IMG/VR virus record: IMGVR_UViG_3300030106_001896
Span: 1-40,868 of that record
DNA from: a virus
Length of the DNA stretch: 40,868 nt
Strand: one strand, 5' to 3'
This document shows, piece after piece, positions 1 to 40,868 of this stretch (position 1 is its first letter; each line of letters starts with the position of its first letter). A model generated the notes under the pieces. It saw only the letters and a program-made list of their open reading frames with translations, was not told the DNA's origin and did no database searches. The position numbers and the translations under genes were made by a program.

Positions 1-298
1 AAGTACAGCACCTAGCTTTCTACCTAGAGCTTGTACAAACTCTGTACTAAACTCATGTCTTGATAAGTTAGGATAGTTGTCAAAGAATATGTCATGAACT
101 TGACTGTAAAGTCTGACAAGGTCATCAGCATTTGTTGATGCAAACTTTTCATACAACTTAACAACCATGCTAGCATGACTAACATACTTACCTACTTTAA
201 TAAACTCAACAATGTGCTTGGCTGCACTGTCTACACTACGCTGAGTATGTACAAAGTTGTTAAAGGTTTCTTCTTTGTCCAGAAGCTTAGCATAGTCT
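1..298. repeat. Terminal direct repeat, left copy
   Basis: These 298 bases recur at 40571-40868 with two differences, at positions 13 (T here, C there) and 49 (A here, G there). Both fall on third codon positions of the AAA+ gene on the minus strand and are synonymous (Leu CTA/CTG, Phe TTT/TTC). The reading frame is continuous across the join. The unique length is therefore 40570 bases, and the repeat reflects either a circular assembly read past its closure or a terminally redundant genome. The window ends inside the repeat, so its true length is not known. Confidence 0.9.
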
Positions 299-996
299 AG
301 CTCCTGTACACCTACTATCATATCAATGATACTTGGTACAGTGTCAGCCGGGAACAAGCCTTGACAGATGTGTGATAGTAAGCCTGGCTCCTGACTTAGT
401 GTAGGTCTTACTGTCTGATATCTTTCTAGATAATGTACATTCTCCATACATTGGCTAGGTTCAGGCAGTGTGGGGGACAAGGTCCACTTGTCTTGTAGGT
501 AACCAACCACATCATTTAGACTACTACTTCTTTCTTCATACACAAAAGGTAAGAACAAAGACCTAGCTTTCAATGGCTCTGACAAGTTGTCTGTCTCATT
601 CATAGCAGCAATGATTACACTGCCTTTAGGCAATGGTCTACCACGCACAGTACCTTCACGCATCAGAGTCAGGATACTAGCATGCAAGTCATCCCTTGAT
701 TTGTCTAGCTCATCAAAGAAGAAGATGCTAGGTGTATCCGACCACCATGCTGGCTTCAAGTACGTCAAGCTGTTGGTACTATCTAGATACTTAGGGAAAC
801 CCAAGACCTCGTCTTGTGTCTCGTTTTGTAGCAGTATCTTTACTACAGGTAAGTCTAGTGCTTTACTGAGTTCATTCTGAATCCAGTAGGTCTTGCCTGA
901 ACTAGTCTTACCAACTAGCACAGGAACCTTAGAATCCTCAAGCCCAACTTGTTGTTGTAGCTTGAGTGCATCTAGTGCAATCTGTTTACTTATCAT
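1..996 (-). CDS. MoxR-like AAA+ ATPase, N-terminal 332 residues (gene continues at 40570)
   Basis: This is an AAA+ ATPase of the MoxR/dynein-related group, cut by the left window edge; joined to the right end it gives 364 residues ending at 40472. Visible motifs are Walker A GKTSSGKT (residues 29-36), Walker B IFFFDELD (91-98) and a sensor-1 type Asn in AAMNETDN (near 133). The ATG at 996 has an AGGAGG ribosome site and overlaps the end of the upstream 80-residue gene by 11 bases. Downstream lie an unknown protein and a metallopeptidase-VWA protein. MoxR ATPases commonly work with VWA partners to remodel or insert metal cofactors into target proteins, so a chaperone module is likely. The target is unknown. 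The cobalt-chelatase subunit CobS is a related alternative, but nothing specific supports that role. Confidence 0.85.
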   Translation of the reverse strand, partial: MISKQIALDALKLQQQVGLEDSKVPVLVGKTSSGKTYWIQNELSKALDLPVVKILLQNETQDEVLGFPKYLDSTNSLTYLKPAWWSDTPSIFFFDELDKSRDDLHASILTLMREGTVRGRPLPKGSVIIAAMNETDNLSEPLKARSLFLPFVYEERSSSLNDVVGYLQDKWTLSPTLPEPSQCMENVHYLERYQTVRPTLSQEPGLLSHICQGLFPADTVPSIIDMIVGVQELDYAKLLDKEETFNNFVHTQRSVDSAAKHIVEFIKVGKYVSHASMVVKLYEKFASTNADDLVRLYSQVHDIFFDNYPNLSRHEFSTEFVQALGRKLGAVL

Positions 997-1228
997 GTTT
1001 AACCTCCTTTAACATGGCAGCAATAAGGTTAGCAATGCGTAAGCTTTGCCTGTCCTTTCTTCCTGTCTTAATATATTGTAGTGTCTTGGATACATCTGCC
1101 AGGTTCTCTGGCACTTCTAGTTCTTGAAGTCTGTCTTCCATCCAGTCATTGAATGTTTCTGGCTGTTCAGTACTTTCTTCTGTAGTATCAGAACTATTAG
1201 TATCCGTAGTATTATCTGAGTTACTCAT
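986..1228 (-). CDS. Small acidic protein of unknown function (80 aa)
   Basis: I do not recognise this family. Residues 1-25 are rich in Ser, Thr, Asp and Glu and are probably disordered. The rest is helical and charged, ending in a basic tail. The start has a clear GGGAGG ribosome site. Its stop overlaps the start of the AAA+ ATPase by 11 bases, so the two are probably translationally coupled and this protein may act with the ATPase module. It lies just downstream of an intrinsic terminator, so it would be expressed by read-through or from its own promoter, which I cannot identify convincingly. Confidence 0.75.
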   Translation of the reverse strand: MSNSDNTTDTNSSDTTEESTEQPETFNDWMEDRLQELEVPENLADVSKTLQYIKTGRKDRQSLRIANLIAAMLKEVKHDK

Positions 1229-1269
1229 GGTAACACCTCCCTTGTTATAGTATTTAGTTTACATTGTGG

Positions 1270-1312
1270 AAAAAAAAAGAAAAGTAAGCACCTGATAGGA
1301 TTACCAGGTGCT
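1270..1312 (-). terminator. Intrinsic terminator after the 207-aa gene
   Basis: Read on the minus strand, an 8-bp perfect stem (arms at 1305-1312 and 1287-1294) with a 10-nt loop is followed by a run of T interrupted once by C (1270-1283). It lies 14 bases after the stop of the gene at 1326-1949. It separates that gene from the downstream 80-aa/AAA+ operon. Confidence 0.85.
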
Positions 1313-1325
1313 AAGAGTTAGAGAG

Positions 1326-1949
1326 TTAGCTTTGGATAAACAAATCAAATTGTTTGTTGTTAGCTTTGAGTTGCTCTGGTGTTGGATTATTCCCAGTTTT
1401 CACTCTATTGAATGTTAGATTTAGAACATTCACAAGTCTATATGCAAACTCGTTTATGTATGGAGTTTTATCTGAGATACTTCCAAAGTTTTTACTTAGA
1501 TAACTAAGTCTACCAATTACTTTACGGCAGAGATTGTTATCCCAGATTTCTCTGGTAAGATTAAGAGACATGAATCTATCTGCTATGGTAGACTCATCAA
1601 CATCTAAGACTTGAGAATAGCCTTGTGCAAGCATAGCTTGAACGTGAGACCAACCTGCATCTGTGAATTGATGAGAGTCATAGAGAGTTCCATCTTGTCT
1701 TTTGGCTTGACAAGGCTGAACATACTTATGTTCTCCTTTTAGGTATTTGTACATGATATTCAATATATCATGTGCAAATTTAACACTGGGTACTACCGGT
1801 TGTTCTAAATCTATTGATTTGAACTCTGGTACTCCATTGTCAAATCTAGATACCAATTTGATAGTCATTGGGATATCCAGAATAGAAAACTTATTGTCAT
1901 TGAATTTATAGGTATCAATGATAGAACCTTTGAATACTTGATTACTCAT
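1326..1949 (-). CDS. Conserved-looking protein of unknown function, first gene of the minus arm (207 aa)
   Basis: I do not recognise a family or catalytic motif. The protein is soluble and mixed in charge, with no signal peptide or membrane segment; its C-terminal third looks helical. The start has a strong AGGAGG ribosome site. It is the first minus-strand gene leaving the divergent hub and is bounded by its own intrinsic terminator, so it forms a transcription unit of its own. In phages that position often belongs to an abundant early protein, for example a host-takeover or single-strand-binding protein, but that is inference from position only. Upstream lies a perfect TATAAT on the minus strand and a set of dyads that may control it. 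Confidence 0.85.
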   Translation of the reverse strand: MSNQVFKGSIIDTYKFNDNKFSILDIPMTIKLVSRFDNGVPEFKSIDLEQPVVPSVKFAHDILNIMYKYLKGEHKYVQPCQAKRQDGTLYDSHQFTDAGWSHVQAMLAQGYSQVLDVDESTIADRFMSLNLTREIWDNNLCRKVIGRLSYLSKNFGSISDKTPYINEFAYRLVNVLNLTFNRVKTGNNPTPEQLKANNKQFDLFIQS

Positions 1950-1969
1950 AGTAACCTCCTGAAATTTGG

Positions 1970-1975
1970 ATTATA
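1970..1975 (-). promoter_or_regulatory. Candidate -10 element for the 207-aa gene
   Basis: On the minus strand a perfect TATAAT sits about 20 bases before the ribosome-site/start region at 1949. No good -35 hexamer is visible at 16-18 bases upstream (ACCTTG is the nearest). The 9-bp dyad at 1981-2020 covers the -35 zone, so repressor or activator control is possible. Confidence 0.4.
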
Positions 1976-1980
1976 CACAA

Positions 1981-2197
1981 GCTGATTGCCAGCAAGGTAC
2001 GCAGCTGAACAGCAATCAGCCTAGGAAGTTAGCACATACTAGAGAACGAAGACGATACCTCTGAGTAATCTCCTAGTTGCCCAATGACTAGTAGATACTC
2101 GGAGTGACAACAACATTGTCTCCTCGTATCTACTTGTACTGCTAAAAAGTTTTTACTAGTACTACTAGTAAAAACGAGTAAGAACAGCGTTCTTACT
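1981..2197. other. Dense run of five consecutive hairpins (candidate structured RNA or operator array)
   Basis: Nearly all of this gene-free stretch can pair locally. Dyads seen by eye: 1981-1989 with 2012-2020 (9 bp, perfect); 2021-2026 with 2071-2076, enclosing 2038-2044 with 2059-2066 (one bulge); 2090-2098 with 2126-2134 (9 bp), followed after a 2x2 mismatch by 2101-2104 with 2120-2123; 2149-2159 with 2165-2175 (11 bp, 5-nt loop); 2177-2185 with 2189-2197 (9 bp, 3-nt loop). It is more GC-rich than the sequence to its right. The last two dyads, read on the minus strand, are each followed by a short T run and could attenuate leftward transcription. Confidence 0.55.
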
Positions 2198-2323
2198 AAT
2201 TAATCCCCCGGTGTAACGCCCCACACCCCCCATATATATAATAATATTGTCCAAGTTTTTACACGTTATTCTCCATTTGTGCACACATGTAGCCCAATAT
2301 ACATGTATATACACCCAGTTTTA

Positions 2324-2406
2324 CCCATTTTATACCCACTAGCACAGTCTAATAAATGTATAATAATATCAGTAGGTTACGTCACGGCACATGTTATACC
2401 CACTAG
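2324..2406. repeat. Two 19-bp direct repeats in the divergent hub
   Basis: Copies at 2324-2342 and 2388-2406 match at 17 of 19 positions and are spaced 64 bases apart. Both contain TTATACCCACTAG. A weaker relative (TTTTACCCA) lies just before the first copy. On the minus strand the element reads CTAGTGGGTATAA followed by a -10-like stretch. They could be paired promoters for leftward transcription, protein-binding iterons or part of a replication origin. The core TATACCCA occurs again in the intergenic gap at 33038-33045. Confidence 0.5.
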
Positions 2407-2422
2407 TATACTACTAGTATAC
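2402..2422. repeat. Tandem palindromic decamers, operator-like
   Basis: ACTAGTATAC occurs twice, at 2402-2411 and 2413-2422, an 11-bp period, or about one helical turn. Each copy contains the palindromes ACTAGT and GTATAC. The rest of 2200-2541 is AT-rich (with a short C-rich patch at 2203-2231) and holds no convincing gene. A regulator or replication protein binding on one face of the helix is the simplest reading. Confidence 0.45.
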
Positions 2423-2502
2423 ATGTTATTACTACAAGTGTATACCTAATATATACTTTATAGTATATATTATAGTATAATCTACGTGTTTTATACTAGT
2501 GC

Positions 2503-2531
2503 TTGACTTTTACTGTTCTGAACTATATATA
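2503..2531 (+). promoter_or_regulatory. Candidate sigma-70 type promoter for the plus arm
   Basis: TTGACT at 2503-2508 and TATATA at 2526-2531 are separated by 17 bases. TTGACTTTTA also starts the promoter-like sequence in front of the helicase gene (38358-38387, minus). Transcription would begin near 2538, leaving almost no leader before the ATG at 2542, so either that gene is translated with little leader or a different -10 is used. Confidence 0.45.
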
Positions 2532-2541
2532 TTATAAGGAC

Positions 2542-2781
2542 ATGCAACACCAGGACTACGAGCAACTTAAGGCATACACGTACAAACGTGCTAGTATGTA
2601 TGACTTTAGCTACCAAGATGCAGAAGATATACTCCATGATGCCCTGTTAGACCAATTAGAATCCGGGCTTGACATTTACAAACTTATATGGAAACATATT
2701 GGTAAGCACAGAGAACGTAGGCACAGAGAAGGTAAAAGACAAATAAGCATGACACACTTTGAAAATAAGGGGGAAGTATGA
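2542..2781 (+). CDS. Mini sigma-factor region-2-like protein (79 aa)
   Basis: The protein resembles only region 2 of an ECF-type sigma factor. DAEDILHDALL (residues 26-36) matches the region 2.2 core helix that binds RNA polymerase beta-prime. It is followed by a strongly basic helix (51-66, KHIGKHRERRHREGKR) where region 2.3/2.4 would follow. No region 4 is present, and family members are usually about 160-200 residues. I chose the ATG at 2542 (weak AAGGA just upstream); an in-frame TTG at 2503 would add 13 residues but overlaps the promoter-like TTGACT. It is first in the plus arm and overlaps the next gene by 4 bases. A role in redirecting host RNA polymerase is inference; chance resemblance of a small helical DNA-binding protein is possible. 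Confidence 0.75.
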   Translation: MQHQDYEQLKAYTYKRASMYDFSYQDAEDILHDALLDQLESGLDIYKLIWKHIGKHRERRHREGKRQISMTHFENKGEV

Positions 2782-3263
2782 ATAAAACATTACAGAATCT
2801 ATTCCCAGACATTCCTGTATATGAAAACAAAATAGTTAAGTTTTTAGAGGTATGTTACAGCCTAGCCTGGTCATACAGAGCAGCTGGTAAAGAACTACAA
2901 ATAAACCACAAAACAGTAAAAAACATATTAGACAGTATAAAAAATACACCACAATATCACACGTTTATGGGTAAGTTAGAAGTACAGATTAAAAATTTTG
3001 CTGACCCAAAATTTTCCCACACAGTATTTGACAGATATGAACAGCAACTAGCTGATATAGAAACTAGAATAAAACGTGCAGACAAACAAAATGATAAGGC
3101 ACAATCTCTGCAATTATTAAAATTAAAACAGACTATATTAAAAGACCAACTAAGAGCAAGTATGGTAGCAGCTAGAGATAAAGAAGAAATAGCTACTGTA
3201 CATGATGCTATATCTAGTCTGTCAGAAACAGCTTGGGAGGAAATGAATGAAAAAGTCCAATGA
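2778..3263 (+). CDS. Probable terminase small subunit (161 aa)
   Basis: Small terminase subunits recognise phage DNA and load it onto the large subunit for packaging. A helix-turn-helix is visible at residues 32-53 (WSYRAAGKELQINHKTVKNI), followed by a long charged helical region (about 70-130) that would suit ring oligomerisation. Length is typical. It overlaps the sigma-like gene by 4 bases and lies in the packaging arm, upstream of terL with small genes between. No direct family match can be shown from sequence alone; a transcription regulator is the alternative. Confidence 0.65.
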   Translation: MNKTLQNLFPDIPVYENKIVKFLEVCYSLAWSYRAAGKELQINHKTVKNILDSIKNTPQYHTFMGKLEVQIKNFADPKFSHTVFDRYEQQLADIETRIKRADKQNDKAQSLQLLKLKQTILKDQLRASMVAARDKEEIATVHDAISSLSETAWEEMNEKVQ

Positions 3264-3426
3264 ACAACTACCTGGCTCTGATAATGTGTTAGACCAAATA
3301 AACGGACCCAGCAATAGATATTTACCTGCTTGGGTAGCCGTTGAAGGTACAGACATAAATATAAAGAGAACTGTTAAAAAAAGAGTTAGGAAGATAGCAA
3401 ATGAGAAAAGAACACAAAAATCCTAA
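3247..3426 (+). CDS. Small basic protein of unknown function (59 aa)
   Basis: This short frame begins at an ATG inside the end of the terminase small subunit gene, behind the ribosome site GGGAGGA, and overlaps the following gene by 26 bases. The N-terminal half is neutral with RYLPAWV near residue 24, and the C-terminal third is very basic (RTVKKRVRKIANEKR). No family is recognised. Its position in a tightly overlapping run of small Lys/Arg-rich genes supports it being real. Confidence 0.6.
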   Translation: MKKSNEQLPGSDNVLDQINGPSNRYLPAWVAVEGTDINIKRTVKKRVRKIANEKRTQKS

Positions 3427-3673
3427 AGGTGGACTTACTGCAAAAGGTAGGGCATACTTTAAGAGAAAAGAAGGAGCTAATCTAAAGGCTCCTGTTAAAT
3501 CTGGCACAAATCCAAGACGTGTTAGTTTTGCAGCTAGGTTTGCTGGTATGAAAGGACCTATGAAAGATAGTAAAGGTCGTCCTACTAGAAAAGCACTAGC
3601 ACTCAAAGCTTGGGGCTTTGGTAGTGTTGAAGCAGCAAGAGCGTTTGCAGCTAGACACAAAAAGAAAAAATAA
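3401..3673 (+). CDS. Small Lys-rich protein, DUF6321-like (90 aa)
   Basis: The sequence has the pattern HKNPKGGLTAKGRAYFKRKE near the start, then GPMKDSKGRPTRKALALKAW, and ends in HKKKK. I recall this pattern from a small family of uncharacterised proteins (DUF6321) frequent in marine phages; the number is from memory. The protein is highly basic and probably binds nucleic acid. Virion DNA condensation or a packaging aid is plausible but not shown. It overlaps the preceding gene by 26 bases. Confidence 0.8.
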   Translation: MRKEHKNPKGGLTAKGRAYFKRKEGANLKAPVKSGTNPRRVSFAARFAGMKGPMKDSKGRPTRKALALKAWGFGSVEAARAFAARHKKKK

Positions 3674-3685
3674 GGAGTATTTATT

Positions 3686-3814
3686 ATGCCAATGGGTAAA
3701 GGAACATACGGGAGTAAAAGAGGGAGACCACCAAAGAAAAAAATGGGACCTAGTATGAAAGGAAGAAAAGGTCCAGGTGACATGTTTAAAAAAGCTAAAA
3801 AGAAAAAGAAGTAA
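3686..3814 (+). CDS. Tiny Lys-rich protein (42 aa)
   Basis: This gene starts MPMGKGTYGSKRGRPPKKK, an opening I associate with a short phage protein type. It contains an AT-hook-like GRPPKKK (residues 13-19), suggesting minor-groove DNA binding. A clear AAGGAG ribosome site lies 8 bases before the ATG, and the stop is followed 10 bases later by the next start with the same kind of site. Function is unknown. Confidence 0.75.
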   Translation: MPMGKGTYGSKRGRPPKKKMGPSMKGRKGPGDMFKKAKKKKK

Positions 3815-3824
3815 GGAGTTAATT

Positions 3825-4043
3825 ATGATGAAAAAGAAAACAGGTTCAGGTAGCTCGTATAAAAGAACTAAAACGATGGGAGCAAAAGCCGGAGCAAAAG
3901 CTTCTAGTAAAAAAACATACGGAAAAGGTAAACCACCAGCAAACAGAAATAAAGGTACTAAAATAGCTATGGCACCAAAGAAAATGGCTAGAGGTGCTGT
4001 AGGTCCTCGTGGTAAAAACATGAAAAAGAGTTACGGGAGATAA
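3825..4043 (+). CDS. Small Lys/Gly/Ala-rich protein (72 aa)
   Basis: The protein is low-complexity and highly basic, with repeated short blocks such as AGAKASSKKTYGKGK. I start it at the ATG at 3825, which has AAGGAG six bases upstream; a longer frame from a GTG at 3777 would overlap the previous gene and has no ribosome site. Histone-like DNA compaction inside the capsid is a possible role. No defined domain is visible. Confidence 0.75.
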   Translation: MMKKKTGSGSSYKRTKTMGAKAGAKASSKKTYGKGKPPANRNKGTKIAMAPKKMARGAVGPRGKNMKKSYGR

Positions 4044-4045
4044 TC

Positions 4046-4270
4046 ATGATGAAACCAAAAAGTAAAAATAAAAAAAAGAAAAACATTGCAGGTAAACTCA
4101 TGGGTGGTAGAGGTGGTGCTAAACCAACTGGCAAAATGGGTGCAACTAAAAAACCTAAAAAATCTGGTGCTAAAAAAGGTGGTATGATGGGTGGACTTAC
4201 AAAAAAACAAAAAACACTACCACTAGAATTACAAAAGAAAATTAAACAAAAAAAATATAGGATGGCTTAA
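4046..4270 (+). CDS. Small Lys/Gly-rich protein (74 aa)
   Basis: The protein consists almost entirely of Lys, Gly, Met, Ala and Pro, with repeats around KPKKSGAKKGGMMGG, and a less biased tail LPLELQKKIKQKKYR. Its composition resembles the two preceding genes, which suggests they arose by duplication or similar selection. Two adjacent ATGs (4046, 4049) could serve as start; the ribosome site is weak (GGGAGA). It starts 2 bases after the preceding stop. Confidence 0.7.
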   Translation: MMKPKSKNKKKKNIAGKLMGGRGGAKPTGKMGATKKPKKSGAKKGGMMGGLTKKQKTLPLELQKKIKQKKYRMA

Positions 4271-4272
4271 TT

Positions 4273-4398
4273 ATGGCTTACGGTAAAAGAATGGTTACAG
4301 GTTCATTAGGTAAAGCAATATCTGGTGCAATGCAAAAGAAGAAAGAAAAGAAAAAGAAAAAAGCAAAGACTATGACAGCTAAAAGAGGTAAAAAATAA
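4273..4398 (+). CDS. Tiny Lys-rich protein (41 aa)
   Basis: This short frame starts 2 bases after the previous stop and its stop shares one base with the next start. Residues 1-20 form a possible amphipathic helix (MVTGSLGKAISGAMQKKK) and the rest is nearly pure Lys. No family is recognised. Tight packing with its neighbours is the main evidence that it is translated. Confidence 0.6.
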   Translation: MAYGKRMVTGSLGKAISGAMQKKKEKKKKKAKTMTAKRGKK

Positions 4399-4598
4399 TG
4401 CCAACTTGGCTAATTAAAATAATACCTACTATAGCTAATTTCTTGTTTGGGTGGTTAACAAAACGCAAACAAGATAAACTAGCCTTAGAAAACAAAGCTC
4501 TTAAACACGAGCTTTGGGTAAAGACAATGGAGTTACAAGCAAAAAAAGATGCAAATAAAACAATTAATAATCCTACTGATTATCTTAATAAGCCTTAG
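4398..4598 (+). CDS. Small membrane protein, candidate inner-membrane spanin (66 aa)
   Basis: A hydrophobic segment (residues about 4-20, ending FLFGWL) is followed by KRK and a charged helix predicted as coiled coil (25-55). The next gene, a lipoprotein, starts inside its 3' end in another frame (50-base overlap). This nested arrangement is the hallmark of Rz/Rz1 spanin pairs, which fuse inner and outer membranes at lysis. Against it: the positive charges follow the membrane segment, which by the positive-inside rule would place the helix in the cytoplasm. A holin-like or other accessory protein is the alternative. Confidence 0.6.
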   Translation: MPTWLIKIIPTIANFLFGWLTKRKQDKLALENKALKHELWVKTMELQAKKDANKTINNPTDYLNKP

Positions 4599-4770
4599 TT
4601 CTTGTTCAATACTTAGTAGTAAAGTTAAATTTATAAAACCTGAATGTCCTGTAGCTCCTGATTGCACTGACGATTCAAACAAGATTAGATGCTGGGCATA
4701 CCAGAAACAACATTACAAGGCATGTATTGAATTACACAATAAAGCCTGGGATAAATTAAACACATATTAA
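4549..4770 (+). CDS. Lipoprotein, candidate outer-membrane spanin (73 aa)
   Basis: The N-terminus is a lipoprotein signal: basic MQIKQ, a hydrophobic stretch, and a lipobox LSSC with Cys19 as the lipidated residue. The mature part is about 55 residues, with four further Cys (in PECPVAPDC, RCW and KAC) that could form disulfides in the periplasm. It overlaps the upstream membrane protein by 50 bases in a shifted frame, as Rz1 genes do. Presence of such a lipoprotein fits a Gram-negative host. Confidence 0.7.
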   Translation: MQIKQLIILLIILISLSSCSILSSKVKFIKPECPVAPDCTDDSNKIRCWAYQKQHYKACIELHNKAWDKLNTY

Positions 4771-4831
4771 CCATAAGGCATGGAGAAAAAGCCTCTCATA
4801 GTTCATGAGTTACAAGAACAGGGAGGTAGAT

Positions 4832-4927
4832 ATGAGAAATATTAGAGCTGCCCAACTGAGAGTATATCAGAGGGCTCAAAGGAAAAAAAGAAATTTATGT
4901 TCATTCATCAAATTAAGTTATTGCTAG
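4832..4927 (+). CDS. Possible 31-aa basic peptide
   Basis: A short frame follows the ribosome site GGGAGG. The peptide is rich in Arg/Lys up to residue 21 and then has CSFIKLSYC. Nothing else supports translation. It lies in the 269-base gap between the candidate spanin and the terminase large subunit. Confidence 0.3.
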   Translation: MRNIRAAQLRVYQRAQRKKRNLCSFIKLSYC

Positions 4928-4929
4928 AT

Positions 4930-4973
4930 AGGTTGTGGCAAAGCCAAGGAGACTCGGCACGCCAACACAACCT
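4930..4973. other. Imperfect hairpin upstream of the terminase large subunit gene
   Basis: AGGTTGTG (4930-4937) is complementary to CACAACCT (4966-4973). The interior can form a small stem (TGGC/GCCA, 4936-4945) or, alternatively, GCC at 4943-4945 with GGC at 4956-4958. No T run follows on either strand, so it is a poor intrinsic terminator. It may be an RNA processing or regulatory element or a protein-binding site. The rest of the gap to 5039 is AT-rich and otherwise empty. Confidence 0.4.
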
Positions 4974-5039
4974 GTTTAGTAGGATAAATATATTACATAT
5001 AATAATACAAACGTTATTGTTTGGAGTTATAACAATTAT

Positions 5040-6572
5040 ATGATAAGAGACTGGTGGTACAAAGATGAAAAGATGTTAGCGTTATGGAACAAGATACATA
5101 ACATGACATCTGAGGAGTTTGCCAACCTTGATAAAAAAGTTAAAGCAGAGCTTCAATACTGGTATGGCAACCTTTTCTTCTTTAAACCGTACCCTGCACA
5201 AAAGCCCATTGTGGACGATAGTCACTTTAGTGTGTATGTACACGGTAATAATAGCAGTGGTAAGTCTTATTGTTGTGCTGCTGCAACAGCTTATAACGTA
5301 ATAGGTTGGCACCCGAATCATACTATAGAAAAACCTAAATATGGAAATAGAATAATCTGGGCATTTAGTCCTTCATTTGACATTCAAAGAACTTCAAGTC
5401 AGGTCCATTTGTTCTCAACTGATACGCCTAATGACATAGGACTATTGCCTTCTATAGAGAGTATTGAGAAACGAGGTGGTAAAGTAGCTTGGGGTAAAAA
5501 CAGATGTTTAGACTTTGTTAGATTTTGGGATGGCACAGTCTTAGAATTTAAGTCTGCAGAAATGAAAACACAAAACCTACAAGCATCTGGTATTGATTAT
5601 TGCTGGTTTGATGAGTGTCCTTCTCAAACTATGCATGATGAGATTCTTGCTAGGTTGTTAAGAAAATCTGGTAAAATGATTATGAGTTTTATTGTAGAAG
5701 ATGCTACTAGTAATTATATAGTACAAGATATATATGATAGAAATGAACAAGATGAAGATACAGCATTTCACTTTATAGATGTATATGACAACTTATCTTT
5801 AGAAAAAGAAGAGATAGAAAGATACAAGAAAAGGTTTACTGAATCAGCTATGCACTGGAGATTTAGTGATGGTGGTAAGTTTCAGTTACAACCAAAAGGT
5901 GCATTAGTATATCCTGATTTTTGTGAACAACATGCAGTTGATGACTTAGTAGACCAATATGACCCGTTAAGAACACTATGGAGAAGTTGGGATATGGGAT
6001 TTGTAAGACCTGCATGTGTAGGTTTTCAGATTGACAAGTATGGTAGAAAGAATGTATTATTTAGTATGATGGGACATAATGTTCAATTAACAGATTTTAT
6101 AGATGAGGTGGAAAGTTATTGTAATGAAATATTACCTAAAGTTGTTGAAAAAATGGATATTCTCCCACATGATGCTAATAGAAAATATGATGTATCTGTT
6201 AACAGTGCTCTTGATATATTTAATAATAAAAAATTAAAAGCAGATACCATATATGTAAAAAGAGATATGTCACATGCACAAGTTAATGATGAGTTAAAAA
6301 AATTTACAAAAGGAGAACCCATGCTTAGGTTTGATTCTAAGCATTGTAGTTTACTCATGCAATGCTTATCTGGATATACTAGAAATGAAAAAACTGGCAA
6401 TCCTAGAAAAGATAATTACTACGAGCATGTGTCAGACGCATTTAAACTAGGATGTTTTTATGTGTCTAAGAAACTGATGAATCAACAAACAACGGCTCCA
6501 AAAGAGCCTACATATTTTGGTTTACAGTTTGGAGATGATAATGAAAGAATCAGACATATTAAAGTATTTTAA
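5040..6572 (+). CDS. terL: Terminase large subunit
   Basis: This ATPase-nuclease motor drives DNA into the prohead and cuts it. Walker A is GNNSSGKS (residues 69-76). Walker B is CWFDE (188-192), ending with the catalytic Glu. The C-terminal nuclease has the expected acidic motifs: RSWDMGF (about 315-321), a later PHDANRKYD, and HVSDAFKLG near the end. At 510 residues the length is normal. The ATG has only a distant GGAG. The 3' end overlaps the portal gene by 32 bases, the classic terL-portal order. The residues match the general large-terminase fold; I cannot assign a cos or headful subtype with confidence. Confidence 0.93.
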   Translation: MIRDWWYKDEKMLALWNKIHNMTSEEFANLDKKVKAELQYWYGNLFFFKPYPAQKPIVDDSHFSVYVHGNNSSGKSYCCAAATAYNVIGWHPNHTIEKPKYGNRIIWAFSPSFDIQRTSSQVHLFSTDTPNDIGLLPSIESIEKRGGKVAWGKNRCLDFVRFWDGTVLEFKSAEMKTQNLQASGIDYCWFDECPSQTMHDEILARLLRKSGKMIMSFIVEDATSNYIVQDIYDRNEQDEDTAFHFIDVYDNLSLEKEEIERYKKRFTESAMHWRFSDGGKFQLQPKGALVYPDFCEQHAVDDLVDQYDPLRTLWRSWDMGFVRPACVGFQIDKYGRKNVLFSMMGHNVQLTDFIDEVESYCNEILPKVVEKMDILPHDANRKYDVSVNSALDIFNNKKLKADTIYVKRDMSHAQVNDELKKFTKGEPMLRFDSKHCSLLMQCLSGYTRNEKTGNPRKDNYYEHVSDAFKLGCFYVSKKLMNQQTTAPKEPTYFGLQFGDDNERIRHIKVF

Positions 6573-8253
6573 CTTTATAGAAAGAGAAGCTGAAGAAGGG
6601 TTTGTTGCTGTTAGAAAAGACTGGCAAGAAAACTTAAAGTTTTATATGGATGAATACCAGTTTGAAAATAAACTATCTTGGCAAACAAAAATTAAAGACC
6701 CTATAGTAGACAACTTAATAGTCCGTATGACTAACTTTTTTGTTAGAATACTAATGTCTAGTGACAATAAATATTTTACTATAGAACATCCTAATCCAGC
6801 TGTAAAAGCTGGATTGTCAAAACTTGTAGAAGCTGTATTAAAAACTAATAAGTTTCCTATGATTTTTGGTGATGCATTAAAAATGGCTTTATTAACAAGT
6901 CCATATATAACAAAAGTAAATTATAATTATAAATCAGAAAGCTATCCTACATATGACCCAGATAGTGGTGAATATGGTACAACAGATAGCATTGTTGGCA
7001 AAACAGAAATACACAATGTTGACCCTATGAATATGCGTTTAGACCCTGTAGGTAATATGTATATCATAGAAAAGAAAGAGGTTGATGTAGGTGATTTCGT
7101 AAGTATGGCTGAAGTAAACGGTTGGAAAAACGGAGAAAAAGTCATGCGTAACTTATACAGAAAAACTGATGGTGAGTATAGTCATAGACCTACAGTATCA
7201 TTAGACTATGTATATAGTAAATGCTTAACAGATGATAAAGGAAAAATGCTAGATGAACATGTACACTTTATTATTGCTAATAAAGAATATGTCGTCTATT
7301 ACGGTAAGAACATCTTACCAAAAGGTCAGTTCCCTTACATAGTAGGATTTCCTATGAAGGTGCTGAAAGGTAGATATGGTAGAGGGTACATAACAAAGCT
7401 TAGGTCTTTGTTAAGTTCTTATGTTGAATCAATGAACCTGTTACTTGACGCTTTTACTCTGAATACTTTAGGTGTATACGAAGTAGTAACTAATAATATA
7501 GAATCAGGTAAAGCTCACTTGTTTGGCTCGGTCGTACCAGGTAGGTTATATCCTGTAACATCAACAGGAACTATAAACCAAGTTTATAATAACTCGGTTA
7601 ATCCCAATGCTACAAACCTTTTATTTGTACTTGATAGACTTATTCAAAATAGGTCGTTCCAAAACGAGTTCTTTCAAGGACAACCAACTAGTAAAGGCAG
7701 ACCAACAGCTTCTGAGATAAGTCAGAAATCGCAAGAAACATCTGGTTTCTTTGCAGATATAGCTAATGAGATAGAGAGGTCTGTAATAGAACCTACTCTA
7801 GAATTAGTTCTACATACAGAGCTAATTTATATGAATGATATATCTCATTTTGACTACAGCAAATCCCTTGAAGATTCAGAAGCGTTAGATGTACTGAAAG
7901 TAATGAGTTTTAATGAGCGTATAGACGCTATAAAAGATTCTACACTTACAGTCAAGGGTATCTCTGGCAAAGTTCTGAAGATGACTAATTTTCAGAAGTT
8001 GATGCAGATTATCAATGTAATTGGTAACATGCCTCAAGTTGCTCAGGCGTTAGACCCAATCAAATTCGTACAAAGAATATTTGAATCCTTTGATGAAAAT
8101 CCAGAGGATATCATAAACATGGATATGTTGAAAGGTCAAGGTGGACCTGGTGCAATGCCAACGGGTGCAGAGGGAGCTTCACCAGCTCAACCTCAATCAC
8201 CAGAACAAATTATGGAGGTATTAAACAATGTCAGAAGAAACGAAACAGAATAA
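6541..8253 (+). CDS. Portal protein (570 aa)
   Basis: The portal forms the dodecameric channel at the capsid vertex through which DNA is packaged and ejected. Evidence is position directly after terL and before scaffold and capsid, the length, and the overall pattern: N-terminal acidic helix, a mixed body, FQGQPTSKGRPTASEISQKS (about residues 377-396) typical of the podovirus portal stem and crown region, and a Gln/Pro-rich C-terminus (GGPGAMPTGAEGASPAQPQ). I start at 6541, which has GGAG six bases upstream; an in-frame TTG at 6517 and an ATG at 6535 are less likely. Confidence 0.85.
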   Translation: MKESDILKYFNFIEREAEEGFVAVRKDWQENLKFYMDEYQFENKLSWQTKIKDPIVDNLIVRMTNFFVRILMSSDNKYFTIEHPNPAVKAGLSKLVEAVLKTNKFPMIFGDALKMALLTSPYITKVNYNYKSESYPTYDPDSGEYGTTDSIVGKTEIHNVDPMNMRLDPVGNMYIIEKKEVDVGDFVSMAEVNGWKNGEKVMRNLYRKTDGEYSHRPTVSLDYVYSKCLTDDKGKMLDEHVHFIIANKEYVVYYGKNILPKGQFPYIVGFPMKVLKGRYGRGYITKLRSLLSSYVESMNLLLDAFTLNTLGVYEVVTNNIESGKAHLFGSVVPGRLYPVTSTGTINQVYNNSVNPNATNLLFVLDRLIQNRSFQNEFFQGQPTSKGRPTASEISQKSQETSGFFADIANEIERSVIEPTLELVLHTELIYMNDISHFDYSKSLEDSEALDVLKVMSFNERIDAIKDSTLTVKGISGKVLKMTNFQKLMQIINVIGNMPQVAQALDPIKFVQRIFESFDENPEDIINMDMLKGQGGPGAMPTGAEGASPAQPQSPEQIMEVLNNVRRNETE

Positions 8254-8755
8254 TTCTGTTGAAGAACAAGCAGATGACAGAATCCAAATTAAACCAAAGG
8301 ATGCAGCTGAACAGTTGTTACCAGGTGGAAAATCTGTTAATGAGATGTCTAATGAAGAGATGGCTCAGTATACTGCTAACATGGCTAAAGCAGATAGATT
8401 GTATGCAAAACATACAGATGGTCTAGCTGATTTAGACAGAGAAGTCTTTGATGCTTTACTTCTTGCGAGTGACCAAAGTCAGGCTGTAGAGGAACGTTTT
8501 AAATCTACTGTAAGTAAATTTGAAGCTATCAAAAACCCTGAATCTGAGGACAAGAAGGATGATAAAGTAGAAGAGAAAAAAGAAGTTCCCCCACAAGGGA
8601 ATATGGAGACAACTGGTAGAACTCCCAGTAATCCAATAAATAAACTGGAACCTGAGAATGATGCTCCTCTTGGAGATGACCAAGATTACTTTGACTTTAT
8701 GTTAAAGAGGTATCGTCAGCAGACTACAGTTAAAAGAAAAGAAACAATAAATTAA
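8228..8755 (+). CDS. Probable capsid scaffold protein (175 aa)
   Basis: The protein is very acidic and helical, rich in Glu, Asp, Lys and Gln, with a low-complexity stretch around 105-125 (DKKDDKVEEKKEV) and a C-terminal helix with basic residues (FMLKRYRQQTTVKRKE). Scaffolds of short-tailed phages typically sit between portal and capsid, are small, charged and helical, and end in a basic helix that contacts the capsid protein. It overlaps the portal gene by 26 bases and has a good GGAGG ribosome site. Assignment rests on order and composition. Confidence 0.75.
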   Translation: MSEETKQNNSVEEQADDRIQIKPKDAAEQLLPGGKSVNEMSNEEMAQYTANMAKADRLYAKHTDGLADLDREVFDALLLASDQSQAVEERFKSTVSKFEAIKNPESEDKKDDKVEEKKEVPPQGNMETTGRTPSNPINKLEPENDAPLGDDQDYFDFMLKRYRQQTTVKRKETIN

Positions 8756-8774
8756 TAACTAGGAGGAAAAAGTT

Positions 8775-9719
8775 ATGCCACAAGGAGCAGTTAGTTTTCT
8801 TAATGAATCCGATAGACTTGCCAAGTTAAAAATGGACAGTGATATTAGATTCGTTGCAGGAAACATGATGCAATTCAGAAACTTGTCAAAACCAATTCAA
8901 GCATTTGGTAGAAACAAAGGTTCAACAATTGAAATTGAAAAATATCAGAAGTTAACAAAAGCTACTGGTACTATTTCAGAACTTCAATCATTACCTATGA
9001 ACAAACCTAATGTTGGATTTGTACAGGTTACTGTAGCAGAGTATGGTAATGGTGTATCATACACTAAAAAATCACAAACATTAGCAGAATATTCTGTAGA
9101 TGAAACTCTTAAAAAGATATTAGCTATGAACGTAGCTGAATCTATGGACCAGGTTGCTGGTACAGAGTTTCAAAACTCAGATGTATTCTACACACCAACA
9201 TCAACAACAGCAGGAACATTAGATAAAGATGGGACTGTGAGTACAAGTGCTGGAGCAGCAATTACTTCTGCACATATTAGAGACATAATCAGAAATCTAA
9301 AAACTGATAATGTACCAAAATGGGATGGAAATTCTTACTTAGGAATCTTCTCTCCTTTTGCAATGGCTAAACTGTTTGAAGACACAGCAGCTGGAAGCAT
9401 TGTAGACTTACACAAATATGACCAACCAGAGAACTTAATCAATGGTGAAATTGGTCAATACTTTGGAATGAGAATGGTAGAAGAGAACAACGTTCTTTCT
9501 AACACAATCGGTGGGTCAGCACACAATGGTGAAGCTATCATCTGTGGCTTTGAGCCAGTAGTTGAAGCTCTTGTAGAACCAGAATCTACTATGGTAGAAA
9601 ACTGGGACTTCAACAGATTCACAGGTATTGCATGGAACGCATTGACAGGGTTCAAGAAAGTTTGGACTAATTCATCTGACAATGAGTATCACTTAGTTAG
9701 AATTCATTCTAACGATTAG
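8775..9719 (+). CDS. Major capsid protein, N4-gp56-like
   Basis: The 314-residue protein has features I associate with the N4-gp56 capsid family: an early basic loop (FGRNKGSTIEIEKYQKL, about 53-69), YGNGVSYTKKSQTLAEYSVD (about 90-109) followed by a long helix with DQVAGTEF, a central domain with YLGIFSPFAMAKLFED, and the C-terminal pattern ending in WNALTGFKKVW...EYHLVRI. It would form the HK97-fold shell. The ribosome site AGGAGG is strong, as expected for an abundant protein, and scaffold precedes it. Confidence 0.85.
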   Translation: MPQGAVSFLNESDRLAKLKMDSDIRFVAGNMMQFRNLSKPIQAFGRNKGSTIEIEKYQKLTKATGTISELQSLPMNKPNVGFVQVTVAEYGNGVSYTKKSQTLAEYSVDETLKKILAMNVAESMDQVAGTEFQNSDVFYTPTSTTAGTLDKDGTVSTSAGAAITSAHIRDIIRNLKTDNVPKWDGNSYLGIFSPFAMAKLFEDTAAGSIVDLHKYDQPENLINGEIGQYFGMRMVEENNVLSNTIGGSAHNGEAIICGFEPVVEALVEPESTMVENWDFNRFTGIAWNALTGFKKVWTNSSDNEYHLVRIHSND

Positions 9720-9732
9720 GAGGTAAAATAAC

Positions 9733-10140
9733 ATGGCTTTTAATAGTAAAGTACAATTTGCTATGATTCCAGTATCAGCTGACCTTGATGGAACAGCTGG
9801 TGATGATTTTACCTTTAAGGTGAATCATCCTATGATTATTCATAGATTTGAATTTATAGTACAAACTGCAGTTGTAGCTACGTCTACTGCACCAGTAGTA
9901 TCATTAGATTTTACTGACACAGTAGGCAGCGTATCTAGAGCTGAGAAAGTAACATTGACAGTTCCAAACACTACAGCAGCTGGTGTTACTATAGAGGCGG
10001 ATTTAACTCCGTTCTTTGTACAAGACACTGACATCTTACACTTTGAGAGAAAAACTCAAGGTGCTGGTGGTACAACAGCTGGTGACGGGTTTTATCTTAT
10101 TTATTATGAGTTAATTCCTGACGGTAACGGAGTTGCCTAA
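9733..10140 (+). CDS. Probable capsid decoration or minor structural protein (135 aa)
   Basis: The protein is beta-rich, with no membrane segment and few charged residues, and contains a Thr/Ala/Val-rich core (about 40-95). It directly follows the capsid gene with its own AGGAGG site, the usual place for a decoration or head-fibre protein. I recognise no specific family. Confidence 0.6.
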   Translation: MAFNSKVQFAMIPVSADLDGTAGDDFTFKVNHPMIIHRFEFIVQTAVVATSTAPVVSLDFTDTVGSVSRAEKVTLTVPNTTAAGVTIEADLTPFFVQDTDILHFERKTQGAGGTTAGDGFYLIYYELIPDGNGVA

Positions 10141-10617
10141 ATGTGGTATAGAGTGCACCTAAATAGAGTACACTTTAATCCATTGGATAAAGAGGGCAAG
10201 ATGATTAGAGTCTTGTCCTCTGGTCCTACATTTAATTGTATGACTGAAACAGATATAGAAGTAGAATTATTATATATGCTAGCAGCACCAAACTCAGAAC
10301 TTATGCAATTTGTAAAGTCATGGAGTGAGCAAGATAATTCATGGTATCAATTAGTATTTACTAAATTATCTAGTGCTACAAGAGCAGGATTTACAGGTAA
10401 AGCAAAAGTGTTTAGTTATTTTGGATATGCATTGTGTCAACGTATAGCAGACAATATAATTTTTGAAACTAAATACATGAATGTTGGAAACTTAAGTGCT
10501 TACAATGTAGGTGCAAACAGAGACGTAAGAGAAGAAGTTAGAACTAAAAATAATAATAAGATACCTGGTGGAGAGAAAGTAGGAAAAGACTGGGTTGAGA
10601 AAAATGGTGGTATATGA
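10141..10617 (+). CDS. Virion-region protein of unknown function (158 aa)
   Basis: I do not recognise this protein. It begins with a beta-like stretch (WYRVHLNRVHFNPLDKEGK), has a central helical part with aromatic residues, and ends in a basic, Gly-containing tail (NNNKIPGGEKVGKDW). It starts immediately after the preceding stop and overlaps the next gene by 4 bases. Its place between capsid and adaptor suggests a head-completion role. Confidence 0.7.
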   Translation: MWYRVHLNRVHFNPLDKEGKMIRVLSSGPTFNCMTETDIEVELLYMLAAPNSELMQFVKSWSEQDNSWYQLVFTKLSSATRAGFTGKAKVFSYFGYALCQRIADNIIFETKYMNVGNLSAYNVGANRDVREEVRTKNNNKIPGGEKVGKDWVEKNGGI

Positions 10618-11375
10618 GAAGTGAATTAAATTATGACAGAAGTAATATACGTACTAAAATAAAAAGTATTATAGGAAGAAACTTTAGTGGTATAGATACA
10701 GTTATAAATGATTTAATAAATATAGCAGTAGAGCTATTTGGTAATACTGTGCAATCAGTATATGATGAATTTGTATACACACATACAGTTACAAGTGGAG
10801 AAGTATCTGCAAAGACAGATGAATATAATTTACCTAACAGAACAAAAGTAATACTAGATGCATATTATATAGATGTATCAGGAAGTGATGATGTTTATTA
10901 TCCTATACATTTAAGAAGTCCTATAGATTTTAATGAAGCTGGTAATTATACTCCAAGTGTAAAATATGGTAGACCTACATTTGATTATTCATCAGACACT
11001 ATAAAGTTTGGTGTAAGTTATAACACATCAGGAGCTACTCGTGCAGATTACACAGGTATACCACAGCAAGGATATAGAGTAAATAATGCATTTCATGTAT
11101 ATCCAAGACCAGGTAGTTCAGAACAAGATAATAAAATAAGACTTATGTTAGGATTATTTCCTGCAGATTTACAATCTGACAGTGATAAAAATAGTATTAC
11201 AAAAAGTTACCCACAAGCATTGATAACATATACAGCAGCAATGTTTTGGGGAATGCATATGAATGATGCACAAAGAGCAGCACAATATCTATCAACAGCA
11301 CAACTGTTGTTAGCAAGTTTTGCAAAACAAGACGAAATAAACAAATTAGTAAATATAACTATGAAGTTACAATAG
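10614..11375 (+). CDS. Probable head-tail adaptor protein (253 aa)
   Basis: The N-terminal 50 residues form helices (GIDTVINDLINIAVELFGNTV), then a beta-rich section follows (EYNLPNRTKVILDAYYIDV and further), and the last 60 residues are helical with ALITYTAAMFWGMHMNDAQR. This arrangement resembles the adaptor/gatekeeper proteins of podoviruses (T7 gp11- or P22 gp4-like) that attach the tail to the portal. Assignment is by layout and shape. There is no clear ribosome site; the start overlaps the upstream stop by 4 bases, so coupling is likely. Confidence 0.65.
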   Translation: MRSELNYDRSNIRTKIKSIIGRNFSGIDTVINDLINIAVELFGNTVQSVYDEFVYTHTVTSGEVSAKTDEYNLPNRTKVILDAYYIDVSGSDDVYYPIHLRSPIDFNEAGNYTPSVKYGRPTFDYSSDTIKFGVSYNTSGATRADYTGIPQQGYRVNNAFHVYPRPGSSEQDNKIRLMLGLFPADLQSDSDKNSITKSYPQALITYTAAMFWGMHMNDAQRAAQYLSTAQLLLASFAKQDEINKLVNITMKLQ

Positions 11376-11384
11376 GAGGACACA

Positions 11385-11786
11385 ATGGCAAACGCAATAT
11401 ATCCAGCAGCCAAAGATTCATTTCTTAAAGGAGAAATAGATTTAATAGATGATACAATTAAAATTGCTCTGGTAGATACAGGTACTTATACCTACAATGC
11501 AGCACATGATTTTTATAATGATTTGTCTGGTGTTATTGGTACACCAGTAGCATTAGGTAGTAAGACTGTATCATCAGGGGTATTTGATGCAGCAGATGCA
11601 ACCTTTACTACACCATCATCAGGTACATCTGTAGAAGCATTAGTTATTTACAAAGATACAGGTAACACAGCTACAAGTAATTTAATTGCATACATTGATA
11701 CAGGTACAGGATTACCTTTTACTACTAACGGAGCAGACGTAGATATAGTCTTTGATTCAGGTAGTAACAAAATCTTTGCATTATGA
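11385..11786 (+). CDS. Small beta-rich structural protein of a widespread phage type (133 aa)
   Basis: The opening MANAIYPAAKDSFLKGEIDL, then DDTIKIALVDTGTYTYNAAHDF, and the later VEALVIYKDTG...LIAYIDTGTGLPFTTNGADVDI closely follow a pattern I know from many phage genomes, usually annotated as hypothetical or minor structural protein. Its role in the virion is not established. Ribosome site is AGGAGG; the end overlaps the next gene by 4 bases. Confidence 0.8.
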   Translation: MANAIYPAAKDSFLKGEIDLIDDTIKIALVDTGTYTYNAAHDFYNDLSGVIGTPVALGSKTVSSGVFDAADATFTTPSSGTSVEALVIYKDTGNTATSNLIAYIDTGTGLPFTTNGADVDIVFDSGSNKIFAL

Positions 11787-11980
11787 GAAAGTTTAAGAAA
11801 GTACCTAAGACAAAAGGTGGAGTACCTAAGAAATATGTTGCAGGTACTAAGAGTCCATCAGCTAGAGAACGTGAGATAAAACGTACTCGTGCATTATACA
11901 AAGCAGGAAAATTAACTCCTGCTATGATGGACAAGATAAGTAAATCAAGAGCAAAGGATAGGAGGAAAAAACGTGCCTAG
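11783..11980 (+). CDS. Small basic protein, N-terminal half of a marine-phage protein type (65 aa)
   Basis: The pattern KTKGGVPKKYVAGTKSPSAR followed by EIKRTRALYKAGKLTPAMM resembles the first half of small basic proteins found in cyanophages and other marine phages (of the DUF5824 kind, from memory). In those I recall, this part is joined to a segment like that in the next gene. Here the two halves are separate, overlapping by 8 bases. Function unknown; strongly basic, so nucleic-acid contact is likely. Confidence 0.7.
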   Translation: MRKFKKVPKTKGGVPKKYVAGTKSPSAREREIKRTRALYKAGKLTPAMMDKISKSRAKDRRKKRA

Positions 11981-12233
11981 TTATAAAGGAATACCTGGAG
12001 CAAGTAGATTCTCTAAAAGTACATTAGACAAAGTGTACAAACGTGGAATGGGTGCTTATTATTCTTCAGGCTCTAGAAATGTCCCAGCTCATGCGTGGGC
12101 TATGGGTAGAGTAAAAAGTTTTGTATCAGGTAAAGGTGGTGCAAGAAAAGCAGATAAAGATTTATTAGGAAAGGGGAAAAAGAAAGTTGCCAAAACTAAC
12201 AAAAAGACAAGAAGCAGCACTAAAAAAGCATAG
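11973..12233 (+). CDS. Small basic protein, C-terminal half of the same type, GTG start (86 aa)
   Basis: The motif LDKVYKRGMGAYYSSGSR, then AHAWAMGRVKSFVSGKGGARKADKDLLG, matches the conserved second half of marine-phage basic proteins. The last 20 residues are Lys/Thr/Ser-rich. The start is GTG at 11973 with AGGAGG eight bases upstream, and it overlaps the preceding gene by 8 bases. The 3' end overlaps the next small gene by 47 bases. Function unknown. Confidence 0.75.
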   Translation: MPSYKGIPGASRFSKSTLDKVYKRGMGAYYSSGSRNVPAHAWAMGRVKSFVSGKGGARKADKDLLGKGKKKVAKTNKKTRSSTKKA

Positions 12234-12336
12234 TGTACATCACACAAAACCAGTGCTAGCAAAGATGAGGAGACAGATGGAGCGAGGTATGAGTTTTACA
12301 CAAGCACACAAGAATGCTCCTAAGAAAAAGAAATGA
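12187..12336 (+). CDS. Small basic protein with TTG start (49 aa)
   Basis: In a frame shifted from the preceding gene, a TTG at 12187 opens a 49-residue protein beginning MPKLTKRQEAALKKHSVHHT (the first Met from TTG) and containing MSFTQAHKNA before a KKKK tail. I recall this pattern (LTKRQ..LKKHS.HHT...FTQAHK) from small proteins of marine phages. AAGGGG about 10 bases upstream serves as ribosome site. The stop overlaps the next ATG by 3 bases (ATGA). It is easily missed because of its start codon and length. Confidence 0.7.
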   Translation: MPKLTKRQEAALKKHSVHHTKPVLAKMRRQMERGMSFTQAHKNAPKKKK

Positions 12337-12464
12337 GAAAAGGATTATATGCAAACATACATGCCAAGCGTAAGCGTGGTGAGAAGATGAGAAAGAAAGG
12401 TGCAAAGGGTGCACCTACAGCAAAGCAGTTTGCTAGGGCTAAACAAACAGCGAGGAAAAAATGA
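12333..12464 (+). CDS. Tiny basic protein MRKGLYANIHAKRKR type (43 aa)
   Basis: The opening RKGLYANIHAKRKRGEKMRK and the following GAKGAPTAKQFARAKQTA fit a short phage protein that I have seen repeatedly next to tail genes. It overlaps both neighbours by 4 bases, so it sits in a translationally coupled chain. Function unknown; highly basic. Confidence 0.75.
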   Translation: MRKGLYANIHAKRKRGEKMRKKGAKGAPTAKQFARAKQTARKK

Positions 12465-13504
12465 GTATAGCAGGAAGTTTAACAGACGCTATAAATTTTA
12501 GATATGTGTTTACTATTAGTGGCACTCCTACAACTGTTAGTGGTGCAGATGATAATAGTAAAACTTTAGCTTATAATGTAGGTTTTGTAGACGTATATCT
12601 GAATGGTGTAAAGCAAGTAGTAGGTACAGACGTAACAGCTACATCAGGTAGTACTCTTGTATTTGCTAGTGCACTTGCAGCTAATGATATAGTAGAAGCT
12701 GTAACTTTTGATACGTTTACTTCTGCTACTGCAGCTATAGTTGGCACACGTTCAGAATTTAATTATGTAATAAGTGGTACACCTACTACAGTAAGTGGAG
12801 CTGATGCAGGTGGTAGTACATTATCTTATACAGCAGGATTAGTAGATGTATTCTTAAATGGAGTACGTATGAAAGTAGGTACTGATGTTACAGCAACTAA
12901 TGGTACTGAAGTAGTATTTGCTAGTGCGTTAGCAGCAGGAGATTTAGTAGATATTGTAGCACATCAAAATTTTAGTATAGCTAATCTACCTGCTAGTTCT
13001 ATAGGCTCTGGCACATTGTCTAATGATAGACTACCAACTGGTACTGTATTACAAGTAGTATCTACAACTAAAACAGATACATTTTCTACATCAACAGGTG
13101 GTTCTTTTGTAGATATAACTGGCTTGTCTGTAGCAATTACACCAAGGTCTACAAGTAGTAAAATTTTTGTATTAGTAAATACACAAGTAGGTGGTGATGA
13201 AATGTTTTATATAAGATTAGTAAGAGGTAGCACAGCAATAGCTGTCGCAGATGATGACGGTGCTAACAGAATTGAATCAACACAAGGTGGTGTTTTTCAA
13301 GCTTCTAATAATGACAAGGCTGCACCTATGGGAGCAAGTTTTTTAGATTCACCAAATACAACAAGTGAAACAACTTATAAACTACAAGTTAGGAGACATA
13401 CTGGAGGTAGTGGATTAAAAGTAAATGCTTCATTTAGTGATTCAGATTCTACTTTTACTGGTAGAGGCGTCTCAACAATAACAGCAATGGAGGTTCAAGG
13501 ATAA
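12461..13504 (+). CDS. Tail fibre/spike protein with internal duplication (347 aa)
   Basis: Residues about 13-95 and 98-172 are two copies of one beta-rich module (GTPTTVSGAD...VDVYLNGVK...GTDVTAT...VFASALAA). After a linker (about 173-195), the C-terminal 150 residues are a second domain type (VLQVVSTTKTDTFSTSTGG...FVDITGLSVAITP...) that recurs in the proteins at 13801 and 14325. Such modules are typical of receptor-binding fibres. An in-frame AGGAAAAA precedes the ATG. The next gene, a chaperone-like protein, overlaps by one base. Confidence 0.75.
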   Translation: MSIAGSLTDAINFRYVFTISGTPTTVSGADDNSKTLAYNVGFVDVYLNGVKQVVGTDVTATSGSTLVFASALAANDIVEAVTFDTFTSATAAIVGTRSEFNYVISGTPTTVSGADAGGSTLSYTAGLVDVFLNGVRMKVGTDVTATNGTEVVFASALAAGDLVDIVAHQNFSIANLPASSIGSGTLSNDRLPTGTVLQVVSTTKTDTFSTSTGGSFVDITGLSVAITPRSTSSKIFVLVNTQVGGDEMFYIRLVRGSTAIAVADDDGANRIESTQGGVFQASNNDKAAPMGASFLDSPNTTSETTYKLQVRRHTGGSGLKVNASFSDSDSTFTGRGVSTITAMEVQG

Positions 13505-13797
13505 TGGACATAATATCAGCAATTTTAGCTCTAGACCCAAATGCACAAGTAAGTGTAAATGCAGAGAGTCTTGACCAGATTACATGGCATGATGGTAATC
13601 CTAATAACATTACCAATGACCAGATAACTGCAAAACAAGCAGAGTTAAAAACAGCTTACGACAATAAAAAATATCAAAGAGATAGAGCTGCAGAATATCC
13701 TAGCTGGCAAGACCAGTTAGACAAGATATACCATGACGGTATTGATGCATGGAAAGCAGATATAAAAGTAGTAAAAGACAAATATCCAAAGGGGTAA
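13504..13797 (+). CDS. Tail-fibre assembly chaperone-like protein (97 aa)
   Basis: The first half (AILALDPNAQVSVNAESLDQ...ITWHDGNPNNITNDQITAKQ) and the second half (AEYPSWQDQLDKIYHDGIDAWKADI) fit a short phage protein family often placed beside tail-fibre genes and described as XkdW-like or fibre-assembly chaperone. It follows the fibre gene directly. The chaperone role is inferred from that context. Confidence 0.7.
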   Translation: MDIISAILALDPNAQVSVNAESLDQITWHDGNPNNITNDQITAKQAELKTAYDNKKYQRDRAAEYPSWQDQLDKIYHDGIDAWKADIKVVKDKYPKG

Positions 13798-13800
13798 TAT

Positions 13801-14325
13801 ATGGGTAGACGTAGAGATTTAGGTAACTATGCAGGTAAAGTATTGCAAGTAGTAAGAGGTGGGTTAGCCACTAAGTTTGCTTCATCAGCAACAGCTACAT
13901 ATGTAGATATAACAGGTCTTACAGCTAGCATTACTCCAACATCAGCAGATAGCAAAGTTCTTGTTCATGTAACTATATGGACAGGAGGTGCTAATGATGC
14001 TTACCCTATGTACAGATTATTAAGAGGTAGTACAGAAATAGGAAGTGGTACTAGTAACAGTGGCAGTAACAATGTTAATGTTCTTGCAGGTGGATTTTTT
14101 GGAGCAGGTGGTGCTCACATTCAATACACACAAAAATGTTTGAATAGACATTTCTTAGATTCACCAAGTTCTGCATCTGAAGTAACATACAAGATACAAG
14201 GTAAAAATGCCTATACAGGTGGTAGTGCAGGAATAGTTTATGTTAACAGAGCTGAGAATGATGGAGACAATTTGTTTGCAGGTTGTACACACAGCGAGTT
14301 AGTTTTAATGGAGGTAGCAGCTTAG
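13801..14325 (+). CDS. Tail fibre domain paralogue 2 (174 aa)
   Basis: Almost the whole protein is the domain that ends the 347-aa fibre: AGKVLQVVRGG near the start, YVDITGLTASITPTSADSKV, then FLDSPSSASEVTYKIQ and a final VLMEV. The three copies (12461, 13801 and 14325) share the LDSPxxxSExTYK and final xxxMEV or VQEV patterns. It likely forms an interchangeable trimeric tip or separate fibre. The start has only weak ribosome-site sequence (AAAGGGG further up). Confidence 0.7.
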   Translation: MGRRRDLGNYAGKVLQVVRGGLATKFASSATATYVDITGLTASITPTSADSKVLVHVTIWTGGANDAYPMYRLLRGSTEIGSGTSNSGSNNVNVLAGGFFGAGGAHIQYTQKCLNRHFLDSPSSASEVTYKIQGKNAYTGGSAGIVYVNRAENDGDNLFAGCTHSELVLMEVAA

Positions 14326-14828
14326 TGAGTAAAGCAAGAGAATTAGGAACATACGCAGGCAAAATATTACAAGTTCAATCAACTATTAAGACTGATACCT
14401 TTAGCACAACGTCTGGTTCAGTAACTGATATAACAGGCTTGAGTGTAGCTATTACACCAGCATCAACTTCTAATAAAGTTCTTGTAATAGCTAGAGTAAA
14501 TATTGGTTTAAATAGAACAGCACCATATTTATACCCACTATTTTTGTATAGAGATTCTACATCTATAGGTCCACATGATGCAGCTAGTAATAGAACAAGA
14601 GCACATTCTGGTGGACAATGGCCGTGTGCTGCAACTGACCCAACAGTAGATTACGTATTAGAATTTTTGGATAGTCCAAGTTCTACCAGTTCTCTTACAT
14701 ACAAAGTTGCTATGTTTTCAGAAAGTAGTGGCACAGCATATGTTAATAGAGGTACAGAAAATGATGGAGATAGTGCTATAACAGGTAGATTTACATCAGT
14801 TATTACAGTACAGGAGGTTGCAGGGTAA
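14325..14828 (+). CDS. Tail fibre domain paralogue 3, GTG start (167 aa)
   Basis: This is the third copy of the fibre domain: AGKILQVQSTIKTDTFST, VTDITGLSVAITPASTSNKV, FLDSPSSTSSLTYKV, VITVQEV. The DNA is diverged from the other copies, so the duplications are not recent. I start it at a GTG at 14325 that shares one base with the previous stop and has GGAGG upstream; a longer frame from a TTG at 14283 would overlap the previous domain and breaks the alignment among paralogues. Confidence 0.7.
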   Translation: MSKARELGTYAGKILQVQSTIKTDTFSTTSGSVTDITGLSVAITPASTSNKVLVIARVNIGLNRTAPYLYPLFLYRDSTSIGPHDAASNRTRAHSGGQWPCAATDPTVDYVLEFLDSPSSTSSLTYKVAMFSESSGTAYVNRGTENDGDSAITGRFTSVITVQEVAG

Positions 14829-15148
14829 TGCCAGTAACAAGTATAGCAACAGGAACAGTGACCACAGATGGCACAGAGCAGACCGTAGGTTCTGCACAAA
14901 CAGGAGATTTCTTTTTCTCTGGTTACATAGATTTATCAAACAACGCAGCTGGAGATACAGTTGTAATAAAAATAAAAGTAAGGGTAGATAGTAGTGATAT
15001 TATATGTATACAAGATACATTTACTGGTGCACAAGCTGAACCATTATATTACTTTCCACCACTACCTAGTACAGAAAATTTTGTAGTAACAATACAAAAA
15101 ACAGGTGGAACAAATAGAGCATATAAATTTAGGATATTTTCAGCGTAG
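14828..15148 (+). CDS. Small beta-rich tail-region protein (106 aa)
   Basis: The protein is almost all beta-like (GTVTTDGTEQTVGSAQTGDF, VVIKIKVRVDSSD, FVVTIQKTGGTN) and lacks charge clusters. It overlaps the preceding gene by one base and ends right at the next start. Comparable small proteins next to phage fibres are structural. No defined family is claimed. Confidence 0.65.
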   Translation: MPVTSIATGTVTTDGTEQTVGSAQTGDFFFSGYIDLSNNAAGDTVVIKIKVRVDSSDIICIQDTFTGAQAEPLYYFPPLPSTENFVVTIQKTGGTNRAYKFRIFSA

Positions 15149-15778
15149 ATGGCATTAGGTAGTTTTTCAGGATTTAGACTTTATCAAGCTTCAATAAGTG
15201 CAGCAGCTCCTGTATTAGAAGTTGAGCCTGATTCTGTTACAACAACTAACGCCTTTGGTACACCAGTTGTAACAATGCAAGCTAGCAATACAGGTCTAGC
15301 TGATGGGTTTGCATTTGGTACTACGGTAGTCAAGTTAGAAGTTAATACACTAACTGGATTTGAAGATACATTTGTATTTGGCACAAGTATTGCTAAGTTA
15401 CAAGCTAGTAACACAGGTATATCAGACGGTTTTGTTTTTGGTACACCAATAGGAAAGTTACAAGCAAGTAACACAGGATTGTCTGACCCGTTTGCTTTTG
15501 GTACGACTATAGCAAAACTAGAAGCTGGTACTACTGGTATCTCAGACAGTTTTGTATTTGGAACATTAGGCTCTAAGATGAATGTAACACTTAGTGGCTT
15601 TGCAGAAACAGACGCTGTAGGTAATGCGTTAGTAGTATTTAAAGACTGGTCAGTAGTAGTTGCACCTACAAGCACAGACTTTAGCGAAGTAACAGCTGCA
15701 AGTAGTACAGACTTTAGTCAGGTAACTGCAGCAAGTAGCACAGATTTTACTGAGGTAGAAAACGAAGGTAGTTTATGA
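15149..15778 (+). CDS. Repeat-containing tail fibre-like protein (209 aa)
   Basis: After about 30 residues the protein is a series of about seven 20-residue repeats with consensus [IL]SDxFVFGTxIxKLQASNTG (about residues 32-165). The C-terminus has three short repeats of the type STDFSEVTAAS (about 174-205). No transmembrane or catalytic features are seen. Such repeats fit an extended fibre stalk. It overlaps the next gene by 4 bases. Repeat number could vary between related phages by slippage. Confidence 0.7.
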   Translation: MALGSFSGFRLYQASISAAAPVLEVEPDSVTTTNAFGTPVVTMQASNTGLADGFAFGTTVVKLEVNTLTGFEDTFVFGTSIAKLQASNTGISDGFVFGTPIGKLQASNTGLSDPFAFGTTIAKLEAGTTGISDSFVFGTLGSKMNVTLSGFAETDAVGNALVVFKDWSVVVAPTSTDFSEVTAASSTDFSQVTAASSTDFTEVENEGSL

Positions 15779-17220
15779 AGAGGTTTATAAAAGATTTATC
15801 AGGTGGCTTAAATTTATCTAGACCACCCCATTTAATACAAGATAATCAATTATCTGTTGCAACTGATTGTGTTTATAGGTCAGGCAAATGGCAGAAACGT
15901 GATGGCTTTGCAAACTTAACTGCAACAACAGATACTGCAAAAGTATTAGAGATAACTGACCAAATAAGAAATGATGGCACAGTAAGAAGATTTCATGCTA
16001 CAACAAATAATATATATGAATGGAACGGTAGCAGTTACACAGCTAGATTATCTGCAGGTAGTAACAGACTATCAACAGAAAAATTATTCTTTACAGAAAT
16101 AAACAATGAGATATATGTAGCAGATGGTAAAAATAGTATAGCTAAATCTAGCACAGGAGCATTTAGCAATGTATCTTGGGATACAAGTAGCTCTGGTAGA
16201 AACGTAACAACTGCACATATTATAATAGCATTTAATTCTAGATTATTATTATTTAATACAACAGATGGTACAGATGGAGAAGTTCCTTTTAGAATGTTGT
16301 ACACAGATGTATTAGATTTTGATAGAGTAGCTAATACAAATTTCCTAGACTTAGATTATTCTGGTAGTCCAATAGTTGCAGCAAAAAGATTAGGTCAAAA
16401 CTTTATAGCAGTATATAAATCAGACTCTATTGTAACATTACAAGACCAAGGTAGCCCATTGTTTTTTGTACCTAAAGCTAGACAGACTATAGGTATCATA
16501 GGACCAAAGGCTGTAACAGATATACCTAATGGACATTTGTTTGTTAGTAATGATGGCATCTATGTATTTAACGGTGGAGCAGTAGAACCTGTAGCAGACA
16601 GAACGGTAGTCAATGAATTATTTAGTAATTTAAATTATACATACAAAGACAATATATATTGTTGGACAGATTTTAAAAATAGAGAAGTAGTAATACATTA
16701 TCCTACGGGTAGTAATGAAGAACCTGATAAATGCATTGTATGGAATTATCAATCTAATGTGTGGAGTCAATGGAACTTTGCTGCATACTCAGGATTTTAT
16801 AGATATAGAAGTGTATCAGCACCAGAAGTTTATTTTGGTTCTGGCTCAGGAATAGTAAAACAAAGAGATACATCAGGAACAGATGGTAGTTCTGCAATAG
16901 CTAGTACATTATCAACAAAAGCATTTCATAGTATATTTGATGGACAAGTTCTTGGAGCAAGTGCTGAAGGAGCTACAGATTATGTACAAGTATTAAGAGT
17001 ACAAACAGATGCTACTCCAACAAGTACAACAATATCTGTAGGAACTGCAGACTTAGGTACAGACACACCTAGCTTTACAGACCAGACTATAACAGATGAA
17101 GATGGTAAAGCACCAAGAGCAGACTTTAATAATTATGGTAGATACATAACAATCAAGGCTACAAACTTTACAAGTTTGTCTGAGTTTGTAGTAGATTTAG
17201 AATCTGGAGGAGATAGTTAA
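15775..17220 (+). CDS. Tail nozzle / DNA stabilisation protein, P22 gp10-like (481 aa)
   Basis: The opening SGGLNLSRPPHLIQDNQLSVATDCVYRSGKWQKRDGF is a signature of the P22 gp10-type stabilisation proteins, and the body has repeating beta strands with aromatic residues (EWNGSSYTARL, FVSNDGIYVFNGGAVEPV, CIVWNYQSNVWSQWNF) as expected of a beta-propeller nozzle. It would close the portal channel and form the tail tube. It is flanked by fibre genes, and overlaps the next start by one base. Confidence 0.8.
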   Translation: MKRFIKDLSGGLNLSRPPHLIQDNQLSVATDCVYRSGKWQKRDGFANLTATTDTAKVLEITDQIRNDGTVRRFHATTNNIYEWNGSSYTARLSAGSNRLSTEKLFFTEINNEIYVADGKNSIAKSSTGAFSNVSWDTSSSGRNVTTAHIIIAFNSRLLLFNTTDGTDGEVPFRMLYTDVLDFDRVANTNFLDLDYSGSPIVAAKRLGQNFIAVYKSDSIVTLQDQGSPLFFVPKARQTIGIIGPKAVTDIPNGHLFVSNDGIYVFNGGAVEPVADRTVVNELFSNLNYTYKDNIYCWTDFKNREVVIHYPTGSNEEPDKCIVWNYQSNVWSQWNFAAYSGFYRYRSVSAPEVYFGSGSGIVKQRDTSGTDGSSAIASTLSTKAFHSIFDGQVLGASAEGATDYVQVLRVQTDATPTSTTISVGTADLGTDTPSFTDQTITDEDGKAPRADFNNYGRYITIKATNFTSLSEFVVDLESGGDS

Positions 17221-18476
17221 TGGGACTTAATAACTATACTTTTGATGACATAACTATACCTCAACCACCTGTTCAAGTAGATACAGAGTTAATAGATTAT
17301 GTTAATAATAAGTTACCTCAGTTTTTAAACTCACAGTATCTTGCATTACTAGATTTAGTATCAGCTATACAGAAAGCATTTCTAATAGATAGTAGTCAGA
17401 TAGTATCACTAGATGCTGATAAAATAACAAACAATACACAGTTTACACAAAGTGTATTTATAGGAGCAGAAAGTAAAATTAAACTAGATGGATTAAATAA
17501 TCAAATAACTATAGATGATGCTCAAAGCTCACCAGTTACAAGAGTTATACTTGGTAAATTAAGTGCTACAAGTAATGACTATGGTATAAAAGTTATAGAT
17601 GCTTCTGGTGCTGTAAAGTTTCAATCAGGTAGCACTACTGTAATGGATGGTGGGATTATAACTGCTAATACTATTACAGCTACTCAGATAAATGCAGATA
17701 CAATTACAGCTACAGAAATAGCAGCTAATACTATAACTTCAACAGAACTTGCAGCAGACAGTGTAACAGCTACAGAAATAGATGTAGCTAATTTGTCAGC
17801 TGTATCAGCTGACTTAGGAACTGTAACAGCAGGTACGATAACAGGTGGTACTATTCGTACTTCATCTAGTAATCCTAAATTACAATTAGATAGTAATGGT
17901 TTATATGCTTATAAGGCAGATGGAACTAACACAGCTTTTATTGGAAATGATGGACAGTTTAGATTTGGGACAGATGCTGGAGACAAAGTAGTATGGAATA
18001 ATACAAGCTTAGCTGTAACTGGAGATATTATTGCTACAGGTAATATACAAGATGGAGCCATTACAAATCCTATAATTACTACAGCTTCATCAAGTGATTC
18101 ATCTGATACAGATTTAACAGTATCAACAAAAGGTGGAAATATTATAGGTACAATATCCATAGTAGCTGTAGTAAGAGGTAGTGGTACTGTAGGTCAAGGC
18201 ACTGCTAATTTACAAGTAACAATAGATGGTAATACATTTAAGAATACATGTAGTTTTTATGCAACATCTGGTGGTGGTTCTGTAGTTACAGCACAGAATC
18301 AATCTGGTAATACAGTAACAGGAACATTCTTAGACGGAGACCCTGCAGGTAGTATTACAAGTGCAGCAAATACAACGTATACAGTATCTGTAAGTATACA
18401 AGATAATAACAGTGGTATTACAGCAGCTATACAAAGCTACACAATATCACTAGTAACATTGGAGACGTTTAAATGA
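17220..18476 (+). CDS. Central tail fibre/needle-like protein (418 aa)
   Basis: An N-terminal helical part (about 1-60) is followed by a Thr/Ala-rich repeat section (about 140-200: NTITATQINADTITATEI and similar), typical of trimeric beta-helical or coiled phage fibres, and then a beta-rich C-terminal domain with LQLDSNGLYAYKADGTNTAF and NGNDGQF-like motifs that I associate with DUF1983-type or central fibre tips. Function as a fibre is inferred. Starts TAATG, coupled to the nozzle gene. Confidence 0.7.
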   Translation: MGLNNYTFDDITIPQPPVQVDTELIDYVNNKLPQFLNSQYLALLDLVSAIQKAFLIDSSQIVSLDADKITNNTQFTQSVFIGAESKIKLDGLNNQITIDDAQSSPVTRVILGKLSATSNDYGIKVIDASGAVKFQSGSTTVMDGGIITANTITATQINADTITATEIAANTITSTELAADSVTATEIDVANLSAVSADLGTVTAGTITGGTIRTSSSNPKLQLDSNGLYAYKADGTNTAFIGNDGQFRFGTDAGDKVVWNNTSLAVTGDIIATGNIQDGAITNPIITTASSSDSSDTDLTVSTKGGNIIGTISIVAVVRGSGTVGQGTANLQVTIDGNTFKNTCSFYATSGGGSVVTAQNQSGNTVTGTFLDGDPAGSITSAANTTYTVSVSIQDNNSGITAAIQSYTISLVTLETFK

Positions 18477-18649
18477 ACAAGTGTGAATGTAAAAATAAAA
18501 AGAAACTAGAAGAAAAGTTAGCAGACTTAGAAGTTCGTTATGAACAATCTAAAGCTGCAACAGCATATTTACAAGGACAGCTAATTCTTATCAAAGAATT
18601 AATAGAATGTCTTTGTAAAGAAGGTGAGTGTGAATGCAAAGCTGGATAA
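18473..18649 (+). CDS. Small Cys-flanked coiled-coil protein (58 aa)
   Basis: This short frame overlaps both neighbours (ATGA at its start; 16 bases at its end). A central heptad-like helix (about residues 10-44) is bracketed by CEC at 4-6 and CLC...CEC at 46-55. The six Cys could bind a metal or form disulfides in a helical hairpin. No family is recognised. Confidence 0.6.
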   Translation: MNKCECKNKKKLEEKLADLEVRYEQSKAATAYLQGQLILIKELIECLCKEGECECKAG

Positions 18650-18996
18650 AAGAATATACCAAAGAAGCTAGTCCTTGTTTAGATATTACACCTTTTGTAG
18701 AACAAAATTCTACAACTGAAAATATCTGGTTAGGTACTCAGCACGTAGGTATATTTGTATATACAGTAAATCAAGATATATGTACTATTCATATTATGTG
18801 GATAAAGCAAAAGCATAGACACAAATTTAGACAAGCTGCTAAGTACATAGCAGAGTTTGTAAAAAGAGCAGGATATAAAAGAGTAGAATTAGTTACTGAT
18901 TTAAGAGTTTGTCAATTAGTAGAAAGATACTTAAAATTAAAACCTGTACAAAAAATATATTTAGAAGAAATAGATAGAATATTGGAGGTTCTATAA
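18634..18996 (+). CDS. GNAT-fold-like small protein (120 aa)
   Basis: The sequence VYTVNQDICTIHIMWIKQKHRHKFRQAAKYIAEFVKRAGYKRVELVTD resembles the beta-4/helix-3 core of GNAT acetyltransferases, but the cofactor-binding Q/RxxGxG/A loop is degenerate (IKQKHRHKF). Similar small GNAT-like proteins occur beside internal virion genes of podoviruses. Whether it acetylates anything is doubtful. It overlaps both flanking genes. Confidence 0.6.
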   Translation: MQSWIKEYTKEASPCLDITPFVEQNSTTENIWLGTQHVGIFVYTVNQDICTIHIMWIKQKHRHKFRQAAKYIAEFVKRAGYKRVELVTDLRVCQLVERYLKLKPVQKIYLEEIDRILEVL

Positions 18997-20267
18997 TGGG
19001 ATTTAGTAGTAGTAAATCAAAATCAAAACAAGTATCTGGACCAAGTCCAACACAAACTAAAGCAGCAAATATTTTGCTGGAGGCTATAGTACCGGGTAGT
19101 TCAGGAATAGGTGGATATGTCCAACAAGGACAGCAACCTTCTCAACAAATGCAAACACAAACAAGTTTACCTTATGAAGGAGAGGGAAGTGTTCCATCAA
19201 GAATGATACAACCTGCTACTCCTGATGGAAGTAGAGTAGGTTATGGGTATGAGCAAGGTATGAAAGAATCTCAAGCAAATTTAGGAGATAGAACTTTTAG
19301 TGATGTAATAGGTAAAGGGGTGGTTAGGTCTCCAAATCAACTAACTCCTCAAGAAGCAGGACGAGTATCAGATACATTGCTACCTTCAATGACAGATATG
19401 AGATTTAAAACTATGGGAGAACAAATGGAGTTGGGTAGAGGAACAGATGAAGAAAGACAAATCATAGCTCAACAAGAAGCTATGGCAGCTGACCCTATTA
19501 AGTTTGCTCAAGAAGTGCAAGATAACATTGTACAAAAAGTGTATGCAGGTCAAGCACTAGAATTACCTACTACACCTGAAATTACTGATTACATATCTGA
19601 TGTGTACAATAAATTACCAGAGTCTTTAAAAGGTTTAGTAGATGATGTGGTAACTAAAGGAACTAATGCAAATATAGATACTAGTATTACAGCTGCATCA
19701 GAAAAGTTATTAGCTCAAGCTCAACAAACTGGAGACAAGCTAATGAAAGATACTCTTGGAAGATTTTCAGCAGCAGGAGCTGCTACTAGTGGTGCTGCAA
19801 TAGCAGCAGCTAGTCAGATTACATCTGAGATAGCTGTTAATTTTGGAGCTGAGTTAGTTAACTTTACTCAGACTGCTATGCAACAAGCTCAACAAGATAG
19901 ACAAATAGCTTTACAAGCTTTAAATCAAATAACTACTACAGCAGACAGAGCTAGAGCTCAAGATTTACAAGCTGATATAATTAATTTAGAAACATTAAAT
20001 ACAACACTTGGAGCTCAGTTAAACAGTTATGTACAATTAACACAAAGTTTTTTACAAAACTCTCAGTTCTATACAGACATAATTGCAAATCAATTTAATG
20101 CTATGAGCTCTACAGATGTAGAAAATTTTAGAATGGTATATGAAGTATTAGTAAGTCTAGCAACTGGAGGACCAGGTAGTAGCTACGGTAAGTCTACATC
20201 TAAAAGTTTTGGATTAGACTTTGGTGGTTTAATATCTGGTAACTTAGATGCACTAATAAATGACTAG
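18996..20267 (+). CDS. Internal virion protein 1, Gln/Ala-rich helical (423 aa)
   Basis: The opening MGFSSSKSKSKQVSGPSPTQ is the kind of Ser/Lys-rich N-terminus seen on small internal core proteins of podoviruses. From about 225 to 380 the protein is a long helix-rich Ala/Gln region (AAGAATSGAAIAAASQITSE, then TAMQQAQQDRQIALQALNQI), suited to forming a tube across the envelope. It ends Gly/Ser-rich. Ejection with the DNA is inferred from position and composition. Confidence 0.6.
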   Translation: MGFSSSKSKSKQVSGPSPTQTKAANILLEAIVPGSSGIGGYVQQGQQPSQQMQTQTSLPYEGEGSVPSRMIQPATPDGSRVGYGYEQGMKESQANLGDRTFSDVIGKGVVRSPNQLTPQEAGRVSDTLLPSMTDMRFKTMGEQMELGRGTDEERQIIAQQEAMAADPIKFAQEVQDNIVQKVYAGQALELPTTPEITDYISDVYNKLPESLKGLVDDVVTKGTNANIDTSITAASEKLLAQAQQTGDKLMKDTLGRFSAAGAATSGAAIAAASQITSEIAVNFGAELVNFTQTAMQQAQQDRQIALQALNQITTTADRARAQDLQADIINLETLNTTLGAQLNSYVQLTQSFLQNSQFYTDIIANQFNAMSSTDVENFRMVYEVLVSLATGGPGSSYGKSTSKSFGLDFGGLISGNLDALIND

Positions 20268-20276
20268 GAGATAAAA

Positions 20277-22688
20277 ATGGCAAGACCAAGAATGGATATA
20301 AGAAAATTTGGAGACATACTTAGACCTGTAGTAGGTGGACAGAGTAATCAAGTTGAAATGTCTGATATGAATGTAGAAGCACCTCAAGCTGAAATTCCGT
20401 ATAGTAGAGCAGCTGCTGCTTTTAGTGGAACTAAAGCAGGTGATAGAATTGAAGCTGCTAACATGTCATCAGGTCAATTTGAGAGCAAAGCAACTACTGC
20501 TGATGACTATGCTTACAGAGATGCAAATACAGGAGAAGTTATTGATATATCTGGTTTGGTAGACAAAGATGATAATCCTTTAGAAGCTTACATTCCAAAT
20601 GCTACAGCTAGTGCTGACCAATTAAGAACTAACAATCAAGTAAAAGTTGTTAACCAGTATGGAGATGAATTAAACGCATACTATGTAGATGTTCAAGCTA
20701 AAGATGCAGAAACTGGGCAAACTATTAACTTACAGAAAAAAATGTATAGAAACGTAGATGAATTCTACGGAGATGAAAATGCATTAAAAGAAGCAGGATA
20801 CTCAACTTTAAAAAGAAACTACATGAAGTTTGGTTTTAATGAAAGAGATGCACAAAAACTAGTTGACCAAGCAAAACTTATGCAGAATGACAAAACTAAA
20901 ACTTTTAACAAAGGATTGTCTAACTTTCAAATAAAAAGACTACAAGCAGAAGCTTTAAATAAAGCTTTTGAATGGCAAGGAGAAAATGATAATCAAACAC
21001 TAAGATTAAAAACTTCAGACCCTGTAAGTGAATTAAAAAGATTAACAACTGAAGCTGATGAAAGATTAGGTAAGTTTACTTTTAAAGATAATAATGGTGT
21101 TACAAAAAATGGTATGGATTTCTTAAATCTAGAAGTTAGATATGGTACACATTTATTTGTACAGAATTTAAAAGATGTTCATTTAACTAATTTAACTGAA
21201 GGAAAAGTTTCTACTAAAATGGAAGAAGCAAAAGAACAGTTCCGTAAAAAAAATCCAGATAAAATAATAGAAGGTAACAAAGGTTTTGAAATACTTACAG
21301 GAGCTCTTACTACACAAGAAGATTCAGAAATGAAAAATAGTGCAGATGTTACTGGTATAACTTCTACTAAAAATAATGTTTTAGTGTTACATACTTTTAA
21401 CAAAGTTGATGCACAAGAAATAATTGATACAAAGAATGGTGAAGCTGCTACTAAATTACTTATAGATGCAGGTTTTATAGACCCTACTAGATTAGCATAT
21501 GACAATGAATCTGAAAAACAAGCTATTGATGCAGGCTCTATAGAATTATTAAAAACAATTAATGAAAGTGTAGACGAACTAAGAGAAGCAGTAGAAGTTA
21601 CTTTAGAACCAGGTCAATATAGTCAAGTGCTAGAAGAATATAACACATGGTACACTGCTAATTCAAGAATTTTAAGAGATGAAGAAAGAAAAGTAGATAA
21701 TATACTAGGTAATTTTAATGCAGAAAATTCTAATTATTTTAATAAATTAAATAGAATGGACCAACAAGGTAAATTTTTTAATGCAGATTATGATGATAGT
21801 TTTACTGGTAAAATATACAATAATCCTCAAGAGATGATAAACGAACTTGATAAAAAATACAGTACTAATCCTATTGAATATCTAGCCCAAGTAAAAAGTT
21901 TGCAAGATGCAGGGGTTATTACAACTGAAGCAGCTGCTATGTTGGGCACAAGAGCTAGGTATTTAGAAGTAAGACTAGGAGCTACTATACCTGAAATTAA
22001 AAAACTAAGAGATAGATTAGGATTAAAATCCAGAATAGAAGTACCTGAAGATGTAGAAGTTGAAAATCAAACTGGACTAAAATTTAAAGGACAAACTTAT
22101 GCTGTAAATACATCTTTCAATAAAGATACTGGTAAGTATGAACCATATGCACTTGCAGGTGAGGCTAATCCTAAGTTTGCTGATAGGCTTAATTTTGGTA
22201 TGAGTGCAAATAAAGTTTATGTAAATCATCAAGATGTACTAGATGATAAATTTCCTGGAGAAGCTAAACTAAAATTTGCTGAAATAATTATAAACAGAGC
22301 TAATGGTAATGAAGATGACATAGCTTTTATTAAGAAAAATTTTAATTTAGATGATGAACAATATAACTCTTTAGGACTTAAAGACATGACACCTGCAGAA
22401 CTTGTAGAGATTCTAGATGAAGCTAGAGATAATGTAAACAATACTAAATCATTGGGCAAAACTGTTCAAAAAGGTATTACAAGCTTAGTAGAAGAAGCTA
22501 AAGAAACTATTAAAGACCCTACTGGACTTAGAAGAGCTTTTCGTGCAGGTAGAGATGTTATTAAAAAAGGACTAGAAGAAAGAGCAAGAGTTAAAGAAGA
22601 AACAGGTAAACCACCTACACTTCCAAGAACACAACCCGGTGGTGGTATAGATTACATGAGAGAATTATTTAAACGTAGGAGTAACTAA
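20277..22688 (+). CDS. Internal virion protein 2, large helical protein (803 aa)
   Basis: The protein is charged and largely helical throughout, with no signal peptide, no membrane segment and no hydrolase motif that I recognise. A basic start (MARPRMDIRKFGD) leads to an acidic and Asn-rich body; the C-terminus is basic and Pro-rich (KEETGKPPTLPRTQPGGG). It lies between internal protein 1 and the giant protein with minimal spacing, so it probably belongs to the same ejected core. AGGAG precedes the start (GGAGATAAAA). Confidence 0.65.
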   Translation: MARPRMDIRKFGDILRPVVGGQSNQVEMSDMNVEAPQAEIPYSRAAAAFSGTKAGDRIEAANMSSGQFESKATTADDYAYRDANTGEVIDISGLVDKDDNPLEAYIPNATASADQLRTNNQVKVVNQYGDELNAYYVDVQAKDAETGQTINLQKKMYRNVDEFYGDENALKEAGYSTLKRNYMKFGFNERDAQKLVDQAKLMQNDKTKTFNKGLSNFQIKRLQAEALNKAFEWQGENDNQTLRLKTSDPVSELKRLTTEADERLGKFTFKDNNGVTKNGMDFLNLEVRYGTHLFVQNLKDVHLTNLTEGKVSTKMEEAKEQFRKKNPDKIIEGNKGFEILTGALTTQEDSEMKNSADVTGITSTKNNVLVLHTFNKVDAQEIIDTKNGEAATKLLIDAGFIDPTRLAYDNESEKQAIDAGSIELLKTINESVDELREAVEVTLEPGQYSQVLEEYNTWYTANSRILRDEERKVDNILGNFNAENSNYFNKLNRMDQQGKFFNADYDDSFTGKIYNNPQEMINELDKKYSTNPIEYLAQVKSLQDAGVITTEAAAMLGTRARYLEVRLGATIPEIKKLRDRLGLKSRIEVPEDVEVENQTGLKFKGQTYAVNTSFNKDTGKYEPYALAGEANPKFADRLNFGMSANKVYVNHQDVLDDKFPGEAKLKFAEIIINRANGNEDDIAFIKKNFNLDDEQYNSLGLKDMTPAELVEILDEARDNVNNTKSLGKTVQKGITSLVEEAKETIKDPTGLRRAFRAGRDVIKKGLEERARVKEETGKPPTLPRTQPGGGIDYMRELFKRRSN

Positions 22689-25600
22689 TGGCTGATACAA
22701 AAGTAGAAATTGTAGAAAAAGAAGAAGAAGAAGAAAACGAATTTGATATAAACGAGTTTTTAGCTCCAGAAAATAAAAGAATGTTTACAACTAAGGACTA
22801 CATAAATGTAGCTCCTGGTTTTAATCCTACTGACTATTTTATATCTGCTAATTATAAACCTATTGATTTTGCACAAACTAATGCTGAGATAGCTAACAAT
22901 CCAGGAGGAGCATTTTTGCATGGATTAACTTTACACCATGCAGGAGAAAAACCAGATTCTTATGCATCTCTAGACGGGTTAAGTTACTTAGCAGGTTCTC
23001 TTATACCTTTGTTAACTATAAACCGTGTATCTGCAGGTACTTCTAGAAGTTTAGTAGGTAGACTTGGATTTGCTGATGATGCATACATGGTAGGTGAGGG
23101 AGGCAAACTAGTGCCTAGAGTTGGTGGTATGTCTAAATTATCTGCTAATAAGTCTCAACCTTACAAGTTACAAATGGAAGGACCTTTTACTAAAGTACAA
23201 GATACAATGAGAGGAGCTCCTGCTATTAGAAAAATTATGGCTAACAAAGCTAAGTTAGACCATGGTATTAGAATTGCAATGGAAGCTGGATTGTGGAATT
23301 TATCTGATGCTGAACTAGGAGGATTGTCAGGATATCAAGATGCTTTATTATATACAAGTATTGGAGAAGGTCTTGCAGCAGGTATATCTAGAGTAGCAGG
23401 TAGAGTTAAAAATAAACTAAGAACTAAAGGAAACAATGCTAATACTAAAGTAAAAGTAGATGAAACTAAAGCAGATGATTATGATGTAACTCAAGCAGCT
23501 AAGCAAGCTGATGAAGCCATAGATGCAGAACCTACTATACCTGAAGGCGTAGGACCAAAAGAAAAACAATTTGCCATAGAAAAAATACAAGAATTAAAAA
23601 CAGTTATAACTAAATTTAGAAATTTAGAAAATGCTTCTATTAAAAACACTGAAGGTTTTATAGAAGCTATAATGAGATTAACACCTAAAGAATTAGAAGG
23701 TAAAATATTTTATGATGCTGCAGGAAAAAAAGGACACAAAGTATTAAAAGATGGAGCACTAGAAACAGTAGAAAGATATGAAGAAGCTCTTAGAGTAGCT
23801 CAAGAAGTAGAAGGTTTTATAAAACCAGAAACTAAGTCACAAGATAAAGATTTAATACAAAAAGCCACTGATATAGTTGAAGGTATAAAACTTTTAACTC
23901 AAGGAAAATCAGAAGAGTTAATAGCAAAATTTGGTAAAAATTTTAAGAGAAAATTAAAAAGAAATAAAAAAGTTCAAGATGTAATTAAAGAAGAATCTAG
24001 TTTTAGTGATGAAGAATTAACTAACATGGCTATAGTTGAAGATACTATAGAAGCAGCAGAAAAACAATTAAAGCTAGACTTGGGTATGGACACAGTAGAA
24101 ATAACTAATCCTTATTTTGAATTTAATCCTAAGTATATAGCAGAAGATGTAAAAGAAATTAAACTAACAAAAAGTCCATCTTTTAAAATAAGAGCTAAAA
24201 CACCCAAGATAAAAACTGACAGCTTAGGGTTAACTACATATTCACCTGCAGTAATGAGTATGGAAACTAGAATAGGAGCTACAGCAGGTAGACCAGATAT
24301 ACCTTATATTAAACAATTTTACTCTGCACCAAAAGTCTCTGATAAACCTGGTAGTTATTATAATTTCTTAGAACAAGAAATGCGTCAATCAAGTGTACCT
24401 GTTAGAACTAGAGCATATGAAACTATAAAAGATTTACAAGAAGCTACTACTGCAATAGATGTTGGTATGTATAAAAACCCAAAAATAGACTATACTAACC
24501 AGCCAACAATCACAAAAAGAGATGGAACTACGGTTGCACTACCAATTACAGAAGGCGGACAAGTTGTATTAAAGCCAAAAAAACCAACTACTTTAAAACT
24601 ACCAGATAAAAGCACTTTAAGAACAGTTAATACAGATTTAATTACTGGATTATCTACTATACAAAAAATAATAGGTGACGTAAACAAAAGCCCTAGACCA
24701 AAAGAAATACCTGTTACTATAATAAGAAGTTTAGAAACTGCTATATCATTAGCTAATGAAACTATATTATCTAGAATGAATCCTGTAGTAGCTAGACGTG
24801 CATTAGCTTTAAAAGAAATTATACCTGTTAGAAATTATAACAACTTATTAACTAGATTAATTAACTCATTAGAATTACCTAAACCTAAACCAACAAAAAC
24901 AGCACAACAATTAAAATTAGAATATTTACTAAGTGGAGGAAAGGTAAAAAAAGTTCCTTCTAAAAATGTAGAACTAGATGCAAACGCTGAGTTTGCAGAA
25001 CATTTAAAAATACAACAACAGAAAATAGCTAAATTTAAATCTACATTTACAGATAAAAAAATTGTGGATTATGTTAAAAAGAATAATCCTAAAATGTCAG
25101 ATAAAGATATTACAATAGCAGCAGCTGAATTAAAAGAACAGATATATACAGCAGAATATAAAGCACTTACAGATTCAGATAGATATATTAAAATGTATGA
25201 AAAGAATTATTCACCAGATGCTTACTATGATACAACTCCTGAAGTTGGTTCTGACATAATCAAAGAAGAAGCAGACGCATTGTTTGCACGTCAAGCAGAT
25301 GAAAGTATTGATACAGGAGAAATAGTTGACCCTTTAAGTGGAGAGAAAATACTTTCTAAAGAAGTGCTTGATACTGAGCCAGATGGATTACCTAGAATTG
25401 TAGGTTTTTATGATGAATTAGTATCAGGTATAAAAGACCCACAATTCCAACTAGATGATAAAATAAATTTAATAGTATCAACACGTCCTAGTAAAATAAC
25501 AAAAGTAAATAAACTTTTACCACCTGCTAAAGCAACTGGTATACCTTTAGCTGGTAGAATAACTCCTATGAAGTTATCTAATCCTGCACATGCAGCTGCA

Positions 25601-28600
25601 GACCAATTAGAGTATATGTTAAATGTAGAATATAATGGTATACCTTTTGTTAATCTAAAAGAAGCTAATGAATACTTGTTGCCTAAAGTAAAAGAACTAG
25701 TACCTAAAGCAAACATAACCAAAGATGGTATTGCATATGGTAAAAATAAATTATTAGTTATAAAAGAATTAACTGACAGAGAACTGTTAGATAATCCAGG
25801 AACTGTTAAGTATGTATTGTTAGATTCAAATACTAACGTATCTGATTATCTAGCTTATGTTAATAAAAAGAATGCACTTAAAATTAAGAAAGCAAATCCA
25901 AAACAAAGACAAATAGATGCAGAAAAAACAGAAGTTCCTGGAACTAATATAGAAAACATATCTAGTGGTAAACAACTTAAAAGGTCTACTGGTGGTAAAG
26001 AAATAGATAATTTAACTTATATTGATAGTAGAGTAGGTAAACTATTAGATGAAACAGTAGATGCAGATACATGGATGAAAGCAGACCAGAACTTTAAATT
26101 AAACAATGTACCTCTTACTTACAATTTTGTAGACCAATTAGCTACTACTATGCAGAATGCTATAGAAATGCACAAAGTAGGTAATTTACAGACAAGAGAT
26201 TTAATGGAAATAATAGAAGTAGCTTTAGAAAAACGAGGTATAAATCCTAAAAACTTACCTAAAGATGTAGACTATCCTAATATAGCTAGACGTAAACTAG
26301 ATGAGTTGACTGCAAATATAGAAAAAGCAGGGGAAGCAAATAAAATGGGAGTCTCTGCTACTAATCCTATTGATATAATTAAAATGAAAAAACTAATGAA
26401 AGACTATGCTGATAACATGGATGATATAACTGGTAGAAATGCAGCTGAAATGTCTGCATTAGTAGACGAAGCTAGTGAGATTATAAAACAATTAAAAGAT
26501 AATGGGTATGTAAATAGTGGTTTAATGAAACTAGATGAGCTTGCAACTATAGCAGACTTCTTAAAAACACAAGCTAATTTTGTAGGAGATGCTAATGTAG
26601 ACTTGTTTGTAAAACAAATAGAGGATTCTTTTAGAGATGAGTATATTAGGTCTGCTCAAATGTTTATAACAAAAGAATATGGACAATTAAAAAATTATTT
26701 TGTTGCTGATACACACAAAGGTGGTAGTAAAATGCAAATGCAAATGAGAACTCAAGATGCTTCAGATTGGGGAGACACAGTAACTGAATATTTTCAAGCT
26801 GGAAAAGAATTAAAGAATGATTTTGGTACTGATTTTGAATCTTTAACAAAAACTATTAGACAAAACCCAGCTCAAAGAGAGTTTATTAAAGATAAAATGT
26901 TAGATTTTATAACAGATAATCCTGAGTTACTAGAAAACTGGGATGTAGGTATGGGGTTTCGTCCTGGTACACAGATTGTAAAGAATGCAGAAGGAGTAAG
27001 AACTGGTACAAGAGAAGTATCACAATTACCTTTAATGGGACAACAAGCTCCTGGGCAAGCTGGACTTAAATTTCAAGAAAGATACAAACAAATGAAATTA
27101 GGAAACTATGCTACAGGTATGAATGAGCGTACAACTACAGGAGCTATATTTAGAGACTGGATGCAACTTATGTCAGATAATCCTCATATATGGGAATCTT
27201 TTGTAGACAGACACATGTTAAGAGGTAAAGCTATAGACAAACTTTATTGGTTAAATAGGTATGCATCAGGAGATGATAAAGCTAAACACTATATACTAGA
27301 CACTATTGATAATGAACCTATTATAAATAACATGAGAATAAATCATTTAAATTTTATATATAATAATCCAAGAAGTCATTACAAAGATGGTAATGATTTT
27401 GTAAATGCAGGTGCAGTGGATGAAGGCATAAATAGTCCTATAGATGATGCAGGAACTCCTCCTCCCCCATCAGGAGGAGGCTACTATAGCACTGTAGATA
27501 CACCTGCTGAATCTATAAAAATTCCTTACATTGGTAAACATTTTTATAAAGACCCAGCACGTATATTTAAAAAAGCTTATCAAGTTATAGGTGACATTGG
27601 GTTTATAGATATTATAGATACAGCTAGAAATTATGTAAACAGAATGGCTGTAGTTCCTAAAGAATTTTTTGATTGGATGTCTCAATCTAGATTAAATAAA
27701 AGTATAACAGCTTGGCAGAAAAAATATCCTGATAGAAACTGGGCTGAGGAAGAAGTAAAGATAATAAATACTTTAAGAGACATAGATTATGAATTAGAAC
27801 AATTAAGAGTAGGTAAAGATGGTAGTAGATATAGACTTAGAAGCCAAGAAGAATCTATGAGAAAAAGAGGGTTAACTGAAGAAGAAATAACTAGAGGTTT
27901 AGATGCTCAGATACAAATTATAAAATATAAAGAACAACAAAAATTAAATACTTTATTATCCACTAAATTAACTAGACCTGAAAGTAGAGAAATAGCAGAG
28001 GCTTTCTATGAAGGCACAAGACAAATTAGAGATACTAGATACAATGACTTGCTTACCCCTGATTTAGAACTTGCATTAAGAAACGCTGGTATAGCAGAAG
28101 AAAATATGCCTAAAAGAATAGGAGATTTAGTAGGTTATTTCCCTAGAATAGCTGATGGTAGTTTTAAAATTAAGTTACAAAAAGGTAACAAGTATTTTGA
28201 TATAGGAACTTCTAATACTTCAAATAAAGAAACAGTGCAAAAAGAACTTATAAGATTTTTAAATAATGAACACAATGCAAAACTTTTAGAAAAACCTGAT
28301 GATTATTTTATACACATAATACCAACAGGTAGAAACTTAAGTGAAATATCTGATACAGCTATGGCAAATGCTGTAGATAAAAGTTACAAATATCAATTAG
28401 GAGATGTAAAAAGATATTTGTTTGGTAAAGAAAAACTTACAGCAGGAGATAACATAGTTGATTTTCTAGCAAGAGCAGCTAAACATAGAGGAGATGGACC
28501 AATGCAAGTAACTCCTTATAAATCATTAGAAGAGTTACTGTCTAGTTATTGGTACAATAATAGTAAAGCCTCTTTAACTTTACCTTTAACAGCCAAAATA

Positions 28601-30358
28601 AAAACAGTACAAGGAAAGTTAAATAAAGATGTACAAAGAGATTTGTACAATTACATGACTGACTATCACAATATGTTAATAGGTAAAAAAGGACCTGTAG
28701 AACAAAACATAGATAAGGTAGTTAACAACTTAATGGATTATGCTTATAAAATTCCTGTTGTTAAAAACAGATTAGAATCATTAGGTATATACGAAGGTAG
28801 TGGTAACCTTAGAACTTTAAGTAATTTAATACAAAGAACATCTTCTTTTGTAGCTTTAGGTGCTAACGTAGCTACAGCTTTACTGCAATATACCATTGTA
28901 GGACTTAACGTATTACCAAGATTAGCTTTAGATAGTAACAGTGGTAAAATATTAATGAAAGCTTGGAAACATGCTGGTGGTATTATGAACAAAACTAGCC
29001 CATACAACAAAGCTTATGAAAGAGCTAACCTAGAAATATTTAAACAAGATGGTGCAGTTCAAGATATTCTTAATGCTGGTGGTATTAGAAAAGCTGGACC
29101 TACACGTCAAGCTTTTAGAAAATTAAATGATTGGGCTATGTGGTTATTCCAAGATTCTGATACAAGGTCTAGAATGTTTACTCTTGTAGTAGGTGTAGAG
29201 AATGGTAAAAATATTCTAAAAGGTCTTAAAAGAAAACTTGTTAACCGTAAAGAAGTTATAACTAATGCTAATTATAAAAAATATTTAACTCAAGATGAAC
29301 AACTCATGTGGTTAAGAAGTAAAGCTAATAACACAAATTTAAAATCAAAAGTAACATCACCAGAAATAAAAAAATTAATAGATGATTATGCTGTAGATTT
29401 TATGGAGCAAACAAACCATACATATAACTCATTTAATAACCCATTAGCTTTTAGTAATCCTGTTACTAAACCATTTTTACAATTTAAAACATGGGTACAA
29501 AAAGAGATTACATTTTTTATAGATGCATTTAGAGAAGTACCTAGTTACTCTGGTGTGCCTATGGCAGAGAGGTATGGAAATGCAGCTAAGATAGTAGCTG
29601 CTTTCACAACACTTGGAGGTATATTCTCTTTACCTGGTGCTCAAGAACTAGACATGGCTACTAGATGGGCATTTGGTGTGTCTCCTAAAGCATGGATGTA
29701 CGAACAAGATTCTCCATTACATGATGTATTAGCAGGTGGGTTCTTTACTTTAGGTGGTGTCAGCATGGAAGGAAGAACAGGACCTGGTAACTTATTTACT
29801 GTAATAGATACAGATAACTTGCTTGGTATATATCCTGCAAGATTAGCCAAGGCAGCCATGGCATTTAGAGATGGTAGAACAGATGCTGCATTAAACTTTG
29901 CATTACCTAGATTTGTACAAAATTTAAAACAAGGTTATGATATGGCTACTACAGGACAACTAAGAAATACTTATAATGGTGGACTAACATTTAATGTAGA
30001 TGAAATGAGTGGTAATTCTGCTCTTAATATAATATATAAACTTGCAGGTTTTCAATCTATGGATGAAGCAAGATATCAAACTCTTAAGTTTGCTATGTTA
30101 GATGCTTCTAAATCTAGAGGTAGAGATAGAAGATGGATATACAATACTATATTTGATTATCTAGATGAAGGAGATACAAACAGAGCTAAAGCTTTTGCAA
30201 GAGAATCAGACGTTGAATTTGATAAAGTATTAAAAGAGTATAAGAAAAAGAATCAACCAGACTATACTCATAAAACTTATCCATACTTTGACAAAGAAGA
30301 TGAAGTGGATAAAGTTATGGGACCACTATTTAATCCTAAAGAAAGGAGGCTCAGATGA
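22688..30358 (+). CDS. Giant internal virion / polyvalent-type protein (2556 aa)
   Basis: This single gene takes up 19% of the genome. The N-terminus is acidic (EIVEKEEEEENEFD). A Pro/Gly linker (GTPPPPSGGG) is near residue 1588. C-terminal hydrophobic stretches (about 2053-2085: GANVATALLQYTIVGLNVL; about 2300-2320: AKIVAAFTTLGGIFSLPG) could insert in membrane. FSNPVTKPFLQFKTWVQKE (about 2255) resembles the terminal region of large polyvalent phage proteins (the PLxRFG type). The middle is helical and charged. I see no lytic transglycosylase or other enzyme motif, though a peptidoglycan-degrading module may be too diverged to spot. Likely ejected with DNA. It overlaps the previous gene by one base and the next by 4. 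Confidence 0.75.
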   Translation: MADTKVEIVEKEEEEENEFDINEFLAPENKRMFTTKDYINVAPGFNPTDYFISANYKPIDFAQTNAEIANNPGGAFLHGLTLHHAGEKPDSYASLDGLSYLAGSLIPLLTINRVSAGTSRSLVGRLGFADDAYMVGEGGKLVPRVGGMSKLSANKSQPYKLQMEGPFTKVQDTMRGAPAIRKIMANKAKLDHGIRIAMEAGLWNLSDAELGGLSGYQDALLYTSIGEGLAAGISRVAGRVKNKLRTKGNNANTKVKVDETKADDYDVTQAAKQADEAIDAEPTIPEGVGPKEKQFAIEKIQELKTVITKFRNLENASIKNTEGFIEAIMRLTPKELEGKIFYDAAGKKGHKVLKDGALETVERYEEALRVAQEVEGFIKPETKSQDKDLIQKATDIVEGIKLLTQGKSEELIAKFGKNFKRKLKRNKKVQDVIKEESSFSDEELTNMAIVEDTIEAAEKQLKLDLGMDTVEITNPYFEFNPKYIAEDVKEIKLTKSPSFKIRAKTPKIKTDSLGLTTYSPAVMSMETRIGATAGRPDIPYIKQFYSAPKVSDKPGSYYNFLEQEMRQSSVPVRTRAYETIKDLQEATTAIDVGMYKNPKIDYTNQPTITKRDGTTVALPITEGGQVVLKPKKPTTLKLPDKSTLRTVNTDLITGLSTIQKIIGDVNKSPRPKEIPVTIIRSLETAISLANETILSRMNPVVARRALALKEIIPVRNYNNLLTRLINSLELPKPKPTKTAQQLKLEYLLSGGKVKKVPSKNVELDANAEFAEHLKIQQQKIAKFKSTFTDKKIVDYVKKNNPKMSDKDITIAAAELKEQIYTAEYKALTDSDRYIKMYEKNYSPDAYYDTTPEVGSDIIKEEADALFARQADESIDTGEIVDPLSGEKILSKEVLDTEPDGLPRIVGFYDELVSGIKDPQFQLDDKINLIVSTRPSKITKVNKLLPPAKATGIPLAGRITPMKLSNPAHAAADQLEYMLNVEYNGIPFVNLKEANEYLLPKVKELVPKANITKDGIAYGKNKLLVIKELTDRELLDNPGTVKYVLLDSNTNVSDYLAYVNKKNALKIKKANPKQRQIDAEKTEVPGTNIENISSGKQLKRSTGGKEIDNLTYIDSRVGKLLDETVDADTWMKADQNFKLNNVPLTYNFVDQLATTMQNAIEMHKVGNLQTRDLMEIIEVALEKRGINPKNLPKDVDYPNIARRKLDELTANIEKAGEANKMGVSATNPIDIIKMKKLMKDYADNMDDITGRNAAEMSALVDEASEIIKQLKDNGYVNSGLMKLDELATIADFLKTQANFVGDANVDLFVKQIEDSFRDEYIRSAQMFITKEYGQLKNYFVADTHKGGSKMQMQMRTQDASDWGDTVTEYFQAGKELKNDFGTDFESLTKTIRQNPAQREFIKDKMLDFITDNPELLENWDVGMGFRPGTQIVKNAEGVRTGTREVSQLPLMGQQAPGQAGLKFQERYKQMKLGNYATGMNERTTTGAIFRDWMQLMSDNPHIWESFVDRHMLRGKAIDKLYWLNRYASGDDKAKHYILDTIDNEPIINNMRINHLNFIYNNPRSHYKDGNDFVNAGAVDEGINSPIDDAGTPPPPSGGGYYSTVDTPAESIKIPYIGKHFYKDPARIFKKAYQVIGDIGFIDIIDTARNYVNRMAVVPKEFFDWMSQSRLNKSITAWQKKYPDRNWAEEEVKIINTLRDIDYELEQLRVGKDGSRYRLRSQEESMRKRGLTEEEITRGLDAQIQIIKYKEQQKLNTLLSTKLTRPESREIAEAFYEGTRQIRDTRYNDLLTPDLELALRNAGIAEENMPKRIGDLVGYFPRIADGSFKIKLQKGNKYFDIGTSNTSNKETVQKELIRFLNNEHNAKLLEKPDDYFIHIIPTGRNLSEISDTAMANAVDKSYKYQLGDVKRYLFGKEKLTAGDNIVDFLARAAKHRGDGPMQVTPYKSLEELLSSYWYNNSKASLTLPLTAKIKTVQGKLNKDVQRDLYNYMTDYHNMLIGKKGPVEQNIDKVVNNLMDYAYKIPVVKNRLESLGIYEGSGNLRTLSNLIQRTSSFVALGANVATALLQYTIVGLNVLPRLALDSNSGKILMKAWKHAGGIMNKTSPYNKAYERANLEIFKQDGAVQDILNAGGIRKAGPTRQAFRKLNDWAMWLFQDSDTRSRMFTLVVGVENGKNILKGLKRKLVNRKEVITNANYKKYLTQDEQLMWLRSKANNTNLKSKVTSPEIKKLIDDYAVDFMEQTNHTYNSFNNPLAFSNPVTKPFLQFKTWVQKEITFFIDAFREVPSYSGVPMAERYGNAAKIVAAFTTLGGIFSLPGAQELDMATRWAFGVSPKAWMYEQDSPLHDVLAGGFFTLGGVSMEGRTGPGNLFTVIDTDNLLGIYPARLAKAAMAFRDGRTDAALNFALPRFVQNLKQGYDMATTGQLRNTYNGGLTFNVDEMSGNSALNIIYKLAGFQSMDEARYQTLKFAMLDASKSRGRDRRWIYNTIFDYLDEGDTNRAKAFARESDVEFDKVLKEYKKKNQPDYTHKTYPYFDKEDEVDKVMGPLFNPKERRLR

Positions 30359-30552
30359 TGGAAGTAATAACAGAGTACATTCCTTGGTTATTATCTGGTG
30401 TTCTTACAGTAGCAGGATATTTGTTTAAAAACAAGTATCAGCAACTAAAGAAAACTGTAGATGTCTTCACTAAGATGTGGGAAGATGACAAAGTAACACA
30501 AGAAGAATGGAAAGAATTTGTAGATGAAGCAAAAAAGTTAATAGGTAAATAA
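30355..30552 (+). CDS. Small membrane protein, possible holin-type (65 aa)
   Basis: One transmembrane segment (residues about 10-24, WLLSGVLTVAGYLF) is followed by a basic patch and a charged helix (25-65). The start overlaps the giant protein's stop by 4 bases and has AGGAGG upstream. Size, single membrane segment and position next to another membrane protein fit a holin or pinholin, but no sequence family is recognised. Confidence 0.65.
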   Translation: MMEVITEYIPWLLSGVLTVAGYLFKNKYQQLKKTVDVFTKMWEDDKVTQEEWKEFVDEAKKLIGK

Positions 30553-30572
30553 CCAGAACACCAGGAGGATAA

Positions 30573-30836
30573 ATGGAAGAACTTATACCTATAATTAAAG
30601 AAGTAGGATTCCCTATAGTAGTAGCATTCTTTGTACTACTACGTTTAAATGGTAGCTTAGACAAACTAAAAGTATCTATTGATACTTTATCTGACAAGAT
30701 GTCTGACAAAGATAATACTTTAGCTAAGCTTACTACCAAAGTAGACATGTTAGAACGTACCGTGTTTAGATTATCAAGAAATACAAGGAGGCAGAAGAAC
30801 TCTGCCCCCCAGGTACAACCCATGGAGAAAGAATAA
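30573..30836 (+). CDS. YvrJ-family-like membrane protein, possible holin (87 aa)
   Basis: The N-terminus ELIPIIKEVGFPIVVAFFVL closely follows the YvrJ family pattern (short proteins with one membrane segment, residues about 9-24). After it come a coiled coil (25-67) and a basic, Pro-containing tail. Family members occur in phages and Gram-positive bacteria and have been suggested to be holin-like. Clear AGGAGG ribosome site. Last gene of the plus arm. Confidence 0.7.
   Translation: MEELIPIIKEVGFPIVVAFFVLLRLNGSLDKLKVSIDTLSDKMSDKDNTLAKLTTKVDMLERTVFRLSRNTRRQKNSAPQVQPMEKE
30787..30809 (-). terminator. Candidate terminator for the minus arm
   Basis: A hairpin (GGCAGA at 30790-30795 with TCTGCC at 30801-30806, extendable after one mismatch) lies about 45 bases beyond the last minus-strand stop, inside the end of the plus-strand gene. 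On the minus strand it is followed by a short T-rich stretch (TTGTATTTC). Convergent transcription makes a stop signal here useful, but the T tract is weak. Confidence 0.35.
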
Positions 30837-30853
30837 CAAGGGAGTGGGCTGCA

Positions 30854-31348
30854 CTAATTTAAAGTTGTAGGTTCTTCTCCAGTTGTTTTTGTAAATAAAT
30901 CAGGAAACTCAGATTGAGCATAACTTGCCCAAGTAGTATTACTTAAATTAATAATTTCATATCCTTCTGATTTATGTATGTCTATTTCCGCTATGAACCT
31001 ATTTGTTTTTTCTATTTCATCAGGTTCTTTTATATATAATAACTGAGATTTTAACAATTTATTAGTTACTTCATGAGGTAATATCATGTTAATTAAAGCA
31101 GCTAGTGCCATTCTACATTTAAAAAATACAGGTTCTTCCCACCCATCTATAACTATTAAACGTGTTTTACCCAAAGATATCAAAGCTGCTAGTGATGGTA
31201 CAGCTTTTTCTACAAAGTCTGTGTTGTTAAAAGACAACATAAACTGTAAAGATATTAGCTCTCGTTCATCAGGATTCAAAGAATAATAATCTTCTATATT
31301 ATATATATGTTTTAACTCAGCTAATACCAGTCTTTTTTTGTTGCTCAT
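30854..31348 (-). CDS. Unknown protein, last gene of the minus arm (164 aa)
   Basis: No family is recognised. The protein is mixed alpha/beta with a hydrophobic centre (about 45-95: AVPSLAALISLGKTRLIVID) but no clear membrane segment, and no Walker or nuclease motif. The ATG has AGGGAGA upstream and overlaps the preceding gene's end by 32 bases. It ends 17 bases from the end of the convergent plus arm. Confidence 0.7.
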   Translation of the reverse strand: MSNKKRLVLAELKHIYNIEDYYSLNPDERELISLQFMLSFNNTDFVEKAVPSLAALISLGKTRLIVIDGWEEPVFFKCRMALAALINMILPHEVTNKLLKSQLLYIKEPDEIEKTNRFIAEIDIHKSEGYEIINLSNTTWASYAQSEFPDLFTKTTGEEPTTLN

Positions 31349-31847
31349 TTTTTATCTCCCTTTTGTGTGCTCGTGTAATTAAATCTACTATTATGTTAGG
31401 TTCTGCTTCCCAATACATGTAAAATTTACCAGGTACATATCTTACATTAAAAGGTATTCTTTGTAATATAAAATTTATTTTATCAGGAGATAAATTATAA
31501 TACAAGTATTGATGTGGGTTCCAATGAGGCTCAAGTTGATACCAATGTAATCCTAAAATAGGATTAGATTTGTTAACATAACTTGGAGTTAAATACATAT
31601 CTTTATACATGTACTCTTCTATCTGATTGTCTACCCATACCCAAAACTCAGGTCTTTCTTGAGTAGGTATAAATCTATCTAACTCTAAAGAAAATTGTTT
31701 TTTCTTTATTATCTCTAACATTCTAGAATATAAACTAACTCTTGTGTCAGTAAAAATACTACCAGATAGTATAGAACTTTCTGTAGTTGTAGATGCAAGT
31801 GTAGCTATAAGACTAAGTTTTTTTAAACTCTTTACATATTTATCCAA
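31317..31847 (-). CDS. Unknown protein with TTG start (176 aa)
   Basis: No family is recognised. It is rich in aromatic residues in the middle (LHWYQLEPHWNPHQYLYYNL, about 101-120) and has a basic tail. The longest frame opens at a TTG at 31847 with AAGGAG about 11 bases upstream and overlaps the preceding stop by 16 bases. The next in-frame ATG would cost 42 residues. It lies downstream of two nuclease genes, so a role in DNA metabolism or defence evasion is possible. Confidence 0.65.
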   Translation of the reverse strand: MDKYVKSLKKLSLIATLASTTTESSILSGSIFTDTRVSLYSRMLEIIKKKQFSLELDRFIPTQERPEFWVWVDNQIEEYMYKDMYLTPSYVNKSNPILGLHWYQLEPHWNPHQYLYYNLSPDKINFILQRIPFNVRYVPGKFYMYWEAEPNIIVDLITRAHKREIKNEQQKKTGIS

Positions 31848-32215
31848 CTAAGTATGTACTCCTTTATACTAGGAAAAAATCTAACAGGTTCAGACCTTTC
31901 TTCATTACTCAATGCAAAAAACATAATCATACCATTATCTTTCATTGCTGAATTAATCTGACGTTTTTGTTCTGCCATAGATATATAACCTTTTTTACAT
32001 TGTATACCTATCCAGTTTCTTTGACCATTTCTAGAATTATAAAGACCTACAATAATATCTGCTTTACCTCTACTACCTCTAGACTCTACAATATAATACT
32101 TAAGTTTGGGTAATGCATCTAGTATAACAGATATAACACTACGAGTTTTCTTTTCAAACATGTACCCACGTCTGTACATTTTTTTAAATCTAGGAGTTCT
32201 ACTTAGCTTTGACAT
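31832..32215 (-). CDS. PD-(D/E)XK nuclease, Hjc/Mrr-like (127 aa)
   Basis: The layout is that of small Holliday-junction-resolvase-type nucleases: GYMFEKKTR with Glu21 in helix 1, ESRGSRGKADIIVG with Asp53, and WIGIQCKKG with Gln72 and Lys74. The canonical ExK is QxK here, a variant known from Mrr-type nucleases. Such enzymes cut branched DNA or degrade host DNA. It overlaps the end of the Cas4-like gene by 17 bases. A resolvase role in concatemer processing is plausible. Confidence 0.75.
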   Translation of the reverse strand: MSKLSRTPRFKKMYRRGYMFEKKTRSVISVILDALPKLKYYIVESRGSRGKADIIVGLYNSRNGQRNWIGIQCKKGYISMAEQKRQINSAMKDNGMIMFFALSNEERSEPVRFFPSIKEYILSWINM

Positions 32216-33014
32216 TGCCGTCCTTATTACACAAGTCTAAATAAGTACAACCTTTACATATGTATTGAGGTACATCAGTAGGACGTGGTGGTAAGGTATT
32301 AGTAGCTATACCTTCTTTGATTGTGTTTACATGATTGTCTAACCAAGGTTTCCAGTAATCATACTTTTGTACTTCTCTACTCATTTTTTCAAACCTAGTA
32401 TCACATGATATTACTACATACTTGTTTTCCATAGTACTACGTTTAGTGTACATTAATATACCGTAAGGTATATTTAACTTTAACTTTTCTTTACCGTAAT
32501 ACATCCAGAGTAGGATTTGTTTAAGATGGTATGGATGGTATTTAAACTCATTCCATTTCCATAATTCAGTAGACTTTAGTTCCATAGGTACATAGAATTT
32601 TTTATCTCTATAGTCATACTCATGGACAAAGTCTGTAGTAGCAGTACACACAACGTCTTCTTCAACTCTTATGTGTACAGGGAATTGATTTTGTTCTATG
32701 GATTCTACACCATGGAGATGTCCATCCATTCTTCCTAGTATCTTAGCCTGAGTTTCTTCATTAACAAAACCCATATACATTCTTTTTCTTGCAAAGATAT
32801 CTTCTATAGGGTCGCTTGTTCTCTCACTGAAGTATCCATAATAACTCTGCCTTATGCAAGTTCCAAGGGAGCTGGAGCGTATAGCTTTATCTTTACCTCT
32901 AGCTTTCCATTCTTCAGTTCTAGCGTCCATGTAATTAGAAATTTCATCAGAACAAGCCTGTTCCAATGTTTCAAGGAAGTGTTCAGGGTCATATATTAAG
33001 TCTTTTACACTCAT
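32199..33014 (-). CDS. Cas4/RecB-like Fe-S exonuclease (271 aa)
   Basis: The protein has the PD-(D/E)XK pattern D128...E145-L-K147 (TTDFVHEYD and VPMELKST), a conserved Gln166 in HLKQILLW, and four Cys that could hold a 4Fe-4S cluster: Cys53 near the N-terminus and C253-x2-C256-x5-C262 at the C-terminus. That is the Cas4/AddB-type arrangement. Single-strand or 5' exonuclease activity in recombination or DNA processing is expected. The ATG has no ribosome site, only AT-rich sequence, so the start or mode of initiation is unsure. Confidence 0.85.
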   Translation of the reverse strand: MSVKDLIYDPEHFLETLEQACSDEISNYMDARTEEWKARGKDKAIRSSSLGTCIRQSYYGYFSERTSDPIEDIFARKRMYMGFVNEETQAKILGRMDGHLHGVESIEQNQFPVHIRVEEDVVCTATTDFVHEYDYRDKKFYVPMELKSTELWKWNEFKYHPYHLKQILLWMYYGKEKLKLNIPYGILMYTKRSTMENKYVVISCDTRFEKMSREVQKYDYWKPWLDNHVNTIKEGIATNTLPPRPTDVPQYICKGCTYLDLCNKDGNVKAK

Positions 33015-33061
33015 AATATAATGGGTAGTTTATCCACTATACCCAGGTGGGGGAAGACAGA

Positions 33062-33388
33062 TTACTCCGTCTGTTCTGCACCCTCTGGCTCTGCTTGTAA
33101 CAGGTCCAGTAAATCTTCAGGTACCTCTTCTTTAGGAATAGTAAATATTAAATCAGCTGGGTTCTTACTCTGTGATTTAGATTTATCATTCCAGAAAGCT
33201 CTTATCTTGAGCCCTCGTCCACCAATATTTAATATAGTATTCATTGCTAGTTTACTACCATTAGGTCTATTCCAACCTACACCTACAGTAACCCATTCTT
33301 GTTTTGCATTACTATTGGATGCAGCAGAACTAGCCTGTCTACCTCTAGATAAACTTGGCTTAGTATTGTTATAACGCTGATACGCCAT
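33062..33388 (-). CDS. Small protein with acidic tail, possible single-strand DNA-binding protein (108 aa)
   Basis: The N-terminal 30 residues are basic and Ser/Asn-rich; the middle (31-80) is beta-like (EWVTVGVGWNRPNGSKLAMN, ILNIGGRGLKIRAFW); the end is acidic (EEVPEDLLDLLQAEPEGAEQ). A beta core with acidic tail beside the polymerase fits a phage SSB, whose tail contacts replication partners, but I cannot see an OB-fold signature. AGGAGGA ribosome site. Confidence 0.7.
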   Translation of the reverse strand: MAYQRYNNTKPSLSRGRQASSAASNSNAKQEWVTVGVGWNRPNGSKLAMNTILNIGGRGLKIRAFWNDKSKSQSKNPADLIFTIPKEEVPEDLLDLLQAEPEGAEQTE

Positions 33389-33399
33389 ATCGTCCTCCT

Positions 33400-35577
33400 C
33401 TAATTCCAGTTAGGTCCGTGTTCTTTAATGTCTAAAGGTAAGTCTAACATAACACCTGACTTATTTACATCAGGTATTTGTGTATTTATCTGACCTATTA
33501 GTTCATACACTAACTCTAATTCTGGTTTATATACATCTATTTCCATGGCATCATGAAACTCTAGCCATAGTCTTGATATACACTTGTGCTTCTTTAACAA
33601 GTCATACATTTCAAGTATACGTAACTTGTTTAGGTCTGCACTAAATGACTGAATTGGGAAATTAACTACTTGTGTAGGGTTCATTCTATCTCCAATCCTC
33701 CCATATACACTAGTATTATAACCTATTTTCTTTGTTAATGTCAACAACTTTTTTTGATAATCTGCAATACCTATCTTAGACATAACATCTAAATAAGTTG
33801 CAACAGTTGTCTTTGCTTTACTTCTAGATAGTCCAGCTTTGACTAGCTCACTTGAGAGTCTATGCTCTGTAGCCCCGTATACATATGCAAAGTTCAATAT
33901 CTTAGCATTCTTACGGGTAATGTTAGCCAGTTCTGAAGTCAGGCTATGCATATCACTACCCTTAGTGTAAGCCTCTATAAGATATTTACTACCACTCAAG
34001 TAAGCCAGACATCTAAGTTCTGATTGGCTAGCATCCACGGTTAGAAGAGTTCCTTCCTCTTCAAATATAGATTTGAAACATGGTCGAACACCAGGAGGAA
34101 TGTTTTGCATGTTAGGATTGGTACTTGTCATTCTACCCGTGGTTGTGGATGCTAGTTGTAAGTTGCAATGTAGTCTTCCTGATTTACTTACAAGCTCAGG
34201 AATCTTAGTAGTATAAGTAGTATTTAACTTACTATACTTTCTATATTGTAATATATTTTGAGCAAACTCATGATTAATACCTTTGAGTATAGTTTCTCCT
34301 GTACCATCTACTTCATAGCCTAACTCTAGTAATTTATCCTTTACTTGTGCAGGACTACTAGGATTAATATCATAATCTTTATTTATCTTTGTTAGTATTT
34401 CATCTAAATGTTTATTATTATGTTTAGTATATTCTTTTAGTTTAGGCATATCTACTTTAATACCTTGATGTATCATTTGAGATACAGGTAATACCATTGA
34501 CATATCTATATCTCTAGCTGGTTGCATGATATCCCAGAACTGTGAGTAGTCTTCTTTAAACATGTAATACAATCTTAAACCAGCATACGCATCTCCTGCA
34601 CAGTAGTCTTGTAACTTCTTTGTTGTCTGTGCAAAGTCTTCTATGGTGATATGCTTTGCATAGTCTACTAAGTGGAGGTAGTTATGTGCAAAAAACTTTA
34701 GACCACCTACAGGTAGATGCGAAGCTAGCTGTCTCTTAAGTATAAGTGTATCCATGAACTGACATTCTATTTGGTCAGGTCCTACTATCTTTAGTAATCT
34801 TATTACATCAGCAACTATGTTATGACCTACTACTGTAAGGTCTTTATTTTTACATACTTGTTCACGTAATAACTTACGTACTTCTACAGACATTTGTACA
34901 GCTGCACACTTGGAACTACTGCTTACTCCTACAGTATGAGTAATATCTGTTTCTATATTCCATTCAAAGTCTAGTCCAATATATCCTTCTTCTAAAGCTT
35001 CTGCTAGTACCTCTTCAAAGGATGGGTGTAGGGGTATCTCTTCTAGTTCATCACGGCATTCAGCTCCAGCTCTGCTGTAAGCTTCAATGATAGTTCTATC
35101 CAGTGCTTTATCTTTAAGTTGTTTTGGATGTATGCTTGATTCATACTCTTGGTCTATCTCTTTACATGCCATTCTTGCTAGCTCTCCCATAGCTACAACT
35201 TTGTCAGGTTTAATTTCATCTATCTCTTGCTGTAGTAAACTACTACACCAACGTACTTCATGTGTCTTAACTTCATAATCTTTTGGATAACATTTAACTG
35301 GACATGTAATCCATACTTCACAGTCTATTAAGTATTGCGTCATGTATTTCTTGACTGTGCTGCCACTTGAGTCTCCCCCAAGCTGCTTACGCATGTCTTC
35401 TGCTTGAGACGGTGTACCTAAAATTATAAGTATCCTACCACGCTGTCCATCTTGCAGCTTAACACGTAACAACTTAGGGGAAGAAGCATGTTCAAATAAT
35501 CCACACCTTAGACAATTGTCATCAAGGTTTAGGGGTTTGTACTTCTTCCGTCTTTCTGTGTAGGTTCTCGTTAGCAT
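33400..35577 (-). CDS. DNA polymerase A with N-terminal uracil-glycosylase-like domain (725 aa)
   Basis: Residues 1-190 resemble Fe-S uracil-DNA glycosylases: Cys22, Cys25, Cys96 and Cys111 and the HPS motif (184-186) are present, but the canonical GEAPG is GTPSQ (54-58), so activity may be lost. Then comes a 3'-5' exonuclease with DFE (203-205), NIVAD (253-257) and YCAGD (325-329). The polymerase has motif A DASQSE (515-520), motif B RKNAKILNFAYVYG (555-568) and motif C HD (675-676). It is the replicative enzyme. SPO1 polymerase carries a comparable N-terminal domain. Good GGAGG site; the start lies inside the previous gene (56-base overlap). Confidence 0.93.
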   Translation of the reverse strand: MLTRTYTERRKKYKPLNLDDNCLRCGLFEHASSPKLLRVKLQDGQRGRILIILGTPSQAEDMRKQLGGDSSGSTVKKYMTQYLIDCEVWITCPVKCYPKDYEVKTHEVRWCSSLLQQEIDEIKPDKVVAMGELARMACKEIDQEYESSIHPKQLKDKALDRTIIEAYSRAGAECRDELEEIPLHPSFEEVLAEALEEGYIGLDFEWNIETDITHTVGVSSSSKCAAVQMSVEVRKLLREQVCKNKDLTVVGHNIVADVIRLLKIVGPDQIECQFMDTLILKRQLASHLPVGGLKFFAHNYLHLVDYAKHITIEDFAQTTKKLQDYCAGDAYAGLRLYYMFKEDYSQFWDIMQPARDIDMSMVLPVSQMIHQGIKVDMPKLKEYTKHNNKHLDEILTKINKDYDINPSSPAQVKDKLLELGYEVDGTGETILKGINHEFAQNILQYRKYSKLNTTYTTKIPELVSKSGRLHCNLQLASTTTGRMTSTNPNMQNIPPGVRPCFKSIFEEEGTLLTVDASQSELRCLAYLSGSKYLIEAYTKGSDMHSLTSELANITRKNAKILNFAYVYGATEHRLSSELVKAGLSRSKAKTTVATYLDVMSKIGIADYQKKLLTLTKKIGYNTSVYGRIGDRMNPTQVVNFPIQSFSADLNKLRILEMYDLLKKHKCISRLWLEFHDAMEIDVYKPELELVYELIGQINTQIPDVNKSGVMLDLPLDIKEHGPNWN

Positions 35578-35794
35578 CTTTCTCCTCCATTATTACACGA
35601 AACAATTCGTCTATGTTTCTTTGTAATATCCTTTGTATAAGAAGATAAGCAGTAACCTTGTTTGCTTCCTGCCTCCCAGGTTTATCTATCTCAAGACCAG
35701 TGACAATTTCTCTAGCTGTTTTTTCTATGTAAAATGTCATTGACTCTCTCCTGTCTTCTTCTCGTGTTATAGATAAATTTTTATAGTATCCCAT
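35522..35794 (-). CDS. Unknown helical protein between primase and polymerase (90 aa)
   Basis: No family is recognised. The protein is helical and charged. The first ATG (35794) shares one base with the primase stop and has GAGG upstream; a second in-frame ATG at 35740 has AGGAGAG upstream and would give 72 residues. Overlap with the polymerase gene (56 bases) suggests coupled expression and a replication-related role. Confidence 0.65.
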   Translation of the reverse strand: MGYYKNLSITREEDRRESMTFYIEKTAREIVTGLEIDKPGRQEANKVTAYLLIQRILQRNIDELFRVIMEEKDANENLHRKTEEVQTPKP

Positions 35795-36558
35795 TATAAT
35801 ACCTCATTAATTTGTGTTTCCAACTCATCATCTGTGTATTCATAAGGCTTGAGTTCTGGGTAGATTTCTACTGTACGTAGACCATACGCTCTCATCTTAT
35901 CAGATATAAGTTTGGTTATGACCTTAGCATCAGGGTCAAAGTATATAATAAACGTAGTCTTTGCCATCTTAGATAGCATGCTCAATTGCATAAGCAATGA
36001 TGTTTTTATATTAGTACCAAGTATAGCAACACTTGGTAAGCTTGTCCCTTGCCACATCCTCATAGCATCATACACTGATTCTACAATAAAGCAATAGTCT
36101 TTTATTTTTACCTCTGGTAAACACCTACTATATGTAGGATAAACTTTTACTTTATGCCTAACAACTGGGACTAGTTTGTATTTAGGTTTTCTATTTAGAT
36201 AACGTATCTGTCTTCCTGACTGAGTAGTATCCATTTCATATGTTTCAATTAATAATTTGTTATCATAATACTTGCATCCAAATTCTTTAGCTGTTGATGC
36301 TGTAATCTTTCTATCATGAAAAAACTTTAATGCATTACCATTATACATGTAACTGTATTGTTCTACATTTTTAGTAACTGAAACTGTATTAACAGATGAT
36401 TTACTTACAGGTGTTTGATGTGCTAAGTCTATCATCCATTGTTCTAGTTTGCCACTCTTCTTACAACCAAAACAATAATACCCATTCTCATATATAGCTA
36501 GAGATGGGTCTGTATCTCCATGAAAGGGACACTTAGTCATTGTAATTACTTTACCCAT
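35794..36558 (-). CDS. DNA primase, zinc-finger/Toprim type (254 aa)
   Basis: A zinc-binding site is formed by C10-x2-H13 and C29-x2-C32, as in T7 gp4 and bacterial DnaG N-termini. A Toprim core follows with Glu160 (IVESVYDAM) and DPD at 208-210 (IIYFDPDA). It would make RNA primers for lagging-strand synthesis. In T7 primase and helicase are fused; here the helicase is a separate gene 0.7 kb upstream. The ATG overlaps the stop of a 28-residue hydrophobic frame, which supports this start despite a weak ribosome site. Confidence 0.88.
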   Translation of the reverse strand: MGKVITMTKCPFHGDTDPSLAIYENGYYCFGCKKSGKLEQWMIDLAHQTPVSKSSVNTVSVTKNVEQYSYMYNGNALKFFHDRKITASTAKEFGCKYYDNKLLIETYEMDTTQSGRQIRYLNRKPKYKLVPVVRHKVKVYPTYSRCLPEVKIKDYCFIVESVYDAMRMWQGTSLPSVAILGTNIKTSLLMQLSMLSKMAKTTFIIYFDPDAKVITKLISDKMRAYGLRTVEIYPELKPYEYTDDELETQINEVL

Positions 36559-36637
36559 AGAGTATGTACAAGCCTTGTACTATAAGTGTAAGACCTATGA
36601 TGTACATGGCAGCTCCTATAAAAAATTTTTTATTCAT
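36551..36637 (-). CDS. Possible 28-aa membrane mini-protein
   Basis: A short frame begins inside the previous stop (ATGAATAA) and ends across the primase start. It encodes KK followed by a hydrophobic stretch with IGAAMYIIGLTLIVQGLYIL, a plausible single membrane helix. An internal ATG with AGGAG upstream would give 18 residues. Overlaps on both sides are in its favour; the upstream ribosome site is weak. Confidence 0.45.
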   Translation of the reverse strand: MNKKFFIGAAMYIIGLTLIVQGLYILYG

Positions 36638-36815
36638 CTTCTACTATCTCAGGTCCTGCAAACATAGAGTCATCCCTATGTTCTTCATCAGGAAATGGCT
36701 CATGTTTATCAAACTTTTCTTTAGCTTTCTCACAAGCTTCTTCAAAAGTTAGACCTGCCTCCATATAACATTCTACTAAGGCATCTAATAGAATATCATT
36801 GTACTCATTACTCAT
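36630..36815 (-). CDS. Small acidic protein (61 aa)
   Basis: This acidic helical protein has the pattern ILLDALVECYMEAGLTFEEA (about residues 6-25) and a Glu/Asp-rich end. It starts at the ATG at 36815 with AGGAGG upstream; an extended frame to 36872 lies inside the previous gene and is less likely. Starts within the end of its upstream neighbour. Function unknown; possibly an inhibitor or accessory factor. Confidence 0.65.
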   Translation of the reverse strand: MSNEYNDILLDALVECYMEAGLTFEEACEKAKEKFDKHEPFPDEEHRDDSMFAGPEIVEDE

Positions 36816-36996
36816 TGTTAACCTCCTCGCATATATCAAATTGAAAACCAGTAAAGTCACTCTTAACTTCACCTGTATCTATTATAGCATTAGAAACTTC
36901 TATAGAAAATTTTTGCTTTGCATCTTCTAAGTTTTTAGCTTCAACTTGCATTTCATATTCTACTACTTCACTGCCTCTAATAATAAATGTCTTCAT
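36808..36996 (-). CDS. Small protein of unknown function (62 aa)
   Basis: A beta-alpha-beta pattern is likely: TFIIRGSEVVEYEMQVEA, then a helix (LEDAKQKFSIEVS), then FTGFQFDICEE. It resembles no defined family, though the layout suits small phage accessory domains. AAGGAG ribosome site; overlaps both neighbours by a few bases. Confidence 0.7.
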   Translation of the reverse strand: MKTFIIRGSEVVEYEMQVEAKNLEDAKQKFSIEVSNAIIDTGEVKSDFTGFQFDICEEVNNE

Positions 36997-37268
36997 GATT
37001 TATGCTCCTTTTGTCTTTGAAAATATGTTTTACTACTAGTTTGATGCTCGTATTCTGAGACAGCTTCATCATACTCTTGCACTTTTTCTTGTGCTTTTTG
37101 TTCGCATGTTTCTTTAATAGCTTGTCCTAGTTTATCTAGCTTCAGTGTCAATACCCCTTCGCTGGTAGTTCGCCCGTCAAGGGCGACTACACAGCTTTGT
37201 GGTATTTCCACTTCTTCTATGAGTATCTTACCTTTAGTATATATTTTAAATTTAAATGTATCACTCAT
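36993..37268 (-). CDS. Small protein of unknown function (91 aa)
   Basis: An N-terminal beta-like half (FKFKIYTKGKILIEEVEI) is followed by a charged helix (about 50-85, EQKAQEKVQEYDEAVSEYEH). I start at the ATG at 37268, with GGAGG seven bases upstream; the frame extends to 37298 inside the helicase gene. It overlaps the helicase stop by 8 bases. No family is recognised. Confidence 0.7.
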   Translation of the reverse strand: MSDTFKFKIYTKGKILIEEVEIPQSCVVALDGRTTSEGVLTLKLDKLGQAIKETCEQKAQEKVQEYDEAVSEYEHQTSSKTYFQRQKEHKS

Positions 37269-38334
37269 TGTCTTCCTCCGTATATTCTTCATAGTCATAT
37301 GTTAACTGATTGAAATCAAAGTTAATTAGAAACTCTTGCAATGCTGGATGTCTCCTAGCTTTGATAGTAGTTATGTTCCTGTATCCTGTGTTGATGTCTC
37401 CACCTACACCTAATACTAGGTCAGCATGTGATATGATACCAGCCTTAGCTTCTAGTAGATTATCTGCACTAGGAAATGGGTCATCCTTGTTTAGTTGATG
37501 AGCTGTTATAATAATAACATTCTTATCTTGAGATATACGTTTTAGTTCTGACGTAATATTCTCTAGCTCATGCCTTCTTGCATCAGCTTTCTTCAAAGAT
37601 GACATAACACCTAGATAATCTAAGAACACTATGTCTGGTTTGATTGTATCAATCTCCATTTCTAATTGTGTGGTAGTAAACTCAGAATAACAACATGCAT
37701 AGAAGTCAGGAAACTCTTGCACTGCAAGTAATCTTTTACGTAACATAGTTTCACTGAAGTCTTTGATAGATATGTATAATGTTTTGAGTTTATTTATACA
37801 AGCTTCACGTACAAATGATAGCATGATGCTGGTCTTACCACGTCCAGTAAATGCACATATCACAGCAAGTTCTTCTTTGGTTAGTCCATAATGAAACAAA
37901 TAGAACAAGTCATTAGTTTCTGTCATCTCCATATCAGAAAACAATTTAGATTTACTTGCACCATATTGTATTGTGTTAGTAGATACACTAGATATCTTAG
38001 ATAACTTATCATCTAATGGTTCATCAGATTGTATGATGTTAGATATCTTATGAATCTTATTGTTTGTTAACAGAGTATTGATAGCTCTGTATCCAGTTAC
38101 ATTACTGACTGTCTCTTCCATGTCTTTAAAGAACATGTATTCATCAGCACTAAGTACATCCTTGACTATGCTTAAGAAGTCTGTCTTAGTTAAAGATTCT
38201 TTTTCTTTCTTTAACTCTTCCCATAACATATCATATGGATATTCAAGATAAACAGATTGTAACATAGGAACCATTTGGTCTCTCTTACTTTTGTTTAACA
38301 GAAATGTAAATAGATTTAGGTAGGTATTCTCCAC
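37261..38334 (-). CDS. DnaB-like replicative helicase, GTG start (357 aa)
   Basis: The RecA-like core starts near residue 135. Walker A is AFTGRGKTS (161-169; the first Gly of the usual motif is Ala), Walker B is DIVFLDY (234-240), and a later IITAHQLNK contains the motif-3 Gln. The N-terminal 130 residues are helical and would contact the primase. It unwinds DNA at the fork. The start is GTG at 38334, with GGAGG seven bases before it. A sigma-70-like promoter lies just upstream, so helicase, small proteins, primase and polymerase probably form one operon. Confidence 0.88.
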   Translation of the reverse strand: MENTYLNLFTFLLNKSKRDQMVPMLQSVYLEYPYDMLWEELKKEKESLTKTDFLSIVKDVLSADEYMFFKDMEETVSNVTGYRAINTLLTNNKIHKISNIIQSDEPLDDKLSKISSVSTNTIQYGASKSKLFSDMEMTETNDLFYLFHYGLTKEELAVICAFTGRGKTSIMLSFVREACINKLKTLYISIKDFSETMLRKRLLAVQEFPDFYACCYSEFTTTQLEMEIDTIKPDIVFLDYLGVMSSLKKADARRHELENITSELKRISQDKNVIIITAHQLNKDDPFPSADNLLEAKAGIISHADLVLGVGGDINTGYRNITTIKARRHPALQEFLINFDFNQLTYDYEEYTEEDNE

Positions 38335-38357
38335 TTGTATCCTCCCGTGTATATTCT

Positions 38358-38387
38358 AGTATACTATTATTGACTTATAAAAGTCAA
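38358..38387 (-). promoter_or_regulatory. Candidate promoter/operator for the replication operon
   Basis: On the minus strand TTGACT (38387-38382) and TATACT (38363-38358) are separated by 18 bases. A perfect 9-bp dyad (TATTGACTT...AAGTCAATA) covers the -35 hexamer, so a repressor or activator could act there. TTGACTTTTA is shared with the plus-arm promoter candidate at 2503. The -35 overlaps the stop of the upstream VWA gene. Confidence 0.6.
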
Positions 38388-39577
38388 TAAATAGTTATAA
38401 CATGTGCATGTTTTTCTATGATACGTTTATTCCAATCCGTTGTCAAGAGAAACACAGGTTTATTGTGAAATTTCTTAGTCATCTCTAGACTACTTTTGAT
38501 ATCATATAAACCACCATCTGTATACACAACAACGTGGTCTTCTGGACTAGCATAATCAAATACAGGTTTGATTGTTGTGCCTCCATAGAATCTACGTATT
38601 GCTTCTTCTATTTCTTTGGTTTGATTTACATCAAATATTGTAGATATTTCTGTATCAAACAGAAGCACTTTATGTCTACCTTTTGTTAGGTGTTGACTAA
38701 TAACTCTGACAATTATGTCAATGTCTTTTCTATCCATACTACCAGAACAATCTATAGCAAACAAGAACCTACTCTTTGAATTAGAATAGGCTCTACCTTT
38801 TTGTATGATACTAGGATGTATTGGATTGTGTGGCTCACGTCTGTATGAACTTACCCTTTCAGAATTATTGTAGTTATGTATAACTTGTAGAAACTTTTGT
38901 AACCATTTAGGTTTAGCTATAGGTTTCTTGAATAGATAATCATAGTCTACATCAGTCACACCTGAATTAGTACCAGCAGATTGTAATGTATTACCTGGTA
39001 TATGTACACCTTCAGCCTGTGCTTTTCTTATGTTAGAAGAGATAGAATCTTTGATGATTTGACTATCTAAGTCTGCGTCTTTATTAGGTTTTATTTTCCA
39101 GAAACTATCATTTAGGTTTTCTTCTACCCACTTATTGAACTTATCCATCTTCTCTTGAGCTGCCTCCCACAGCTTGTGGTATAAGAACTCAGGGGGTAGT
39201 ACTCTTAGATTACAAGACTCATAGGTACATGGTTTACCTGCATGCTCTTCAAGTATTTGTGGATTAGCAGTGTTGACATGTATGCTGCAATCTGCTACAA
39301 TATTAAAGAGCTTACGTTGGGCTACTGTCTTGCCTTTCATAAAGCCAATATGCCCAAACATACCATGAGCTAGTTCATGTTTGATTAGTTCTATCTTGAA
39401 ATCATTAGGCTTGTGTAACCAGTCTGATGAGATAAAGATATTCAATCTACCATGTTCTGCATAACAGTACGCTGAGTTTGTAGTCTTAGTATCAGTATGA
39501 AAATTAATATCAGGCACTTGATACATTAGCCATTTATCATTGTCAAATGATACAAATTCATGTATGTTAATCAACAT
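38384..39577 (-). CDS. Metallopeptidase-like plus VWA domain protein (397 aa)
   Basis: The N-terminal half resembles the DUF2201 metallopeptidase-type domain, with HELAHGMFGH (residues 67-76) as probable zinc ligands and catalytic Glu. The C-terminal half is a VWA domain with complete metal site: DCSGSM (276-281), GGTT (332-335) and TDGG (353-356). In bacteria such proteins pair with MoxR ATPases, as here. Start ATG overlaps the previous stop by one base (TAATG) and has AAGGAGG. Acting on a virion or host target is inference. Confidence 0.85.
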   Translation of the reverse strand: MLINIHEFVSFDNDKWLMYQVPDINFHTDTKTTNSAYCYAEHGRLNIFISSDWLHKPNDFKIELIKHELAHGMFGHIGFMKGKTVAQRKLFNIVADCSIHVNTANPQILEEHAGKPCTYESCNLRVLPPEFLYHKLWEAAQEKMDKFNKWVEENLNDSFWKIKPNKDADLDSQIIKDSISSNIRKAQAEGVHIPGNTLQSAGTNSGVTDVDYDYLFKKPIAKPKWLQKFLQVIHNYNNSERVSSYRREPHNPIHPSIIQKGRAYSNSKSRFLFAIDCSGSMDRKDIDIIVRVISQHLTKGRHKVLLFDTEISTIFDVNQTKEIEEAIRRFYGGTTIKPVFDYASPEDHVVVYTDGGLYDIKSSLEMTKKFHNKPVFLLTTDWNKRIIEKHAHVITIY

Positions 39578-40518
39578 TATCTTGTCCTCCTTAGAGACAT
39601 GGACCTACGTTTACGCCACGTAGATATACCTTTGGGTCTCTTGTATGTAGATTTTTGTGGTGGTGTAAAGATATGCATTGACTGTTCATTGTCCCAGTCT
39701 GTATTGGGTACAAACCAAACAAACTCTTTCTTACGTCTGAACGCATCAAACAAGCACAAGTCATGGTCATATCTTGATTTCAAAACATTCATTATGTTTT
39801 GTTCTGACCAGGCAACATCATTCTTTAGGCTAGTATGTTTCAGTTGTTCTGGAAACAATAGCTTAGTTTCTTCACAGTACATAAGATAGGTATCGTTGCA
39901 AAGCTTACCATCTTGTCTGGATATATACACGACTGACATCTGCATGTCTGTATACCCTTCAACACCAGAGATATTGTGAGGCACATGTAGGTAATTATGA
40001 TACGGACGATTACCTGTGCGTGTATTATCCATTAGCTTCATACCAACAACACACTGTACATCATCAGATTGTATTGTTTCTGGTTTGAAATAGACTCTCC
40101 AACGGTAATACCTGTCACCATACTTACTCTCATACCAAAGAACAGCTTCCCTGGTAGGTGTCCAGCGTGGGACATCTTCTTGTGTACTGTATACACCTGA
40201 CTTGATACGCTTGAAGAGGGTTTCTTTACGGTTATGCAGTCTTTCTTTCTTTCGTTTTTCTATCTCATCACCGTAGTGTACATCATCAATGTTACCACTA
40301 CTCACTGCACCCTCATGGAAATCTTCTACGTCTTCATAAGCTCCTGAATGATGAGTGTTTAGTCTATCTCTTTGTATAACAGACAGTGGCTTAGTCATAG
40401 GTTGGTTGTATCTTTTGTAACTATTTAGTGTATGACCTAGATACTTTGCATCTCTGTTACCTGGAAGCTGACTATAATTCAGAATCTTGTAGTGTGGATT
40501 CGCTCTGCGAGTTAGCAT
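39577..40518 (-). CDS. Unknown protein between AAA+ ATPase and VWA protein (313 aa)
   Basis: No family is recognised. The N-terminal third is basic and polar; the middle (about 120-260) has aromatic and beta-like sequence (YYRWRVYFKPETIQ, VQCVVGMKLMDN, MSVVYISRQDGKL); the C-terminus is very basic (STWRKRRSMSLRRT). I start at 40518, with GGGAGG nine bases upstream; a longer frame to 40548 exists. The start lies inside the end of the ATPase gene (47-base overlap), and its stop overlaps the VWA start. It may be the third subunit of the module or its substrate adaptor. Confidence 0.8.
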   Translation of the reverse strand: MLTRRANPHYKILNYSQLPGNRDAKYLGHTLNSYKRYNQPMTKPLSVIQRDRLNTHHSGAYEDVEDFHEGAVSSGNIDDVHYGDEIEKRKKERLHNRKETLFKRIKSGVYSTQEDVPRWTPTREAVLWYESKYGDRYYRWRVYFKPETIQSDDVQCVVGMKLMDNTRTGNRPYHNYLHVPHNISGVEGYTDMQMSVVYISRQDGKLCNDTYLMYCEETKLLFPEQLKHTSLKNDVAWSEQNIMNVLKSRYDHDLCLFDAFRRKKEFVWFVPNTDWDNEQSMHIFTPPQKSTYKRPKGISTWRKRRSMSLRRTR

Positions 40519-40868
40519 CTTCAACCTCCCAACTGTATGCCAGGTCATCTACTGCACTTGTATATCCACCAAGTACAGCACCCAGCTTTCTACCTAGAGC
40601 TTGTACAAACTCTGTACTGAACTCATGTCTTGATAAGTTAGGATAGTTGTCAAAGAATATGTCATGAACTTGACTGTAAAGTCTGACAAGGTCATCAGCA
40701 TTTGTTGATGCAAACTTTTCATACAACTTAACAACCATGCTAGCATGACTAACATACTTACCTACTTTAATAAACTCAACAATGTGCTTGGCTGCACTGT
40801 CTACACTACGCTGAGTATGTACAAAGTTGTTAAAGGTTTCTTCTTTGTCCAGAAGCTTAGCATAGTCT
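40472..40868 (-). CDS. MoxR-like AAA+ ATPase, C-terminal part (same gene as at 1-996)
   Basis: The frame is open from the right window edge and ends at 40472. The last 33 codons (40472-40570) complete the ATPase that begins at 996; the remainder repeats its C-terminal region (residues about 233-331) because of the terminal repeat. The end of the protein is acidic and Ser-rich (VEDANSQSESTLQDSEL). The next gene starts within it. Confidence 0.85.
   Translation of the reverse strand, partial: DYAKLLDKEETFNNFVHTQRSVDSAAKHIVEFIKVGKYVSHASMVVKLYEKFASTNADDLVRLYSQVHDIFFDNYPNLSRHEFSTEFVQALGRKLGAVLGGYTSAVDDLAYSWEVEDANSQSESTLQDSEL
40571..40868. repeat. Terminal direct repeat, right copy
   Basis: This is the second copy of positions 1-298; 296 of 298 bases agree. 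Differences are at 40583 and 40619. Confidence 0.9.

Follow-up and report, generated by a model that had tools for sequence, protein, structure and literature searches.

The closest described relatives of the locus reported here are the gp24 and gp25 genes of N4-type phages (Schitoviridae), which encode an ATPase (PHROG 1297) and a protein that joins a DUF2201_N zincin to a DUF2201 VWA domain (PHROG 1314). N4-like phages have 14 core genes, of which these are two; in N4 they are transcribed as middle transcripts (PMC4193335), and they belong to the core across very different hosts (PMC7650795). In jumbo phages a vWA domain fused to an N-terminal metallopeptidase likewise adjoins a MoxR ATPase (AR9 g028/g029), and MoxR and vWA have been described there as a chaperone pair (Iyer et al. 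2021; PMC7824862). Further viral pairs are p618/p892 of the archaeal virus ATV, a MoxR and VWA pair of tail development whose interaction has been shown experimentally, and the adjacent AAA and vWA genes of the 45-kb halovirus Hardycor1 (PMC7911831). NorQ/NorD, RavA/ViaA and CbbQ/CbbO also combine a MoxR-class ATPase with a MIDAS-bearing VWA protein, and they supply a mechanistic model: in NorQD, a finger in the pore and a C-terminal contact link the MoxR ring to the VWA protein, and target binding falls to the MIDAS (PMC9976466, PMC13036017). The literature that we found establishes no function for the gp24/gp25 pair in bacteriophages, and a genome-scale knock-down paper includes no N4-like phage.

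The window, that is, the whole stretch of DNA that we analyzed, comprises 40,868 nucleotides (IMG/VR record IMGVR_UViG_3300030106_001896). Its ends (1-298 and 40571-40868) overlap by 298 bp, so that, with the overlap counted once, it is the genome of an uncultured phage, a circle of about 40,570 bp (40.6 kb). The two copies of the overlap differ at positions 13 and 49 of the window, which reflects either strain variants mixed in the record or errors there; the MoxR protein is the same from either copy. Terminase, portal, capsid and tail-region genes lie on the plus strand, and the module described here lies with the replication genes on the minus strand. Among the virion genes, 22688-30358 encodes a 2,556-aa protein that matches no Pfam family and a PHROG only weakly; it diverges strongly even among module-bearing relatives. 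The features of the module and its flanks are as follows.

986-1228, minus strand: 80-aa gene with a GGAGG site, the first visible gene of the transcription block; orphan and fast-evolving, 40% identical in L001
1-996, minus strand: MoxR-like AAA+ ATPase, residues 1-332 of 364; Pfam AAA_5 and AAA, PHROG 1297; GGAGG before the ATG at 996
889-912, minus strand: Walker A, GKTSSGKT, MoxR residues 29-36; invariant in 5 homologues
709-723, minus strand: Walker B, FFFDE, MoxR residues 92-96; invariant in 5 homologues
40472-40570, minus strand: the C-terminal 32 codons of MoxR and the stop, next to the terminal overlap (40571-40868 repeats 1-298)
39577-40518, minus strand: X, a 313-aa orphan protein with a GGAGG site; homologues in the same phage clade only
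38384-39577, minus strand: 397-aa protein with a zincin (HExxH) and a VWA (MIDAS) domain; PHROG 1314, gp25-type profile match, VWA fold
39365-39379, minus strand: zinc-binding motif HELAH, VWA-protein residues 67-71; HExxH invariant in the gp25-type alignment
38738-38752, minus strand: MIDAS DxSxS (DCSGS), residues 276-280; positions invariant in the family and gp25-type alignments
38576-38578 and 38516-38518, minus strand: the other MIDAS residues, T334 and D354; likewise invariant
37261-38334, minus strand: DnaB-like helicase, 49 nt downstream of the VWA gene, where the replication genes start; Pfam DnaB_C at 3e-14, PHROG 19 at 2e-30

The MoxR gene crosses the junction of the circle (996 to 1, then 40570 to 40472) and reads through 364 codons without an internal stop. 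Successive genes overlap by 11 nt (80-aa gene and MoxR start), 47 nt (MoxR and X) and 1 nt (X and VWA gene), and a GGAGG ribosome site precedes every one of the four starts. An alternative upstream ATG would give a 323-aa X; we favor the 313-aa start at 40518 because GGAGG is found only there. The initial annotation had described an overlapping minus-strand operon of MoxR, an unknown protein and a metallopeptidase-VWA protein with intact MIDAS and HELAH motifs, and the overlaps, ribosome sites, family matches, VWA fold and motif residues bear this out. Its size estimate (about 3.4 kb, 8% of the genome) was of the right order and slightly high: the module measures 3.18 kb, or 7.8% of about 40.57 kb. 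Sensor 1 of the ATPase is N133, and a further motif of the VWA protein, NIVAD, occupies residues 92-96. Every full-length homologue that we found in the phage family preserves the HExxH, Walker and MIDAS residues. In the most distant VWA homologue (L026, 1991-3187) the MIDAS reads DCSWS instead of DCSGS, with the metal-ligand residues retained.

Profile searches and structure prediction, both proposed as checks in the initial annotation, place the ATPase and the VWA protein and leave X with neither a family nor a usable model. The MoxR protein scores above the cut-off for both Pfam AAA_5 and AAA and matches PHROG 1297 (‘ATPase’); its profile aligns with gp24-type proteins (98.2%) over the AAA+ core only, the C-terminal 200 residues remaining unaligned. 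The VWA protein is sub-threshold in Pfam, where the DUF2201_N model falls short of significance, and it matches PHROG 1314 over residues 42-360 at 1e-23. With this protein as query, tblastn recovers the LUZ7 ‘N4 gp25-like protein’ and the AR9 ‘zincin-like protease fused to vWA domain’. Compared profile to profile with 12 gp25-type proteins of phages, the VWA protein aligns over 349 columns (99.7%), and the HExxH, the N..xD motif downstream of it and the MIDAS positions fall in register. The window thus holds an ATPase with the expected motifs and profile and a zincin-VWA partner, both encoded on one strand and the partner similar in length to that of N4, and these sequence features make the two genes a divergent version of the N4 gp24/gp25 module (23-25% identity). 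The predicted VWA domain matches, by Foldseek, solved VWA domains, with the NorQD complex lower in the list, and phage VWA proteins, and this model confirms that the protein carries a VWA fold; the model is usable for the C-terminal VWA domain only (pLDDT mostly 60-80), the zincin half being largely of low confidence. The putative zincin fold is supported by sequence only. PDB sequence searches with MoxR, the VWA protein and X returned nothing useful.

Proteins of the gp25 type are labeled ‘HNH endonuclease’ in PHROGs, as the name of PHROG 1314, and in many RefSeq phage records (N4 gp25 and LUZ7, for example). Pfam detects no HNH domain in the window protein or in the LUZ7, N4 and AR9 members, and in the latter three it finds the DUF2201_N metallopeptidase and the DUF2201 VWA domain. 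This widespread label is wrong.

Protein X is basic (pI 9.4), with a conserved C-terminal half and a strongly basic stretch of 28 residues at its end. X and its homologues match no Pfam family up to an E-value of 5, no PHROG and no PADLOC family, and no collection that we searched holds a relative of X outside its phage clade. Few proteins of the genome evolve as fast: X is 55% identical in the nearest complete relative (G001), where the helicase reaches 92% and the major capsid protein 96%, and the most distant copy is recognizable only in the C-terminal half (31%). A structure prediction from four homologues reached a pLDDT of 34. A PDB sequence match to thioredoxin f2 (E 0.006) was judged to be chance. 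LUZ7 and PEV2 also carry one gene between gp24 and gp25, and we considered this small gene as a homologue of X; the two are unrelated (hhalign probability 0.3%). N4 and EcP1, unlike the window, have no gene between the pair. In the comparison with G001, dN/dS is 0.19 for MoxR, 0.33 for the VWA protein and 0.18 for X, the last a rough value as synonymous changes approach saturation. The module is under purifying selection, and from the dN/dS and identity figures X is therefore a real, constrained and fast-evolving protein.

Among phages at large the pair is well represented. Searches by tblastn with LUZ7 gp25 and with a second phage zincin-VWA protein matched 623 and 792 of 50,697 phage records, among them N4-like, jumbo and rV5-like phages and Roseobacter phage CRP-7. 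In the neighborhoods that we read, a MoxR-type or gp24-like gene adjoins the VWA gene or lies within a few kb of it, in the rV5-like phage naam on the opposite strand. Genomes of N4-type phages measure 58-79 kb, and the smallest apparently complete genomes among the matches listed are of 58-59 kb (CRP-7, EcP1). An unannotated 40,166-bp PEV32 record also matches and is probably partial, judging from its 72-kb relatives. For a bacteriophage that carries an ATPase and zincin-VWA pair, 40.6 kb is a small genome. The initial annotation had called such a set unusual in a 40-kb phage; this holds for the small genome and for X, and not for the pair, which is the gp24/gp25 pair of hundreds of records. 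In Synechococcus phage MinM2 (L045, 1722-6179) a DUF3150 gene and small ORFs lie between MoxR and a VWA-like gene, so that other phages also have different third genes in the module. In Pseudoalteromonas phage pYD6-A (L050) the gp24-like and DNA polymerase genes are each annotated as two joined pieces that enclose an ORF, a layout suggestive of self-splicing introns, or of inteins, that carry inserted genes.

No close relative of the window phage is found among cultured phages, the best terminase matches being below 30% identity over less than half of the protein; IMG/VR holds 22 loci with related terminases. The survey of relatives, likewise proposed in the initial annotation, found the order MoxR-X-VWA followed by the helicase intact in G001 (a complete genome of 42.5 kb whose terminal repeat is exact), as well as in G005 and one half of G002, and MoxR alone at the contig ends of other records, including G007. 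The helicase region is visible in the second half of G002 and in G003, G004 and G006, where small unrelated ORFs replace the module; in this module-minus clade about a dozen of them lie between the helicase and the small terminase (L025, 731-6000, which is G004; L019, L024, L027). Searches of the whole records of G003, G004 and G006 with MoxR, VWA and N4-type gp24 profiles found none, the positive control being that the N4-type gp24 profile recovers MoxR in G007. The G004 genome (40,583 bp) is probably complete, because its ends are repeated and the helicase gene is split across them. G002 (IMGVR_UViG_3300030060_002972; L062-L066) is an 83.7-kb contig of two related phage genomes of about 41 kb in tandem, with the module in one only. 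The final 25 nt of the contig are found again at 42735, and a tail-region gene homologous to g15775 is present in each half, equally identical to that of the window, which suggests a chimera assembled across a shared stretch, or recent recombination.

Trees of the large terminase subunit (TerL), major capsid protein, portal, helicase, PolA and exonuclease all split module-plus from module-minus phages. The module is a clade trait, with a sister clade that is without it, and the trees are most simply explained by one gain or one loss followed by vertical descent. None of the bacterial genome contigs searched encodes a close MoxR relative. The same split in all six trees led us to drop the idea that the module goes with the replication genes in preference to the virion genes.

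The reading that we favor, and to which we attach about even confidence, is that the three genes encode an ATP-driven protein-remodeling machine that acts with the early or replication genes on a host or phage complex, not on the finished capsid. The MoxR protein would form an AAA+ ring, with the VWA protein as its dedicated partner. By analogy with NorQ/NorD, the C-terminal VWA domain may dock on this ring, and its MIDAS metal may grip an acidic site on the target. The N-terminal zincin, which sets the window protein apart from the VWA proteins of NorQ/NorD, RavA/ViaA and CbbQ/CbbO, could be a protease acting on the remodeled target or a metal-dependent binding module. A role in cofactor insertion, as for NorQD, CoxDE and CbbQO, has no candidate target gene, be it for a metalloenzyme, respiration or carbon fixation, in the vicinity; the module is flanked by the 80-aa orphan and replication genes. 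More tentatively, X might be a phage-specific third subunit, either a lineage-specific target-recognition adaptor or a dedicated substrate itself, of a three-part and possibly proteolytic AAA+ machine of the replication phase, unlike the described ternary MoxR/vWA systems. Of the three roles offered by the initial annotation, remodeling a complex is best supported, assembly of virion proteins is weakened, and countering defense lacks direct support.

Several lines of evidence point to the early phase of infection. The module shares its strand and block with genes for the DnaB-like helicase, a CHC2/Toprim primase, a family-A DNA polymerase and a Cas4-type exonuclease, opposite the virion genes; N4-like phages, too, have the pair close to genes for a helicase and a family-A DNA polymerase. 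The helicase beside gp25 in LUZ7 belongs to SF1 and that of the window is of the DnaB type, so this adjacency is analogous and not homologous. The window polymerase (33400-35577) has a UDG-like N-terminal domain fused to its exonuclease and polymerase domains (Pfam UDG at 22.8 bits, slightly below the cut-off). The PEV2 gene between the pair is annotated as ‘transcribed in early infection (RNA-Seq data)’, an early promoter immediately precedes the ATPase gene of AR9, and mass spectrometry of LIT1 virions found no product from the corresponding region, gp33-35 being absent (PMC3715699). Module-minus G004 shares 82-96% identity with the window in capsid and head-connector genes and 75% in the terminase. 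An early-phase intracellular target is favored because of the timing in relatives, the LIT1 virions, the position in the replication block and this capsid-sharing relative. Against it, the presence of the module goes with the clade in all gene trees and so does not single out replication, and a MoxR-like ATPase has been reported to be virion-associated in a staphylococcal jumbo phage (PMC10638138).

The same evidence bears on the proposal, rather unlikely in our estimate, that the module is a virion-assembly chaperone with proteolytic processing, which folds, assembles or cleaves virion proteins. This is what Iyer et al. proposed for the jumbo-phage pair by analogy with ATV (PMC7824862), where p618 is found in the virion and interacts with p892 and with tail proteins (PMC4124505). 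The portal and the large internal or tail proteins also differ between the window and its module-minus relatives, the 2,556-aa protein strongly, and an assembly role for these proteins is conceivable. The proposal is nevertheless weakened by the replication-block position opposite the virion genes, by the early or middle timing in relatives, by the LIT1 virions, and by the nearly unchanged capsid and connector genes of module-minus phages. The ATV VWA protein is, moreover, reported to be without a peptidase domain (PMC7824862). As to other differences from the window, ATV is an unrelated type of virus, and the jumbo-phage pairs are without X and sit in genomes of about 250 kb and more.

Alternatively, the machine could disassemble or degrade a host defense or regulatory complex, with X providing specificity. 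The rapid divergence of X is what would be expected of a host-facing protein, and the wider family as a whole can do without the module. We nonetheless consider such a take-over or counter-defense role improbable: there is no match beyond chance to known defense or counter-defense families, the core status of gp24/gp25 in N4-like phages of very different hosts fits a basic better than an accessory function, and moderate divergence under purifying selection is no proof of conflict. A phage-captured MoxR-vWA ternary conflict system (of the VMAP, iSTAND, FtsH or beta-propeller classes) would share the three-gene operon with a MoxR/vWA core (PMC7159879). It is a very remote prospect, as X shows no similarity to VMAP, STAND or FtsH (Pfam to an E-value of 5, PADLOC), no effector domain is recognizable in X or in the VWA protein beyond its zincin, and the pair finds its closest homologues among the core genes of phages.

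In summary, the ATPase and zincin-VWA pair itself is a known phage module; the new elements are the compact bacteriophage genome, the orphan third gene, and the clean contrast of presence and absence within one phage family. N4-like phages share gp24/gp25 as core genes, hundreds of other phages have the pair as well, and this family offers a compact 40-kb setting in which to study it. Moreover, it provides a natural comparison between two clades whose head genes are mostly shared and of which only one has the module.
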